From: Oligoflexia bacterium
Lineage (GTDB): Bacteria; Bdellovibrionota; Bdellovibrionia; JABDDW01
Assembly (NCBI GenBank): GCA_034439615.1
Contig: JAWXAT010000041.1
Coordinates: 1 to 62,419, forward strand
Length of the DNA: 62,419 bases
Direction: 5' to 3'
Below, piece after piece: positions 1 through 62,419 of this stretch; the first letter of the stretch is position 1; every line of letters starts with the position of its first letter. Below the pieces are notes generated by a model. That model did no database searches, was not told where the DNA came from, and worked only from the letters and a program-made list of their open reading frames with translations. Made by a program: the position numbers and the translations under genes.

Positions 1-374
<374 letters not shown>

Positions 375-452
375 TATTTTCTTTTGAAATTCATCTCAAG
401 AGACTGTCGTTTTGGTCATATATCAATTTTCAAAATTTTACGTTTTGACACT

Positions 453-572
453 TTGCTGGTGTCTATAGCGACGAGGTCACACCTGATCCCTTTCCGAACT
501 CAGAAGTTAAGCTCGTCAGCGGCGATGGTACTGCACGGGAAACCGTGTGTGAGAGTAGCACGATGCCAGCAT
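453..572 (+). rRNA. rrf: 5S ribosomal RNA
   Basis: The gene has the conserved 5S core CCGAACTCAGAAGTTAAG near 495-512 and complementary ends (GCTGGT at 455-460 with GCCAGC at 565-570) that close helix I. The length of about 116-120 bases fits 5S rRNA. It follows the 23S gene and precedes a strong intrinsic terminator, so it is the last gene of this rRNA operon; no tRNA is found downstream. Confidence 0.96.
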
Positions 573-579
573 TTTTTTT

Positions 580-611
580 AAGCCCGTAAGAAATTACGGG
601 CTTATTTTTTT
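580..611 (+). terminator. rRNA operon intrinsic terminator
   Basis: A perfect 10-bp stem (AAGCCCGTAA with TTACGGGCTT) around a GAAA loop is followed by a run of eight T. It sits a few bases after 5S and ends rRNA transcription before the aminotransferase gene. Confidence 0.93.
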
Positions 612-661
612 GGGAAATAAATTTCATGGCAATTCGAATTACACGGTAATAATCTTTAACA

Positions 662-1792
662 ATGACGATTCCATTTAATAAAATGTCTGTTGTTGGTAAT
701 GAAGAAAAGTATCTGCTTGAAGCACTACATTCTGGCAAATGGTGCGGTCGAGGACCCAAAACAATTGCACTTGAAAATCTGCTTAAAGAAATCTGTAAGG
801 TTAAATATGTTTTTTTTGTCACCAGCTGCACTTCTGCTCTTGAGATTAGTTGTTTAATTTCAAATATTGGCCCTGGTGATGAAGTTATAATGCCGAGTTT
901 TGGCTTTGTATCCGCGGCCAATGCTGTCGTGCTTAGAGGTGCTAAACCTATTTTTGCTGATGTCGAATTAGATTCATGGAATTTATCAGCGCGTACTGTT
1001 GCACCCTTATTAACCACAAAAACAAAGGCTATATTAACTGTCCACTATGCTGGTTCAAGTGCGGGTATTGAAGATTTGCGAGAATTGTGTAAGCAAAATA
1101 AATTATTTTTAATCGAAGATGCTGCGCAATCTTTGGGGGCAAAAAGATCTGGTAAATTCATCGGCCCGACACCGTGGACAACCTGCTTTAGTTTGCATGA
1201 GACAAAAAATATTTCCTCAGGTGAAGGTGGTTTACTCATGACAGATTCTGAAGAAATAGCCTCAAAAGTGGAAATTCAAATCGAAAAAGGTACAAATAGG
1301 CAGAAGTTTTTTAGAGGAGAAATCGACAAGTATACTTGGGTAGATCGCGGTTCAAGTTATATTGCATCGGATCTATTAGCTGCAGTAGCTCTTGGTCAAG
1401 TTGAAAAGCTTAAGGAAATTACGAGTAAACGAAAATCTTTTTATGAACGTTATAAAAATGGGCTCGCAGAGTTTGAAGGAAAAATCACTTGGCAAAAAAC
1501 AACTTCAGATGTTGAAACTAACGGCCATGTTGCAGCATTTACAGTTGATCCCCAGGTAAGGGCAAAGCTTATTTCGCAATTAAAAGAAAAAGGTATTGGA
1601 GTTACTTTTCACTATGTGCCGCTTCATGACGCGCCGTTTGCCAAAGAGAATGGTTTTAGTCCAACTAAAGATCTTCCTAACACTCGTCTTATTTCTGAAG
1701 GGCTCATTCGATTGCCGATTTACTATTCTATGACTGAACATGATGTTGAACATGTACTTCAGACAGTTCGTTCTGTAATAAATAAAATTTAA
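662..1792 (+). CDS. wecE: dTDP-4-amino-4,6-dideoxygalactose transaminase (WecE/RffA-like)
   Basis: This is a PLP-dependent sugar aminotransferase of the DegT/DnrJ/EryC1 family. It would transfer an amino group to dTDP-4-keto-6-deoxyglucose, making a 4-amino sugar nucleotide for surface polysaccharide in the cytoplasm. The PLP lysine is K182 in the motif SLHETKN, and the cofactor aspartate is D153 in EDAAQS. The segments SGKWCGRG near residue 25, GDEVIMPSFGFVSAANA near 72 and FFRGEIDKYTW near 218 match E. coli WecE as I remember it, more closely than other DegT branches. The length (376 aa) is normal. No Shine-Dalgarno is visible before the ATG. The convergent neighbour encodes RfbB, which makes the expected substrate. 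A related 3- or 4-aminotransferase specificity cannot be excluded. Confidence 0.88.
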   Translation: MTIPFNKMSVVGNEEKYLLEALHSGKWCGRGPKTIALENLLKEICKVKYVFFVTSCTSALEISCLISNIGPGDEVIMPSFGFVSAANAVVLRGAKPIFADVELDSWNLSARTVAPLLTTKTKAILTVHYAGSSAGIEDLRELCKQNKLFLIEDAAQSLGAKRSGKFIGPTPWTTCFSLHETKNISSGEGGLLMTDSEEIASKVEIQIEKGTNRQKFFRGEIDKYTWVDRGSSYIASDLLAAVALGQVEKLKEITSKRKSFYERYKNGLAEFEGKITWQKTTSDVETNGHVAAFTVDPQVRAKLISQLKEKGIGVTFHYVPLHDAPFAKENGFSPTKDLPNTRLISEGLIRLPIYYSMTEHDVEHVLQTVRSVINKI

Positions 1793-1897
1793 CCAGAGAC
1801 ATTTTTTTTTGAATATTTAGATAAAGATATTTTATTAATATTTAGACAATAGCACGGTTTCAATTTTGGTTGAGTGACTCAGTGGTTGTTTTTGGAA

Positions 1898-2905
1898 TCA
1901 GCGGTTTTGGTATTGGGTATCATAGTATTTTTTGTATTCTCCTGTTTGAACATTATTGAGCCATTGGGTGTTTTCTAAATACCAATTAATTGTGCGTTGT
2001 AATCCTTCATCAAAAGATGTTTTTGGGCGCCATCCGAGTTCATTTTTAATTTTTGAACTATCAATTGCATAGCGCCTGTCGTGTCCAGGTCTGTCTTTAA
2101 CATAAGTTATGAGAGAGTCTGGCTTCTTGAGTTGGGTTAGGATTCGTTTCACAATTTGAATATTAGGCCATTCATTATCTGATCCTACATTATATATTTC
2201 GCCAGCACGGCCTTTCTCTAATACGGCCAATATGGCTTCGCAGTGATCATCTACATAAATCCAATCGCGAACATTTAAGCCGTCGCCATATACTGGTAAT
2301 TTTTTGTCCGATTTTGCATTCATGATCATCAATGGAATTAATTTTTCAGGAAATTGAAAGGGGCCATAATTATTACTGCACCTTGTTGTGACAATATCCA
2401 TTTCGTAGGTGTGATGATAGGCTCGGCAAAGTAAATCGGCCGCTGTCTTGCTTGCGGAATAAGGGCTGTTGGGAGCCAAGGGAGTTTCTTCGGTGAACTG
2501 ACCTGTATCACCTAGAGTTCCATACACTTCGTCTGTTGAAACCTGGAGAAATCGCTTGGTTTTTAGATTACGAGCCACATCTAGCAAACGTTGAGTGCCA
2601 TTAATATTTGTTTGAATAAAAGCTTCGGGGCCAGTGATGCTTCTGTCAACATGGCTTTCAGCAGCAAAATTAACAATGGCATCACAGTCTTGGGCTAGAT
2701 TAGTCACTAAGTTTGTGTCTAAGATATCGCCTTTTACAAATTCATGGCGGGGATTGTTTTTGAGGTCTACAAGATTTTCAAGGTTTCCAGCGTAAGTTAG
2801 CAAGTCTAGATTGATGATGTGAATTGATGGTCTGTTTTGAAGTACATAACGCACAAAGTGATTTCCGATAAATCCAGCGCCACCAGTAACTAATATTTTT
2901 TTCAT
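1898..2905 (-). CDS. rfbB: dTDP-glucose 4,6-dehydratase
   Basis: RfbB (RmlB) converts dTDP-glucose to dTDP-4-keto-6-deoxyglucose, the branch point for rhamnose and amino-deoxyhexoses. It is an extended short-chain dehydrogenase. The NAD-binding GGAGFIG is at residues 8-14, STDEVYG at 123-129 carries the catalytic Thr, Asp and Glu, and the Tyr-Lys pair is Y149/K153 in YSASK. The 335-residue length is typical. The start is supported by an AAAGGGGA ribosome binding site. It converges on the WecE-like gene, and the pair could supply a dTDP-4-amino sugar. The rest of a rhamnose pathway (rfbA, rfbC, rfbD) is not in this window. Confidence 0.95.
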   Translation of the reverse strand: MKKILVTGGAGFIGNHFVRYVLQNRPSIHIINLDLLTYAGNLENLVDLKNNPRHEFVKGDILDTNLVTNLAQDCDAIVNFAAESHVDRSITGPEAFIQTNINGTQRLLDVARNLKTKRFLQVSTDEVYGTLGDTGQFTEETPLAPNSPYSASKTAADLLCRAYHHTYEMDIVTTRCSNNYGPFQFPEKLIPLMIMNAKSDKKLPVYGDGLNVRDWIYVDDHCEAILAVLEKGRAGEIYNVGSDNEWPNIQIVKRILTQLKKPDSLITYVKDRPGHDRRYAIDSSKIKNELGWRPKTSFDEGLQRTINWYLENTQWLNNVQTGEYKKYYDTQYQNR

Positions 2906-3187
2906 TTATCCCCTTTAATATTTGTCAAATCAACAAATTATGGATTTTCATAAATAATAGATTTTCATTTTGTAAAAGCCAATTCATATTCAGGATTTAC
3001 TGATTTTGAAAGTAAAATCTATAGGGATAAAACTAGGAGCAATTGAGTACGTAATACTCGGGAGCTGTCAGCATTTAAAACTCAAGGATTTTATTACTTG
3101 GTAGGTCTGGGGCTGTGGAGCAAAGTTACATTCCGCAATTCTGATAAAGCATCACAATACAGCTTAAACCTAATATAAAAAGAAATA
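2906..3187. other. intergenic region upstream of rfbB
   Basis: No protein gene is supported here. The first 80 bases presumably hold the rfbB promoter and leader on the minus strand, but no convincing -35/-10 pair was seen. The rest leads into the candidate structured RNA on the plus strand. Confidence 0.4.
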
Positions 3188-3557
3188 ATGTCTGGCGAGC
3201 CATACTACCTCACCTTCTTTTCGGTGCAAGGGCACCAAACTAAAGTGAGATCTAGTGGCGAATATGCGACATGTTTGAACTATATTGACTACAAGATGGG
3301 CATTTTATTTGGAATTATTTTATATCGAATTAATCGCAGGAGAGCGGGGAGATCTTTTTTAGATCCCTCGCTCGGAGGTGGGATGTTTGAATATTATTTG
3401 TTTTTGTGGGTGATCGGTATCGGTGTATTGGAACACCTCAGGTAACCGAAGCCCTATGCATGAGTACTAGAGCAAAGGGAGGGCCAATGATTCCGAACGC
3501 CAAATAGAATATAGGCTCAGATGCCGCCAATAAGTAGTGACATTATGGCGGGTTTTT
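3188..3557 (+). ncRNA. candidate structured non-coding RNA
   Basis: This stretch lacks a convincing protein gene but is rich in possible stems and ends in an intrinsic terminator. Seen directly: nested pairs GCCA/TGGC, CTCAC/GTGAG and GGTGC/GCACC (loop AAGG) at roughly 3199-3258; a long imperfect hairpin at 3342-3373 (GAGCG..AGATC with GATC..CGCTC); and GGTGT/ACACC near 3421-3436. Motifs of RNase P RNA, tmRNA, SRP RNA, 6S RNA and the c-di-GMP-I riboswitch were looked for and not recognised. An 85-codon open frame covers 3188-3445, but it lacks a ribosome binding site and resembles no protein I know. The 5' end is unknown. The RNA call is inference from structure plus terminator. Confidence 0.35.
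3524..3557 (+). terminator. intrinsic terminator of an unassigned plus-strand transcript
   Basis: The stem CCGCC(A)ATAA / TTATGGCGG is followed by GTTTTT. It is oriented for plus-strand transcription, yet no good plus-strand protein gene precedes it. It therefore supports an RNA transcript from the region upstream. Confidence 0.65.
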
Positions 3558-3595
3558 AAAATTTGGAGTCAATCTGCCACCGTTGGAGAGATTAT

Positions 3596-3979
3596 TTAAA
3601 TCGAGCCTTTTTCGGACTCTTCAAATAACTCATTTAAAATTCTGCGAGAAACCTCTAGGTCTTCCCAGGTTCCATATTTATTTTGAAAGCTTTCATATTC
3701 TTTTTTGTGAACAGGATTGCCCTTAACTGTGTCTGTATAAACTTTTTCGATGAGATCATCAGATTGCATCGATTGAGCATGAATGCGTTTCATTGTCTTT
3801 AATATCAGGAGTCCATCAAGAACTGGTGGTGTTGCTGTCCAGGTTGGTTTGTCAGCTTGTAAAATTTTAGATTGTGGATCCAGGTGAGTCGTTATCGTTT
3901 TTGAAGATTGGAGTGAGGAGCAGTTTGTAATGACAAATTGAAATATAACCATGCTTATGATTTTAGTTTTGGAATTCAT
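3596..3979 (-). CDS. small predicted lipoprotein, unknown function
   Basis: The protein starts with a signal peptide (MNSKTKIISMVIFQFVITNC) whose lipobox ends in ITNC, so it should be lipidated and anchored in the envelope. The mature part is about 108 residues, hydrophilic and probably helical near the C-terminus, with no domain I recognise. The ATG at 3979 is preferred over a longer form because a GAGGCGG ribosome binding site lies just before it and the signal peptide then begins at residue 1. It is transcribed away from the matrixin gene. Confidence 0.7.
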   Translation of the reverse strand: MNSKTKIISMVIFQFVITNCSSLQSSKTITTHLDPQSKILQADKPTWTATPPVLDGLLILKTMKRIHAQSMQSDDLIEKVYTDTVKGNPVHKKEYESFQNKYGTWEDLEVSRRILNELFEESEKGSI

Positions 3980-4389
3980 TTTCGCCGCCTCAATTTTAAT
4001 TTTGGTACGATTGTTTCGTAAAACCAGCATTATTCTAATGATACAAATAGTAGAGCAATGCCTGTGCCATGGAATTTGATGTTAGGGTTAACTTACTGGA
4101 ATTTGTGTCACGTAATTCGATGTGAGGATGACTTGCTTGGGGTTTGTGCCTTTTTTCGTTGTAAGTAGTGACTGATTTTTAGACACAGAATTTAACTCAT
4201 AATTTTAGATATTTAGCGCATTATGAGGGGTTCTAGTATTTTCAAAATTCACTATATACCAAATGAGTCTTCTTTTATGTGTTTTTGCCTTTCAATAAAT
4301 CTCTTAAAGAAATAAGGGGTTAGCTAGCTTTTTAGCTCTGGCATTTATTTCGCTCTAAGTGGCAGTAGGAAAGATTGCGGAGAGAAACT
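3980..4389. other. intergenic region between divergent genes
   Basis: About 400 bases separate the lipoprotein and matrixin-like genes. The region is AT-rich and should hold both promoters. I see no RNA gene, terminator or clear -35/-10 pair in it. Confidence 0.4.
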
Positions 4390-4989
4390 TTGAACAAAAT
4401 CAATTGGATATTACTAGCAAGTCTTATAATCTTTGAGATTCAGTGTGCCAAAGGGCCATCTCCTCAGGCTGGTTGTGGTTTTGTGCTTAATAATGAAGCG
4501 CAAAGAGTAAGCTGGAAAAAACAAACTCCAATTAAAATGTATTTTGATGCAAGTGTTCCAACTCAATTTCACGACGGTATTAAAGCTTCTTTTGCAACTT
4601 GGGAAAAAGCCATTGGCCAACAGATTTTTGATTTTGCAGGTTCGCTCCCTTCTTCAGTTCCGACTCAAGATCGTAAGAGTGTAATTTATTGGGAACAAAC
4701 ATGGGAAACTCAGAACAACACTCAGCAGGCTAATACCACAATTTTTTGGGTCGATAATCAGATCACAGAAGCGGACATTCGCGTTAACGCGCAGAATTTT
4801 GCCTTCTCGACAAATCCTGGTAACAACGATGTCGATATTGAATCACTTTTTCTTCATGAGCTTGGCCATGTATTGGGCCTAGCTCATAGTGGTTCTGAGC
4901 AGTCAGTCATGGCCCTCTATCTTTCAAGCGGTACGAAGCGTCGTGATCTTACTCCAGAAGACATATCTAGCGTTAAATGTGAGTACTGA
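4390..4989 (+). CDS. secreted matrixin-like zinc metalloprotease
   Basis: A short exported metalloprotease related to the M10/matrixin group. The zinc motif HELGHVLGLAH (HExxHxxGxxH) lies about 45 residues before the C-terminus, and a Met residue follows in QSVMALYLSS as the expected Met-turn. The N-terminus is a hydrophobic export signal ending near IQCAKG, an atypical lipobox, so it may be a lipoprotein. The TTG at 4390 is chosen because GGAGAG sits five bases upstream; an alternative TTG lies at 4375. There is no propeptide or extra domain. It may degrade host or envelope protein, but the substrate is unknown. Confidence 0.82.
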   Translation: MNKINWILLASLIIFEIQCAKGPSPQAGCGFVLNNEAQRVSWKKQTPIKMYFDASVPTQFHDGIKASFATWEKAIGQQIFDFAGSLPSSVPTQDRKSVIYWEQTWETQNNTQQANTTIFWVDNQITEADIRVNAQNFAFSTNPGNNDVDIESLFLHELGHVLGLAHSGSEQSVMALYLSSGTKRRDLTPEDISSVKCEY

Positions 4990-5214
4990 CACATATACAC
5001 ACTTCCAAGCCTTCTAAAGCACGAAGACTCTTCTAAAACCACTAACACTCTTGAGCTTCATGTAAAAAATTCTAATATCTGCGGTAAGTCATTTGATTTT
5101 CAGTTGTTTTAAGAATTATTTTGTTGTGGGGTGACGATTAAGGTCAGTAAGCTCTCACATAGAATAACTGCAGTGAAGCAGCAGCATTGGTTTTTAAAGT
5201 AATTCCGGGAGTTT

Positions 5215-5574
5215 ATGAATTTTATGAATAAGAGTTCGATGGCATCTAAGTTGCTTAATAATGAAGTATCAGTGCGTGAGCAAATACTTGCACGCATCAA
5301 GCATCTAGTGGAGGAAGTTGACATGGCTCTTTATGATAGAGGTTCTGGAATAGGCTTTGTGTACGGAAATCTTGGGGATCTCCTGCGTAAAGTTCAATCG
5401 GTAGGAGCGACAGCTAAACCTACTTTGTTTCAAAGCGCTATTGAACGAAAAGATTCGGTTATTCGTAAAGATTCAATGGATCAATTAAAAGATAATGTTA
5501 CTCGTCTTCAAGAAATGCACAGTCGTTTACAGTTCATGCTTACCGAACTCGAAGGTCTCGTAAAAAAATCATAA
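5215..5574 (+). CDS. conserved-looking hypothetical protein, helical
   Basis: A 119-residue soluble protein with no signal peptide and no domain I recognise. It is predicted from composition to be almost all alpha-helical, with a coiled-coil-like segment near residues 86-116 (QLKDNVTRLQEMHSRLQFML). A GGGAG ribosome binding site precedes the ATG; the next Met (residue 4) is a possible alternative start. It converges on the coiled-coil/Hsp20 gene with only 7 bases between the stops. Function unknown. Confidence 0.65.
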   Translation: MNFMNKSSMASKLLNNEVSVREQILARIKHLVEEVDMALYDRGSGIGFVYGNLGDLLRKVQSVGATAKPTLFQSAIERKDSVIRKDSMDQLKDNVTRLQEMHSRLQFMLTELEGLVKKS

Positions 5575-5581
5575 TTATTTA

Positions 5582-7117
5582 TTAAGTTACTTTTGGAATG
5601 ACAACAGTCAAAACACCATTGTCATATGTTTTGCTGATGTCGTCGATTTTTACCTTTTTGGGAATATCAAATCGCTCTTGAAATGTTTGAACGTTATGGG
5701 TGCTAACGGTTTTACCCTCTTCATTAATTTGGTCATTGAAAGTGCGATTTCCACTTAATGTGACTCGATCATTTTTTACTCGTACGTCAATATTGTTTTT
5801 TTCATGTTCAGGAACTTTTGCCTTTAAAACATAGGCGCCAGAAGTTTCATAAAAATTAGTTTTGTTATCACGGATTTGATAAAATGGGTCGGCTTCTTTG
5901 CCGGCGTACTTATCAGAGGCTTTTAAGAATTGCTTCTTTTGATTGATGAGTTCACGACCCAAGGTGAGACCTTGATTAGTAAATGCGTCCCGCGCAGATT
6001 TTTCATTTTTTTCAAACTTATCTGTAAAATTAACGTGTTGGGAGTCTAAATGATTTTTGTGATGGGTTTGAAGATCTGCAAATTCCTTTTGCTGCCTGTT
6101 GATTTGATTGGTTCGCTGGGTGTCTTGTCTTAGTTTAAGCTCCTCAGTATCTTTTTTAAATTCAAGTTTTTCAGTTTTTAAGTTTTGTTTATGAGTATTT
6201 TTTTGCTCCACAAACTTCATTTTAGAATCAGTCTCAAGTTTTTGAAGTTGTTTTTCGTGTTTTTGCTGTTGAGTTTCTTCTGTTGTTAGGTATCTCTGTC
6301 TTGATTTTTGTAATTGAGTGCTGTCAGATTTGATTTGATCATCAATGCGGATTTTTGCTGTTGTTCTTTGGTCATTGATTTGTTTTGTGGTCTTTTGACG
6401 AAGCTGTTCTTGTTCTGTAATATTATATTCGCGTGTTTGATTAAGAGTTTTTGAATGATTGTCTTTCTCTTTTACGATTGTTTGTTGGAAATTCTTAGAT
6501 TCATCTTTAAATTTTTGCGCATGATTTTCTCTGACTTCTTGAAAGCGTTTTGATTCTCGGTTATCAACAGCAGTTAGTCTTTTTTGATAGTTTTCTTTGA
6601 GTTCATTGATTTGTTGGTTGCCTTTTTCATGAACACTATCTGACTTGCCTGCGACTTTTTTCTGAGCTTCTTCTAGGCGTTTGTTGCTTGTTTCATTAAT
6701 TGCTTCTAACTGAGCTGAAGTCCGAATACTGAGGTGTTCTTTTTGTGTTTTTACTTGATCGTTTTGTGCTTTTGCCCAATCTGCATAATGCTGTTTTGTT
6801 TGTTCGATATGAGCACTTTGAGATTCTTGCTTTTTATTAAGGTTTTCAAGTTTTTGATTTGTCTGAGTATCAAGAGCTTGTTGACGCTCACTTGCTTCTT
6901 GTTCAGCAGCAGCTGTCTTATGTTTTACTTTTGTTTGGATGTGATTAACTACTGCTTGACCGGATTTCTCTTCTTCATGAATCTTTTTGTCATAGCGTTC
7001 ACGGACATCCGTAAGCTCTTCTTGATATTTATCTTTGAGCTCTTCTTTTTGCTTTTCAAACCGATCGCGCATTTGTGTTAAGTCACGATTGGCGTCTGTT
7101 CGCGTAATGTCTGCCAT
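5582..7117 (-). CDS. long coiled-coil protein with C-terminal Hsp20/alpha-crystallin domain
   Basis: Residues 1 to about 400 are extremely rich in Glu, Lys, Gln, Asn and Thr and look like one uninterrupted coiled coil. Residues about 423-511 form a small-heat-shock-type domain: YETSGAYVLKAKVPEH at its start, a dimerisation-type strand region, and YDNGVLTVVIPK at the end, matching the A-x-x-x-n-GVL hallmark. No signal peptide is present, so it should be cytoplasmic. The start has a strong GGAGGAG site. Ordinary Hsp20 proteins have a short N-terminal arm; this one is about 420 residues. The ACD may act as a chaperone cap or a dimerisation module on a filament, but that is inference. Not recognised as a named protein. 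Confidence 0.82.
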   Translation of the reverse strand: MADITRTDANRDLTQMRDRFEKQKEELKDKYQEELTDVRERYDKKIHEEEKSGQAVVNHIQTKVKHKTAAAEQEASERQQALDTQTNQKLENLNKKQESQSAHIEQTKQHYADWAKAQNDQVKTQKEHLSIRTSAQLEAINETSNKRLEEAQKKVAGKSDSVHEKGNQQINELKENYQKRLTAVDNRESKRFQEVRENHAQKFKDESKNFQQTIVKEKDNHSKTLNQTREYNITEQEQLRQKTTKQINDQRTTAKIRIDDQIKSDSTQLQKSRQRYLTTEETQQQKHEKQLQKLETDSKMKFVEQKNTHKQNLKTEKLEFKKDTEELKLRQDTQRTNQINRQQKEFADLQTHHKNHLDSQHVNFTDKFEKNEKSARDAFTNQGLTLGRELINQKKQFLKASDKYAGKEADPFYQIRDNKTNFYETSGAYVLKAKVPEHEKNNIDVRVKNDRVTLSGNRTFNDQINEEGKTVSTHNVQTFQERFDIPKKVKIDDISKTYDNGVLTVVIPKVT

Positions 7118-7171
7118 TTATCTCCTCCATGAGATAAATTAGTATGAATTTAGTGTAACATGTTTTGCGAA

Positions 7172-7537
7172 TTACTGTTGAGCGGGAGCTCTCTGCACTG
7201 GAGAACTTAGACCTTGGGCCTGTTGTATTTGAGGTCCGGGTTTTTGATTTGGCAAATCTAGTGGTTGAATCACGGGTTTGGCACAATACTTAGCAAAATC
7301 ATTCGTGCGGCCACGGCACATCCAATGCTCAATGAGGCGTGTTTGTTGAGTTGGTGTGATCTTGTAGTAAGTTTCATATTGAAGGTGATCCAGTGAGGTT
7401 ATTACTTCATTTTCATTCTTCTGATTAACATCGTATTTAATACCTAGGCGATAGACGCGATACTCTGCATGGCTTGTATGATTACAAGTTAAAATGAACA
7501 GAGATATGATTATAAAATGATTTGCCCAAGTATTCAT
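7172..7537 (-). CDS. small secreted protein, unknown function
   Basis: A 121-residue protein beginning with a signal peptide (hydrophobic FIIISLFILTC, cleavage probably after SHA). The mature part starts EYRVYRLGIKYD and contains two Cys (WMCRG, KYCAKP) that could form a disulfide in the periplasm. The C-terminal third is rich in Pro and Gln and is probably disordered. No domain is recognised. It lies just upstream of the coiled-coil gene on the same strand. Confidence 0.7.
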   Translation of the reverse strand: MNTWANHFIIISLFILTCNHTSHAEYRVYRLGIKYDVNQKNENEVITSLDHLQYETYYKITPTQQTRLIEHWMCRGRTNDFAKYCAKPVIQPLDLPNQKPGPQIQQAQGLSSPVQRAPAQQ

Positions 7538-7613
7538 TACTTGGCTTATCGTCGAGTTATTAAAATTTCTTTAGGATTTGTTGTTTTTGTGGATTTGTTG
7601 TTTTAGTGTTGTT

Positions 7614-7931
7614 TTAGTGTTTTAGATTATTTTGCTCAAAGATGCTGTTTTCAACGATATTAAAATACGTTCTAAGTAGAAGATCATATGTTTCTTGATC
7701 AAGCATTTCTAAAAAATCTTTTTTAGCGGTGAGTGAGTCTTTAGCTATGAAATCAGAGAGTAGTTTTTGAATGCGATTTACATTTTCAAAGGTGAAAAAA
7801 TCCATTTCTTCAGTTGGCTTACTCAAAACACGCCTGATACTGGCATTGTCGAACAGGAGGTGGAGTCCTTGAGCGGATTGATTAAATAAATACTCAACTT
7901 GTTCCATTTGAGTTTTATCGATGTAAACCAT
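7614..7931 (-). CDS. hypothetical protein
   Basis: A 105-residue acidic, probably helical cytoplasmic protein with no signal peptide or known motif. The start is supported by an AGGAGG site about ten bases before the ATG. The gene is divergent from the outer-membrane-like gene downstream, with about 118 bases between them. Function unknown. Confidence 0.65.
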   Translation of the reverse strand: MVYIDKTQMEQVEYLFNQSAQGLHLLFDNASIRRVLSKPTEEMDFFTFENVNRIQKLLSDFIAKDSLTAKKDFLEMLDQETYDLLLRTYFNIVENSIFEQNNLKH

Positions 7932-7982
7932 AAAGGGATCTGCCTCCTTGCAGAAAACCTACTATATTCAGTTTAAGGAATG

Positions 7983-8012
7983 TTTACTCGAAGATGCAAG
8001 CACTGCTATGAT
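7983..8012 (+). promoter_or_regulatory. candidate sigma-70-type promoter
   Basis: TTTACT at 7983-7988 and TATGAT at 8007-8012 are separated by 18 bases. Transcription would start near 8019 and give a leader of about 30 bases before the ATG at 8050. Seen by eye only. Confidence 0.4.
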
Positions 8013-8049
8013 GTAATCTGAATAATTATCAAGAGGAGCAGGGACGCTC

Positions 8050-8931
8050 ATGAATAAATTTAATAGTCGTTTATCACCCATCTCGGCCTTGGTCTTGGTT
8101 TTAGGACTGATAATCAATACAGCAAATGCGCAAGAAACTAATACTCAAACATTTGATGTTGATGACTCTGGAACTTCGAGCCATCACGCTACGAGATTGA
8201 GTATGGATATTGTTTCAGCTACGGCTGCACCTCCAGAGAGTATTAGTTTTACAAGTTATGCCTTTGGTATCGAGCAAGATCTCGGTAAGCGCGTTACCCT
8301 CATGGGTAAACTCCCACTTATTTCTGGGAATGCAATTGTCAGAAATGAAATTGGTGAGAAAAAATTTAATGAGCTTGGAAACCCCTTTTTAGGAGCTTAC
8401 CTACAATTACTTCAGCTTCAAGAGTACCACCCTTTATGGCTCTCGGTTCATGGAGGTGTGAGATTTTCTCGCCCAGAAAAAGAAACAATCGCTGCAGCTC
8501 GGTATCAAGAATATCACACGGGACTTTCGCTCACGAAATATTTTGACTCAGTCGCAGTTATTACACAGGCAACTTACATTCAAAAAGTTGATGAAGCAGA
8601 GGCTGGTTTAAATGTCGGTAACCAGTTAGATGGGTATGGTGGACTTCGAATTAATATCGATGAAGATTGGGTTGTTCAGGGTGGATATGTAGTGAAGCAT
8701 GCAGATCCGTTACGCTACATGAACGAAGTGATTGTAAAAGATTGCCTTTACACTGCTGCGGATTTGCAAGTTACTTTTCATTTGAGTCCAATAATGGATT
8801 TAGTGGGCCGCTTTGCAATTCCACTAGCTTCACAGCAAAGCTATGGTGCTGCCCAAGCAGCATTTGGTGATCTTACAACTCAAGCCAGCCTTGGACGAAG
8901 TTGGTCACTGGGTGTCAACGTAGGTCTTTGA
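8050..8931 (+). CDS. predicted outer-membrane beta-rich protein
   Basis: The protein has a clear signal peptide with cleavage after TANA (residues 1-27). The remainder is beta-rich with alternating hydrophobic patterns, such as RVTLMGKLPLISGNAIV and WVVQGGYVVKH, consistent with an outer-membrane barrel of about 265 residues. A C-terminal signature SLGVNVGL follows but lacks the terminal aromatic residue typical of BAM substrates. A GAGGAG site precedes the ATG. No named family was recognised, so the barrel call is inference from composition and export signal. Confidence 0.6.
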   Translation: MNKFNSRLSPISALVLVLGLIINTANAQETNTQTFDVDDSGTSSHHATRLSMDIVSATAAPPESISFTSYAFGIEQDLGKRVTLMGKLPLISGNAIVRNEIGEKKFNELGNPFLGAYLQLLQLQEYHPLWLSVHGGVRFSRPEKETIAAARYQEYHTGLSLTKYFDSVAVITQATYIQKVDEAEAGLNVGNQLDGYGGLRINIDEDWVVQGGYVVKHADPLRYMNEVIVKDCLYTAADLQVTFHLSPIMDLVGRFAIPLASQQSYGAAQAAFGDLTTQASLGRSWSLGVNVGL

Positions 8932-8944
8932 AAGTGAGTGGTAA

Positions 8945-9790
8945 TTGGTTCGTCGCTTAATTTTTGAAACGTGTTCAAATTGCGGGAAGAAAATTACTGA
9001 CGACGAACTAGCCATTCTCGTTGATGAACACAATGACCTTATTTTTTGTTCTGAGAAATGTATTCATGAAAACTTTGAAGAAGAAATTGAAGCGTTAGAA
9101 GATCAGTACATTGCGGCGCGTACACCTGATGATATCAAGTTTCCAGAGTTTAGAAAATATGAACACTTTCTGAAGATTTTACTCAATGAGCCAGACGAGG
9201 TCTGGGAGGTTGATACCAGTGAAGATGAACCTCCAATGTGTTTTCTCATCGGTGAATTTCTTCATGAAAAAGATCGTGTTTTTTATGTGGCTGCTGTTTA
9301 CTATGATTTCAATAAGCCGGTTTTTGTCTACATGCATTTTCCAACGCGAGATGAAAAACTAATCGAAAAATATCGTAGAGATAATCTTGTTTTTGATGCA
9401 ACAGAAAATGATGATTTGGATATTCTAGATGATGTTATCACTGAGGAGAATATTGCTTTTCAACTTTATGAAGAAATGCTTTTGCATCGGTCATCGACTG
9501 ATATAGACACGGAAGATTTTAGTCAGTTTAATGATTTAAAACTATCTACTGTTGAAAAACCCTCAGAAGTCTGGCGACTTGTTGACGATGAAGGTGTAAC
9601 GTTTTTGATCTATATGGCGAGTTATCAAAAGGATAATGAAAATGTAACCTATATCGTCGTTGCCATTGAAGATGAATTAACCCAAGCTACGTTTCCGATA
9701 TTTGGGTTTCCGACGGTTGATCTAAAGCTTGTCGATAGATTTCGTAAAGGCGAAATGTTTGTCTTAAAATCTAGTGGGAGTGAATTTTAA
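8945..9790 (+). CDS. zinc-finger protein with two copies of a PxEVW domain
   Basis: The N-terminus carries a treble-clef-like zinc site: C10 and C13 (CSNC) with C35 and C39 (FCSEKC). After a helical linker, two related domains of about 70 residues follow, at 81-150 (NEPDEVWEV to YRRDNLVF) and 204-274 (EKPSEVWRL to FRKGEMFV). Both share P-x-EVW, a FLI strand, a long beta segment and a D-xKLx-xx-R helix, so they look like an internal duplication. The protein is very acidic and cytoplasmic. The TTG start is forced because a TAA lies immediately upstream in frame. Function unknown; the domain layout suggests nucleic-acid or protein binding. Confidence 0.7.
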   Translation: MVRRLIFETCSNCGKKITDDELAILVDEHNDLIFCSEKCIHENFEEEIEALEDQYIAARTPDDIKFPEFRKYEHFLKILLNEPDEVWEVDTSEDEPPMCFLIGEFLHEKDRVFYVAAVYYDFNKPVFVYMHFPTRDEKLIEKYRRDNLVFDATENDDLDILDDVITEENIAFQLYEEMLLHRSSTDIDTEDFSQFNDLKLSTVEKPSEVWRLVDDEGVTFLIYMASYQKDNENVTYIVVAIEDELTQATFPIFGFPTVDLKLVDRFRKGEMFVLKSSGSEF

Positions 9791-10239
9791 TTTTTTCCAG
9801 GCAAGAGATGGGGTGTAACCATTGTGCCTTGTTCGGTTGCGTCGGGAACAAGGTTTGTGCTTGTTTGTTTGTCTTGGTAAATTGCAAAATATTTGTCTGT
9901 TCCGTGAAATCTCACCTGAAAGCTTGAGCCTGTATTGTTAGCCACAACGGCCCTGAGTCTCATAGATGCAGCAAGATTAATATTAATGGGTGTGAGCTCA
10001 GTTTCTGTGATGGCTCCATAAACTGAATATGTACTCACAGGATTCGCCGCGGCGCAGAGTTCCATTGTGTAATCTTCGCTAGTGCTAAGTTTTTTCACTA
10101 AAAGTTGAAGTCCTCTGTCTACTACGTTTGCGCCACAAATACTTTTGTTGTAATTGTCGGTTGACGGCGCGCAAGCGGTGTTAAGTGACACAGTTGCGAC
10201 TGTTAACAATAATATTTGTACCAATATTGTTCGTTTCAA
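9787..10239 (-). CDS. predicted lipoprotein, unknown function
   Basis: A 150-residue protein with a signal peptide and lipobox (SLNTAC, lipidated Cys near residue 23). The mature part is beta-rich, with no recognised domain. The start is TTG with AGGAG about eight bases upstream. Its stop overlaps that of the convergent zinc-finger gene by the four bases TTAA. The gene is divergent from the next lipoprotein gene across 52 bases, so their promoters must overlap. Confidence 0.68.
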   Translation of the reverse strand: MKRTILVQILLLTVATVSLNTACAPSTDNYNKSICGANVVDRGLQLLVKKLSTSEDYTMELCAAANPVSTYSVYGAITETELTPININLAASMRLRAVVANNTGSSFQVRFHGTDKYFAIYQDKQTSTNLVPDATEQGTMVTPHLLPGKN

Positions 10240-10291
10240 AATTTAAGCTCCTATGCAATAGTTATTGTAATCTATAGGAGAGACAAAAGAC

Positions 10292-11206
10292 ATGCCACGA
10301 ATATTTCTGACCACAAACTACTTAACGATTTATTCATTGTGCTTGATTGGATGTTTGTTTTTCAGCCAGGCTTGTAGTCATAAGCCAATACCTGAGGTGA
10401 AAACTCAATCCCCACAAATTCTTAGTGAGTCTTCTGTAGTAAAATTTCGTCCTCTGGAAGATCCTGTGACACTTAAAAATTCTGGTGAGCCAGGGCGTGT
10501 GGAGTTAGTAAATAATTGTTCACTAGCCATTACTCGCACTTTTGATAAAGAAGAAATTAGGCATAAAAAAATAGAAGCTGTAGATTTTAAAGTTCAAACA
10601 ACGACTACAAAAGTATTAAAAAATTCTAATATTATTCAAAATATACAAACCATTTGGAAAGATGGATTTGTTAATCTCCATGATCTGGCGTATCCGGAGT
10701 TGGGTGAAATCATGGAGGTGGAAAGTACTCGAAGTGGAGAAATCAAGAAGGCGGGGAATTACCCGAAAACTTCTATCTTTTTTTTGCCACCACTTCCTTT
10801 ACCTAAAAAACCCGTCAATGTAGGTGAAGAGTGGAAGTCAGAGCATTCATGGAAAAGTGAAGAAAATGGTTTACCATTGAAAGTGAGTATTGTTTCAAAA
10901 TACTTGGGATCAAAACAATGTGGAGATTTTGCCTGTGCTGAAATAAGTGTTAAGGGTGAGGTCCATATGCCGGCGGCCATTGAAAAGAAAAATGGATTTA
11001 TGCATAAACTTAGCGGTCGGTTCCTGTTCGAGCCAAAGAGGGGGCTTCTTGTGTGGGCAGAATTTGGTTCTGATGAGGCCATAAGTGCGGGGGGAGCACG
11101 AGCTGAAGTGCGCTCGACGCTGAGATCGGAGTTGATCTTACCACTTGGGTACCGCACAACAGATCGTGGAGAGCCAACTTGTCCGATCGAAACCAAGGAA
11201 GAATAA
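10292..11206 (+). CDS. predicted lipoprotein, unknown function
   Basis: A 304-residue lipoprotein: hydrophobic signal (LTIYSLCLIGCLFFSQAC) with the lipidated Cys near residue 28. The mature part is beta-rich, and two Cys (KQCGDFACAEI) may form a disulfide. No domain is recognised with confidence. A TAGGAGAG site precedes the ATG. The last 197 bases overlap the 3' end of the convergent RDD gene. Confidence 0.7.
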   Translation: MPRIFLTTNYLTIYSLCLIGCLFFSQACSHKPIPEVKTQSPQILSESSVVKFRPLEDPVTLKNSGEPGRVELVNNCSLAITRTFDKEEIRHKKIEAVDFKVQTTTTKVLKNSNIIQNIQTIWKDGFVNLHDLAYPELGEIMEVESTRSGEIKKAGNYPKTSIFFLPPLPLPKKPVNVGEEWKSEHSWKSEENGLPLKVSIVSKYLGSKQCGDFACAEISVKGEVHMPAAIEKKNGFMHKLSGRFLFEPKRGLLVWAEFGSDEAISAGGARAEVRSTLRSELILPLGYRTTDRGEPTCPIETKEE

Positions 11207-11573
11207 AACCAATCATATAAGTCCAACTACTCATGAGATAACCCATTGCGCGCCAATAAGCCTCGGGCATTGTAAGTGACTCTTGAGTTGATGACTTTAC
11301 AACGCGTAAACCCATCACGCGTTTGCCAAGTGTGTTTCCAAATAATCCTAGACTAAGTGTAAAGTAGCCGAGGAAGAAAAAGCCTCCGCAAAACTGGCTT
11401 AAAAAAAGTTCCATATCATGGTCAGCGGGCACACCGTATTTAGCGCAAGTCGTATGATAGACCCACAGCGTGAAGTTGCCGAAAACAGCTTGTAAAACGA
11501 TAATTACAAAGAGATCTATTCCAAAGGATGTAACTCGTTGATTTTGTGAGGCTGGTTTGTGTTGAATGTGCAT
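11010..11573 (-). CDS. RDD family membrane protein
   Basis: A small integral membrane protein of the RDD family, whose members are often of unknown transport or regulatory function. Visible features are the first helix RVTSFGIDLFVIIVLQAVFG, a second around CGGFFFLGYFTLSLGLF, the signature GNTLGKRVMGLRVV, and WFRSDKLALHDLLCGTQVV at the expected end of the domain. About 40 residues follow that end. They are encoded by the antisense of the neighbouring lipoprotein gene and look like fortuitous readthrough rather than a conserved domain. ATG at 11573 is used; a GTG two codons earlier is possible. Confidence 0.78.
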   Translation of the reverse strand: MHIQHKPASQNQRVTSFGIDLFVIIVLQAVFGNFTLWVYHTTCAKYGVPADHDMELFLSQFCGGFFFLGYFTLSLGLFGNTLGKRVMGLRVVKSSTQESLTMPEAYWRAMGYLMSSWTYMIGFILPWFRSDKLALHDLLCGTQVVRSTPISASSALQLVLPPHLWPHQNQILPTQEAPSLARTGTDR

Positions 11574-11675
11574 ACACACTTGTCGGCTGTTTAAAGATTT
11601 TCCACATATGACTTAGGTCTAAAGAAAAATTTATTGGGTTCTTTGTGGGTGGAGCGGTTGGTGGTAAAATGGTTT

Positions 11676-12830
11676 ATGGTTAAAAAGATATTCATTTTAA
11701 TACTTACATTGTCTGCGGTAAGTAATGCTGAAGTTAAACACCGAGGAGATGCCCCTCCACAAGATTTACCTGTGAGTGATCAAGGCTCATCAGCGCGTGA
11801 CTATGCTAAGATTGCTAAGATTTATACCCAAGGCGAAGACTGTTCAAAAGTAGATAAAAATCGGGGCTATTTTTTAAGTAAGATTTCTGATTTGCCAGTT
11901 TGGCAACGAAGTGTGCTTGAAATAACAGCTTCGGATTTTAAGAACCAAGTGGTTCCTTTTGAATGTATTCAAAAAGCTCAGATGTTGCCAACTAAAGGTA
12001 TTATTGATCTTCGACAATGCGACAAATGGAATAATAGAAAAAAAGTTCCGCAAGCTTGTGTTTCAACTCATTACAGTTCGGTGCTTTATAATACATATAA
12101 TCGTGTCATGGATTGTTTTGGTATACCTCCGAAGGAATTATTTGCCCTCATTAATCATGAATCGCGTTTTCAAGTAAATGCGGTAAGTGGTAATAGTTGC
12201 GCGGGTGTTGGGCAAATCACTGGCGGTGCAGTTGAGACGCTTAATCGTCCAAAAAACTGGCAACAGTTTGGAGCTGAAGTAGTTGCGAAAAATCAAGCTG
12301 AACATTGTCAGCCCATAAAATACATTATGGAAAGACCTCAATTACAGATGAATTTTAAAGATAAAAATAATCGTTGTGAAGCGATAAGCATGCCTGAAAG
12401 TCCTCTTATGAATCTGGTTTACACGGCAATGAATCATACGATGAATAGAAAAGGTATTTTTGAATTAATCGAAGCACATTCTAAGAGACTTCCGAGAGGT
12501 TTTAGCCCTAAAGAAAAAGAACGATTGATCACGCAATTAACTTCACACGCTTATAATGTTGGATTGGGCGAAACCAAGCGCATTTATAGAACCTATATTA
12601 CAAATAATACTATGACCCGTGATAAACTCGATTTGCTTAATCCTAATAGTGGATTTAACACTTTCTTGCGTAAAAAAACAAGAACAGGGCACGCTCCTGG
12701 TACAATTAAAGATAAGAGACGTCGTCATGAAGTTTCTCATTATATGGCAAGTGTAAGTAAGGATTTAAAATTAATTGAAGGTTCAGATATTGAGAAGGGT
12801 CAATGTTCAGACGCACAGTTATATTATTAA
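11676..12830 (+). CDS. exported SLT-type lysozyme-like protein
   Basis: An exported protein with a lysozyme-like lytic transglycosylase core, probably cleaving peptidoglycan. The signal peptide is MVKKIFILILTLSAVSNA. The catalytic Glu is in ALINHESRF, about residue 162 from this start. SCAGVGQIT follows at the expected spacing and HAYNVGLGE supplies the usual AYN/GxG element. Between them lies an insert rich in Cys. The ATG is chosen because the signal peptide then starts at residue 1; a longer TTG form exists. The next gene starts inside its last codons, so the two are translationally linked. Confidence 0.75.
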   Translation: MVKKIFILILTLSAVSNAEVKHRGDAPPQDLPVSDQGSSARDYAKIAKIYTQGEDCSKVDKNRGYFLSKISDLPVWQRSVLEITASDFKNQVVPFECIQKAQMLPTKGIIDLRQCDKWNNRKKVPQACVSTHYSSVLYNTYNRVMDCFGIPPKELFALINHESRFQVNAVSGNSCAGVGQITGGAVETLNRPKNWQQFGAEVVAKNQAEHCQPIKYIMERPQLQMNFKDKNNRCEAISMPESPLMNLVYTAMNHTMNRKGIFELIEAHSKRLPRGFSPKEKERLITQLTSHAYNVGLGETKRIYRTYITNNTMTRDKLDLLNPNSGFNTFLRKKTRTGHAPGTIKDKRRRHEVSHYMASVSKDLKLIEGSDIEKGQCSDAQLYY

Positions 12831-13243
12831 TATTAGTACTTTGTTCCTTGGGAATGTCAGTTACAGCTGGTGCAGCTAGTAATGCTGTGGATACTTATGG
12901 TGAATTTATAAATAAGCTTGTGAGTGATACCAAAAAGAACATGTCATCTAAAGTGAGTTTGCCTGATAAGCGAAAAATATTTTCTTCATTTAAGAAAACC
13001 CTCATAGGTTTTGATCGGTTAAAACTGACAATTGATGAACAGTTAAATATTAATGGTCTTGAAGAATTTGTAGATATTATTGATGAAAAAAACTTTCAAA
13101 CTCGTAATTGTATGTCAGATCGCACCGCAATTGTTTTTAATTTCAGCCCGCGTAACGATGAGCCTGAATATTTTCCGCTTTATATTAGAGATACATTAGC
13201 CTTTTTAGATTTATTTTGTGGGTCAGAAATTAAGTCTAATTAA
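12803..13243 (+). CDS. small secreted protein linked to the SLT gene
   Basis: A 146-residue protein with a signal peptide (TVILLILVLCSLGMSVTAGA). The mature part is short, helical then beta, with two Cys (RNCMSDR, LFCGSE) that could pair. No domain is recognised. It starts 28 bases before the end of the SLT gene, with GAGAAGGG as ribosome binding site, so the two products may act together on the cell wall. Its stop overlaps the mutS2 stop by TTAA. Confidence 0.65.
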   Translation: MFRRTVILLILVLCSLGMSVTAGAASNAVDTYGEFINKLVSDTKKNMSSKVSLPDKRKIFSSFKKTLIGFDRLKLTIDEQLNINGLEEFVDIIDEKNFQTRNCMSDRTAIVFNFSPRNDEPEYFPLYIRDTLAFLDLFCGSEIKSN

Positions 13244-15564
13244 TCGCTTAATGTAACCCAGGTGACGCCATCACCACCGGTATTTTTGTCTCCTGCATTC
13301 CATTTTGCTACATAACGACTTTTTGATAGAAATTGACGAACTGCTTTTTTTAATTGTTCGGTTCCAAAGCCATGGATGATTTTAACAGAGTCTTTTTGTT
13401 CACGCATACAGTCATCTAGCCATTTTTCAAGCCGGGTGACAGCTTCGTCGATGCGCTGCCCTCGTAAATCAAGTTCTGAGGCGTTATCGTCAATGGGAAT
13501 TGATTGAGCTGAAGAGGAGCGTCTGATTACCTGAACTGGTTGTTCTTCTTTTTGACCAAGGCCAATGAGTGTGTGCCAAGGGAGTTGAACGCGCATCATG
13601 TCGGCAAGTACTGGCACCTGACCTTTATGATCAGGTTCACCTTGAATAATCACTTGCCTGCTTAAGCGTGTGGAGTAGGCTGGGGTGCCTGGTTTAAAAT
13701 CGCGCTTAAAGTCTTCAAGTGTTTGTGGTTTATTTTGTGAAGGTTTTGCTTTCACAATTTCTGGAAGTTCAGCTTTGATATCGTGAAGTGTTTTATTGCG
13801 AAGTCTATCTTGTCTTGCGTCTTCAATAAGATTTTCGATTTTTTTCTCAGCTTTTTGCAAGGCTTTCTCTAACCAGCGATCTCTTTGTTCTCGAAATTTT
13901 TTAACTAATTCTTGATATTGATTTTTCGCTTTCTTTGCTTCTTCACTATCAATAAGGGTTTGATTTTTTAATTCAATAATTTGTTCTTTAAAATCTTCAA
14001 TTTCTTCTAATTCTTGTGAGCGCTCAAGCCCTACAGGTGAAAGATGGCTTTTTGCTCTTTTTATAATGTCTTGTAGCACCCCAAGTTTTTCTGCAACAGC
14101 AAGTGCTAAGCTTCGTCCTGGAAAACCAATGAGTAATTGATAAGTAGGTTTATTAGTCTTGAGATCAAATTCAAGGCTGCCGTGTTCAACGCCAGTTTCT
14201 TTTGACCAGTGCTCTTTGAGTGGACCCAAATGGCTTGTAATAACAGCAAATACTTTTTGCTGGCAAAAATGCTCAATAAAACTTCGTGCAAGAGCAGCGC
14301 CTTCTTCTGGATCTGTGGCTCCGCAAATTTCATCTACTAAAATAAGATTTCCTTCACCTTTAATACGACTTGCAAGGTTTAGTCTTGCGATGTGTGAGCT
14401 AAAGCTTGAGAGATTTTCACCCACACTTTGTAGGTCACCAATAATGGGGTCAATCTGTTTAAAAAATGGAAGTTCACTCCCATCATCGCAAGCCACAGGT
14501 AATCCACACCTAGCCATTTGCGCGGCAAGGCCAATTGCTTTAAGTAAAACTGTTTTACCACCAGCATTGGGGCCAGAGAGTAAAAGAATTTTTCTATTTT
14601 CTCCCATGGTAACTGTATTTGGAATTACTTTAATACCTTGTAGAACTAATAGTGGATGCCTGAGGTTAATTAAACCGAATCGATCTTGATTTGAAAATAA
14701 CGGCAAAGTTCCTTTGATATTTTGATTCAGGTAAGCTTTGGCAAAAGTGACATCTGCTTCAATGAGTGAGTGATCGGCATTTATAAAAGAGGTTACAAAG
14801 CGTGTGAGATATTGGCTGAGCTCTTTTAAGATGCGGTATATTTCTTCGGCGATATGAATTTGAACTTCGCGTAGTCGATTGTTCATGGGGATAACTTCGT
14901 CGGGCTCCATGAAAACTGTTTGTTTGGTTTGGCTGGCGTCATGAATAAGGCCTTTGACGTCATGTTGGCTTCCACTTTTTACGGGAATAACCATGCGACC
15001 TTCGCGATTGGTCACGTATTTATCTTGAAGAATATTTTCCATCTGCCGACGAGCTACGATTTGATCAAGGGTTTTTGAAATTTCACGACCCAAACGTCTT
15101 CGCTCTTCACAAAGTGATGCAAGGGTTGGTGAAGCGTCTTCGTTGATTTCGCCACTAGGTGAGAGAACATGATTGATTGCAGAAATTTGTGATTTAAAAT
15201 CAGCTATTCTTGCCGATTCAGAATTTGCCCATTTATTTTTTGGCTGTTTAAGAAGTGTTTTTAAATTTTGAGCAGTGTTTAAGAATTGCCTTAAAACGAT
15301 GAGTTCTTTCACATCGAGCACTGCGTGCACATTAAGACGTTCAGAAATTGGTGAAATATGATCAATGACTGAGAGATCGGGTAACTCAGATTCTAAGATT
15401 ATACTTTGTGCTTCTTTGATATTTTCAATAAGAAGTATTGCTTTCGCAGATGTATCTTGAGGGCTGAGATTTCGGCAAAGTTCTTTTGCGCGCTCAGAGT
15501 GAGCGTGTGCAGAAAGTTTATCTAATAAACTTGGCCAATCAAGTTCTCTGTGATTTGCCGACAT
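13240..15564 (-). CDS. mutS2: endonuclease MutS2
   Basis: MutS2 is a DNA-binding ATPase with a C-terminal nuclease, linked to suppression of recombination and, in some bacteria, to rescue of collided ribosomes. The core domains run to about residue 300, the Walker A GPNAGGKT is near 331-338, followed by the Walker B region LILVDEICGATDPEEG. A long coiled coil of about 100 residues comes next. The Smr domain occupies the last 80 residues with LDLRG and HGFGTEQLK, both intact. The length is normal. ATG is preferred to a TTG three codons upstream; neither has a good ribosome binding site. The start lies inside the 3' end of lnt. Confidence 0.95.
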   Translation of the reverse strand: MSANHRELDWPSLLDKLSAHAHSERAKELCRNLSPQDTSAKAILLIENIKEAQSIILESELPDLSVIDHISPISERLNVHAVLDVKELIVLRQFLNTAQNLKTLLKQPKNKWANSESARIADFKSQISAINHVLSPSGEINEDASPTLASLCEERRRLGREISKTLDQIVARRQMENILQDKYVTNREGRMVIPVKSGSQHDVKGLIHDASQTKQTVFMEPDEVIPMNNRLREVQIHIAEEIYRILKELSQYLTRFVTSFINADHSLIEADVTFAKAYLNQNIKGTLPLFSNQDRFGLINLRHPLLVLQGIKVIPNTVTMGENRKILLLSGPNAGGKTVLLKAIGLAAQMARCGLPVACDDGSELPFFKQIDPIIGDLQSVGENLSSFSSHIARLNLASRIKGEGNLILVDEICGATDPEEGAALARSFIEHFCQQKVFAVITSHLGPLKEHWSKETGVEHGSLEFDLKTNKPTYQLLIGFPGRSLALAVAEKLGVLQDIIKRAKSHLSPVGLERSQELEEIEDFKEQIIELKNQTLIDSEEAKKAKNQYQELVKKFREQRDRWLEKALQKAEKKIENLIEDARQDRLRNKTLHDIKAELPEIVKAKPSQNKPQTLEDFKRDFKPGTPAYSTRLSRQVIIQGEPDHKGQVPVLADMMRVQLPWHTLIGLGQKEEQPVQVIRRSSSAQSIPIDDNASELDLRGQRIDEAVTRLEKWLDDCMREQKDSVKIIHGFGTEQLKKAVRQFLSKSRYVAKWNAGDKNTGGDGVTWVTLSD

Positions 15565-17119
15565 AACGACCAATGAGTGTGATAAGAAAAGGTAAAATTA
15601 AGAAAATAAATGGAATAAAATCTAAAATTTTTGAAAAAAAAGTATTTTTAACTTGGCTAAAATATGGCACATCAACTGTTTGCGCCCACTCAGTATCTTG
15701 CGGGCCTTTAGCTAGTATGTGACCTCGCGCATCGGCAATGACGCTAAAGCCAGTATTTGTTGAACGAATCATGGGTCTACGAAATTCAATGGTGCGAGCA
15801 ATAGTCATAATCATATGTTGATAGGGTTCAAAAGATTTTCCAAACCAGCTATCATTTGTGACGTTCACAAAAATCTGAACTCCAAGTTTAGCTGTTTTTC
15901 CTACGAATGAAACATCAAGCCCTTCATAGCAAATAAGTGGTGAAAAAGAAGTATTATTTAATTGAAAAACCATAGGCCCCGCACCTCGTCCGAAATCAGA
16001 TATTTCAGGAATGAGATCTTTTAAAAAAGGAAAATATTGCGCACCTGGAAAATACTCACCAAATGCGAGAAGTATGTTTTTACGATACCCAGGCTTAGCT
16101 GTGCCTGTTTGATCAATGGCAAATACGGCATTATAAGATTTATTATTATTATCGCCGGGGTCTTCTGAATAAGCGCCAATGAGCATTGGAATTGCTTGGG
16201 CTTTGACAAAATCAAAAATTCTTCGCTGATAAAAACCGTCTTGCAAACCAGGATCAAGACTTGCTGGATAAGCAGTTTCAGGCCAAACAATGATATCGGG
16301 TTTTAAGGCTGACTTTGCTAAACCTTCGATTGTGAGATCAAAATATTTTCGAACAACGGGTTCTTGATACCCAGCACCTCGTTCGGCTAAAAATTTATCG
16401 TAGTTTCCGATATTGGGTTGAATGAGTAGGGCGTGTAATGTTTTATCTTCAAGGCCAAGATTTTTTTCTACATAAGTGCCTATTGATTCTGCACAAAAAA
16501 GTAGAAACACAAAAACAATAACAGATCGGCTCCAACCAGGTTTTGGGTATTTCACAAAAGCTGTTGCAAAAGCTGCATTAGAAAGTAAAACCAAAAAACT
16601 TAGGCCATTAAAACCGATAAATTCTGCGAGCTGACTTGATTTAAAATGACTAAATAAAAGCGGGTACCCAAAATTCCATGGAAATATCATTGGGAAAAAC
16701 CATTCACCAGCAACTAAGAGTGACGCTAGAAGTGTGAAAAACCAACCTGGTGTGAGCGGCCATCGTCTATTAATTTTGTAGGCGATGTAGCCAGCGATAG
16801 GAACATGTAGTGAGGCTATACAACAAAAGCCTATCAAAACGAGAATGCTCAATGCCCATGGCAAGTGGCCATATTCTCTAGCTGTATGTGCTATCCAGTT
16901 AAAACCAATGAAGACAAAAACAAATTGGCAAACAAAGCCTGTGAGTAAAATCTGTTTAGCTGTTGGAGCTCTGTGCCAGCTGACCATGAGCGGAACAAGT
17001 GCAAAAAACAATGCCCATGCCGGAAATGGTGGGTAGCTGGTGGCGATGAGCACTGCTGAAAGAATCGCGCTGAAATATGCATTTTGTGAAAGCACCAAAA
17101 AGTTGCTCAGTTTTTTCAT
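15539..17119 (-). CDS. lnt: apolipoprotein N-acyltransferase
   Basis: Lnt adds the third acyl chain to the N-terminal Cys of lipoproteins in the inner membrane, which is needed for Lol sorting. The N-terminal 210 residues contain about six to seven membrane helices. The periplasmic nitrilase-fold domain carries the catalytic triad E281 (WPETAYP), K347 (GYRKNILL) and C397 (LICYEGLD). A last membrane helix is near 500-520. The 526-residue length is typical. It is upstream of mutS2 on the same strand and overlaps it. The many lipoproteins and the LolCD genes in this window depend on it. Confidence 0.95.
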   Translation of the reverse strand: MKKLSNFLVLSQNAYFSAILSAVLIATSYPPFPAWALFFALVPLMVSWHRAPTAKQILLTGFVCQFVFVFIGFNWIAHTAREYGHLPWALSILVLIGFCCIASLHVPIAGYIAYKINRRWPLTPGWFFTLLASLLVAGEWFFPMIFPWNFGYPLLFSHFKSSQLAEFIGFNGLSFLVLLSNAAFATAFVKYPKPGWSRSVIVFVFLLFCAESIGTYVEKNLGLEDKTLHALLIQPNIGNYDKFLAERGAGYQEPVVRKYFDLTIEGLAKSALKPDIIVWPETAYPASLDPGLQDGFYQRRIFDFVKAQAIPMLIGAYSEDPGDNNNKSYNAVFAIDQTGTAKPGYRKNILLAFGEYFPGAQYFPFLKDLIPEISDFGRGAGPMVFQLNNTSFSPLICYEGLDVSFVGKTAKLGVQIFVNVTNDSWFGKSFEPYQHMIMTIARTIEFRRPMIRSTNTGFSVIADARGHILAKGPQDTEWAQTVDVPYFSQVKNTFFSKILDFIPFIFLILPFLITLIGRYVGKSQRT

Positions 17120-17178
17120 GATGTCCTCTGATCTTATTTATTATCATAAGTAAGATCAGAGGCCTAGAGACGTTTCTG

Positions 17179-20100
17179 TCAAAAATGCGGTGTATATTTG
17201 CCACCACCACCACCACCACCATCAGTTGGTGTTGGTGTAGGAGTTGGTGTCGGTGTCGGTGTTGATTCGGGTGTCGGTGTTGGTGTCGGTGTCGGTGTTG
17301 ATTCGGGTGTCGGTGTTGGTGTTGAAGTACAATCCTTGGTTCCTTCACACGGCATACCGCATGTACCAGTGTATGGATCCCCGCTACATGCTTGTTCGGT
17401 GTCACCGCAACTTGGGGTGCAAGTTCTTCGGCAACATGGATTACATTCGCTGGAAACTCCCACTGGTGAGAAATTTGTCGGACATGTGGTATGACTGCAG
17501 GCCGCTTCTCCGCCGCCAGCAGCTGTCACCATTTGACCGCAGTTCAGAGGAGTTACCGTCGTTGTAGGAGTTACCGTCGCTGTAGGAGTTACCGTTGGTA
17601 TGGGTGTAATATTGGGCGTTGCAGTTGGTGTAGGTGTTGCCGCGCTACAGGCTTCCGCGCGACCGCATTGCTCACCGTTGGGTGCCTTTCCATCATTTAC
17701 AGCACACGAGCCAGTACAGCCTGCTATGCAGTCTTGTATTGCAGGCTGTGGTTGTTTACTAATTTGAATACAATTTAGAGGATTGGCAACACATCTACTG
17801 CCCTCAGGGTGAAACCCTGCATTGCAACTTTTTGCAGTAGTGAACACACATTGTCGCCAAGCGGCACCACCACTGTGGCAAGATTCCGTTCCGGTACCAA
17901 TTCCATTTTCAATGGGTCCTTCACAAGTGCGGGTAGTATTTGGTGAGCAACAAGCCTGGAGAAAATAACAATTATCCCCATTTGGCATAGTCGATAAGAA
18001 GTAGAAGCATCTTTCTTTAGATGGTCCAGAAGTAGCGCACCCATCTTTGCACTCGGGTACTCCGTATGAAGTCGGATTTGTTGTTCCGCCAGAGCAATAG
18101 CCCCCTTGGGTGGGTGGGCAGAGAGCCGGCTCACGATTCGTGCCCCAGCATCGGCTGCCAGACGTACCAAAATAGCTGCTATTAAAACAATATCTATTTC
18201 TATCACCGCAATCATTAGCTTGAGTACAGCTTGCTAATCGATAGCAAGCGCCAGATTCAGCACTCGCTACACCCGCATATTCATAACATCTACCGTCTAC
18301 AGTACAACCAGCGGTCGCACCATAAGCACTGCCAGTCTCGGGTCCACATCTTGGTGCATTGAACGATGCCCAATTTGATGTTGTGTTAGCAGGGCACGCT
18401 GCGCTGAGTACTTCGGGGCCTAAATTCATGGCTATGATTGTGGGATTTACAGGGTTATTTGGATCAGTACCTACATATAAAACAATTCCAAAATCGTTAC
18501 CAACTGGCAGAACAGGCTTAACATGATCTTGAGGAATCAATGGTGGTTCTTGTAGATCTGATTCACCCTTAACACCATTTGCTATATAGGCAATGCTGTC
18601 AGCGAAAATTTGTGGTTGAAATTGAGGTGCTACAATTAATGGTACTCTTAACGCCTTATTTGCACCTACTTTAATTGGTATTGCTGCGGGTTCAGAGATC
18701 GGATTTTTCTGAGCATCGGTGTAGTAATAGTACAGATGTGAACCGTCAGCTAAACGTTGATTACTTGAATTTGAAACCAGTACTGGTACTTTGATTTCGC
18801 CATTGCGTGGCACAGAAATCGGTTGAGGCAGTACTGATACGATGAATATACCACCACCATTTATATCTCTTACAGTGATGGGAAATCTCACCCCATCATC
18901 GGGAAATTGGAGATCGCCTACTTTCATGAATCCAACAAGCTCAATTACTTGTGATACGCTTGGTGTTCTTAGTTTAAAACTTACTGTGTATTTATTCAGC
19001 GCTGTGCAAGGAACGGAACTTCCATTACAGGGTGGCACACGTGTGTTGATTGTGCGTGAAGCTCCGTCAATAAAAAAACCAGCCCCACCAGCGTTTGTAG
19101 AAAGCTGAAAAGTGATTTTGCTGTTTACATCCCAATCTTTTACACCCGTGTTGGTGAGTTCGTATTGCACAGTGAAATCAGAAAATGAACTTGTGCTAGC
19201 ACGCACTACGCCATCAGAGGGTGAAGTCACTCGGGTTACTGTAGTCAAACCGTATTGATTATAATTGGCAATAGCATTTGGATTTGAAGTGAGACTCACT
19301 TCACCAGTTTGAGGTAAAGTGTTTGAGTATGCTGCGCGAATAACAGCAGCGTCTGCAGCAGTAAACTCAGAACTTCCGATCTCGACATTTTTATAAATTT
19401 CAAGTGGATCAAAATTAAACAGCCCATTAGAAATCTCAGTACGTCTGTAATGCATTAAAGATTTAAAAAGAAAATCAGGTCCATTAAAGTTTGATACTAT
19501 TTTATAATTCACATCATTGTGGAGCGCGCTATTTACTTTTATAAAGTCAACTCTTTTTGCCCACTGTTGCACGTGGGGAATGCCCAGTATGTGTGTTAAT
19601 TCATGAATGATTGTCCAGACATCCGCCAAGGGAGCAAGACCTATTTCGCTATGAGTGTTTTCATAGCGGCCTAAGTTTGCATATGAAGTATTAAATACAG
19701 TGCTTCTAACAAGCACGTAGTTTTTCTCATTTGTATGATTGATGCACGACACGCCAGCTATCGCACCAACGACATAGTCAGGTTGATTATCAAATGCTAG
19801 AACGTTACAGGCTTTAATAAAAGTTTCTCTAAGATTTGCAGCTACATCGCTTGAGAATTTGATTGGTAATCTTCCGCCACTCCATAAACCAATGGGGATT
19901 ATGTTTCCGTTTTGTGCGACAGCGGAACTAAAAAACAGATCTTTAAAATAGTTTTTTGAAATAACAGTTGTGGGTGGAGCATATTGAACTACTGGCCATG
20001 CAGCATCGCCATTAAGAGGCGCATAAAGTACAGTTGGGCTCACAGCCCCCGTGGACGGATTCACGAACTGTTCTCGTGGTACACCAAGTCTTGCTGACTC

Positions 20101-20298
20101 AGAAATCGCCAATGCTAAATTAAATAAGTCAGCACTTCCACCGGGTATGGAAATTGGGTTTTTTCCTAAACCTTTGATTCTTACATCGCCACAATTTTGA
20201 AACAGTATTATTTGTACAAAGGCAAATAATGCTAATAGATACCCAATTCTTCTTCTTGGTGTAATAAAATAGTCGAAGACTAATTTGAAAAACTTCAT
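17179..20298 (-). CDS. giant astacin-like metalloprotease lipoprotein with Cys-rich and Pro/Thr tail
   Basis: Residues here are numbered from the longer in-frame start at 20322. The signal has the lipobox LFQNC (Cys 44). A peptidase domain at about 145-335 has HELTHILGIPH (H240, E241, H244, H250) and the Met-turn SLMHY (288-292). This Met-turn, the helix GRLPIKFSSDVAANLRETF before it and FTAADAAVIRAAYS after it resemble astacins (M12A). Beta domains follow to about 650, then a region of Cys-rich segments to about 1000. The last 50 residues are Thr-Pro repeats ending in seven Gly and KYTPHF. ATG 20298 is chosen for its GGAG site. It is probably a surface-anchored predatory or adhesive protease; the substrate is unknown. 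Confidence 0.75.
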   Translation of the reverse strand: MKFFKLVFDYFITPRRRIGYLLALFAFVQIILFQNCGDVRIKGLGKNPISIPGGSADLFNLALAISESARLGVPREQFVNPSTGAVSPTVLYAPLNGDAAWPVVQYAPPTTVISKNYFKDLFFSSAVAQNGNIIPIGLWSGGRLPIKFSSDVAANLRETFIKACNVLAFDNQPDYVVGAIAGVSCINHTNEKNYVLVRSTVFNTSYANLGRYENTHSEIGLAPLADVWTIIHELTHILGIPHVQQWAKRVDFIKVNSALHNDVNYKIVSNFNGPDFLFKSLMHYRRTEISNGLFNFDPLEIYKNVEIGSSEFTAADAAVIRAAYSNTLPQTGEVSLTSNPNAIANYNQYGLTTVTRVTSPSDGVVRASTSSFSDFTVQYELTNTGVKDWDVNSKITFQLSTNAGGAGFFIDGASRTINTRVPPCNGSSVPCTALNKYTVSFKLRTPSVSQVIELVGFMKVGDLQFPDDGVRFPITVRDINGGGIFIVSVLPQPISVPRNGEIKVPVLVSNSSNQRLADGSHLYYYYTDAQKNPISEPAAIPIKVGANKALRVPLIVAPQFQPQIFADSIAYIANGVKGESDLQEPPLIPQDHVKPVLPVGNDFGIVLYVGTDPNNPVNPTIIAMNLGPEVLSAACPANTTSNWASFNAPRCGPETGSAYGATAGCTVDGRCYEYAGVASAESGACYRLASCTQANDCGDRNRYCFNSSYFGTSGSRCWGTNREPALCPPTQGGYCSGGTTNPTSYGVPECKDGCATSGPSKERCFYFLSTMPNGDNCYFLQACCSPNTTRTCEGPIENGIGTGTESCHSGGAAWRQCVFTTAKSCNAGFHPEGSRCVANPLNCIQISKQPQPAIQDCIAGCTGSCAVNDGKAPNGEQCGRAEACSAATPTPTATPNITPIPTVTPTATVTPTTTVTPLNCGQMVTAAGGGEAACSHTTCPTNFSPVGVSSECNPCCRRTCTPSCGDTEQACSGDPYTGTCGMPCEGTKDCTSTPTPTPESTPTPTPTPTPESTPTPTPTPTPTPTDGGGGGGGKYTPHF
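17243..17314. repeat. two perfect 36-bp tandem repeats
   Basis: Two identical 36-base units (17243-17278 and 17279-17314), with a partial third, encode part of the Thr-Pro tail of the astacin-like protein. The unit keeps the reading frame, so copy changes would alter only tail length. Confidence 0.9.
17549..17602. repeat. three 18-bp tandem repeats
   Basis: Three units of GGAGTTACCGTCGTTGTA, with one or a few changes each, encode the TVTPTA-type hexapeptides in the astacin-like protein. They form a second in-frame repeat block upstream of the tail repeats. Confidence 0.8.
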
Positions 20299-20468
20299 GC
20301 CACGCTCCATAGTTACGCCCACTAACTACCTAACCGATCGGCAATATTGTTTAAAACTTAAGTACTATAATGAGCATTGCGCTAAGTTATTGAATGGCAT
20401 GTAATATTCTTCAAAATTGGGCTTTGCCAAAAGTGTATTAAATAGCTAGGCTTTTTGTGGAGACGATC

Positions 20469-21218
20469 TTGAACCCTATTCATGTGAATTGCCCAGAGTG
20501 TCAAAAGCTTTTTATGGTTGAGACCCAAAGTCTTGCTGATGGACAGGCGCGTTTTCAATGTACTGGGTGTGAGGGTTTTTTTGCATTTAATTGGCCACAA
20601 CCTCCTGATGTTCAAACCGTAAGATCTCAAAGTTTTGATGGTAAAGATTTTATTCCAATGGGTTTACATCCAAAAGTTAATGCTACGATTAAAACGGTTG
20701 TACAAAAAACGCTTCACACTTGTGTTCGCTGTGGAGTGCAATCAGATGTTGATTATAAAGAATGTCCAAAATGTGGAGTGCTTTTTGAAAGAATAATAAC
20801 AGCAAAGCCGCCACAGCCAGTGGTGCCGCCCAGTGGACCAGAGGTAATGTCTGCTTGGGACGCCGTAAAATCACAGTACATCGATGATAAACGCCATGAG
20901 TTTTTTATTTTGATTTGTTTAAATAGAGACAATCTTGCATTTGCAAGTAGCCAGTATCGAGCGATATTAGCGGTGAATCCACATGATGAGATAGCACTTC
21001 GTATGCAAACTAGAATTATAGAACTTGCCACAGCTACATATGTAGCGACTCTGCAAAAACCAAATAAAAAACAGCCTTTGCGTGTTACAGGAATCATAAC
21101 AGGTGTTGCGGGGTTATTGATTTTACTTGGACTATTTTTACCTCAAGCGCGTGGGCTTGTCGCAGTTGGGTGTGCGATTTTAGTTTTTATTTTCGCTTTT
21201 AGAAATCTCAACAATTAA
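20469..21218 (+). CDS. zinc-ribbon membrane protein
   Basis: The N-terminus is an MJ0042-type zinc ribbon (NCPECQKLF and QCTGCEGFF), and a second ribbon (TCVRCGVQS and ECPKCGVLF) follows near residue 80. A helical segment resembling a tetratricopeptide unit (NLAFASSQYRAILAVNP) comes next. Two membrane helices close the protein (GIITGVAGLLILLGLFL and GLVAVGCAILVFIFAF). The TTG start is chosen because GGAG lies six bases upstream and the ribbon then begins as in related proteins; an in-frame GTG lies four codons earlier. The stop overlaps that of the S8 protease gene by TTAA. Function unknown. Confidence 0.72.
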   Translation: MNPIHVNCPECQKLFMVETQSLADGQARFQCTGCEGFFAFNWPQPPDVQTVRSQSFDGKDFIPMGLHPKVNATIKTVVQKTLHTCVRCGVQSDVDYKECPKCGVLFERIITAKPPQPVVPPSGPEVMSAWDAVKSQYIDDKRHEFFILICLNRDNLAFASSQYRAILAVNPHDEIALRMQTRIIELATATYVATLQKPNKKQPLRVTGIITGVAGLLILLGLFLPQARGLVAVGCAILVFIFAFRNLNN

Positions 21219-22549
21219 AGTGCTTGAGCAGCGTTTCTCTTTCCAGTTATTTGGTTCGGCGTACTGATGGCTTGTAAAAGTGCATTAAGAGTAACTTTTT
21301 CGTTTCTCTGGCCTTCAACAGTGACTGTTATGGGTGCTGATGCAACTGCGGTTGCAATACCCGTGGCGGGAATTGCGGGGAGCATCGCAAGAGCTGCATA
21401 GCTATTGAGTTTTCCGCTAGTACTTGTTTTATCGCGAAGTTCGGGTAGTTCATCAGCTGTTGCTATGATTTGTTTTTTCACCTGTGCTGCATTAAAATCT
21501 CGATTGTGAGCCAAGATCAAGGCTGCGACACCACTCACAAAAGCTGTTGCCTGTGAAGTGCCGGTCATTAAACCGTAATTGCCATTTGGCAGTGTAGAGT
21601 AAATTCCCTCACCTGGTGCTGCGAGGTGAACGGATTTGATTCCGTAATTACTGGTTTTAAGAACCTTAGCAAATGAATCAATGGCTGTAACAGAGATGAT
21701 GTTTGGAAGATTATAATCAGCTGGATAATATGGAGCTAAATCAGAATTAGAGCGTTCGTTACCAGCAGCTGCTACGAAGAGAACCCCTTTGTCATTGGAA
21801 TATTTTATCGCTTCAAATTCATCGTCGTTGGGTTCTGTTCCACCACCTGAATAATTAATAATGTGTGCACCCATTTTTGCGGCATAGCGAATAGCGCGTA
21901 CTGTGTTTCTTAAATTATCATTACCTTTTGAAGTGGGATCATAATACTTAAGCGCCATTAAACTGACTTTGGGGCAAACACCACTCATGCCAATGCCATT
22001 GCCGCCAACAGCACCAACGATGCCGGCGATGTGGGTTCCGTGGCCATGATTATCAATGACAAATGGTTTGTTATTTACGAAATCCCAGCCATTTATGTCG
22101 TCAATGTAACCGTTGTTATCGTCATCGATACTGTTGGTTGATTTACTTTTACCGTTTTTATCTAGCCCTGATTCACCAGGATTTTGCCAGATATTGGCGT
22201 GGAGATCAGAATGTTTAACATCAATGCCCGTATCAATGATGGCAACAACAACGTTTCGATCACCTTGAGTGATGCTCCAAGCATTGTTGACTTTAATATC
22301 ACTTGCGCCGTTAGTACCCATGAGGCCCCAGTTTTTTTGAATACTAGGGTCATTCATAATGATTTTTTGTTCACCTTTGGCTTTATCTAAATTGATAACT
22401 TTGGGGCTTCCTAAGCTCATCATACGTGTTGAATCGCTTGGTAAAACTTGTGAATCACCACTCACCCACATAGTTGCCCCGTGTACGGCAAGTACTGCTA
22501 GTGCGCCTGTGGCAAAGCTGAGAACCCATAATTTTACTACTTGAGCCAT
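21215..22549 (-). CDS. exported subtilisin-like serine protease (S8)
   Basis: A subtilase with an N-terminal membrane/signal segment (LWVLSFATGALAVLAVHGA) and a short prosegment. In numbering from an upstream alternative start (add 15 to this protein), the triad is D121 (IIDTGID), H185 (NHGHGTH) and S347 (GTSQAT), with oxyanion N279 (AAGNE). DDDNNGYIDD between Asp and His looks like a calcium-binding loop. A C-terminal extension of about 50 residues is low in complexity. The start at 22549 uses AAGGGG as ribosome binding site. It is secreted or membrane-held and may degrade host protein. Confidence 0.9.
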   Translation of the reverse strand: MAQVVKLWVLSFATGALAVLAVHGATMWVSGDSQVLPSDSTRMMSLGSPKVINLDKAKGEQKIIMNDPSIQKNWGLMGTNGASDIKVNNAWSITQGDRNVVVAIIDTGIDVKHSDLHANIWQNPGESGLDKNGKSKSTNSIDDDNNGYIDDINGWDFVNNKPFVIDNHGHGTHIAGIVGAVGGNGIGMSGVCPKVSLMALKYYDPTSKGNDNLRNTVRAIRYAAKMGAHIINYSGGGTEPNDDEFEAIKYSNDKGVLFVAAAGNERSNSDLAPYYPADYNLPNIISVTAIDSFAKVLKTSNYGIKSVHLAAPGEGIYSTLPNGNYGLMTGTSQATAFVSGVAALILAHNRDFNAAQVKKQIIATADELPELRDKTSTSGKLNSYAALAMLPAIPATGIATAVASAPITVTVEGQRNEKVTLNALLQAISTPNQITGKRNAAQAL

Positions 22550-22600
22550 GTTGGTAACCCCTTTTTCGTTCGTCTCTACAGGGATTAAGAGCAAAGGGGG
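22549..22600 (-). promoter_or_regulatory. possible RBS-masking hairpin in the S8 protease leader
   Basis: In the minus-strand leader, CCCCTTT (22599-22593) can pair with AAAGGGG (22564-22558), which contains the ribosome binding site eight bases before the ATG. The loop is 28 bases. Such pairing would lower translation; this is inference from complementarity. Confidence 0.35.
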
Positions 22601-22660
22601 TGCCGCTCAGAACTTAGGCTAAGTATTTGATATTACAGTATATATATTAGCTCTAGCTGA

Positions 22661-24835
22661 CTACAGATTGGACGCTTGGATATCCTCAAGGCACCATTCA
22701 GGGAAGTTTATGGTCTCGCCCTGTGAGTAGAGGCGTAAGTAATTGATAAAATTACGCATGATGAGTTTTACGTAGGTTCTCGTTTCTTCATAGGGAATGT
22801 CCTCAATAAAGATGAGTGGGTCTCCACGGTAGCGTTTTTTGATCCATTGTTGAATGGCTTCGGGGCTAGCATTGTATGCCGCTGAGGCGAGTACAAATTG
22901 GCCGTTAAAGAGATCCCAATAATTACGCAAATGTTGTGCTCCGAAATTCACGCTTAATACAGGGTCTAATAAATCTTGGGGTTCTTTGTAACGAAGGCCT
23001 GTTTTTGAGTCATACTGTTTTGCGATGAGTGGCAAAATCTGCATTAATCCAAATGCGTTGGCGGGGCTTACAGAGAGTGTATCAAAGCTTGATTCTTGTC
23101 TCATGATTGAAAGTATAAACTCAGGCCACAAACCTGTTTGTGCGCTGGCTGAATCAATAAGTTCTTTGTAGGGCTTTGGAAATAAAAACTCAGGATTTTC
23201 AACTAAAATTTTCGTGCGTTCTTCAGATGTGAGTTTTGATATTTTGCCAAAGATTGCGGCATATGAACCGGCTTTTGCATATTGTTGGAATATATTTTGC
23301 CAATCTTCAATGCCCACATCAGGCAGGGGTGATTCTTCGTCCAGAAATTGCCTGGCGTGTTTAAGTTCGCGAACAGATATGAGCCAATCAAAAAGCGTCC
23401 AAGAAACTTCTGTTGAACTGAAGAATTTTTTAGGAAGTTTTGTGAACCCGCCAGCATGAAGACTTGTTGGTTTTGGAATAGGGAGTTTTAATTCGCGATA
23501 TGCAAGAAGTGAGTAATAACTTAACGGGTCGACATTTTGAAGTTCTTCAAATTTGGCTTTAGCGAGTTCAGGTTGGTTGGTTGCTTGGTAAGCTTTGCCA
23601 AGCCAAAATATCTGTTGTGCACGTCGGCCAAGATCTTGCTCAGTGCTCAGTAGTAAATTAAATATCGAAATCGCTGTGTCGTAGTTTTTGAGTTTGAAAT
23701 TCAACCAAGCGTTATGCCATTGAAATTGGAGTTTGTTTTTAGGGTCTGTATTTTGAGTGGCGAGTTCCATTTGTAGGAGTGCTGGTTTCATTTTTTCTTG
23801 TTCTTGAAAAATAAGACTTCGAACGAAATTAATCTCACCTGTGGGGATTTTATTCTTAATCATTTTTTCAAGAGTTGATAATAATTTAAGAGCTTTTTTG
23901 TCTTTATGTTCTGTCCATTCAAATCGGGCGAAGCTTAAGCCACTTGAGAGAAAGTTTTTTGTAGTGTCACCCTTGCCTTTTTGAGATTTAAAAAAAACAG
24001 TGTCATACTTCCAAAGCCTACCCGCAGTTGCAAGTGCTTCTGGTTTTTTTTGAATAGCTTTATATGCGAGTTTTAAATTTTCAAAAGTAATGCGTGTTCT
24101 ATGAATGCTCACTGATTTTTGCTTCAAAGCTTTCTCATAAGCAATGACCGCTGCCTCATGATCGTGACTATAAGTCGCATCGAGCCCGACAGAAAACCAA
24201 TCTTCAGGCTTAGGGTTAAGTCGGGGAGCTAAACGATAAAGTTCTTTTTGAATTTCATTAAATTTTGCAACGCTGATTTTTTTTGCCTGACTAAGAGCAT
24301 TTTGCAAATAGAGAGTTTTGTTTTTTCGCGAGCGAGAAAGTTTAGAGGCATTTAAACATTGATTAACATAAGTTTCAGGCCCCAATAAATAAGCCAGCGG
24401 TACACTTGCATCAACGAGCGCTGAATGTAACCAACGCTTTGGTTTTTTTACTTCAATGAATTTATTTATTTTTTCAAATAGTGAGCGTGCAGACTCAACT
24501 GTTGTGTATTTACAAGTAAGTGCTTCATTGATTAGTGAAAATGCATGCAAAGGAAATTCTTCATTAAGGCTTAGTTTCTTAAAAATCTCGCATGCTTTTA
24601 GAATGTCTTCTGATTGCCAATGCTGACCTTGAGTGTAGAGAGCCCACAGTTGGTTATTTTCTTCGGGGTGATCAGTTTTAAATTTTTCAAGAATGAGATC
24701 ATAAGAACGCGTATCGAAATTTCGCGTCGACACCGGCGGCAGTGCTACGGTGGGTGCTTTGATGTCAGCTTGTGACTGAAATGAAAGTACCAATATAAAA
24801 AATGCGATAATTACTTGGTTTGATTTTTTTTTCAT
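22661..24835 (-). CDS. slt: soluble lytic transglycosylase (Slt-like)
   Basis: A periplasmic enzyme that cuts peptidoglycan to 1,6-anhydro products. It has a signal peptide (MKKKSNQVIIAFFILVLSFQSQA), about 500 residues of helical tetratricopeptide-like repeats, and a C-terminal SLT domain. The catalytic Glu is E581 in SIMRQESSFD, followed by ANAFGLMQILP and SAAYNASPEA as in Slt70. The length of 724 is longer than E. coli Slt (about 645). It begins inside the stop of mazG (ATGA overlap). It probably serves wall turnover. Confidence 0.92.
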   Translation of the reverse strand: MKKKSNQVIIAFFILVLSFQSQADIKAPTVALPPVSTRNFDTRSYDLILEKFKTDHPEENNQLWALYTQGQHWQSEDILKACEIFKKLSLNEEFPLHAFSLINEALTCKYTTVESARSLFEKINKFIEVKKPKRWLHSALVDASVPLAYLLGPETYVNQCLNASKLSRSRKNKTLYLQNALSQAKKISVAKFNEIQKELYRLAPRLNPKPEDWFSVGLDATYSHDHEAAVIAYEKALKQKSVSIHRTRITFENLKLAYKAIQKKPEALATAGRLWKYDTVFFKSQKGKGDTTKNFLSSGLSFARFEWTEHKDKKALKLLSTLEKMIKNKIPTGEINFVRSLIFQEQEKMKPALLQMELATQNTDPKNKLQFQWHNAWLNFKLKNYDTAISIFNLLLSTEQDLGRRAQQIFWLGKAYQATNQPELAKAKFEELQNVDPLSYYSLLAYRELKLPIPKPTSLHAGGFTKLPKKFFSSTEVSWTLFDWLISVRELKHARQFLDEESPLPDVGIEDWQNIFQQYAKAGSYAAIFGKISKLTSEERTKILVENPEFLFPKPYKELIDSASAQTGLWPEFILSIMRQESSFDTLSVSPANAFGLMQILPLIAKQYDSKTGLRYKEPQDLLDPVLSVNFGAQHLRNYWDLFNGQFVLASAAYNASPEAIQQWIKKRYRGDPLIFIEDIPYEETRTYVKLIMRNFINYLRLYSQGETINFPEWCLEDIQASNL

Positions 24836-25620
24836 TCCTCATCTTTAACTTGCTGCCAGAGCTTTTCTTTTTCTTCAAGTGACAGCAAGTTAAAGTCTAA
24901 GTTTTGCGCGGTGGCCCGTTCCAGTAGTTTTTTAAACCTAGTCTCGAATTTTCGATTAGCGGCCCGTGCCACAGATTCGGCTTCAAGTTTTAGATGCCTT
25001 GCCATCTGGGCCAGTGCAAAAAATAGATCCCCCAGCTCTTCCTCAGTGTGTTGTTTAGCCCCAGACCTATACGCTTGTTTAAACTCTTCCATTTCTTCGA
25101 CTACTTTTTCTAAAGCGCCGTCTGGACCTTCCCAATCAAATTTAAGTGACGTGGTTTTTGTTCCTATTTTATGAGCGCGTTGCAGTGCTGGTAATGAAAT
25201 TGGAATGTTAAATACACCGTCATCAGAAGATTTTTTTTCTTTACTCTTTGCTTCATTCCAGCTTTGTAAAGCTTCTTGAGAATCTTTAGCTTTGATATCT
25301 CCAAATACATGGGGGTGGCGGGTTACAAGCTTTGTGCAAATTCCTTCAACGACATCATCAAAATTAAAATGCCCTTGTTTTTCAAACATAGCTGATTGAA
25401 AAACCACTTGTAGTAAAACGTCTCCAAGTTCCTCTTTTATATCTTTTAGATTTTCTTTCTCAATAGCCTCAACAAGTTCGTGAGCTTCTTCGAGTATATT
25501 TGGTGTGATGCTTTTAGGAGTTTGTTCTTGGTCCCAGGGGCAACCTTGGGGGGACAAAAGGCCATTCATTATATCGCAAAGACTAGACATTTGACGCAAT
25601 GTGCTTGGGGGTTTTATCAT
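24832..25620 (-). CDS. mazG: nucleoside triphosphate pyrophosphohydrolase MazG
   Basis: MazG hydrolyses (d)NTPs to monophosphates and helps clear damaged nucleotides. Two MazG domains are visible: the first begins at CPWDQEQTP with metal ligands in ILEEAHELVEAI and EELGDVLLQ; the second has VVEEMEEFKQAY and EELGDLFFA. All metal-binding Glu/Asp positions appear intact. ATG 25620 with AAAGGA upstream gives the normal N-terminus; a longer form would overlap the divergent pgpH-like gene. It overlaps slt by four bases, so the two are co-transcribed. Confidence 0.93.
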   Translation of the reverse strand: MIKPPSTLRQMSSLCDIMNGLLSPQGCPWDQEQTPKSITPNILEEAHELVEAIEKENLKDIKEELGDVLLQVVFQSAMFEKQGHFNFDDVVEGICTKLVTRHPHVFGDIKAKDSQEALQSWNEAKSKEKKSSDDGVFNIPISLPALQRAHKIGTKTTSLKFDWEGPDGALEKVVEEMEEFKQAYRSGAKQHTEEELGDLFFALAQMARHLKLEAESVARAANRKFETRFKKLLERATAQNLDFNLLSLEEKEKLWQQVKDEE

Positions 25621-25713
25621 ATTTTGAATCCTTTTATGTAACGCTGTGCGTTTTATGTATATAAAGACCTGATGTTTTGGCAAAAAATGCCGAAACTTTA
25701 TACAGGTGCAACT

Positions 25714-28107
25714 ATGAATCTCAGACCACTACGGCCAGATCAACAACAAAAACCACACACGCGGTGGAGCTATCAGAAAAACTCTGAAGACTTCATCGGG
25801 TGGGTGAATAAACTTGGTATCGAGAGAACCTTTGCTGGCCGAATTGCGCACGTTCTTGATACGCGTTTTAAACTCAGAAGTATTGCGCTTTTATTTTTAT
25901 TTTGTCTGGCCCTTAGCTTTTTTATTTCTTTAGATTACGATGTTTCTTATTCAGGTTTCAAAGAAGGTGACCTCGCCCGCACCGATATCAAAAGCCCTCT
26001 AGCTTTTGAAGTAATTGATATTGATCAAACAAATCGTAAACGTAGCGAATCAGAGTTAGGCATACCACCAGTCTACGATTATGACGTAAATCTCTATGAC
26101 CAACTTGCGACGCGTGTACGAACCGCCATGGGTACCATGCGTAAACTTTTGATCGAAGAGGGGTGGCCAAAAGAAAATTATGGCGCTCAAGTTCGTGAAT
26201 TTATGACTCGTCAGTCAGATTTTGAAACGACTCTTGGTGGTCTAAAAATTTCTAAAGAAAATTTTCATTGGCTTGCACTACAAAAATTTAAGCCCAGTGT
26301 TGAGTCAGCAGTTGTGCAAAGTCTTGAAAGATGGCGTGGTCAAAAAATTGTTGAAGACTCAAGTCTTTTCAGGGGTGATCGGATCATCGTAAATTTATTA
26401 GAGCGTGGAAGTAAAGGCGAAGAGTTTATTATCGATACTCAGTCTCTCATGGATGTTTCAGAAGTTCGCAATCGATTGGGTTCAAGAATTTACACAGGGT
26501 TTACTCGGCCAGTTGATATTGTGCAAATTACTGATTTTGTCAGATCACTTATTATCCCCAATCTTACTCTAAATAAACTTGAAACAGAAATGCGTAGGCA
26601 ACGTAATCGTGATGCAATAAGTGATGTCATTGTGCCCCTTAAAAAAGGACAAGTAATCGTCAGAGAAGGTTCTCCTATACAAAAAATTCATGTTACAATT
26701 TTAAATGAATTAAGAAAACTTCAAGCTTCAAGACATCAAGATTTTATTTCACTAATAACTGCACTTTTCTTTTTAGTACTTATAGTAAGTTATGGAAGTT
26801 TTTTATCCCGTTTTGTCACAAGAATTAATCTGACCACAAAAGATTTTGTTTCTATGGGTGTGATTGTTTTTCTTGTGACAGCCATCGCAAAATTTATGGC
26901 CTTTTTTGCCAATGCTGCTTTTATTGAGCAGTTTCCTAATGTTCCTGCGTCATTTTATACTTATCTTATTCCTGCAAGTGCCGGGGTGATGATTGTGGGG
27001 CTAACTATCCCAGCAGTGGAAGTTGTGTGGGGATTTTCACTTTTCATGGCTGTGGTTGTGGGTTTGCTACTCGAGAAAAATCTGACTTTCATGGCCTTAA
27101 CATTTACTTCAAGCATAATTGCAGCTCGTGGAGTTTATGGATGTAAAAAACGAAATGATCTTTATCTCGCCGGATTACGTACGGGGCTTGTAAATGCGCT
27201 TTTGATTTTTTGCGCTACACTTATGAGTAATCCTGCTCCTGAAATTTTAAAAACAGAACTTCTCTGGAACACGCCAGCTGGGTTTTTAAGTGGTTTACTG
27301 GCAAGTTTTATAGCCCTTACTTTGATTCCGCTTTGGGAATCACTTTTTGTATATACGACAGATGTTAAACTTCTAGAGCTCAGTAACCTTAATCATCCGT
27401 TATTAAAAGAGATGATCGTTAAAGCCCCAGGAACTTACCATCATAGTCTTGTGGTGGGGAGTATGTGTGAAACTGCCGCAGAAGCCATTGGCGCTAACCC
27501 GTTGTTAGCAAAAGTGTGTGCATATTATCATGATATTGGGAAAACAAATCACGCTCAGTATTTTATTGAAAATCAACGTGCTGGCGAAAATAGACATGAT
27601 CATTTAAATCCCACGATGAGTAAGACAATTCTCATTGCCCACGTAAAAGATGGCGTTGAGATGGGTTTAAAATACAAACTAGGTAAACCCATCATTGATG
27701 TTATTGAGCAACATCACGGTACAACACTGATTAGCTTTTTTTATCATCGTGCAAAAGAACATGAAGATGCAGACATGCACGAAACAAGTGAGGATGAATA
27801 CCGTTACCCGGGCCCAAAACCACAATTTCGTGAGGCCGCATTGTGCATGCTCGCAGATAGTATTGAAGCTGCCGCACGCACACTTGATGAGCCCACACCT
27901 GCACGCCTGCAAGGGATTGTGCACACCATAGTTCAGAAAAAATTCATGGATGGTCAGCTCGATGATTGCAGTATGACGCTTAAAGATCTAACCCTTATTG
28001 AAGAGGCATTTGGAAAAATCTTACTTGGTATTTATCATCAGAGAATTGATTATCCGACTGCACCTAGGCCTTCGGGCTCAAAGAAATCTCATTCAACTAC
28101 TGCGTAA
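25714..28107 (+). CDS. 7TM-HD phosphohydrolase (PgpH/YqfF-like)
   Basis: A large membrane protein with an extracytoplasmic N-terminal domain after the first helix (IALLFLFCLALSFFISL), a seven-helix membrane region near residues 335-545, and a cytoplasmic HD domain. The HD ligands include HHS near residue 575 and H606/D607 in YYHDIGK. In Listeria and Bacillus relatives this family degrades cyclic di-AMP; whether this organism makes that nucleotide is not shown here. The ATG follows AGGTG by six bases. The family often lies beside ybeY; here two minus-strand genes separate them. Confidence 0.88.
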   Translation: MNLRPLRPDQQQKPHTRWSYQKNSEDFIGWVNKLGIERTFAGRIAHVLDTRFKLRSIALLFLFCLALSFFISLDYDVSYSGFKEGDLARTDIKSPLAFEVIDIDQTNRKRSESELGIPPVYDYDVNLYDQLATRVRTAMGTMRKLLIEEGWPKENYGAQVREFMTRQSDFETTLGGLKISKENFHWLALQKFKPSVESAVVQSLERWRGQKIVEDSSLFRGDRIIVNLLERGSKGEEFIIDTQSLMDVSEVRNRLGSRIYTGFTRPVDIVQITDFVRSLIIPNLTLNKLETEMRRQRNRDAISDVIVPLKKGQVIVREGSPIQKIHVTILNELRKLQASRHQDFISLITALFFLVLIVSYGSFLSRFVTRINLTTKDFVSMGVIVFLVTAIAKFMAFFANAAFIEQFPNVPASFYTYLIPASAGVMIVGLTIPAVEVVWGFSLFMAVVVGLLLEKNLTFMALTFTSSIIAARGVYGCKKRNDLYLAGLRTGLVNALLIFCATLMSNPAPEILKTELLWNTPAGFLSGLLASFIALTLIPLWESLFVYTTDVKLLELSNLNHPLLKEMIVKAPGTYHHSLVVGSMCETAAEAIGANPLLAKVCAYYHDIGKTNHAQYFIENQRAGENRHDHLNPTMSKTILIAHVKDGVEMGLKYKLGKPIIDVIEQHHGTTLISFFYHRAKEHEDADMHETSEDEYRYPGPKPQFREAALCMLADSIEAAARTLDEPTPARLQGIVHTIVQKKFMDGQLDDCSMTLKDLTLIEEAFGKILLGIYHQRIDYPTAPRPSGSKKSHSTTA

Positions 28108-28121
28108 GCATATGAGTGAGA

Positions 28122-29414
28122 TTACGGCTCTTGTAATTCTGGATTTTTTGCAATCACGGTTGCAAAAACTGTCTCAAGTATAATTGAAATATGCACAAAG
28201 GTGAAAGAATGAAAGTGCGCTATCAGAGCGATGTCGCTTAAACCACGTAAATGGCTGAGATGTTTTTCTTTGTTCACGATTTCTCTTAATGATTGTGGAT
28301 TGCGAAAGCTTTTAAGTCGTTTGAGGATATCTTTTTTTGAAAATTCTTTATAGTAATAGTGAGATGGCCAAAGTGAAGCTTCGTGGTTTGTAGCGGCGAT
28401 AATGACTTTAATCTCGCTTTGAAGTTGAGGTGTGAGGCGATCAACAATGCTCTCAAAAAGTTCAAAAGTTTTATGAATAAATTTTTGTTTATTTTCAGTG
28501 TGATTATTTCTTGTCCATTGTAGTGGGTGACCAGTAAGGTCATGAGAAAAATAATTGGCTGCGGAAACATTTATTTGCTCATCATAATTAATGTTTTCAC
28601 CTTCAAGTATAACTGCTGGAAATATTCCTTGTTCAAACTTTCCCCAAAAATGGAAAAACTCTAAATCTGCAAATGTGGGCCAATACATGAACCCCTGGGC
28701 GGTCATAGAATAAATGATCTTTTTAGCAGCTGCAAGACGATGAGCTTGTATGGTGGAGGGTTCTATTGATGCTGCTTGTTTAAATATGAGTGGATATTGT
28801 GAAACAGTATTTTCCCAGTTTTGTTTACCTGCTATCAGCTCAAAGAACTCAGGCGCGATTTCGCCTTGTATGTAATTTTCAACTTCTCTTGATAAACGAC
28901 TAAATGAGTAAGGCAACCGAAATTCTTTTGTCGCTGCCTCAATGGCAAATAAGGAGTCGTTAACAAAACCTAGATACCAAGAGTATGTAACATCGTGATT
29001 TTTTAATTTTAATTCAGCTTCATTAAGTAAATAGGTGAGTGCTTCTTCTACATTAGAAACATTTTCAATCTGAGTTTGTCCCTTTTCATCATGCAAGTAA
29101 AAATACCTTTTTAATTTTTTATTGTTGTTATTGGTGTCTATGGCATTGCGAAGCCTCGTAATAAGGCTGGGAAGTTGTGCTTCAAAATGTGGAATCTTTA
29201 TTTTAAGTTTCTGCTCAAAGGTGAGCTTATCAAATTCTTTTTTTACCTCAAGAGCATCGTTCATTGAGGTTTCAGGATTTTTTAAATGTTGATAATGTGA
29301 TTTTTCAGAAAGTTGATTTAAAACCAGGTCACAATGGGGGCTTAGGTGTACAGCTAGTACCTTTTGGCATGTTAAGCTGAATAAAAGTATGAATAGAAAT
29401 ACAGAATTACGCAT
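28122..29414 (-). CDS. secreted protein, unknown function
   Basis: A 430-residue exported protein with a signal peptide (NSVFLFILLFSLTCQKVLA). The mature part is mostly helical with no motif I recognise. It contains two Cys (SPHCDLV and the one in the signal region) and a His-rich stretch near residues 290-345 (YFSHDLTGHPLQW, TNHEASLWPSHYYY) that could bind metal. It starts three bases after the upstream lipoprotein gene, so both form one transcript. Its 3' end faces the pgpH-like gene with a 14-base gap. Function unknown. Confidence 0.68.
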   Translation of the reverse strand: MRNSVFLFILLFSLTCQKVLAVHLSPHCDLVLNQLSEKSHYQHLKNPETSMNDALEVKKEFDKLTFEQKLKIKIPHFEAQLPSLITRLRNAIDTNNNNKKLKRYFYLHDEKGQTQIENVSNVEEALTYLLNEAELKLKNHDVTYSWYLGFVNDSLFAIEAATKEFRLPYSFSRLSREVENYIQGEIAPEFFELIAGKQNWENTVSQYPLIFKQAASIEPSTIQAHRLAAAKKIIYSMTAQGFMYWPTFADLEFFHFWGKFEQGIFPAVILEGENINYDEQINVSAANYFSHDLTGHPLQWTRNNHTENKQKFIHKTFELFESIVDRLTPQLQSEIKVIIAATNHEASLWPSHYYYKEFSKKDILKRLKSFRNPQSLREIVNKEKHLSHLRGLSDIALIAHFHSFTFVHISIILETVFATVIAKNPELQEP

Positions 29415-29417
29415 TTC

Positions 29418-30263
29418 TTATTTCTCAAAACCCAAAAGTTCGTAGCTTGTTTCTTTAACGACGTTCCCTTTTTCGTCTACAGCTTTTTCATAGACATAAA
29501 TCGTATCACCACCGCACGTAACGACGTTGCGAGTGAGAACGTCATTTGTTGTAATTACCGTGTGCGTAAAATCACCTTTGAATTCAGGAATACCTGTGCA
29601 TTTAATATTTGTGCTCGTAATCGTTTCATTTTTAAAATAGGCCTTTACCACTTTTTTATCAGCAAAGATGAAATTCCCAAAAGTACTTGTTGAAATTAAT
29701 TTTTCATTTTCGCCACTCGCAACACACTTTTGGATATCAGTTAAAACATCACGAAGACCAAGTGCGATTGAATCATATTTGCATTCAAGAGACTCCATGC
29801 CGCTTTTTCTTTTAATTTGACAAGTTTCTTCAAATTTCGCTCCCGGCTTCACAGTCTCAAGGCTTGAGGAGTCTTTATATGTGCTGATAATTTTAAATCC
29901 TGATTTATTTTGTGAAGTAATTTTTGAATTAAGTGTTAGTGAAATTTTAGCATCACTTGAGTATTGTTCAAATGCTTCAGTGTAGGTTCGAGGTAATGCT
30001 AGATTAACTGTGGCTGATTGTTCAGACTCACCTTGAACTTTACAACCTTTTGAGTAAACTTCAGTGCTGGGATTAGTAGCTCCCCAGCGGTCTGTGGATT
30101 TGAACTGACCTTTAATATTACCAACTAATAATCCACCAGTGCTGGTATCTTTTTCAGAAACCAAAATCGACTCTTCAAAAGTTTTTTTGTCTTTTATTTC
30201 TTCAGTTTTTTTTGCGCACGAAGCGACAATCGTTAGACATGTGAACAGTAATATAATCCGCAT
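29418..30263 (-). CDS. predicted lipoprotein, unknown function
   Basis: The protein has a lipoprotein signal (MRIILLFTCLTIVASC, lipobox VASC). The mature part of about 265 residues is rich in Thr, Ser and Lys, beta-rich, and has several Cys (GCKV, TCQI, LECKYD, QKCVAS, KCTG, CGGD) that may form disulfides in the periplasm or outside. No domain is recognised. The inner ATG is preferred over one four codons upstream because the signal then begins at residue 1. It is the first gene of a pair with the next secreted protein. Confidence 0.7.
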   Translation of the reverse strand: MRIILLFTCLTIVASCAKKTEEIKDKKTFEESILVSEKDTSTGGLLVGNIKGQFKSTDRWGATNPSTEVYSKGCKVQGESEQSATVNLALPRTYTEAFEQYSSDAKISLTLNSKITSQNKSGFKIISTYKDSSSLETVKPGAKFEETCQIKRKSGMESLECKYDSIALGLRDVLTDIQKCVASGENEKLISTSTFGNFIFADKKVVKAYFKNETITSTNIKCTGIPEFKGDFTHTVITTNDVLTRNVVTCGGDTIYVYEKAVDEKGNVVKETSYELLGFEK

Positions 30264-30403
30264 TTTGGCACCCATTGCTTAGGAAATAGGCAGTAAACCC
30301 GCCTGGTTTCCAATTGGTTACTTATGGTGAAATAAAAATGTCTCAAGTTGTGGGTAGTTCAAGATGCATACCAAATTATTGCTAAAATGCCCTCCTTCAC
30401 GCT

Positions 30404-30877
30404 ATGTATTGGGAGATGAAAAAAACTCGAATCGAATGTCATATTTTTTCAAAAAAACCCATACCCACAGTTAAGGCTATGGCTCTTTGTGAAAAGCTTT
30501 TTAAACTTTTTTCTCAAAATAAAATCATCAAAAAAGCTAAACCTCACTCCAAAGAACAGCCCTATTTGTCGCTGGTTTTTTTAGATACTCTGGCTGCACG
30601 CAAGCTTAATAAAAAATTTCGTCAAAAAGACTACGCTACCGATATTTTAAGCTTTGCCTCTGAAGAAAAAGGCATGGGTTTGGGTGAATTGGTCTTTTGC
30701 GAACCTGTTTTAAGACGCCAGGCCAAAGAACATAGACTTTCTTTTAAGCAAGAAATGGATTATCTCTTAATACATGGCTTTTTACATCTTTTGGGTTATG
30801 ACCATGAGAAGAGCCGCAAAGATGAAGTGAAAATGATGCGACTCCAAGATAAACTTTTTAAACGCTTGAGCAAATAA
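30404..30877 (+). CDS. ybeY: endoribonuclease YbeY
   Basis: YbeY is a zinc-dependent endoribonuclease for 16S rRNA 3' maturation and ribosome quality control. The hallmark HGFLHLLGYDH (three zinc His) is at about residues 125-135, and the conserved TDILSF is near 79-84. The length of 157 is typical. The exact start is uncertain: ATG 30404 lacks a ribosome binding site and ATG 30416 has GGGAG too close. It lies 12 bases upstream of prfB and opens a plus-strand run of envelope genes. Confidence 0.93.
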   Translation: MYWEMKKTRIECHIFSKKPIPTVKAMALCEKLFKLFSQNKIIKKAKPHSKEQPYLSLVFLDTLAARKLNKKFRQKDYATDILSFASEEKGMGLGELVFCEPVLRRQAKEHRLSFKQEMDYLLIHGFLHLLGYDHEKSRKDEVKMMRLQDKLFKRLSK

Positions 30878-30889
30878 GAAGGAAATACA

Positions 30890-32006
30890 ATGTCACTGTC
30901 AGTACATGCAACCGAAGTTAAAGCAATTCTTGAAAAGTTAAAAACCCGTGCTGAAGACTTGCGGAGCTATCTTTGACATCGATAACAAACGATCTCGACT
31001 TAACGAAATAAATCAACTCACAGAGCGTCCCGAAGTTTGGAACAATCAAAAAGAAATGCAAAAGCTCCAAAAAGAGCAAAGCCTTTTATCAAAAGCCATA
31101 AGTGAATTTGATTTGCTCAAAAGCATGGTTGAAGATGGACTCGTACTTTTAGAACTCGCTCAAGAAAGTAAAGACGAAGAGAGTTTTAGTGAAGTTCAAG
31201 GGTCACTTCCGGGTGCAGAAAAACTAGCCGATAATTTAGAACTTAAAAAAATGTTAGGTGGACCTGCTGATTTGAGCAGTGCCTATTTGACAATTAATTC
31301 TGGTGCTGGTGGCACTGAAGCTTGTGATTGGGCGGGAATTCTCATGCGCCTTTATACCCGCTGGGGTGAGCATCATGGTTATAAAGTCGAACTTCAAGAT
31401 CTCACGCCCGGTGATGGTGCTGGAATTAAATCATGCACCATGAGTTTTGAAGGTGAGTATGCATTTGGATATTTAAAAGCAGAAAGCGGTGTACATAGAC
31501 TTGTGCGTATTAGTCCGTTTGATTCCAATGCGCGCAGGCACACAAGTTTTGCATCTATATTTGCTTATCCTGAAGTTGAGGACGACGTTGAAATTGAAAT
31601 CAAAGACGTAGATTTAAAAACAGACACCTTCAGAGCAGGTGGTGCTGGCGGACAACACGTAAATAAAACAGAATCTGCTGTTCGTATCACTCATATGCCC
31701 ACGGGTATTGTCGTTCAATGTCAAAGTCAGCGCAGTCAGCACGCAAACAAAGACAAAGCAATTAAGATGTTACGTGCACGTTTATATGAAAAACGAATTG
31801 AAGAACAAAATAAAGAACGCGATAAAATGAATTCTGTGAAAAAAGCTATCGAATGGGGTTCACAAATCAGAAGTTACGTTATGCAGCCATACCAACTTGT
31901 TAAAGATCATCGCACTGATCATGAAACGGGAAATGTTAATGCCGTCATGGATGGTGAGATTGATGATTTCATATACGCTTTCTTAAGGTCACAAACGAAT
32001 GTTTGA
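30890..32006 (+). CDS. prfB: peptide chain release factor 2 (with programmed +1 frameshift)
   Basis: RF2 terminates translation at UGA and UAA. The first 28 codons run from ATG 30890 (AAGAAGGA upstream) to CTT at 30971, then an in-frame TGA. Shifting +1 at CTT TGA C resumes at GAC 30975 and gives a protein of about 371 residues, normal for RF2. The GGQ loop is visible as [18 protein letters not shown]. Cellular RF2 thus controls its own synthesis, as in most bacteria. An annotation lacking the frameshift would lose the N-terminus. The 3' end overlaps lolC by 8 bases. Confidence 0.95.
30963..30977 (+). promoter_or_regulatory. prfB programmed +1 frameshift site
   Basis: CTT TGA C at 30971-30977 is preceded by GGAG at 30963-30966, a weaker version of the Shine-Dalgarno-like stimulator found in E. 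coli (AGGGGG). The UAU spacer before CTT matches the E. coli spacing. Confidence 0.93.
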
Positions 32007-33228
32007 ACTCTGGGTCGTCTGGAGATACATGAAAACAAGACGGGGCCAGTTTTTTAACCTGGTTTCAATTTTGTCTATTATCGGGATGGCTTTAGGAATC
32101 GGGACACTCGTTGTCGTATTATCTGTTATCAGTGGTTTTGAATCTGCAATAAAAAATGCTGTTGTTGATGTGACCGGACACATCTTACTTCTCAAGCGTG
32201 GAGCCCCCCTTGATCCGTTAAGTGAATTAGAACCCAGGCTTCAAAAACTGGTTCCACAAATCACATCCACCACGCCCTTTGTACATGTTGAAGGCATGGT
32301 GGCGCATAAGGGAAAATTGGGTGGCGTTGTTGTTGAGGGTTTTGAACCAAACGATGTTGAAAAAACGCTCACACTAAGACCTCGCTTAGTTAAAGGAGAT
32401 TTTAACTTAGGGACTGGGCTTGAAAAATTTCCTCCTGTGATTATTGGTCAAGCATTGGCTGAAAAATTTGAATTACAAATTGGCGATGAAGTGAGTGTAG
32501 TTTTGCCTAAGAATAATTCAACAATGAAAGTTTTAGGCTTTAGCGCTAGGCTTAAAAAATTCAAAGTCGCAGGCATCATGGATATGGGCATGCATCAATA
32601 CGATACACGCTTTATGCTCACTTCTGCAAAAGCTGCTCAAGATCTTGGTGGTCTTGGCCCCGTCTATACTGGCCTAAGAATTAAACTCACCGATGCCGAT
32701 TTAGCACGTGATGCAAGTTTTCTCATTTCGACAGAGTTAGGGCTTATGTATTTAACTCGCGATTGGGTTGAATCAAATCACAATCTTTTTGCTGCTATAA
32801 AGCTTGAAAGAATTGTGATTTTTATTGTCATGCTTTTTATGACTGTTGCAGCATGTTTTAATATCGCAAGCACACTTTTTATTTCAGTGCTTCGGCGCTA
32901 CGGCGATATCAGTGTTTTTAAAACCATGGGTGCAACTCAAGCAAGGCTTGTAAGATTTTTTAGTCTTCAAGGCATGGTACTAGGGGCCCTTGGTAGTATT
33001 TTAGGAATAGCTCTAGGTTTAAGTGTGTGTTTAGTAATTGCAAAGACCAATTTCATTTATGTGCCAGCTGCAGTTTATCATTTGAACCGTCTGCCGGTTG
33101 AGGTTCGTATGATTGATATTATTATGATTTTAGCGAGTTCATTTTTGTTATGCTTTCTTTCGACCCTAGCTCCAGCTATAAAAGGTGCAAAGCTTCATCC
33201 TGTTGAGGGATTAAAATATGACTCGTGA
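31999..33228 (+). CDS. lolC: lipoprotein-releasing ABC transporter permease LolC/LolE
   Basis: The permease of the Lol complex extracts outer-membrane lipoproteins from the inner membrane. One N-terminal helix (about 20-48, [20 protein letters not shown]) is followed by a periplasmic domain of about 220 residues and three C-terminal helices. The SGFE segment after helix 1 is typical of LolC/E. Only one permease gene is present beside lolD, suggesting a homodimeric arrangement rather than the LolC-LolE heterodimer of E. coli; a second copy elsewhere cannot be excluded. It overlaps lolD by 11 bases. Confidence 0.93.
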
Positions 33229-33928
33229 TAATAACATTCTCATTTCAGCTCGTGGAATAAAGAAGACCTATACTTCTGAACCTGACCCAAGTTTACCCAA
33301 GAACGCTATTACAAAAATTGATGTTCTTAGAGGCCTTGATTTAGATATCTACATTGGAGAAGCGGTTTGTATTATGGGTAGTAGTGGTGCTGGAAAATCA
33401 ACACTTCTTCATTTATTGGGAGCCCTTGATCGTCCGTCGTCAGGTACAGTTCATTTTAGACAGCGAGATATTTTTGCTTTGAATGATGATCAACTCAGCG
33501 TATTTCGAAACAAAACCATGGGATTTGTTTTTCAATTTCATCATCTACTCTCTGAATTCACAGCCCTTGAAAATGTCATGATGCCTGCTCTTATTGGGGG
33601 AATCAGTTTTCGTGAAGCCCGTGGATCTGCAGAGCAGTTACTTAAAGAATTAGGTCTTCAGGATCGACTTCACCACAGACCCGCCACTATGAGTGGTGGT
33701 GAGCAGCAAAGAGTTGCCATAGCCCGTGCCCTTGTTCGACAACCTGCTGTGGTTTTTGCAGATGAACCCACGGGAAATCTAGATCAAAAAAACGGCCAAC
33801 AAGTACAAAATCTACTATTTGAACTCCAAAAACGTCGTGGCTTAACTCTAGTGACTGTCACTCACGATTTTGAGTTTGCACGAAAATTTCCAAAACTTAA
33901 AACAATGCGTGACGGGCAATGGCACTAA
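33218..33928 (+). CDS. lolD: lipoprotein-releasing ABC transporter ATPase LolD
   Basis: The ATPase that powers LolC/E. Walker A is GSSGAGKST (54-62), the Q-loop Gln is Q106 in FVFQFHHLL, the signature is SGGEQQR (159-165), and Walker B is VVFADEPTG (178-186). The FQFHHLL segment after the Q-loop is typical of LolD and MacB relatives. The length of 236 fits. It follows the permease with an overlap. A 144-base gap without a visible terminator separates it from bamA. Confidence 0.95.
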
Positions 33929-34072
33929 CGGTTATGACGCGGCACTTCTAAATCGCGAAGGTTTTTGAATTCATTGGTTTTTTAAGTATTCCTCTTTTGA
34001 CAAACAGAATAAGAGCTGTTAGCATGTGTTGTTTTTGTGTAAATATATGAAATCACTGGGGTTTTAACAAAA

Positions 34073-36499
34073 TTGAAGATTCGTAAAAGAATTTTTTTGC
34101 TGAGCATTTTTATGTGGGCAATGCACTTGGCATTACCTGCGACTAATTTACTTGCTGCTCCTCAAAAAAAATCAAAATCTAAAACTGTAGAAGCGCTCCC
34201 TAAAAAAACTCTCATGCGAAACCCAAGACCTGTTGAAAGTAGCCCTGGGCGTGCTGTTGTTGTTTCGGGAACTGTTTCAAAAATCAGTGTTACTGGTACT
34301 AAAAAAATCGAACCTGATGCTATTCGCGCAAAACTGAAATCAAAAGTTGGCGAACCCATCACTTCCGAGAGTTTACGTGCTGATGTTCAAAGTATTTATG
34401 ACATGGGTTATTTCTATAACGTTGAAGTTGATAAACAATCTGTTGGCGGTGGAGTTGAACTCACTTATAAAATAACTGAAAAACCATCAGTTGTTGAAAT
34501 CATTTATAAGGGCAATGATCGTGTCGATAAAGATGATCTTCAAGAAGCGGCGTCATTAAAGCAATATACTATCCTTGATCAAAATAAGATTCGTGAAGCT
34601 GTTGATAAGATGAGTAAGCTTTACGAAGACAAAGGTTTTTTTCTAGCGCGCATTCAATCAAAAGTTGAAGATGTAAAGCCTGGAGAAGAAGTAAAACTCA
34701 CTTTTGACATTAAAGAAAATGATAAAGTAAAAGTAAAAAAAGTAACATTCCTAGGCAACAGAGCCTTGCTTGATTCTAAGCTTAAGGCTTCAATGCAAAC
34801 ACAAGAGGGTGGATTTTTTAGCTGGCTCTCTTCATCAGGTGGTTACAAGCAAGATGCCTTTGATCGAGATGTCAGTGTTTTAAATTATCTGTATTTCAAT
34901 GAAGGTTATGTACAAGTTAAAATCGATCGACCTCAAGTATACGTGAGCCCTGATAAACGCAGTATATCAATTACTATTCGTATCGAAGAGGGTGAGCAGT
35001 TTAGCGTCGGAAAAGTTGATTTCGCAGGGGATCTTCTTTTTTCAAAAGAAGAATTATTTGAATCAACAGAAATTCAAAAATCAGGAATCTTCGTATACGA
35101 AACACTCCAAAAAGATCTTAAGACATTGCAGTTTAAATACGGTGATTTGGGTTACGCATTTGCCAATATTATTCCAAAAACTACCATTCGTGAGAAAGAG
35201 CGATTGGTTGATATTTCTTTTGAAGTTGAAAAGGGTCAAAAAGTTTACTTCGGCACAATAACAGTTACCGGAAATACCAAAACACGAGACAAAGTTGTGC
35301 GTCGTGAATTGAAAATTCGCGAAGGTGAACTGTATAATGAGACACGTAAACGTAAATCAGAAGAGAACGTAAAACGTCTTGGTTATTTCAGCGAAGTTAT
35401 CTTTAACACTTCAACACCTCCTGATAGTCCAACGATATTGAATATGGATATTCAAGTAAAAGAGAGAAGTACTGGAACAATTCAAGTAGGTGCTGGTTAT
35501 AGCACAATTGGTGGGTTCTTATTTCAAGGTCAAATCAATCAGACAAACTTATTTGGTAAAGGCCAGGTATTGGGTTTTTCACTTAATGTGAATTCGTTAG
35601 GACAAACCTATAATTTAGGTTTTACAGAGCCTTATTTTTACGACACCGAATGGTCACTTGGATTTGATGGTTACAAGGCCCTTAATAAACGCGCAAATTA
35701 TGATGAAGTAAAAGGCGGCGGTGATATTCGTTTAGGTCACCCTATTGCTGAATATCTCAATGGCTACATCACTTACAAACTCGATGGCACCGAAGTACAT
35801 ATGGATCCCTATGCGGATTTGAATTTATATGATCCAAAAACAGTAAGTGGTATTACAAGTTCAATTACAGGTTCTGTGGTCTATGATCAGCGAAATGATC
35901 GTTGGGCTCCAACAAATGGATATTTTGCCAGCATTTCTATGGAGCAAGCCGGTGGCCTATTAGGTGGTACAAAAGAATATACAAAAGGTCTTGGTAACGC
36001 TCGGGCATATAAAGAAATTTTTTGGAAACTTGTAGTGCGTAACAATCTTAATTACGGTTTTATTACTGCACCTCAAGGTAAATCAGTTCCATTTAACGAA
36101 CTATTTCTCTTGGGCGGTGCAAACAGTCTTCGTGGTTACAATTGGTTTAGCATTGGTAAAAAACGCTTGGCCACATGTTGTCAGCCTGGAACAAATAACG
36201 CAGCCGTTGCTCTAACATCGCCTCGACTTGTTTCATATGGCGGTACTCAAGAGCTCTTTTATCAAGGTGAGATTGAATTTCCTCTCGTGACTGAGGCCCA
36301 GATCAAGGGCGTTTTATTTTATGACGTTGGAACCGCTGATGATGCTATTTTGGTATCAGCATTACGTCAGGATATGGGATTTGGATTTAGATGGTTTTCA
36401 CCAATCGGGCCGTTGCGCTTTGAATGGGGATTCCCGATTGATCGTCTCCCTGATGAATCGTTTAGTAATTTTGAATTTAGTATTGGATCACCCTTTTAA
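34073..36499 (+). CDS. bamA: outer membrane protein assembly factor BamA
   Basis: BamA inserts beta-barrel proteins into the outer membrane. It has a signal peptide ending near LLAAP, five POTRA repeats over about residues 45-430, and a C-terminal barrel. The loop-6 motif is SLRGYNW (685-691), with R687 as the key Arg. The protein ends with SIGSPF, whose last Phe fits the barrel signature. An extra loop with ATCCQPG follows loop 6, where a vicinal Cys pair is unusual. The start is TTG. It is followed by skp, the chaperone for its substrates. Confidence 0.95.
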   Translation: MKIRKRIFLLSIFMWAMHLALPATNLLAAPQKKSKSKTVEALPKKTLMRNPRPVESSPGRAVVVSGTVSKISVTGTKKIEPDAIRAKLKSKVGEPITSESLRADVQSIYDMGYFYNVEVDKQSVGGGVELTYKITEKPSVVEIIYKGNDRVDKDDLQEAASLKQYTILDQNKIREAVDKMSKLYEDKGFFLARIQSKVEDVKPGEEVKLTFDIKENDKVKVKKVTFLGNRALLDSKLKASMQTQEGGFFSWLSSSGGYKQDAFDRDVSVLNYLYFNEGYVQVKIDRPQVYVSPDKRSISITIRIEEGEQFSVGKVDFAGDLLFSKEELFESTEIQKSGIFVYETLQKDLKTLQFKYGDLGYAFANIIPKTTIREKERLVDISFEVEKGQKVYFGTITVTGNTKTRDKVVRRELKIREGELYNETRKRKSEENVKRLGYFSEVIFNTSTPPDSPTILNMDIQVKERSTGTIQVGAGYSTIGGFLFQGQINQTNLFGKGQVLGFSLNVNSLGQTYNLGFTEPYFYDTEWSLGFDGYKALNKRANYDEVKGGGDIRLGHPIAEYLNGYITYKLDGTEVHMDPYADLNLYDPKTVSGITSSITGSVVYDQRNDRWAPTNGYFASISMEQAGGLLGGTKEYTKGLGNARAYKEIFWKLVVRNNLNYGFITAPQGKSVPFNELFLLGGANSLRGYNWFSIGKKRLATCCQPGTNNAAVALTSPRLVSYGGTQELFYQGEIEFPLVTEAQIKGVLFYDVGTADDAILVSALRQDMGFGFRWFSPIGPLRFEWGFPIDRLPDESFSNFEFSIGSPF

Positions 36500-36514
36500 A
36501 AAGGAGAGTATTTC

Positions 36515-37024
36515 ATGTTAAAGATTTTAGTTGGGTTTGTATTTCTTTTAAGCAGTATTGGTATGGCATCTGATGAGACGATAAAGATTGGTTACATCGA
36601 TATGCAAAAAGCCATTCAGACAACAGATGCTGGGAAAAAAGCTAAGAAAGAATTAGAAACTGAATTTAATTCTAAGAAAAAAGATCTTCAAGATAAAGAA
36701 AAAGATCTTAAAAAACTCAGTGAAGACCTTGAAAAGAAAAGCATGGTCTTGAGTGATGAAGTTAAGCAAAAAAAACAACTTGAATTTCAAGAAGAGATGA
36801 TTAAATACCGCGATCTCGTTGGCAAAAGTCAGCTCGCAATTCAAGAGCGTGAGCGTAACCTCACGCAGCCTATTTTAGAAAAACTTCGCAGCATCATTGG
36901 GGATATTGGTGAAAAAGAGAGTTACACCGTTATTCTTGAAAAAGCCGAAAATTCAGTTTTATGGGCAAAAAAGAAAATCGATCTCACTGATCGCGTAATT
37001 GCTGAGTTTAATAAGAAAAAGTAA
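36515..37024 (+). CDS. skp: periplasmic chaperone Skp/OmpH
   Basis: A periplasmic holdase for unfolded outer-membrane proteins. It has a signal peptide (LKILVGFVFLLSSIGMA), a first strand KIGYIDMQKAIQTT typical of the family, long charged helices (about 45-125) that form the tentacles, and a C-terminal strand region (YTVILEKAENSVLW). AAAAGGAGAG precedes the ATG. The position between bamA and lpxD is the conserved order in many Gram-negative bacteria. Confidence 0.93.
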   Translation: MLKILVGFVFLLSSIGMASDETIKIGYIDMQKAIQTTDAGKKAKKELETEFNSKKKDLQDKEKDLKKLSEDLEKKSMVLSDEVKQKKQLEFQEEMIKYRDLVGKSQLAIQERERNLTQPILEKLRSIIGDIGEKESYTVILEKAENSVLWAKKKIDLTDRVIAEFNKKK

Positions 37025-37064
37025 AGGTGCGCGTAAAAGCGAGCAACCTGAGCAAAGAGTGTGA

Positions 37065-38123
37065 TTGAAATTGAAGATGACGGCAGGAGAAGTCAGTCAA
37101 AAATTCAAAGCCGAGATCATTGGAGATCCGGGCTTTCTTATTGATGGGGTTGCTGATCCTGCTTTGGCTCACCCCCATTCTGCTTGTCTTATTGCCTCAG
37201 AGCAATATCTTGGCTCACTAAAAAAGAGCCAGTCAAAATGCTGGATTACGAATCAAAAACTTTTTAAATCATTAGATGAAAATCTCAAAAGCGATAAAGT
37301 TTTTATTTTGGCTGACAACCCGTTCGCACTTTTTGCTCATCTTATTTCGCATTTTTTCCCAACACCCAAAGCACGTGCTGGCATATCGCAAAAAGCAGAT
37401 ATACATCCTGAGGCAACAATTCACCCCACGGCACAAATAGAGGCCTTTGTAAGTATTGGCGCTAAGGCTCAAGTCGGAGCTCATGTTATTTTACATTCAG
37501 GTGTTTGGGTTGGTGAGGGTGCGGTCATTGGTGAAGGAAGTGTGTTATACAGTGGCGCAAAAATTTATCATCGCTGTATCGTCGGAAAGCGCAATGTGAT
37601 TCACGCGGGGGCTGTCATCGGAAGTGATGGTTTTGGTTTTATTAAAAATAAAGGCGTGAATGAAAAAATCCCTCAAGTAGGGCGCGCGATACTTCATGAC
37701 GATGTTGAAGTGGGGGCTAATTCTGCTATCGATCGAGGAACACTTGACGATACAGTCATTGGCGAAGGCACTAAGATCGACAATCTAGTTCAAGTTGGTC
37801 ACAATTCAAAAATTGGTAAACAAGGTATCTTCTGTGCGTTTGTAGGTGTGAGTGGTAATACTATAGTTGGTGATAATGTATTAATGGCCGGGCAATCTGC
37901 TACCAAAGGGCATTTGCAAATTGGCGATAACGTTTCTGTTGGTGGTAAAACTGGTGTTACAAAAGATTTACCATCAAATGTTGTAGTGAAGGGTAATCCT
38001 CCACAACCGTTAAACGAATATTTGCGTACACGCGCACTTTATTTGCGATTACCTGAAATTTACAAAAGACTTTTACGTTTAGAAGAAAAACTGGGTGATA
38101 ATTCGGGGGAACAGAAGTCATGA
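37065..38123 (+). CDS. lpxD: UDP-3-O-acylglucosamine N-acyltransferase LpxD
   Basis: LpxD adds the N-linked hydroxyacyl chain to the monosaccharide lipid A precursor, using acyl-ACP in the cytoplasm. The N-terminal uridine-binding domain is about residues 1-105. A left-handed beta-helix of hexapeptide repeats runs to about 320, with catalytic His H246 in QVGHNSKIG, and a C-terminal helix follows. SDGFGFIKNKG (about 187-197) is conserved. The TTG start has a weak AGAGTG site; an ATG four codons later is an alternative. It overlaps fabZ by four bases (ATGA). Confidence 0.95.
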   Translation: MKLKMTAGEVSQKFKAEIIGDPGFLIDGVADPALAHPHSACLIASEQYLGSLKKSQSKCWITNQKLFKSLDENLKSDKVFILADNPFALFAHLISHFFPTPKARAGISQKADIHPEATIHPTAQIEAFVSIGAKAQVGAHVILHSGVWVGEGAVIGEGSVLYSGAKIYHRCIVGKRNVIHAGAVIGSDGFGFIKNKGVNEKIPQVGRAILHDDVEVGANSAIDRGTLDDTVIGEGTKIDNLVQVGHNSKIGKQGIFCAFVGVSGNTIVGDNVLMAGQSATKGHLQIGDNVSVGGKTGVTKDLPSNVVVKGNPPQPLNEYLRTRALYLRLPEIYKRLLRLEEKLGDNSGEQKS

Positions 38124-38581
38124 TGATTGAAGATATATTAAAAAGATTACCGCACCGATATCCCTTTGTTCTAATAGACCGGATCACCCATATAGATCCT
38201 GCTCCACAAGGTACATGGATCGGTCGTAAAATTGAGGCCATTAAAAATGTCACGATCAATGAAAATTTTTTTCAAGGACATTTTCCCCATCGACCTATCA
38301 TGCCGGGAGTTTTAATTATTGAAGCTATGGCACAGGCAGCGGCACTCATAGCCTATAGGCCAAGTAAACCAGGTGAAGTTTTAGATGTAATGATTGCGTC
38401 AATTGATAATGCGCGATTTAGAAAACCCGTGGTGCCTGGGGATCAACTTAAAATCAAAGTTGAAATTCTTAAAGATCGAGGAAGCATTTTTTATTTTCAT
38501 TGTGATGCCTATGTTGATGACCAAATTGTTGCTGAAGCCGATATGCTCGCAAAATGTCAGCCAAAAAAGGATAACTCATGA
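38120..38581 (+). CDS. fabZ: 3-hydroxyacyl-ACP dehydratase FabZ
   Basis: FabZ dehydrates 3-hydroxyacyl-ACP in fatty-acid synthesis and balances flux against LpxA and LpxD, which use the same substrates. The hot-dog fold shows LPHRYPFVLIDR near the start, catalytic H54 in GHFPHRPIMPG and E68 in EAMAQAA. The length of 153 is normal. It overlaps both neighbours by four bases (ATGA), so lpxD, fabZ and lpxA are translationally coupled. Confidence 0.96.
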   Translation: MMIEDILKRLPHRYPFVLIDRITHIDPAPQGTWIGRKIEAIKNVTINENFFQGHFPHRPIMPGVLIIEAMAQAAALIAYRPSKPGEVLDVMIASIDNARFRKPVVPGDQLKIKVEILKDRGSIFYFHCDAYVDDQIVAEADMLAKCQPKKDNS

Positions 38582-39351
38582 TTCATTCAACAAGTGTAAT
38601 TTCACCAAAAGCGGAAATTGGGCAAAATGTTACCATAGGGCCTTTTTGCTTTATTCATGACAACGTTACCATTGGTGACGGTTGTATTCTTGATAGTCAC
38701 GTCGTTGTAGGCTCTGTGGCCGGCGAAGTAATTATCGGTAAAAATAATAAACTTTTTGGATTCGGACTTATCGGCGGCCCACCACAAGATTTGAAATATA
38801 AAGGTGAAAAAACCAGAGTGATTATTGGTGATAATAATACCATCAGAGAATGTGTCACCATAAGTATCGGTACCGGTCAGGGAGATACAATCATTGGAAG
38901 TGGAAATCTTTTTATGGCTTATTGTCATGTGGGTCATGACGATACAATCGGTAATAATAACGTGCTCGCAAATCAAGTACAACTCGCAGGGCATGTCATT
39001 ATTGAAGATAAAGTAACAGTTGGCGCATTAAGTGCTGTGAATCAGTTTGTGCGAATTGGTCGAAACTCTTTTTTAGCCGGTGCATCCATGGTGAATAAAG
39101 ATATTTTGCCCTATGGTATTGCTCAGGGCAATTATGCAACGATCCGTGCAACTAATAAAATCGGCCTAGAGCGTGCAGGTTTTTCTGAAAATGCTGTGAC
39201 TAATATCAATCGTGCAATTCGAATACTGACAAAAGGTTCTGCCACAATTGATGAAGCTCTTTCTCGAATTGCTGATGAGTGTGAAAAAATACCTGAAATT
39301 GAATATCTCGTAGATTTCGTAAAGAAAAGCGAAAGGGGCTTGGGTTTGTGA
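38578..39351 (+). CDS. lpxA: UDP-N-acetylglucosamine acyltransferase LpxA
   Basis: LpxA makes the first lipid A intermediate. Hexapeptide repeats form a left-handed helix from residue 1 to about 190, followed by a helical C-terminus. Residues matching E. coli numbering minus 5 are H117, H120 (catalytic base), H139 and R199. The position of E. coli H160 is N155 here (AVNQF, not AVHQF). IAQGN at 181-185 is conserved. Together with the oxidoreductase that follows, the change may reflect a substrate carrying a 3-amino group, giving an amide instead of an ester chain; that is inference. Confidence 0.95.
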   Translation: MIHSTSVISPKAEIGQNVTIGPFCFIHDNVTIGDGCILDSHVVVGSVAGEVIIGKNNKLFGFGLIGGPPQDLKYKGEKTRVIIGDNNTIRECVTISIGTGQGDTIIGSGNLFMAYCHVGHDDTIGNNNVLANQVQLAGHVIIEDKVTVGALSAVNQFVRIGRNSFLAGASMVNKDILPYGIAQGNYATIRATNKIGLERAGFSENAVTNINRAIRILTKGSATIDEALSRIADECEKIPEIEYLVDFVKKSERGLGL

Positions 39352-40295
39352 AGCAACTTAGAGCTGCAGTTATTGGGGTTGGTTATTTAGGCCGTTTTCA
39401 TGCCCAAAAATATAAGTTGATACCAAATGTTGAGCTTGTAGCTGTCTCTGACAATCGCCACGAAAAGGGTCAAGAAGTTGCAAAAGAGTTAAATACTGAA
39501 TACGTCGCTGATTATAAAAATCTCGCAGGGCGTATTGATCTTGCAACTGTTGCAGCTAGCACCACAAGTCATTATGAAATTGGCAAATGGCTTTTAGAAA
39601 ATGGAATTTCTGTTTTCATTGAAAAACCTATAACTGTCAAATCTGAAGAAGCTCGTGAACTTTGTGAAATAGCAAAAAAGAAAAATGTTACTCTTCAAGT
39701 TGGCCATGTCGAGCGATTCAACCCCGCCATGGTTTCTGCAAGAAAAGTTTTAAAACGCCCCTTGTTTATCGAGGTGCATAGACTCGCACCTTTCACACCA
39801 CGGGGTGCTGACGTAGATGTCGTACTTGATTTGATGATTCACGATCTAGATGTTATTTTATCGTTAGTACAATCACCTGTGAAATATGTTTCAGCTGTTG
39901 GTGTTCCTGTTTTGACAAAGCTTGTTGATATTGCAAATGCGCGTATTGAATTTGAATCAGGCACGATCGTCAACGTTACGGCTTCTCGTGTTTCACAACA
40001 AGCCACAAGAAAATTTAGAGTTTTTGAACAGGACAAATATTTATCAATCGATTTCGGTAAAGGAAGTGTGGATCTCTTGGTTAAGACGGGTGAGTGGACT
40101 GGCGGTGTTCCGCCATTAAATCACGAATCTTGGAGTCTTGAAAAGGGTGATGCTCTTTTACAAGAGACACAGTCATTTGTAGATTGTGTTCGCGAAAACA
40201 AACGTCCTGTTGTCAGCGGCGAAGATGGACTCGCTGCCTTATCTTTAGCTGAGAGAATCCTCGAGAATATTCGTGAGCGAAGTCTCCAAATCTGA
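39348..40295 (+). CDS. Gfo/Idh/MocA oxidoreductase, candidate GnnA
   Basis: An NAD(P)-dependent sugar oxidoreductase. The Rossmann motif GVGYLGRFHAQ is at about residues 10-20, and the EKP signature is in FIEKPITV near 93. VGHVERFNP and LMIHDLDVIL supply the active-site region with the expected HD pair. It is locked into the lipid A cluster by four-base overlap with lpxA and 23-base overlap with lpxB. In Acidithiobacillus ferrooxidans the enzyme GnnA of this family, encoded near lpxA, oxidises UDP-GlcNAc at C3 so that GnnB can aminate it. That role is a good candidate here, but no GnnB lies beside it. Confidence 0.85.
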   Translation: MKQLRAAVIGVGYLGRFHAQKYKLIPNVELVAVSDNRHEKGQEVAKELNTEYVADYKNLAGRIDLATVAASTTSHYEIGKWLLENGISVFIEKPITVKSEEARELCEIAKKKNVTLQVGHVERFNPAMVSARKVLKRPLFIEVHRLAPFTPRGADVDVVLDLMIHDLDVILSLVQSPVKYVSAVGVPVLTKLVDIANARIEFESGTIVNVTASRVSQQATRKFRVFEQDKYLSIDFGKGSVDLLVKTGEWTGGVPPLNHESWSLEKGDALLQETQSFVDCVRENKRPVVSGEDGLAALSLAERILENIRERSLQI

Positions 40296-41436
40296 AATTC
40301 TAATTGTAGCGGCAGAAGCCTCTAGCGAACTTTACGCTTCTCGAATTATCGAAGAGGCAAAGCGTCGCGGCCTTAAGGCAAAATTTTTTGGCATTGGTAG
40401 TCAGAAAATGGAAAGTCTTGGCTGTGAAATCATTGAGCAGTCTGAAAAAATGGCTGTTGTGGGTTTATGGGAAGTTCTTGCTCATTGGGGTGTAATTAGC
40501 CGAGCATTTAGAAATCTTGTTTCTCAAGCTGAAATCAGAAAACCAAAAGTTGCACTGTTACTTGATTATCCTGATTTTAATTTGCGTCTTGCTGCAAAGC
40601 TTCATGGGTTATCTATACCCGTGATTTATTATATTAGTCCTCAAGTATGGGCGTGGCGTAAGGGGCGTGTGCATACAATAAAAAAAATCATCTCCAAACT
40701 TTTAGTTGTTTTTCCTTTTGAAGTAGATTTTTACAAAAAATTTGAAGTGCCTGTTACTTTTGTGGGGCATCCTCTATTAGACGAAATTTCTCAAAACACT
40801 TTAACTCATGAGCAAAAAAAAATAGGCCGACAGCAATTAGGTGTCAGCGATGGCGAATTTCTCATTGGGCTCTTGCCTGGGAGCCGTGATTCTGAATTAA
40901 AATATTGTTTTCAGACTCAATTAGAAACAGCGCAAAAAATCAGCGAACAAAAGAAAAATGCACGATTTTTGATTTTGGTAGCTCCCTCATTGGAGTTAGC
41001 GAAGGTGCAAGCGCTAATTCCTGAAAACATTAAAATCGCGGTACGACTTGTCAAAGATGAACCATTAAAAATTCTTCAGCTTTGTGACAGTTGTATTGTT
41101 GCTAGTGGTACAGCTACACTTGTAGCTGGGCTTGCTGAAACACCCATGGTCATTATGTATAAGATGAATCAATTGACTAGCTTCTTAGCGAAGCGATTAG
41201 TTAAAGGGCCAGAATTTTTTGGTATGGCGAATCTCATTTTAGGTGAAAGAGCTGTTCCTGAATTTTTTCAAGAAGAGGCAAACCCTGATCAATTAGCGCG
41301 TGAGACGATACGCTTTATGAATGATGAAAACTATAGGTTATTAATTAAGAGTAAATTAGCATTGATTAAAACAAAGCTTGGCAATGGCGGAGCAAATAAT
41401 AGAGTTGTAGATGAATTGGAGGCGTTGATTAAATGA
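40273..41436 (+). CDS. lpxB: lipid-A-disaccharide synthase LpxB
   Basis: LpxB joins two acylated monosaccharides into the lipid A disaccharide at the inner membrane (GT19). Typical segments are VAAEASSELYASRI near the start, YISPQVWAWRKGRV near 117-130, GLLPGSRDSELK near 200 and CIVASGTATLVAGLAETPM near 275. The length of 387 is normal. The start is GTG inside the oxidoreductase gene. It overlaps lpxK by four bases (ATGA). Confidence 0.95.
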   Translation: MSEVSKSEILIVAAEASSELYASRIIEEAKRRGLKAKFFGIGSQKMESLGCEIIEQSEKMAVVGLWEVLAHWGVISRAFRNLVSQAEIRKPKVALLLDYPDFNLRLAAKLHGLSIPVIYYISPQVWAWRKGRVHTIKKIISKLLVVFPFEVDFYKKFEVPVTFVGHPLLDEISQNTLTHEQKKIGRQQLGVSDGEFLIGLLPGSRDSELKYCFQTQLETAQKISEQKKNARFLILVAPSLELAKVQALIPENIKIAVRLVKDEPLKILQLCDSCIVASGTATLVAGLAETPMVIMYKMNQLTSFLAKRLVKGPEFFGMANLILGERAVPEFFQEEANPDQLARETIRFMNDENYRLLIKSKLALIKTKLGNGGANNRVVDELEALIK

Positions 41437-42464
41437 GAGCACTCATGACTCTATTTCTATGGCCACTAGTACAATTATATCGATTTTTTTCTTATTTCCA
41501 TCGACTCACATTTCGATCAGGACTCAGACATATCGTTAAACTTTCAAAACCTGTCATCAGTGTTGGTAATATCACGGTCGGTGGAACAGGCAAGACAGCT
41601 GTTGTAGATTATCTTTTGACCCAACTTGAAGCTAAGGGCCTTAAGTGTTGTGTTTTAACCCGCGGTTACGGGCGAAAATCAAACGCAACGATTATAATTT
41701 CTGAAACTTCAAGAGCAGAAGAGGTTGGTGATGAACCACTTTGGCTCTATCAAAAACATCCTCAAGCTAAGATTTTAGTAAGTAATGAACGTGCAAAAGC
41801 AGCAACTACTATTAATGATGTTGATGTTTTTATTATGGATGACGGACTTCAGCATTACGAATTGGCAAGAGATTATGAAATTATTTTAATTGATTCGACA
41901 AGGCCCGATTGGCATTACGATCTTTTGCCATTAGGTTTTGCTCGTGAATCTTGGAGCGCATTGTTACGTGCTGATCTTGTATTAATCACCCGAGCGAATC
42001 AAGTTTCAGATGATCGTATTGATCAATTAGCTGACCGTATTTTTAAAACCACCATGATTGATCTCTCTCAGAGTGTAATAAATTTTAAACAATGTCTTGA
42101 TATTCGTACTTCACAGTCAATTGAAGTTAAGGGAGTAAAAGCATTTCTTATTTCTGGAATTGCAAATCCTGCAAGTTTCGAGAGATTGGCAAAAGATACT
42201 GGGATCATTGTTTTGGGTCATAAGACACGTGATGATCATGCGGTTTACACACTAGAAAATGTGAATGAATATTTAAAACTAGCACAAAATTCTGGTGCTC
42301 AAATAGCATTGATCACCGAAAAAGACGCAGTAAAATGGCGAGAGATATTTAAAGCAAAATCTTCGCAAGTGACTTTATTCCCAGTGGGAATCATCGAAAC
42401 ATCACTTCAATTTGAACCATCAATTGAGAATATATATGACGCAGCTTCTCACCATTTTAATTAA
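41433..42464 (+). CDS. lpxK: tetraacyldisaccharide 4'-kinase LpxK
   Basis: LpxK phosphorylates the 4' position of the disaccharide. The P-loop is SVGNITVGGTGKT (43-55), preceded by an N-terminal membrane-associated helix. Other conserved parts are LTRGYGRK, VGDEPLWLYQ and FIMDDGLQH. Its presence implies a 4'-phosphorylated lipid A. This is notable because B. bacteriovorus is reported to carry mannose in place of phosphates. The downstream acyltransferase starts inside its last codons. Confidence 0.94.
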   Translation: MRALMTLFLWPLVQLYRFFSYFHRLTFRSGLRHIVKLSKPVISVGNITVGGTGKTAVVDYLLTQLEAKGLKCCVLTRGYGRKSNATIIISETSRAEEVGDEPLWLYQKHPQAKILVSNERAKAATTINDVDVFIMDDGLQHYELARDYEIILIDSTRPDWHYDLLPLGFARESWSALLRADLVLITRANQVSDDRIDQLADRIFKTTMIDLSQSVINFKQCLDIRTSQSIEVKGVKAFLISGIANPASFERLAKDTGIIVLGHKTRDDHAVYTLENVNEYLKLAQNSGAQIALITEKDAVKWREIFKAKSSQVTLFPVGIIETSLQFEPSIENIYDAASHHFN

Positions 42465-43320
42465 GTTTCTTTGTTATCTGTTTGCAAGCTTACCTCGTCG
42501 TGTTCATCTGCTTATGGGTGATACACTGGGATTAATATGGTTTTACATTGTTCCTATTAGGCGGCGTGTTGCTTTAGAAAATATCGAAAGGGCGTTTCCT
42601 GATTGGCCCAAAGAAAAATGTTTTTCTATGGCACGAAGAAATTTTCAACATTACGCAACTGGTTTTATAGAAGTGTTACTTTTGCCTTATTTCGACAAAA
42701 AACTTTTTGATAAACTTGTTGTTGTGGAGAATCGAGAGATCTACACAAACGCAATGAATAAGGGTAAGGGTTTATTTTTTGTAAGTCTTCATATTGGAAG
42801 TTGGGAGCTCATGAGTGCATGCAATGCACATATGAATATTCCACTTAGCGTTATTTCCAAAAAATTCAAAGCACGGGGTTTAAATCAAATTTGGGTAGAT
42901 CTCCGGCTTGCTCGAGGAATAAAAATTATCAGTGCAGAAAAGTCGACTTTTGATATTTTAAGAGCAATTCGTAAAAAAGAGGCTATTGGTTTTATTTTAG
43001 ACCAATTCATGGGGCCACCCGTAGGTGTGAAAACGACTTTTTTTGGACACGAGACGGGTACTCAGGCTGGTCTTGCATTATTTGCAGATCGAACTAGGGC
43101 CCCGGTAATACCCGTTTACAATGTGAGACTTCCAGACGGGCGCCTTAAGATTATATTTGAAGAGGAAGTTTCATTTATGGAACAGGGCAGCACAGATAGA
43201 AATATTTCTTTCATGACTCAGCAGTATACAAGTAAGATTGAGGAGATAATTAAAAAATACCCAGAGCAGTGGCTTTGGATTCACCGACGGTGGAAGCCTT
43301 TTCGAGGGGGCGCACGCTAA
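42436..43320 (+). CDS. LpxL/HtrB-type lipid A late acyltransferase
   Basis: A membrane-anchored acyltransferase of the LpxL/LpxM family that adds secondary acyl chains to lipid A. An N-terminal helix is followed by the IRRRVALENIERAFP segment, and the catalytic HX4E is in SLHIGSWE (H119/E124 from this start). DQFMGPPVGVKTTFFG and TRAPVIPVYNVR are conserved features. An inner ATG is preferred over ATG 42412 because a shorter overlap and the hydrophobic helix at residue 1 fit the family. In E. coli LpxL needs Kdo on its acceptor, but no Kdo transferase gene is in this window. Confidence 0.88.
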   Translation: MTQLLTILIKFLCYLFASLPRRVHLLMGDTLGLIWFYIVPIRRRVALENIERAFPDWPKEKCFSMARRNFQHYATGFIEVLLLPYFDKKLFDKLVVVENREIYTNAMNKGKGLFFVSLHIGSWELMSACNAHMNIPLSVISKKFKARGLNQIWVDLRLARGIKIISAEKSTFDILRAIRKKEAIGFILDQFMGPPVGVKTTFFGHETGTQAGLALFADRTRAPVIPVYNVRLPDGRLKIIFEEEVSFMEQGSTDRNISFMTQQYTSKIEEIIKKYPEQWLWIHRRWKPFRGGAR

Positions 43321-44364
43321 ATGAAACGATACTTACTTTTAGTAATTGTATTTTTAAGCGCATGTGCCAGTTCATCTCTCAAGGATAACAACACTACTGT
43401 TGGGCCAATTCAAGAATATGATGATAAAGTAGTAATCAAACCTTTGCCTGCTCCGACTCAAGATGAAAAAAATTCGGCTTCAGCACCTGCTTCAACAGCA
43501 ACTCCAAAGCTTGGTTTAGAACCACTTACAAAAGTTGAGATGAAGGGAAAAAAGAAAAAGAAAAGTCCCGAATCACCTGAAGTACCTGAAGCTGTTGTCA
43601 CAGGAGTTCGTCAGCCAGAAGTTGAAGATACTGAGGGTTTTAATGGTCGGCGTCCCATAGTGGATCCTTTTCATGTTGGTGAAAAAGTGACGATGATGGT
43701 CACGTATTTTGGAGTTTCAGCTGGTGATATAACGTTAGAGGTTAAACCGTATGTTGAGGTGAACGGCAGAAAAGCCTATCACTTTTATTCTAAGCTGGAT
43801 AGTTCATCGGTATTTAGCATGTTTTATAAAATTGATGATTTTGCGAATAGCTACATGGATTACGAACAATTGGTTCCTATTAATTTTTCTATTTCAGTAA
43901 AAGAGTCAAAACAACTTCGCGAAGTGCGACAAATCTTTGATTGGAAAACTTTAAAGGCAAGCTTTTGGGAACGTAAAGTTACGCAAGAGTCAGGTGTTGA
44001 AGAAAAAAAGAAAAATTGGGATCTCAGACCTTTTTCCCAAGATATTTACACAGCACTTTATTATATTCGTATGTTTGCTCTCAAAGAAGGCAAGACTTAT
44101 ATTTACCCGGTAAGTGATGACAATAAAAACTGGGAAGTTAAAGCAAAAGTTATTCGTCGCGAAATTTTAAAAACTGACTTGGGCAATTTTAAAACTGTAG
44201 TTATTCAACCTCAAGTTGCGGCCGAGGGTGTTTTTAAACCCATGGGTGAGGTTTTCTTTTGGTACACCGATGATGAGCGACATTTTCCTGTAAAATTCGA
44301 AGCCAAAATCAAGATTGGCAAACTCGTCGGTTACCTTAAAGCCCTTGAGAAGGGCGCACCCTGA
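43321..44364 (+). CDS. DUF3108 domain lipoprotein
   Basis: A lipoprotein (signal MKRYLLLVIVFLSAC) with a Pro- and Lys-rich linker to about residue 115 and a DUF3108 domain from about 118 (FHVGEKVTMMVTYFGVSAGD) to the end (LVGYLKAL). The domain's function is unknown; members often sit with lipopolysaccharide or cell-envelope genes, as here. The ATG follows the acyltransferase stop directly, with GAGGGGG as ribosome binding site. The lipid anchor and beta-rich domain suggest a periplasmic role. Confidence 0.85.
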   Translation: MKRYLLLVIVFLSACASSSLKDNNTTVGPIQEYDDKVVIKPLPAPTQDEKNSASAPASTATPKLGLEPLTKVEMKGKKKKKSPESPEVPEAVVTGVRQPEVEDTEGFNGRRPIVDPFHVGEKVTMMVTYFGVSAGDITLEVKPYVEVNGRKAYHFYSKLDSSSVFSMFYKIDDFANSYMDYEQLVPINFSISVKESKQLREVRQIFDWKTLKASFWERKVTQESGVEEKKKNWDLRPFSQDIYTALYYIRMFALKEGKTYIYPVSDDNKNWEVKAKVIRREILKTDLGNFKTVVIQPQVAAEGVFKPMGEVFFWYTDDERHFPVKFEAKIKIGKLVGYLKALEKGAP

Positions 44365-44372
44365 CTATCTTA

Positions 44373-45341
44373 GTGATGCAAACTGCATTTTTGGGTGATG
44401 TGTTGTTATGCATACCACTTCTTAAAGCGTTGCGTTTTTATCATCCTGAATCAAAAATTGCTTTGTTATGTCGTAAAAATCTTGGTGAGTTTTTTTTATT
44501 AACGGGTTTAGTTGATACAGTTATTGAAGTTGATAAAAGTAGTAAATCAAATCTAAAGCTAGCATTTCAAAAAATGAAAGCATTCCAACCAGAAGTCATT
44601 ATCAGTCCACATCGTAGTTTTCGAACAGCACTTTGGGCGTTTAGACTAAAACCCAAATTAAGTGTGGGGTTTTTAGACCTGTGGAGTTTTTTTGCATATA
44701 ATAGGTATGTGTTACGCCCTGAAGCCAAACACGATGTATTACGCCAACTCAGTCTTCTTAAAGGGTTAAGGTTATCTCACACAAAACTTCCAGCAGAAAC
44801 ACTTACTCTGAATGTTCAAGTTAAAGAAAATACAAAATTTGAAAAATACCGAAATGCTGTAGTTATTGCTCCAGGAAGTCAATGGAACACAAAACAATGG
44901 ACTAAAGAAGGTTATATTGAAGTGGCAAAGATGCTTGTTGATGAGGGGCATAAGATTGTTTTAGTGGGAGCTCCTAATGAAAAAAAACTTTGTGAAGAGA
45001 TCTCAATAGAAATTCAAGAATCTGTAAATCTGTGTGGCACAACTTCGATTTATGAGCTTGCCCAAGTATTAAAAGTATCAAGCCTACTTATTTGTAATGA
45101 TAGTGGTGCCATGCATGTGGCAACGACTGTGGGGACACCTGTTGTAAGTATTTTTGGACCCACAGTACAAAAGCAAGGTTTTACACCTTGGAGTAAAAAA
45201 TCAAAAGTAATTGAAGCAAAACTAGGTTGTCGTCCGTGTGGAGCTCATGGTCACAACCAATGCCCCATCGGTACACATGATTGTATGAAAAAAATCAGAC
45301 CGATTCGTGTACATGAAGCGGCGGTTGAGTTTCTTGCATGA
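44373..45341 (+). CDS. glycosyltransferase family 9 (heptosyltransferase-like)
   Basis: A GT9 enzyme that probably adds a core sugar to lipid A. The N-terminal QTAFLGDVLLCIPLLKAL and the C-terminal LLICNDSGAMHVATTVGTP and VSIFGPT are characteristic of WaaF/WaaC relatives. The GTG here is the first standard start, but the family motif begins upstream: CTG at 44361 would give MTILVMQTAFLGDV and overlap the previous stop as CTGA. AGAAGG lies about eight bases before that CTG. The true start is thus probably 44361. It overlaps the next gene by four bases (ATGA). Confidence 0.9.
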   Translation: MMQTAFLGDVLLCIPLLKALRFYHPESKIALLCRKNLGEFFLLTGLVDTVIEVDKSSKSNLKLAFQKMKAFQPEVIISPHRSFRTALWAFRLKPKLSVGFLDLWSFFAYNRYVLRPEAKHDVLRQLSLLKGLRLSHTKLPAETLTLNVQVKENTKFEKYRNAVVIAPGSQWNTKQWTKEGYIEVAKMLVDEGHKIVLVGAPNEKKLCEEISIEIQESVNLCGTTSIYELAQVLKVSSLLICNDSGAMHVATTVGTPVVSIFGPTVQKQGFTPWSKKSKVIEAKLGCRPCGAHGHNQCPIGTHDCMKKIRPIRVHEAAVEFLA

Positions 45342-46471
45342 AAATAGCTTTTGATACTACTACTGCAGCATTTGCACAAAAAACCGGAACCGGTGTTTAT
45401 TGTGAAGAGCTTGTAAAGGCGTATCAATCTCGATTTTGTGACGATCAAATCACACATTCTTATCGAATCACACGCTGGTTTAAGGGTGGCAAATATCTAC
45501 TGCCCTTAAGTGAAAATGCACAGCGCTCAGTATTACTTGACCCCGTAACTTATTTTAATGGTTATAGTTTTGAAATTTTTCACGGCCTTAACACCCGTTT
45601 GCCTTTGATGGGAGGGTGTAAAAAAATCGCAACCGTTCATGACTTGTTTTCAATTTTTGGACAGTTCTCTGATTCAAGGTTTATTGAAGATCAATCTAAA
45701 AAATTAAAACTCATGATTAATCGAGCAGATCATATTATTGTACCTGCGACGTTTACGAAAAATCAGTTAGTTGAAAAAATGGGTTTAAGTGCTGAGAGAA
45801 TCAGTGTTGTGGGTGAAGGTGTGCGTCAAGTTTATCTTCAGAGTAAGTTAGATAACACTTTTCAAAATGAACTCAGAGAAAAAAGTTTAAATATTATAAA
45901 TAAGAAATTTAAAATTTTAAAACCGTACATACTTTTTGTTGGAACCTTAGAGAAGAGAAAAAATATCTTGGGTCTCATTAAAGTATTTGAAAAATTAAAC
46001 GCTAAGCTTTCAAATAATTGCCCTGATCTAGTTTTAGTAGGGAGTGAAGGTTTTGGTTTTGAAGAAATAAAAAAAACAATCGAATCGTCAGCTGTTAAAT
46101 CAAAAATCAAACGCTTGGGTTTTGTGAATGAAGCGGAACTTTCGGGACTTTACCGAGGATGCAGCACATTTGTGTTTCTTTCTCATGAAGAAGGTTATGG
46201 CATACCCGTAATCGAGGCAATGGCCTGTGGAGCTTCAGTATTGACAAGTAACACAACAAGTCTTCCTGAGGTGGGTGGTGGGTATACTTGGCTTGTGGAT
46301 CCATTAGATGTAGATCATATAGTAATTAAGTTGGTAGAAATTCTGAGTCAAAGTGAAGCTGTTATACAACAAGTGAAACGTGGTCAGGCCTATGCATCGG
46401 GTCTTACTTGGACAAAAGTAGCTGAAGATACACGCCGAGTTTATGAAAAAATTTTACAAAAATCAATCTAG
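45338..46471 (+). CDS. glycosyltransferase family 4
   Basis: A retaining GT4 (GT-B fold) enzyme. The N-terminal half contains GTGVYCEELVKAY. The C-terminal domain shows LFVGTLEKRKNILGLIKVFEKL and the E-x7-E motif in EEGYGIPVIEAMACG, followed by SLPEVGG. Its position at the end of the lipid A run suggests addition of a core sugar such as mannose, but donor and acceptor are unknown. It is the last gene of the run; no intrinsic terminator is visible in the 19 bases before the convergent regulator gene. Confidence 0.9.
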   Translation: MKIAFDTTTAAFAQKTGTGVYCEELVKAYQSRFCDDQITHSYRITRWFKGGKYLLPLSENAQRSVLLDPVTYFNGYSFEIFHGLNTRLPLMGGCKKIATVHDLFSIFGQFSDSRFIEDQSKKLKLMINRADHIIVPATFTKNQLVEKMGLSAERISVVGEGVRQVYLQSKLDNTFQNELREKSLNIINKKFKILKPYILFVGTLEKRKNILGLIKVFEKLNAKLSNNCPDLVLVGSEGFGFEEIKKTIESSAVKSKIKRLGFVNEAELSGLYRGCSTFVFLSHEEGYGIPVIEAMACGASVLTSNTTSLPEVGGGYTWLVDPLDVDHIVIKLVEILSQSEAVIQQVKRGQAYASGLTWTKVAEDTRRVYEKILQKSI

Positions 46472-46490
46472 CAATACTTGCGATTATTTT

Positions 46491-47948
46491 TCACTCATTC
46501 TCATAATCACGTGGAGTTATTCCGTACTTCTTAATCTTTCGAAGCAACGTGTTTTTAGGAATATTTGCACGAGCGACTGTTTGATTGATTTTACCGCGAT
46601 TGGCTTTTAACGCATTAATAATAAATTGTTTTTCAAATTGTTCTTTAAGATTGTCGTAGTTCATGGGTTCAGTAGTGTTTTCAGCTCCGCTACCGCTAAC
46701 CGAGATATTAATCGGTGTAGTTGTTTTTAAAAATACTTTTTCATTTTTTTTTCGTGTTTTGCTCGAATTTTTCACGCTGTCAGGTAGACTATCAAATGTA
46801 ATCACATTTGAATTCTCGATAATAAAACAATGTTCAATAACATTTTCAAGTTCTCTGATATTCCCGGGCCACGCAAATTCGGTGATAGATCTCATGGCAA
46901 TAGGGTCAATGCTCGTAATATCTCTGTGGTGGCGTTTGGTGAATTTCTTAATGAAATAATCAGCTAGTGCTGGAATATCATCAGCGCGCTCTCTTAGAGG
47001 CGGTAAAAAAATGGGCATGACATTAAGTCGGTAAAATAAGTCTTCGCGAAATCTAAGTTCTTCAATCATTTTTTCAAGATTTCGATTTGTTGCAGCTATG
47101 ATACGCGCATTTGTTTTAATTTCTCGATTGCTACCTACGGGTGTAAATTTACGCTCTTGAAGTACTCTCAAGAGTTTCACCTGCATGGGTGGGCTTAATT
47201 CTCCGATTTCGTCTAAAAATAATGTCCCATTAGATGCTGATTGAAATCTGCCAATTTTACGTTCATGTGCTCCGGTGAAGGATCCTTTTTCGTGACCAAA
47301 AAGTTCGCTCTCCATTAAATTTTCTGGAATAGCGCCGCAGTTGATAGCCACAAAAGGGCCATTTTTCTGTGTACTATTAAAGTGAATTGCTCTTGCTACA
47401 AGTTCTTTGCCAGTTCCATTTTCACCGCGTATTAAAACAGTGGTGTCGACTTTTGCTAGACGATAAATCAAATCAAAAATCTTTTTCATCTGTTGGCTTG
47501 AGCCTACAAATTCAGAATCTGTATCGTCATCAAAAATTGGATTACTCAGTGCAAGTGATGAAACCATTTCTCGTGCTTCGAGTGCTTTATTGACAATCTT
47601 CACCATGGTTTCAGGGCGCACAGGTTTTTCGACATAGTCGTAGGCGCCATCTTTGATGGCTTCTACAGCATCGCGTAAATTGGCTTGTGCCGTCATCAGA
47701 ACAACAAAAGTGCGTGGATCATTTTGTTTTATAAGTTTTAAGGCTTCCAGACCATCAAGTTCAGGCATGCGAACATCCATGAGAACAAGATCGTACTCTT
47801 GTTCTTTGAGTCGAGCTAAAGCTTCAAGGCCTGTACTTGATTCAGCAAAAGTCCATTGTATTTCAGAGGCGGAAGATTCTAAAATACTTTTTACAGTTTT
47901 TCTTAATTCTAATTCATCATCAACGATGAGTACGCGTAAACTCTGCAT
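46491..47948 (-). CDS. sigma-54-dependent NtrC-family response regulator
   Basis: A three-domain activator. The receiver (1-125) has the acceptor D58 in LVLMDVRMP. The AAA+ domain has Walker A GENGTGKE and a GSFTGA loop for sigma-54 contact in place of the classical GAFTGA, and a Fis-type helix-turn-helix lies at the C-terminus (GKINQTVARANIPKNTLLRKIKKYG). The gene begins inside the 3' end of the CHASE2 kinase gene, its likely partner. Targets are unknown. It is distinct from PilR, found later in the window. Confidence 0.92.
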   Translation of the reverse strand: MQSLRVLIVDDELELRKTVKSILESSASEIQWTFAESSTGLEALARLKEQEYDLVLMDVRMPELDGLEALKLIKQNDPRTFVVLMTAQANLRDAVEAIKDGAYDYVEKPVRPETMVKIVNKALEAREMVSSLALSNPIFDDDTDSEFVGSSQQMKKIFDLIYRLAKVDTTVLIRGENGTGKELVARAIHFNSTQKNGPFVAINCGAIPENLMESELFGHEKGSFTGAHERKIGRFQSASNGTLFLDEIGELSPPMQVKLLRVLQERKFTPVGSNREIKTNARIIAATNRNLEKMIEELRFREDLFYRLNVMPIFLPPLRERADDIPALADYFIKKFTKRHHRDITSIDPIAMRSITEFAWPGNIRELENVIEHCFIIENSNVITFDSLPDSVKNSSKTRKKNEKVFLKTTTPINISVSGSGAENTTEPMNYDNLKEQFEKQFIINALKANRGKINQTVARANIPKNTLLRKIKKYGITPRDYENE

Positions 47949-49830
47949 AATTATCCTCAGGTTCTTCTAACGGAAGTGTAAAACCTATTTTGGTTCCGAT
48001 ATCTAATTGGCTAGTAATAAACACTTTTCCTCCATGAAGCTCAATAAAATATTTAACAAGATAAAGCCCAAGCCCAGTGCCCGTAACTTGTATGTTTTTA
48101 TCTCCAGACACTCTATAAAATTTTTCAAACACTTTAGGTATTTCTTCTTCGGGAATGCCTCGCCCGTTATCACTTACTTCAACGCGAATGTCAGGGCCCA
48201 TCTCCAGTGTTGTTAGTGTAATTTCACTGCCCGCGTCAGAGTATTTTATCGCATTCTCAATCAGGTTAATGAGAACTTCGCTAATGAGAGTTCTGTCTAA
48301 TTCCATACTAAACAATGGTTCAAGATTTATTTTAATTTGAATATTTTTTTGATCAGCTAGTGGTTTTATACGATCGACAACATCTTGGATCATACTGTTA
48401 ATGTCACATACTTCTTTTGTGAGTTTTATATTTCGCGCTTCAACGCGTGTGAGTTGTAAAATACTGGTGATATATTGTCTGAGTTCTTCGCTGATTTGCC
48501 TGATACTTGTTAAATCTTGCTTCACATCTTTGGGGATTTCGACCTCTCTACTTCCTAAAAGTCGATCAGTGATGCCTTGGATTTTTGCGAGCGGGTTTTT
48601 TAAATCATGTGATATCAAAGATAAGAAATTATTTTTTAGAGATTCGACCTGGCTGAGGTAATGAAGTTCTCGCTCTGATTCCCAAGTGAGTTTTTCTGAT
48701 TCACTTAATCTATAACCTGAAATAACAACATACGTAACAAGTATTGTGACTAAATGGGCTTGGATCGGCATCCAAATTGCGTAGAGATCAAAAAGTGCAA
48801 TGCTTAAAGAAATAATACTCACTGCTAAGAAACCTAAGAAAACAAATGCAACTGACTGTGGGTATTGAAAAATAATCCAAAGACTAATGAGCATGACAAG
48901 CAGAAGGCCTGTGGCATTAAACCAAATGGGAAGTTTAGTAATCCATTTATTACTTATAAAGTTATGAATAATATTTGCGAGTAACGTACCAGTTGTTAAT
49001 TCACCCACTGCAGTTTGAAATTGATGTGATGGAATTCCTTTGGCTGTAAAAATGATGATTTTATCTTTAAGTGCAGAGTTTGGGATGTCATGTTTAAGGA
49101 GTGCAGAAAACGGATATGATTTAAAGATTCCTTCATGACCTTGAAAATTAATGGGGTCACCTGTACGTTGATAAGGGGCGAATTTATTTTTTCCAAAAAC
49201 AAAATTTGCAACTCTCACACCTATATGAGGGGTAGAATAACTAGCGCTTAAAAGATGACGAATTTTCCCGTCAGGGTCAGTTCTTAAATCTACAGTTCCG
49301 GTATTACGTCCGTCGGTAGTTGCAAGTCCAGGAAGAAGCGCATGACCACTACTATCTGATTTTGCAGCCCAAAAAATTCCGGGTCGATGAAACAAGTGAT
49401 TTTGATGTGGAGTAAGTGTGCCCCGTACTATTTCTTCACTGAAAAATAAAGTTACAACCGCCGTTTTAGCACCAGCATTAAATACTGAGCTTAAAGCTCG
49501 CTCCCAAACAGCTGCATGCCAGAAAAAAGAATCAGTGGTTTCAACAATTTCTTTTAAAGACCAAAGTGAATTTTTGCCTGCGTAATCATTAATTCCATCA
49601 AGCCACACAACATCTTCGCGACTCAGATTAATGAGAACGATATCGTTTTTGACTTGTTGTGGGCCTCGTAAGGCAAAGCGCATGTCGTAATTTGATTGGT
49701 TTGTGAGTAGTAAAATAAAGCCAACTGCAAAGCAAAAAAGCAGACGAAGGCTTAGCCCCAAACCGCTTATAAGGCGCTGGGAGGATAATTTAAAAAAAGC
49801 TCTGAGACGACGTGGGATAAATGCGATCAT
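47920..49830 (-). CDS. CHASE2-domain sensor histidine kinase
   Basis: A membrane kinase. TM1 (about 26-43, GLSLRLLFCFAVGFILLL) is followed by an extracytoplasmic CHASE2 domain (about 50-300, DMRFALRGP, VDLRTDPDGKIRHL) and three membrane helices (about 302-370). The phospho-acceptor is H408 in SLISHDLKNPLAKIQG. The ATPase domain shows LINLIENAIKYSD, VSDNGRGIPEEE and GTGLGLYLVKYF. It overlaps the NtrC-type regulator by 29 bases, so the two form a signalling pair. The ligand is unknown. Confidence 0.93.
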   Translation of the reverse strand: MIAFIPRRLRAFFKLSSQRLISGLGLSLRLLFCFAVGFILLLTNQSNYDMRFALRGPQQVKNDIVLINLSREDVVWLDGINDYAGKNSLWSLKEIVETTDSFFWHAAVWERALSSVFNAGAKTAVVTLFFSEEIVRGTLTPHQNHLFHRPGIFWAAKSDSSGHALLPGLATTDGRNTGTVDLRTDPDGKIRHLLSASYSTPHIGVRVANFVFGKNKFAPYQRTGDPINFQGHEGIFKSYPFSALLKHDIPNSALKDKIIIFTAKGIPSHQFQTAVGELTTGTLLANIIHNFISNKWITKLPIWFNATGLLLVMLISLWIIFQYPQSVAFVFLGFLAVSIISLSIALFDLYAIWMPIQAHLVTILVTYVVISGYRLSESEKLTWESERELHYLSQVESLKNNFLSLISHDLKNPLAKIQGITDRLLGSREVEIPKDVKQDLTSIRQISEELRQYITSILQLTRVEARNIKLTKEVCDINSMIQDVVDRIKPLADQKNIQIKINLEPLFSMELDRTLISEVLINLIENAIKYSDAGSEITLTTLEMGPDIRVEVSDNGRGIPEEEIPKVFEKFYRVSGDKNIQVTGTGLGLYLVKYFIELHGGKVFITSQLDIGTKIGFTLPLEEPEDNYAEFTRTHR

Positions 49831-49896
49831 AGGCTCTTATGCGGTGTATCAATAAACTTGGAAAATTTCAATTTATTTAGTACTTTAACACACATT

Positions 49897-50838
49897 ATGA
49901 AGGTGTTTTTCGGACTAAATGGCGATTTACCAACTCAATTGCCCGTGATTATGACTATAGGCAATTTTGACGGAATGCATAAGGGGCATCAAGACTTGGT
50001 GGACTTGGTGCAAGCCCATGCGAAAAAGATCCATGGTGTAAGCCTCGTGATGACTTTTGATCCTCACCCCATGAAAGTTTTGTTTCCACAAAGGGGCCTT
50101 AAAAATATTTTTACCCTTGATGATCGTATTGAAATATTGAAAAGCAAAAACGTTGATTTTTTACTCATAGAGCCTTTTAGCCGCGAACTTAGTCAACTCA
50201 CACCAGATGATTTTTTTACAAATCTTTTGCAAGCTCGAATGAATCTTAAAGCATTGTATGTGGGGCATGATTTTAGTTTTGGAAAAAATCGCCAGGGTTC
50301 TCTTACCGTGTTAGAAAAACTTTGTGTTAAACACTCAGTAGAATTGCATGTCATGCCCCCTGTAAAAATTAACGATGATGTCGTATCATCGACAAAAATT
50401 AGAGACGCAATTTTAGATGGTGATGTTAAAAAAGCTCATATATTTTTAAATAGACCTTTTTATCTTGAGGGAATTATTGAGAAGGGTGCCGGCCGCGGAA
50501 AAAAACTTAATATTCCAACCGCAAATTTATTTACTCGAGCTGAACTTTTTCCAAAAAATGGCGTTTACATAACCAATGCGCGTGTCGATGGCCATGATTG
50601 GATAAGTGTCACAAATATCGGTTTTAACCCTACTTTTACCGGTGATTCTGGACAAAGGCCCTTGCAAATCGAAACTCATATTTTAGATTTTGACAAAGAC
50701 ATATACGGCCAGCCTTTACGAGTTACTTTTTATGATTACATAAGACCCGAATTGCGATTCAATTCAGTACAAGAGCTTGTGGCTCAGATCACGGATGACA
50801 TAACGAGAACAAGGTTGTACCCATGGGAAAAATTTTAA
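49897..50838 (+). CDS. ribF: bifunctional riboflavin kinase/FAD synthetase
   Basis: RibF makes FMN and FAD. The N-terminal nucleotidyltransferase domain has TIGNFDGMHKGHQ near 20-32 and SSTKIRDAILDGDV near 160. The C-terminal flavokinase domain has GRGKKLNIPTANL, NIGFNPTF and IETHILDFDKDIYG. The ATG gives an N-terminus like E. coli RibF, though no ribosome binding site is visible; a TTG 13 codons upstream is possible. There is too little leader for an FMN riboswitch. It overlaps the next gene by 16 bases. Confidence 0.94.
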   Translation: MKVFFGLNGDLPTQLPVIMTIGNFDGMHKGHQDLVDLVQAHAKKIHGVSLVMTFDPHPMKVLFPQRGLKNIFTLDDRIEILKSKNVDFLLIEPFSRELSQLTPDDFFTNLLQARMNLKALYVGHDFSFGKNRQGSLTVLEKLCVKHSVELHVMPPVKINDDVVSSTKIRDAILDGDVKKAHIFLNRPFYLEGIIEKGAGRGKKLNIPTANLFTRAELFPKNGVYITNARVDGHDWISVTNIGFNPTFTGDSGQRPLQIETHILDFDKDIYGQPLRVTFYDYIRPELRFNSVQELVAQITDDITRTRLYPWEKF

Positions 50839-51722
50839 AGTTAATTGAGATTACTGACAAACCCTGGGAGCAACGTTGGAAAGCGTTTAGTGAAACCTGC
50901 TCGGCTGAGTGTGGTGTATCTATAATTGCAGAAATCAAAACAGCAACTAAAGAAAATTTTTCTGAAATCCTGGGTGAAGTTCTTGTCAGTGATGCTGATA
51001 TATTTTGTGTTAGTGATCTTTTTTCTGTTGAAGTACTCGCTAAAGTTAAGCAAACCACGCACCAGGCTACAATGGCGGGCGCATGCGATTTTTTTATAAA
51101 AGAAAAAGGCGGTTGGTGGCCACGAGTTATTTTGATGGAGGCTTTCTCACGTACTGTTTCGCTCAATATTGGGCTGTTAGATCTTGATGCCAGTGCACTA
51201 ATCGTCGGTGGAACTGGTACAGCAAAACTTATTGTAGGTGCATTGACGAAAATCGGTTTTAGAAAAATCAATATTGCGCTCGAGTCTGAAGCTGAAGGTA
51301 ATGCGCTCATTGCTGAAATGAGAAAACAATATTATCAAATCAAATTTGAATTTATTCCTTTTCAAACAATAACGACATTGCCTGGTGTTCATTCACTTGT
51401 GGTGAATACAACGCCTCTTACCATTGAGAATGCATTACTGGATGAGCTTTACTTTTTTAATTTTCTAAAAGCTGGTGGAGTCGTTGTGGATGTTAATTTA
51501 ATTCCTACGGTAACTCCTTTGATTGAAGAATCAAAAATTTGGGGAGCTCGACATTTGTCTGGTGATTACATCAGTGCACAGTCAGATGCATATCTCTTGA
51601 GTCAGATACTAGACAAAAAGATAGATATTGAGAAGTACCGCACGCAACTTAGAGCAAATGCTGACGCGGTGCCGTTTGATATCAATCCGTTCCTTAAAAG
51701 ATTTCGCGATAGAGGAACTTGA
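50823..51722 (+). CDS. AroE-like Rossmann protein of uncertain function
   Basis: The C-terminal half resembles the NADP-binding domain of shikimate dehydrogenase: ASALIVGGTGTAKLIVGAL near 122-140, VVNTTPL near 196 and VVDVNLIPTVTPLIEESKIWGAR near 220-242. The N-terminal half does not show the shikimate-binding SxS or the catalytic NVTxPxK and NTD motifs. It may be a diverged or non-catalytic relative, and the aroE function is doubtful. The gene lies between ribF and pilB, overlapping ribF. Whether it serves the pilus locus is unknown. Confidence 0.6.
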   Translation: MGKILKLIEITDKPWEQRWKAFSETCSAECGVSIIAEIKTATKENFSEILGEVLVSDADIFCVSDLFSVEVLAKVKQTTHQATMAGACDFFIKEKGGWWPRVILMEAFSRTVSLNIGLLDLDASALIVGGTGTAKLIVGALTKIGFRKINIALESEAEGNALIAEMRKQYYQIKFEFIPFQTITTLPGVHSLVVNTTPLTIENALLDELYFFNFLKAGGVVVDVNLIPTVTPLIEESKIWGARHLSGDYISAQSDAYLLSQILDKKIDIEKYRTQLRANADAVPFDINPFLKRFRDRGT

Positions 51723-51729
51723 TGCGTGT

Positions 51730-51757
51730 TTAACAAACACCCTCGCCGTGCTAAACT
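51730..51757 (+). promoter_or_regulatory. candidate promoter of the pilB operon
   Basis: TTAACA and TAAACT are separated by 16 bases, about 55 bases before the pilB ATG. It is the only reasonable -35/-10 pair in the 90-base gap. Seen by eye only. Confidence 0.3.
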
Positions 51758-51812
51758 ATGAGAAGCTAAGAAGAACCTGAAAAGTTAGTTGGTAAGGCAA
51801 GGAGGCCTTTTT

Positions 51813-53519
51813 ATGGCAGGTAAGGGACTTGGAGAACTGCTCGTACGCGAGCAACTCATCACCATTGACCAGCTTGAAACAGCAAAGAGGACGCAAAAGC
51901 AACAAGGCGGCAGTAGTCGTCTTAGCTCAGCCCTTGTAAAACTTGGTTACGTCAATGAATCACAACTCACTGAATTTTTATCCAAGCAGCATCAAGTTTC
52001 CGCGATTGATCTCGCTACTTTTGAAATAGATCTTGAAGCCGTTAAAACTGTATCAAAAGAAGTTTGTGAAAAATACGGTCTGATTCCGATTAGCAAATCT
52101 GGTAACTCAATTGTTGTAGCCATGAGTGACCCAGCAAATATTTTTGCTCGTGATGATCTTCAGTTTCTTACTCGCTGTAAAATTGAAGTGGTCGTTGCCT
52201 CAGAAGCTGGCATTCAACATGCTATTGAGCGAAATTATATGTCAAAGGTGACTTACGAAACCATCATGACCGAGATGGAGCGAGATTCTGAGCCTACTCG
52301 CACTAACGTTGATATTGCGATTGTGGATGTAGAGAAAAGCCAAGCTGATGCACCAGTTGTAAAATTTGTTAATCTTATTTTAACTGAAGCTATCAAACTC
52401 AGAGCTAGTGATATTCACGTAGAGCCCTATGAGAAACGTTTTCGCATTCGATTTAGAATTGACGGAACACTTTTTGAAAAAATTCAGCCACCCGCAGAAA
52501 TTTCTAGTGCTATATCGAGTCGCCTTAAAATTATGAGCAAACTTGATATCTCAGAGCGACGTCGGCCTCAAGATGGTCGTCTAAAAATTCGCACAAAAGA
52601 TAATCGTGAAATTGATTTTCGTGTAAGTGTATTGCCAACACTTTTTGGCGAAAAAATTGTCATGCGTCTTTTAGATAAAGCTAATCTTCAATTAGATCTT
52701 GCAAAATTAGGCATGGAACCCCATGAACTTGAAAAATTAAAAGCTGGAATATACGCTCCATTTGGAATGGTGCTAGTTACGGGGCCTACGGGTTCAGGTA
52801 AATCAACTACAATTTATTCTGCACTCTCTGATCTCAATAAGCCTGACGTAAATATCAGTACAGCTGAAGATCCGGTGGAGTACAATATCGAGGGAATCAA
52901 TCAAGTTCAAATGAATGCTGATGTAGATTTGAACTTTTCATCATCACTAAGAAGTTTTCTCAGGCAAGATCCAGATATCATTATGGTCGGTGAGATTCGT
53001 GATTACGAAACCGCTGAAATTGCATTTAAAGCAGCGCTCACGGGTCACTTGGTAGTGAGTACACTTCACACCAACGATGCGCCCAGCACAATTAATCGAT
53101 TAATAAATATGGGAGTTGAACCATTTTTAGTTACAGCGGGTGTGAATCTTATTATCGCTCAGCGCCTTGTTCGAAAAATTTGTGATCGCTGTAAAAGTCA
53201 AGTGGCTGTTGCTCCACAAGTACTACTCGATTTGGGAGTGAAAAAAGAAAACATAGATGGGTTTACAGTTTTTAAAGGGCATGGTTGTCAAGCTTGCGGC
53301 GATATTGGTTATAAAGGGCGAGTAGCAATTTATGAATTAATGCCGTTCACCGAAGCCATGAAAACTTTGGTTTACCAAAGTGCTACTCCCAATGAACTTA
53401 AGCGTAAAGCGATGGAAGAAGGCATGACCACACTTCGCATGAGTGCACTTAATAAATTAAAAGATGGAATCACTTCAGTCCAAGAAGTCATGGACAGTTC
53501 ACCAAAGGATGTTGTGTGA
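51813..53519 (+). CDS. pilB: type IV pilus extension ATPase PilB
   Basis: PilB powers pilus assembly at the inner membrane. It has an MshEN/T2SSE N-terminal domain (about 1-150) and an AAA+ core with Walker A GPTGSGKST. Walker B and Asp/His boxes are in QDPDIIMVGEIRD and LTGHLVVSTLHTNDAP. A zinc site with four Cys is in KICDRCK and GCQACGDIGYKGR. AAGGAGG sits just before this ATG, so it is preferred over an upstream TTG. It overlaps pilT by four bases (GTGA). Confidence 0.96.
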   Translation: MAGKGLGELLVREQLITIDQLETAKRTQKQQGGSSRLSSALVKLGYVNESQLTEFLSKQHQVSAIDLATFEIDLEAVKTVSKEVCEKYGLIPISKSGNSIVVAMSDPANIFARDDLQFLTRCKIEVVVASEAGIQHAIERNYMSKVTYETIMTEMERDSEPTRTNVDIAIVDVEKSQADAPVVKFVNLILTEAIKLRASDIHVEPYEKRFRIRFRIDGTLFEKIQPPAEISSAISSRLKIMSKLDISERRRPQDGRLKIRTKDNREIDFRVSVLPTLFGEKIVMRLLDKANLQLDLAKLGMEPHELEKLKAGIYAPFGMVLVTGPTGSGKSTTIYSALSDLNKPDVNISTAEDPVEYNIEGINQVQMNADVDLNFSSSLRSFLRQDPDIIMVGEIRDYETAEIAFKAALTGHLVVSTLHTNDAPSTINRLINMGVEPFLVTAGVNLIIAQRLVRKICDRCKSQVAVAPQVLLDLGVKKENIDGFTVFKGHGCQACGDIGYKGRVAIYELMPFTEAMKTLVYQSATPNELKRKAMEEGMTTLRMSALNKLKDGITSVQEVMDSSPKDVV

Positions 53520-54583
53520 TCACACTCCACCAGCTCCTTAAAACTATGTTAGATCAAAATGCAAGTGATCTTCATATCACTACAGCTTCACCACCAGTAT
53601 TAAGAGTGAATGGAAAAATCGTTCGTGTGAAATCAAATGAACTCACCAGTGCTGAGACAAAACTACTTTGTTACAGCATTTTGACGGATGTTCAAAAAAG
53701 TAGGTTTGAAGAGCATAAAGAATTAGATTTAAGTTTTGGAATCAAAGGACTCGCTCGTTTTAGAGGAAATATTTTTTACCAACGTGGAGCCGTCACGGGA
53801 ACATTTCGCAGAATCCCCTATGAGATTCCTGATTATAGAGAATTGGGACTTCCACCCATTGTGGGTGAGCTGACGAATAAAAATAATGGTTTGGTTTTGG
53901 TTACAGGGCCTACGGGTTCAGGTAAATCTACAACAATAGCTTCGCTTATTGATAAACTTAATCAAGAGCAATTTGGGCATATCATGACGGTGGAAGACCC
54001 CATTGAGTACCTGCACCAACATAAAAATTGTGTAGTCAATCAAAGAGAAGTTGGCCCTGATACTTGGAGTTACAAAAATTCTCTAAAATATGCTCTCAGG
54101 CAAGATCCAGATTACCTCCTTATCGGCGAAATGCGTGATCTTGAAACAATAGAAGCCGCACTGAGTATCGCAGAGACGGGGCATTTGGTATTTGCGACAT
54201 TGCATACCAATTCAGCCATTCAAACAATAAGCCGTATTGTTAACGTATTTTCTGGTGATCAACAAAATCGAATTCGAATACTTTTAAGTTTTGTTCTTCA
54301 AGGTATTATCTCTCAAGAATTGGTGCCAGGTGTAGATGGTAAGTATGTTTTAAGTTGTGAGGTATTGATTCCGAATCCTGCAATGCGAAATTTAATTCGT
54401 GAAGATAAACTTCACCAAGTATATAGCCAAATGCAGATCGGACAATCCCATTCAGGCATGATGACGATGAATCAAAGTCTCATGAGTCTTTTAGTTCGTA
54501 GACAAATCTCAATGAAAGTCGCATTTGAAACATCTCCTGACCCTGAAGAGCTAGATTCTATGCTCAAGAAGTTGGGGCTCTAA
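53516..54583 (+). CDS. pilT: type IV pilus retraction ATPase PilT
   Basis: PilT depolymerises the pilus. Walker A GPTGSGKST, QDPDYLLIGEMRD and ETGHLVFATLHTN are intact, and the retraction motif AMRNLIRED corresponds to AIRNLIRE. The length of 355 is typical. The start is GTG in the pilB stop. The DNA around the Walker A and the QDPD box is nearly identical to pilB over stretches of about 20 bases. Confidence 0.95.
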   Translation: MITLHQLLKTMLDQNASDLHITTASPPVLRVNGKIVRVKSNELTSAETKLLCYSILTDVQKSRFEEHKELDLSFGIKGLARFRGNIFYQRGAVTGTFRRIPYEIPDYRELGLPPIVGELTNKNNGLVLVTGPTGSGKSTTIASLIDKLNQEQFGHIMTVEDPIEYLHQHKNCVVNQREVGPDTWSYKNSLKYALRQDPDYLLIGEMRDLETIEAALSIAETGHLVFATLHTNSAIQTISRIVNVFSGDQQNRIRILLSFVLQGIISQELVPGVDGKYVLSCEVLIPNPAMRNLIREDKLHQVYSQMQIGQSHSGMMTMNQSLMSLLVRRQISMKVAFETSPDPEELDSMLKKLGL

Positions 54584-54586
54584 ACA

Positions 54587-55828
54587 ATGAGAGCTTTTCT
54601 TTACCAAGGAAAAACATCAGGCGGTAAATTTATCAAGGGAGTCCTTGAGGCTAATAGTGAAATTGAAGCTCGAATTAAATTACGTGCACAAAGAATAATT
54701 CCACTAAAAGTTGTAGAGAAGGGTGTTGCTGCTGCTAAATCTGGCGGCGGTGGAAGTGCTTCAAATATTTTGGGTTATTTTGGGCTTGAGCCTTCAGTTA
54801 AAGCAAAAGATCTACAAGTTTTTACAAGGCAATTTGCCACCATGATCGCATCAGGAATACCGATTGTGCAATCAATTGAACTTTTGGCAAATCAAAGTGC
54901 GAGCCCGGTGCTCAAAGCAAGTTTGACTTCAGTTAAAGAAGGTCTTGAGAGTGGCAAACGCTTGGGTGATGCCTTAGAAGGCTGGCCGCGAGTTTTTAAC
55001 AGACTTTATGTGAGTCTTGTGCGAGCCGGAGAAGAGGGTGGTGTTTTAGATACCATCTTAAACAGACTAGCGCTTTATATTGAAAAGAGCGTAAAAATAA
55101 AAGCAAAGATTACCGGAGCCATGTGGTACCCAGCAGGAATTTTACTTGTTTCTGGTGTTGTCATCATGGCGCTTTTAACTTTTGTTATTCCTAAGTTTGA
55201 AGAACTTTTTAAAAGTTCCGGGCAAGAACTTCCGCAGCTTACTCAAATGGTCATCATAGCCAGTCATTTTGCGCAGTCTAATTTTATCTATATTATTTTT
55301 GCTGCTGTAGCATTCGTGATCTTTTTAAAACAGTATTATAATTCGCCAAAAGGCCGAGCTGTTATCGATATTATTCTAATTAAAGTTCCTATTATTGGGC
55401 CACTATTACAAAAAGGGGCCATTGCTAGATTCACCAGAACATTATCTACAATGTTAGGTTGTGGTGTGGGCATTATTGACGCGTTAGAAATATGTGCAAA
55501 CGTTGTTGATAACACAGTAGTTGAACGTGCCTTGCAAAAAGCAAAAATCGCAATTTCTGAGGGTAAAAGTATCACTCAACCCCTTGGCCAAGAGCCATAC
55601 ATTCCACAAATGGTTGTGCAAATGATTGGTGTTGGAGAAGCAACTGGTAGCCTTGATACCATGCTTGGTAAAATTGCAGATTTTTATGAAGATGAAATTG
55701 ATTATGCCGTAGGTGCATTAACGTCAATTATGGAACCCATAATGATGATCTTTCTTGGTAGTATCATCGCCGTATTAGTTGTGGCCATGTATCTCCCAAT
55801 CTTTAACTTGGCGAACATGGTCAAATGA
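54587..55828 (+). CDS. pilC: type IV pilus inner-membrane platform protein PilC
   Basis: The polytopic platform protein that couples the ATPases to pilin. Two GspF domains are visible, the first near 70-195 (FTRQFATMIASGIPIVQSIE) and the second near 275-400 (FTRTLSTMLGCGVGIIDALE). Membrane helices are near 180-205, 225-245 and 380-405. The length of 413 is typical. It starts three bases after pilT and overlaps pilS by four bases (ATGA). Confidence 0.95.
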   Translation: MRAFLYQGKTSGGKFIKGVLEANSEIEARIKLRAQRIIPLKVVEKGVAAAKSGGGGSASNILGYFGLEPSVKAKDLQVFTRQFATMIASGIPIVQSIELLANQSASPVLKASLTSVKEGLESGKRLGDALEGWPRVFNRLYVSLVRAGEEGGVLDTILNRLALYIEKSVKIKAKITGAMWYPAGILLVSGVVIMALLTFVIPKFEELFKSSGQELPQLTQMVIIASHFAQSNFIYIIFAAVAFVIFLKQYYNSPKGRAVIDIILIKVPIIGPLLQKGAIARFTRTLSTMLGCGVGIIDALEICANVVDNTVVERALQKAKIAISEGKSITQPLGQEPYIPQMVVQMIGVGEATGSLDTMLGKIADFYEDEIDYAVGALTSIMEPIMMIFLGSIIAVLVVAMYLPIFNLANMVK

Positions 55829-57513
55829 TAGGGCGCTGGAAAGAGATGAAGATTCCTGATCTTGAACAACACCGAGGCAGAACTTTGCTCATCATTGGTG
55901 TTAGGATCGCTTTTTTTCTATCTATCTTGGCGATCACCATTTTATATCAAATTAAATTAGCAACTTTTTTTAATACAGAAAGTCTATTCCCTTTTTATAC
56001 TTTATTGATCACTGCATTTTTACTTAATTCTGTTTACCTCTATTTCTTTGAAAAAACTCAGCGCCTCTGGTTGCCGACAGCATTTTTGTTTGTCTACGAT
56101 ACCATTTTCATTACAACGCTGATTTTAATCACAGGAATGCAGCAGTCGATTTTTTTATTCTTATACTTAGTTAATATTATTCTCTGTAGTTTTGTTTTTC
56201 AGCGCAAAGGCGCATTTTTAATCGCACTTTTCACGAGTTTATCTTTTAGTGTTATTTTGGTGTTTGGGCCCGAGCTTCACGGGCAAACTTTGTATTACGC
56301 TGTGGGGTTAAATAATCTAGCTTTTTTCTCAGTGGCGGCATTGAGTGGTTATCTCAGTGAGCAGCTGAATTTTATGGGTAATCAGCTCAATCTTAGAACT
56401 AAAGATATTAAAGCTCTTAAAGATATTAATAAAATCATCGTAGAGAACATCAACTCAGGTCTGATCACTTGTACTAAAAATTATGAAATATTATTAAGTA
56501 ATAAATCTGCATTAAAAATATTGGGCCTTTCAAATATCACGGGGCTTACCATAGATGAAGTATTCTCTGGGATGAAGCTTCACATACAACAAATGATGGA
56601 GAAAAAATCAAAAGACCATAATCTTGATAGTCGACTTGAAAGGCGTCACGTTTTGCCCGGTGGCGAACGTTTACTTTTAGGTTTGAGTATTTCTTCATTG
56701 ATGTCTGAAGACGATCAAGTAGATGGTTATATCATCATATTTCAAGATCTTACCGAAATTTTACGCTTAGAAAATACTGTGCGTAGACAGGAAAAACTTG
56801 CAGCCGTAGGTAAACTTGCAGCTGGTATTGCTCACGAGATTCGTAACCCGCTGGCAAGTATCAGTGGAAGTATTGAATTATTAAAAGACAGTGTTCAGCT
56901 TACTACCCCTGATCAGGTAAAGCTCATGGACATTGCACTTAAAGAAATTTCAAGACTCAATATGTTTATCACCGAGTTTTTAGCATTTGTACGCCCCGAA
57001 GATCGAATACTTGATGTCTGTAATGTTGATAATATTTTAAATGAAGTTTTAGACATGATTAAACTTAATAAAACTTTGCCCCAAAATATTTTACAAGTAA
57101 GAGATTTAAAATCTGGCATTTTTATCTCTGGTGATAAAAATAAATTAAAACAAGTATTCCTAAATTTAGTGATCAACGCTTATCAAGCAATGAATAATCG
57201 TGACCCAGCAAAACTTACGGTTCAGACATATGTAGAAGAAGATGTTTTAATAGTTAAGTTTCGAGACGTTGGTCATGGAATGTCAGATCAGACAATGAAG
57301 CGTTTATTTGAACCGTTTTTTACCACAAAGCCAAAAGGTACGGGCTTAGGTCTTGCGACAGTACATAAAATTCTTGAAATTCATGATGCTAAAATTTTTG
57401 TTGAAAGTCATGAGGGTCAAGGAACCGAATTTACGGTACAATTTCATCAGGTGATCAAGCAAAGTTCACACAGCTCAGGAGACCATAATGAAGGCCAGAA
57501 TACTGGTAGTTGA
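55825..57513 (+). CDS. pilS: PilS-type sensor histidine kinase
   Basis: The kinase of the PilS-PilR pair, which senses pilin in the membrane in Pseudomonas. About six membrane helices occupy residues 25-185. A PAS-like domain follows (about 205-315), then the H-box GIAHEIRNPLASISG near 335. The ATPase domain shows LVINAYQAM, DVGHGMS and GTGLGLATVHKI. It overlaps pilR by 26 bases. Its place behind pilC supports a role in pilin control. Confidence 0.9.
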   Translation: MIGRWKEMKIPDLEQHRGRTLLIIGVRIAFFLSILAITILYQIKLATFFNTESLFPFYTLLITAFLLNSVYLYFFEKTQRLWLPTAFLFVYDTIFITTLILITGMQQSIFLFLYLVNIILCSFVFQRKGAFLIALFTSLSFSVILVFGPELHGQTLYYAVGLNNLAFFSVAALSGYLSEQLNFMGNQLNLRTKDIKALKDINKIIVENINSGLITCTKNYEILLSNKSALKILGLSNITGLTIDEVFSGMKLHIQQMMEKKSKDHNLDSRLERRHVLPGGERLLLGLSISSLMSEDDQVDGYIIIFQDLTEILRLENTVRRQEKLAAVGKLAAGIAHEIRNPLASISGSIELLKDSVQLTTPDQVKLMDIALKEISRLNMFITEFLAFVRPEDRILDVCNVDNILNEVLDMIKLNKTLPQNILQVRDLKSGIFISGDKNKLKQVFLNLVINAYQAMNNRDPAKLTVQTYVEEDVLIVKFRDVGHGMSDQTMKRLFEPFFTTKPKGTGLGLATVHKILEIHDAKIFVESHEGQGTEFTVQFHQVIKQSSHSSGDHNEGQNTGS

Positions 57514-58897
57514 CGACGAAGAAAGCATTCGCGAATTTTTAGATATCATGTTGAAAAAAGAGGGCTACGAAGTAACTCTTGCCGAAGATGGTAAGCGTGC
57601 TCAAGAGCTCATGAAGAAAAAAAGTTTTAATATGGTCATCTCAGATCTGCAGATGCCCAATGTCACTGGAATTGAGCTTCTAAAATCTACCAAAGAACTC
57701 AGCGAAGATATTGTGTTTATGATTATCACTGCATTTGGTACAACAGAGACTGCTGTTGAAGCCATGAAACTTGGCGCTTACGATTACATCACCAAACCAT
57801 TTAAAATAGATGAAGTAAGAATTCTCATCAACAATGCTTTAAAAAGTAAACGCCTTGAATCAGAGAACATTCAACTTAGAAAAGAACTTAAAAAAGAAAA
57901 TAGCTATGCAAGTATTATTGGTAATAGCTCAGCCATGCATAAGATCTTTGATCTTATTCAAAGAGTTTCTCAGACAGCGACCAACGTTTTAATCACAGGT
58001 GAATCAGGTACTGGTAAAGAGCTTATTGCAAAAGCGGTACATTATAATGGCCCACTTAAAGATAGACCCTTTGTAACTGTAAACTGCGGAGCTATTCCTG
58101 AAAATTTGATGGAAAGCGAAATGTTCGGCCATAAAAAAGGCTCATTCACGGGTGCTCACATAGATAAAATGGGTCTCTTTGAAGTAGCTAATGGCGGAAC
58201 CTTATTCTTAGACGAAATCGGTGAATTGCCTTTGAGCATTCAAGTTAAACTTTTGCGCTCAATACAAGAGCGAGTGATTAGAATGGTTGGCGGCACTGAT
58301 GATATAAAAGTAGATGTGCGCATCGTAGCTGCAACAAATAGAAATCTTGAAGATTTCGTCAAGCAAGGTGGGTTTAGAGAAGATCTTTATTATCGCCTCA
58401 ATGTTATTCTTATTAAAGCTCCTTCACTGCGCGAGCGCCGTGAAGACATTCCAATCTTAGCGAAGCATTTTTTAGATAAGTACAATAGTAGGCTCAGTAA
58501 AGAAGTGAAATCCATTAGCGATGACGCCATGGAAATACTTAAAAAATATGATTATCCAGGCAATGTTCGTGAGCTTGAAAATATTATTGAGCGCACAGTG
58601 GCCCTTGAAGCAGGTGCTACAATTTTACCTGAGAGCTTGCCACCTATGGTGACAACATCCAACGGTAATAGAAAACTCGTATCAGCTTACGATATCGATG
58701 TAACTGATGAGGGTTTAGATCTAGAAAAAGTCGTTGGCCAAATTGAAAAAGAAATTTTGATTAAAGCGATCCACAGAGCGAGCGGTGTGAAGAAGAAAGC
58801 CGCTAAGCTTTTAGGCATCACTTTTAGATCTATGCGCTACAGAGTTGAAAAGTACGGCCTCTCAGGCCCAGGTGATGAAGACCTTGTAGACGATTAA
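57488..58897 (+). CDS. pilR: PilR-type sigma-54-dependent response regulator
   Basis: The activator of pilin transcription. The receiver has D53 in MVISDLQMP. The AAA+ domain has Walker A GESGTGKE and the loop GSFTGA, common in PilR. The C-terminal Fis-type helix-turn-helix (GVKKKAAKLLGITFRSMRYRVEKYG) is present. It is the last gene of the pilB operon and is followed by a strong terminator. A candidate sigma-54 promoter lies upstream of pilA, its expected target. Confidence 0.93.
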   Translation: MKARILVVDDEESIREFLDIMLKKEGYEVTLAEDGKRAQELMKKKSFNMVISDLQMPNVTGIELLKSTKELSEDIVFMIITAFGTTETAVEAMKLGAYDYITKPFKIDEVRILINNALKSKRLESENIQLRKELKKENSYASIIGNSSAMHKIFDLIQRVSQTATNVLITGESGTGKELIAKAVHYNGPLKDRPFVTVNCGAIPENLMESEMFGHKKGSFTGAHIDKMGLFEVANGGTLFLDEIGELPLSIQVKLLRSIQERVIRMVGGTDDIKVDVRIVAATNRNLEDFVKQGGFREDLYYRLNVILIKAPSLRERREDIPILAKHFLDKYNSRLSKEVKSISDDAMEILKKYDYPGNVRELENIIERTVALEAGATILPESLPPMVTTSNGNRKLVSAYDIDVTDEGLDLEKVVGQIEKEILIKAIHRASGVKKKAAKLLGITFRSMRYRVEKYGLSGPGDEDLVDD

Positions 58898-58908
58898 GAT
58901 GCATTTGA

Positions 58909-58929
58909 GGTCACCTCGGTGACCTTTTT
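58909..58929 (+). terminator. intrinsic terminator of the pilBTCSR operon
   Basis: GGTCAC and GTGACC form a stem around the loop CTCG, followed by five T. It lies 12 bases after the pilR stop and separates the regulatory operon from pilA. Confidence 0.85.
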
Positions 58930-59122
58930 GGGCAAAACTAAGGCCCAGCTTAAGCTTTTAAATGGCCATATTTAACAAACGGTAGATATTTCGTTAGTTT
59001 AGGATGATGTCGAAGTTTTAGGCAGGAAGCCAAATTAGGGTATTTTAAGGTTTCAAATCTAATATAGAGCTTCTCATCCTAAACAGCAGTTCCAAATTTT
59101 GTAATGATTTCAATGACTGTGT

Positions 59123-59138
59123 TGGTACGGGCATTGAA
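59123..59138 (+). promoter_or_regulatory. candidate sigma-54 promoter of pilA
   Basis: TGGTACGGGCATTGAA resembles the -24/-12 consensus TGGCACN5TTGCA, with GG and the second element in the correct spacing. The -12 GC is GA here, so the match is imperfect. Transcription would start near 59150, leaving a leader of about 70 bases. PilR upstream is a sigma-54 activator, which supports the call. Confidence 0.45.
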
Positions 59139-59221
59139 CTATGTAAAGGGCAAGGGGCGTAGGGGATGATGCAACATAAGCATATCCACTCGCATATTAA
59201 AAACTTAACGGGAGGATACGT

Positions 59222-59764
59222 ATGTTGACCAATCAAAAAGGTTTCTCGCTTATCGAACTTATGATCGTAGTTGCGATCATCGGTATCTTATCAGCGATCG
59301 CTATTCCAAATTATACCAAGTTCCAATTAAAGGCTAAACAATCAGAAGCTAAGGCTAGCTTGAGCGGTGTTTATACTGCTGAAAAATCATTTCATGCAGA
59401 ATACAGCACATTCACTGGTCACTTTGATGCCATTGGTTTTGCTCCTGATGGCCGTATGAATTACGGTATCGGATTTGCTGCTGCTGGCGCTGCTCCTCCG
59501 ACTGGAGCTCCTGCTGGTACTAATACCTGTTTTCAAACGGCAACCGCTGCAGGTGCCTGTTTAGCTGTAGCTTCATGCCAAGCTAATTTTAATAACTGGA
59601 CTTGTACGGCCATTGTTCAGCCACCATTAGCAGCAAATACTGTTGATCCCGGGGCTAACGTATTTCAAGCAGCAGCTTCTGCGAATCTCTTAGGTTCTGG
59701 TATTTTTGATGTTTGGACCATGACTCAGAATCGTGTTTTGACCAACGCAGTAAGCGGTATCTAA
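59222..59764 (+). CDS. pilA: type IV pilin PilA
   Basis: The major pilin. A seven-residue leader (MLTNQKG) precedes the prepilin peptidase site G^FSLIELMIVV, with Glu at position 5 of the mature chain and a hydrophobic helix to about residue 30. The rest is a small globular domain rich in Ala. Four Cys (TCFQ, ACLA, SCQA, TCTA) in 30 residues may form disulfides. GGGAGG lies just before the ATG. The pilin is about 173 residues when mature. It is separate from the pilB operon and is probably controlled by PilS-PilR. Confidence 0.95.
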   Translation: MLTNQKGFSLIELMIVVAIIGILSAIAIPNYTKFQLKAKQSEAKASLSGVYTAEKSFHAEYSTFTGHFDAIGFAPDGRMNYGIGFAAAGAAPPTGAPAGTNTCFQTATAAGACLAVASCQANFNNWTCTAIVQPPLAANTVDPGANVFQAAASANLLGSGIFDVWTMTQNRVLTNAVSGI

Positions 59765-59771
59765 TTTTGCA

Positions 59772-60503
59772 ATGTTAATTACGGATCAAGTCAATAGGAG
59801 AGAGGGTAAAATCTCTCTCCTTTTTTTTAGTCAGTGCCTACTCGTCGCAATTGCGATCTTCACTATTTTATTTTTACCGTCAGATTTTAAGAAAAAAAAT
59901 CGTGATACAAGAATTACTTTAAAAGGCGAGTTGCTCTCTCATTTATCATTGGGTTTTAAACTCATTGTTTCAGATTTTATTTGGATACGTCTTGTACAAG
60001 AAATTGATTATCGTGAATTAAAATCAGTTTCAAAAGGCTGGGCTTTTCAGATGCTTGATTCTGTTACAACTCTTGATCCACGCTACCATACTGCTTATAC
60101 AACGGGAGTTACAGTTTTATCTATTTTAGTTCAAGATGTAGAAGGTGCCAGTATTTTGTATGATCGAGCAGTACAAAATTACCCCACACATTGGCCACTC
60201 CTGTATAGAGCCGCTTATCATAATCTTTATGAAGTAGGAGATTGTCCTAAAGCTGCAGGGCTTTTATACAAAGCCGGACTTCATGGGGCGCCAAATTGGG
60301 TGAATTCTCTCGCCAGTCGCCTCTATGTTCGTTCCGGTCAATTTGAATTAGCAAGGGGTGTGCTTATAGATGCACTGAAAAGATTTGAAGGAACCGAATT
60401 AGAACCTCGCTTAAAAGATCGTTTAAAAGAACTTGAAGAAGCTGAAAAACAACCTGTGACACTGAAAAATCAAACCAAACAATGCAAGCCACCTACAAAC
60501 TAA
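59772..60503 (+). CDS. membrane-anchored TPR-like protein downstream of pilA
   Basis: A 243-residue protein with one N-terminal membrane helix (about 16-36, SLLFFSQCLLVAIAIFTILFL) and a helical C-terminal domain with repeats resembling tetratricopeptides (GVTVLSILVQDVEGASILYD, GLHGAPNWVNSLASRLYVRSG). The ATG has no ribosome binding site and lies seven bases after the pilA stop. The pilA terminator falls inside its first 20 codons, so expression should depend on readthrough. A decayed second copy follows. It may assist the pilus or pilin; that is inference from position. Confidence 0.75.
   Translation: MLITDQVNRREGKISLLFFSQCLLVAIAIFTILFLPSDFKKKNRDTRITLKGELLSHLSLGFKLIVSDFIWIRLVQEIDYRELKSVSKGWAFQMLDSVTTLDPRYHTAYTTGVTVLSILVQDVEGASILYDRAVQNYPTHWPLLYRAAYHNLYEVGDCPKAAGLLYKAGLHGAPNWVNSLASRLYVRSGQFELARGVLIDALKRFEGTELEPRLKDRLKELEEAEKQPVTLKNQTKQCKPPTN
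59797..59828 (+). terminator. pilA intrinsic terminator, inside the next gene
   Basis: GGAGAGAG and CTCTCTCC form a perfect eight-base stem with an eight-base loop, followed by eight T. It lies 33 bases after the pilA stop. It overlaps codons about 9-19 of the following gene. Confidence 0.85.
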
Positions 60504-60632
60504 TGCCCACATGACAAATCCCCATCTATAATCAAATTTAAATTTTAAGCAAGATCAACTTTAAATGACACTTGGACAATCAATGAGGCTAGAACTCTTA
60601 CAAACACAGTTTCAGGTATCTAAGATTTGATC

Positions 60633-61365
60633 ATGAATATGCAATTAGTGAATCGGGGGAGAATTTAAAAAATTTCTCTCTCGGTTTTTTTCGCATCACA
60701 GGATTAATTTTAGCATTCACACTCATTCTAAATCTTTCCAACATCACGGTGAAATCAAAGCGTGATCAAAGATATGTTTCAAACCCTGAGGTGTTACAAC
60801 ATCTCGTTCTCGGCTTTAAATTGATTACTGCCGACTCGAATTTAAATTGATCACAGCCGATATGTTTTGGGTTCGCTTGATTCAAGAAATTGATTACAAA
60901 GAATCAGCACCAACATCAAAAGGGTGGGAGTATCGCATGCTTGATACAATCACAACGCTTGATCCTCGATACAAAATCGTTTATCGCGCAGGTGCGACAG
61001 TTTTAAGTGTTGTTGTTCAAGATGTTCAAGGGGCTACTGCACTTTATGAAAAAGGCGTGAAACAGTTTCCTGATGACTGGAGCCTTTTATATCGTGCTGG
61101 CTATCATTCTTTGTTTGAAGAAAAAAACTGCGTTCGTGCTGCAGAATTATTAAATCAAGCTGTTGCGCACGGTGCACCTTCGTGGCTTTCATCACTTGTC
61201 AGTCGATTATACGAAGGTTCAGGTCAGTATGAAATCGCACGTGGTGTACTTGTTGATGCCTTAAAAAGGTTTGAAGGTACCGATGTAGAAAAGCGCCTTC
61301 AAGAACGTCTCACCGAACTCGAAAATCAAAATCGCCTAAGTACAAATAAAATTCAATGTAAGTGA
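60633..61365 (+). pseudogene. decayed copy of the TPR-like gene downstream of pilA
   Basis: This is homologous to the preceding gene but is broken. From ATG 60633 the frame meets TAA at 60666. A second frame carries the membrane segment (GFFRITGLILAFTLILNL) to LGFKLITAD and then meets TGA at 60848. A third carries the intact C-terminal domain from about 60847 (LITADMFWVRLIQEIDYKE) to the TGA at 61363. The second break is caused by a 26-base imperfect tandem duplication (60815-60840, then 60841-60860). The hairpin and T-run near the start are kept. The C-terminal piece could still be made from TTG 60847. Confidence 0.8.
60815..60860 (+). repeat. imperfect tandem duplication that breaks the reading frame
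   Basis: A 26-base unit starting TTTAAATTGATTACTGCCGA is followed by a second partial unit, TTTAAATTGATCACAGCCGA, with 18 of 20 bases the same. Twenty-six is not a multiple of three, so the frame shifts. Removing one unit restores GFKLITADMFWVRL as in the intact paralogue. Confidence 0.85.
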
Positions 61366-61766
61366 TTCAAGCAACTGGTCCCGGGACCAGTTGGGCTAAA
61401 TAATCAGAAATCCGTCATCTAAACCTGTCATCAAAAATTAAGTACAGTTTAACCAACCCCTCAGTTATTGGGCATAAGCGAAAATTAAATGCAATTTAAG
61501 TATTTTTAATTTTGCGCTCATTTCCCATATTTGTCGTAGTGCTTGAAAAATATATCTCGGAGGCGCGCGCATATTTGAATCCCTGAGCTTTTCTATATTG
61601 CGAAAATGATTTTTGAAAAAATTGATTTACTCAAGACCTAAGAGCTTTACAGCTTAAATAATCAACATCAAAAACCCATGCTATAAGTTATTAAAATCTT
61701 CGGTGCAGATAAGCTAAAGGATTATTTTAATAAGCGTAAAAAAATCATTTTCTGAGGAGGTTGTTT
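61366..61766. other. intergenic region before the repeat-containing gene
   Basis: About 400 bases without a gene I can support. It begins with a 22-base perfect palindrome. The rest is AT-rich and should hold the promoter of the next gene, but no clear -35/-10 pair was seen. Confidence 0.5.
61372..61393. repeat. 22-bp perfect palindrome
   Basis: The sequence CAACTGGTCCC is followed immediately by its reverse complement. It lies seven bases after the decayed gene's stop. It could be a regulator site or an incomplete terminator; there is no T-run after it. Confidence 0.9.
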
Positions 61767-62419
61767 ATGAATCCCATTCACCATAGAGCGCTTCAAGCGG
61801 TTGCCAAATTTAAAACCAGTGAATCTGACCTCATCGATATTATCCAAGAGATCGATCACGAAAAATCTTACCGTGAAAAGGGGTTCACCAGCTCCTATGA
61901 TTATTGTCTCAAGTTTTTAAAGTTATCTGATTCTACATCATTTAATCTAATCGCTATTGCTAGGAAATCTCAGAAAATTCCAGAACTCAAGCAGGCTATC
62001 AAAGATAATCTTATTACAGTCTCTAATGCTAAAAAGATCACATCAGTCATTACAGCTGAAAATAAAAACCACTGGTTGGCTTTAGCTCAAACTCTGCCTA
62101 AAGCGAAGCTTGAAAAAGAAGTGGCACGCGTTAACCCTAAAATACTCACTCCAGAAAAGATCAAATACGTGAGCGAAAATCGCCTGAAGCTTGAACTTGG
62201 CATAACAGAAGAACTCATGAATGATCTAAAACGCGCTCAAGAGATTTTATCTCAAAAAACAAAAGCTCATGCCACCATCGAAGAGGTTTTGGGAAAAGTT
62301 TTGAAAGCCTATCTTGAAAATGAAGATCCACTTGAGAAAGCAAAGCGTGCTCAAAATGCTAAGACGGATCAAAATGCTGAGAAGGATCAAAATGCTGAGA
62401 AGGATCAAAATGCTGAGAA
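61767..62419 (+). CDS. HNH-endonuclease-like protein, N-terminal part (runs off the window)
   Basis: The frame is open from the ATG, which has a GAGGAGG site, to the window's end, giving at least 217 residues. The N-terminal domain (about 1-185) is helical, with LIDIIQEIDHEKSYREKGFT, SSYDYCLKFLKLSDSTSFN and a long helix LGITEELMNDLKRAQEIL. This layout resembles the N-terminal part of HNH nuclease-type proteins common in Bdellovibrio-like bacteria. The nuclease domain itself, if present, lies beyond the window. The last residues are repeats of DQNAEK. The assignment rests on memory of the family. Confidence 0.6.
   Translation, partial: MNPIHHRALQAVAKFKTSESDLIDIIQEIDHEKSYREKGFTSSYDYCLKFLKLSDSTSFNLIAIARKSQKIPELKQAIKDNLITVSNAKKITSVITAENKNHWLALAQTLPKAKLEKEVARVNPKILTPEKIKYVSENRLKLELGITEELMNDLKRAQEILSQKTKAHATIEEVLGKVLKAYLENEDPLEKAKRAQNAKTDQNAEKDQNAEKDQNAE
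62349..62419 (+). repeat. 18-bp tandem repeats encoding DQNAEK
   Basis: Units of GATCAAAATGCTGAGAAG start at 62367, 62385 and 62403 (the last cut by the window end), with a degenerate unit at 62349-62366. The array keeps the frame and may continue beyond the window. Confidence 0.92.

Follow-up and report, generated by a model that had tools for sequence, protein, structure and literature searches.

The reverse strand of the window, by which we mean the whole 62,419-nucleotide stretch of contig JAWXAT010000041.1 from an Oligoflexia bacterium of the phylum Bdellovibrionota, encodes a protein in which a rod of about 400 residues, built on an 11-residue repeat, precedes a predicted α-crystallin domain (ACD) of the small heat-shock protein (sHsp) type. 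The protein and its homologues are characterized by this domain order, the 11/3 periodicity of the rod, an exact or in-phase rod length in most of the homologues that can be measured, and a shared set of neighboring genes (Table 1). We tentatively favor a reading in which the product is a cytoplasmic, multimeric, nearly straight rod that presents ACDs and would serve as a scaffold or tether, rather than as a cage-forming sHsp.

Table 1. Features in and around the rod-Hsp20 gene. Loci carrying each neighbor within the fetched stretches are counted first for 41 loci of the window's own class (single-sequence search; a few of these neighbors lie kilobases off or on the opposite strand) and then for 20 further loci, of which one belongs to f9, three to f11, and sixteen to other families (some contigs are short).
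Feature	Position	Strand	Basis or loci
Rod-Hsp20 gene, 511 aa	5582..7117	(-)	ORF and Pfam
N-terminal module with AAVNHI-type motif, residues 1-65	6923..7117	(-)	Alignment A1
Helical hendecad rod, residues 1-403	5909..7117	(-)	Fourier analysis, per-11 columns, AlphaFold2
DPFY hinge, residues 410-413	5879..5890	(-)	Alignment A1
Predicted ACD, residues 421-510	5588..5857	(-)	Pfam, PDB sequence match, AlphaFold2, fold comparison
Hairpin of 9 bp, arms 7131-7139 and 7116-7124, loop 7125-7130	7116..7139	(-)	
Convergent neighbor, 119 aa	5215..5574	(+)	9/41 and 15/20 loci
Upstream neighbor, 121 aa, apparent signal peptide (by eye)	7172..7537	(-)	36/41 and 5/20 loci
Upstream neighbor, 105 aa	7614..7931	(-)	36/41 and 11/20 loci
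Divergent neighbor with two PBECR2 stretches	8945..9790	(+)	37/41 and 18/20 loci

A first-pass annotation of this DNA had described a complete ACD with a GVL motif at the end of a long coiled-coil protein. The open reading frame of 511 codons upholds the gene itself, and the domain assignment stands on several lines of comparison. Pfam places HSP20 (PF00011) over residues 424–510 (47.3 bits, where the cut-off is 20.8; E = 2.3e-12), and a plant sHsp, 5ds2_A, is both the top PDB sequence match of the protein (E = 5.9e-10) and a Foldseek match (E = 3.7e-6). The VIA fold list for the predicted ACD is headed by sHsps (Hsp16.0, Hsp26, and HspA; Z 10–11.4), with CS domains at Z 9.3–9.9, including nuclear movement protein 2o30 at Z 9.5. 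The GVL motif is present within the segment NGVLTVVIPK, and the ACD block at residues 424–511 was predicted with mean pLDDT 76–95 when the C-terminal 138 residues were folded separately. Among eight homologues scanned with Pfam, HSP20 scored above its cut-off in three, below it in two, and was unreported in three, so that the ACD appears to have diverged far in part of the family.

Small heat-shock proteins typically have a short, variable N-terminal arm and a C-terminal extension with an IxI/V motif, and their ACDs usually dimerize. The window protein has neither of the first two features. Some 410–420 residues stand ahead of its ACD, and its C-terminus reads IPKVT, with a tail of two residues beyond the IPK of the last strand. 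Across 42 examined sequences, an [IVL]x[IVL] triplet followed the last-strand anchor in 7 of the 38 that could be anchored, but three of these (the window protein, L035, and L064) are artefacts of anchoring on an earlier strand, which leaves a possible IxI-type extension in four homologues (L046, L054, L057, and L072). Inspection of the window protein by eye revealed no signal peptide or transmembrane stretch. The annotation's suggestion of an unusual sHsp with a long rod in place of the short arm is borne out, and the arrangement recurs across the phylum.

The nature of the rod required a revision. The annotation had proposed about 420 residues of unbroken coiled coil; some 400 residues are indeed predicted to be helical, but their period is 11/3 rather than that of a heptad, and model confidence is low in the middle of the rod. 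In the AlphaFold2 monomer (25 homologues aligned; mean pLDDT 74.8, pTM 0.24), helices span residues 6–173 and 188–403 and strands lie between 421 and 509; pLDDT is below 50 across most of residues 158–196, where the model is therefore no proof of helix continuity. Hydrophobic Fourier power over residues 1–405 is 29.5 at period 11/3 and 0.14 at 7/2, on which the heptad reading was rejected, and the maximum among 2000 shuffles of the same residues at periods of 3.3–4.0 was 11.7. An unfitted cut into elevens from residue 1 yields 36 repeats, and one column holds I, L, V, M, F, Y, or W in 72% of them. The phase in 55-residue windows ranges from about −57 to +10 degrees up to residue ~400, with an overall drift of at most ~70 degrees. 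Standard coiled-coil predictors assume heptads and could therefore mislead when applied to a hendecad rod.

The same periodicity is found among homologues. The spectral peak falls at 3.66–3.68 in 37 of 42 sequences, consisting of the window protein and 41 homologous ORFs (two of the rows, L002 and L065, being contigs of the same genome); the five outside this range are a 166-aa fragment at a contig end and four short members of genus g4, which have no clear periodicity. All 52 homologous ORFs of at least 350 aa have 11/3 power above 5 and 7/2 power of at most 3.0, and 36 of them reach an 11/3 power of at least 12. All 308 control ORFs of at least 300 aa in the fetched loci, which are mechanical ORFs and in some cases antisense to homologous rods, stay below 12 at both periods; the highest value among them is 11.1, at 11/3. 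Over 33 proteins, position a is hydrophobic (ILVMFYW) in 69% of cases and Ala in 3%, and positions d and h are hydrophobic in 32% and 36%, in a register that was fitted protein by protein and so favors an a-d-h pattern. Together with the 11/3 periodicity, this pattern marks the rod as a hendecad repeat. One account describes hendecads as only slightly supercoiled, with knobs-to-knobs core contacts that require small side chains, chiefly Ala, or else higher oligomers (PMC9858780). Because position a is bulky and rarely Ala, a bundle of at least three helices or antiparallel packing is likelier here than a parallel dimer.

An 11-residue periodicity is also expected of apolipoprotein- or LEA-type amphipathic helices that lie on or protect membranes, and the ACD would then be a passenger. 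This seems distinctly unlikely. In its favor, Pfam matches the protein to Apolipoprotein at E = 1.1e-5, the PDB search gave weak hits on apolipoprotein A-I (E about 0.003–0.01), and the net charge of the rods is positive in 30 of 33, reaching +30. Against this, Apolipoprotein A1/A4/E (PF01442) attains only 25.6 bits where its cut-off is 90, the hydrophobic residues form a single narrow stripe, as the values at a, d, and h indicate, and the exact conservation of length set out below is unexpected in a surface-lying helix.

Rod length was measured between two conserved landmarks. In alignment A1 (25 homologues), A55, H59, and I60 of the N-terminal module are conserved at 90% or above, as is the P of the DPFY hinge, while its D, F, and Y are invariant. 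From N58 of the AAVNHI-type motif to D410 of the hinge, the window protein has 352 residues, or 32 × 11. The length set contained 46 proteins, namely the 42 sequences above and four from f9 and f11 loci, of which 37 were measurable; nine without both motifs were dropped. Exactly 352 residues separate motif and hinge in 15 of the 37, drawn from six families (f1, f3, f5, f6, f9, and f11). A further 11, all from f2, have 257 residues, two have 125, and nine homologues have single lengths of 341, 319, 308, 274, 254, 246, 238, 103, and 73. Apart from 352, 11 distinct lengths occur, and nine of them leave a remainder of 0, 4, or 7 modulo 11, the values nearest to preserving 11/3 phase (binomial 2.6e-4, with the set of remainders named post hoc and lengths counted as independent, although 246 and 257 may be related by descent); 254 and 274 are out of helical phase. 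On the ACD tree, where 13 of 39 inner branches are well supported, the 352-residue label requires at least nine changes and is scattered. We read this length as ancestral in the class. The AAVNHI motif itself was not found in 16 homologues from distant families or in L121, among the 20 further loci examined.

In genome G003, a homologue of 134 aa (L133:3241-3645 (+); family-profile match 9.6e-13) keeps, by eye, the N-terminal module and its AAVNHI motif, with no detectable ACD; other members of its genus have short rods. Such cases bear on the possibility that the repeat is a length-tolerant linker, an easily grown spacer between an N-terminal module and an ACD that alone matter. Retention of the module by itself in G003 and motif-to-hinge distances of only 73–125 residues in some lineages are what a linker would allow. 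Exact recurrence of 352 residues in six families, while most rows of alignment A1 have fallen to 17–26% identity with the window protein, speaks against it, and we consider a mere linker very unlikely.

Proteins related to the window protein, with both rod and ACD, occur in many families of Bdellovibrionota, and at the 61 loci examined they mostly have the same gene neighbors. A whole-protein search matched 55 of 59 relatives at E ≤ 1e-3, the window genome among them, and a C-terminal-profile search of 368 Bdellovibrionota genomes matched 326 at 1e-6; both counts include genomes matched only through an ordinary-length sHsp. Stop-to-stop frames of at least 340 aa were found in 129 of 150 among the matches listed for the C-terminal profile. 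At the sixteen loci of other families, the rods have 11/3 power of 5.1–14.4 and 7/2 power of at most 3.0. Six genomes were searched with two neighbors of the homologue in G015, which we take to be Bdellovibrio bacteriovorus HD100, and four of them, G003 included, were read further; in G004, G027, and G051, small genomes of the window's own class, no rod gene (ORFs of at least 60 aa) was found near the retained neighbors.

The G015 homologue has 427 aa and an HSP20 match below the Pfam cut-off, and it lies at 1.2015–1.2028 Mb, about 26 kb from dnaK at 1.2287 Mb. In the same genome groEL, presumably Bd0099, lies at 91 kb. PMC2797640 gives dnaK as Bd1298. The dnaK and groEL positions fit HD100 numbering, and the homologue is therefore estimated to be Bd1265–1272. 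It is not Ccrp, which we take to be Bd2697, a number that implies a position of ~2.6 Mb, whereas the homologue lies at ~1.20 Mb. Nor is it, at an estimated number of ~1270, the "crescentin like" Bd1167 named in that source (PMC2797640). Deletion of Ccrp left vibrioid cell shape unaffected, according to a separate account (PMC8938487).

Several genes accompany the rod gene (Table 1). The 119-aa convergent neighbor carries a C-terminal motif, LKxNxxxLxDLHSRLxFMLxELExLVK, that recurs next to the rod gene, and neither it nor the 105-aa neighbor of the window has a match above Pfam cut-offs. For the G015 copy of the 105-aa protein, a VP30 match (21.3 bits against a cut-off of 21; E = 0.0003) was taken as chance. 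The PBECR2 protein has a CxxC-bearing N-terminus, no zinc family scores above its cut-off for it, and its PBECR2 stretches are nuclease-like. A matrixin-like metallopeptidase is also encoded at 4375-4989 (+) (PF00413, E = 1.4e-12), and by eye it is apparently secreted; counted as in Table 1, a matrixin lies close to the rod gene at 33 of 41 own-class loci and at 3 of 20 further loci.

Hairpins placed at the Shine-Dalgarno site are known from some heat-shock RNA thermometers. Upstream of the rod gene, a perfect 9-bp stem encloses the Shine-Dalgarno site; the arms are identical in genome G001, and in G002 they differ in sequence but still pair. Within the window's own family, all three genes have such a hairpin, with stems of 8–10 pairs. 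Among 26 homologues with a Shine-Dalgarno-like site, stems of at least 7 pairs occur in 6, compared with 23 of 194 control ORFs, and at 6 pairs the figures are 8 of 26 and 44 of 194. We rejected a family-wide RNA thermometer, since enrichment over controls is weak at most and the hairpin is missing in most other homologues; the hairpin is a lead rather than a result. In several homologues (e.g., L033:8794 and L057:7889), a −10-like TGATAxxxT box is located ~10–15 nt ahead of the ATG, and by eye there is no clear Shine-Dalgarno site, which suggests leaderless mRNA.

A thermometer-like hairpin in three of three own-family genes would suit a holdase, in which the rod merely multimerizes and spaces ACDs that capture unfolded clients under stress. 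In prefoldin, coiled-coil arms serve as multimerizing spacers of this kind. The ACD fold is predicted to be intact, and two genomes, that of the window (96% complete) and G001 (95% complete), have no HSP20 match besides the rod protein. Set against these points, the other five of six genomes scanned, G002, G015, G037, G016, and G007, also encode ordinary-length HSP20 proteins that score better, the ACD of the apparent HD100 copy falls under the Pfam cut-off (E = 0.0084), the window protein has no IxI extension, and many homologues are by eye seemingly leaderless, contrary to a general thermometer. We regard a holdase role as doubtful.

The missing IxI tail, taken with the usual dimerization of ACDs, favors a scaffold or tether over cage assembly. 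The annotation's suggestion of a filament or tether, perhaps cytoskeletal, is retained in part, as the anatomy fits it: there is no visible signal or transmembrane segment, the rod is held at 352 residues in 15 of 37 measurable homologues, and the C-terminal extension is minimal. In the scaffold or tether that we favor, about 36 hendecads would replace the short sHsp arm and form a nearly straight helix of ~60 nm (398 residues × 0.15 nm), and rods would pack laterally along the L/I-rich stripe at position a. Pairing of C-terminal ACDs could then link rods at their ends, or else let the tip of a rod hold clients, while the AAVNHI-type N-terminal module may nucleate assembly or dock a partner; the end product, a scaffold or tether, would have a defined length. 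A broader proposal, which we think unlikely, makes this an ancestral Bdellovibrionota scaffold in which the ACD joins subunits, the straight rod sets their length, the N-terminal module nucleates, and the convergent small protein is a partner. Each subunit of such a filament would in effect bring its own sHsp as a fused domain, and in one class exactly 32 repeats would separate NHI motif and hinge.

Comparison with known systems places both parts in familiar classes. Short arms and assembly into cage-like structures are the familiar traits of small heat-shock proteins. The window protein shares with sHsps of PF00011, such as plant class I and bacterial HspA proteins, the predicted ACD fold, the nGVL motif, and an SGxR strand motif; it differs in its ~400-residue hendecad rod, in having essentially no C-terminal IxI extension, and in an ACD that has diverged in part of the rod family. 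NudC and other CS-domain proteins combine a coiled coil with a CS domain, and their ACD/CS-type β-sandwich is shared, but the window domain is HSP20 by sequence and its rod is far longer. Crescentin-type intermediate filament-like proteins have a heptad-repeat rod. Crescentin and Bdellovibrio Ccrp have in common with the window protein a long predicted-helical rod and a possible scaffold role, whereas the window rod is hendecad and bears an ACD. FilP and Scy, as described in PMC9858780, are likewise long rods in which 11-residue repeats run over considerable lengths; in contrast to them, the rod core here is not Ala-rich (3% at position a) and an ACD stands at the C-terminus. For DivIVA, no Pfam match was reported for the window protein at E ≤ 1. 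What appears to be new is the union of the two parts, its spread through the phylum, and its stepwise length; the titles and abstract openings found in searches of open-access literature name no such bacterial architecture, and a prior mention is possible.

A widespread lineage whose sHsp arm has become a long rod, conserved in length and in phase, would show a different use of the ACD. The apparent HD100 copy would offer a direct test of the role of an ACD in a bacterial scaffold, in an established predatory model strain.
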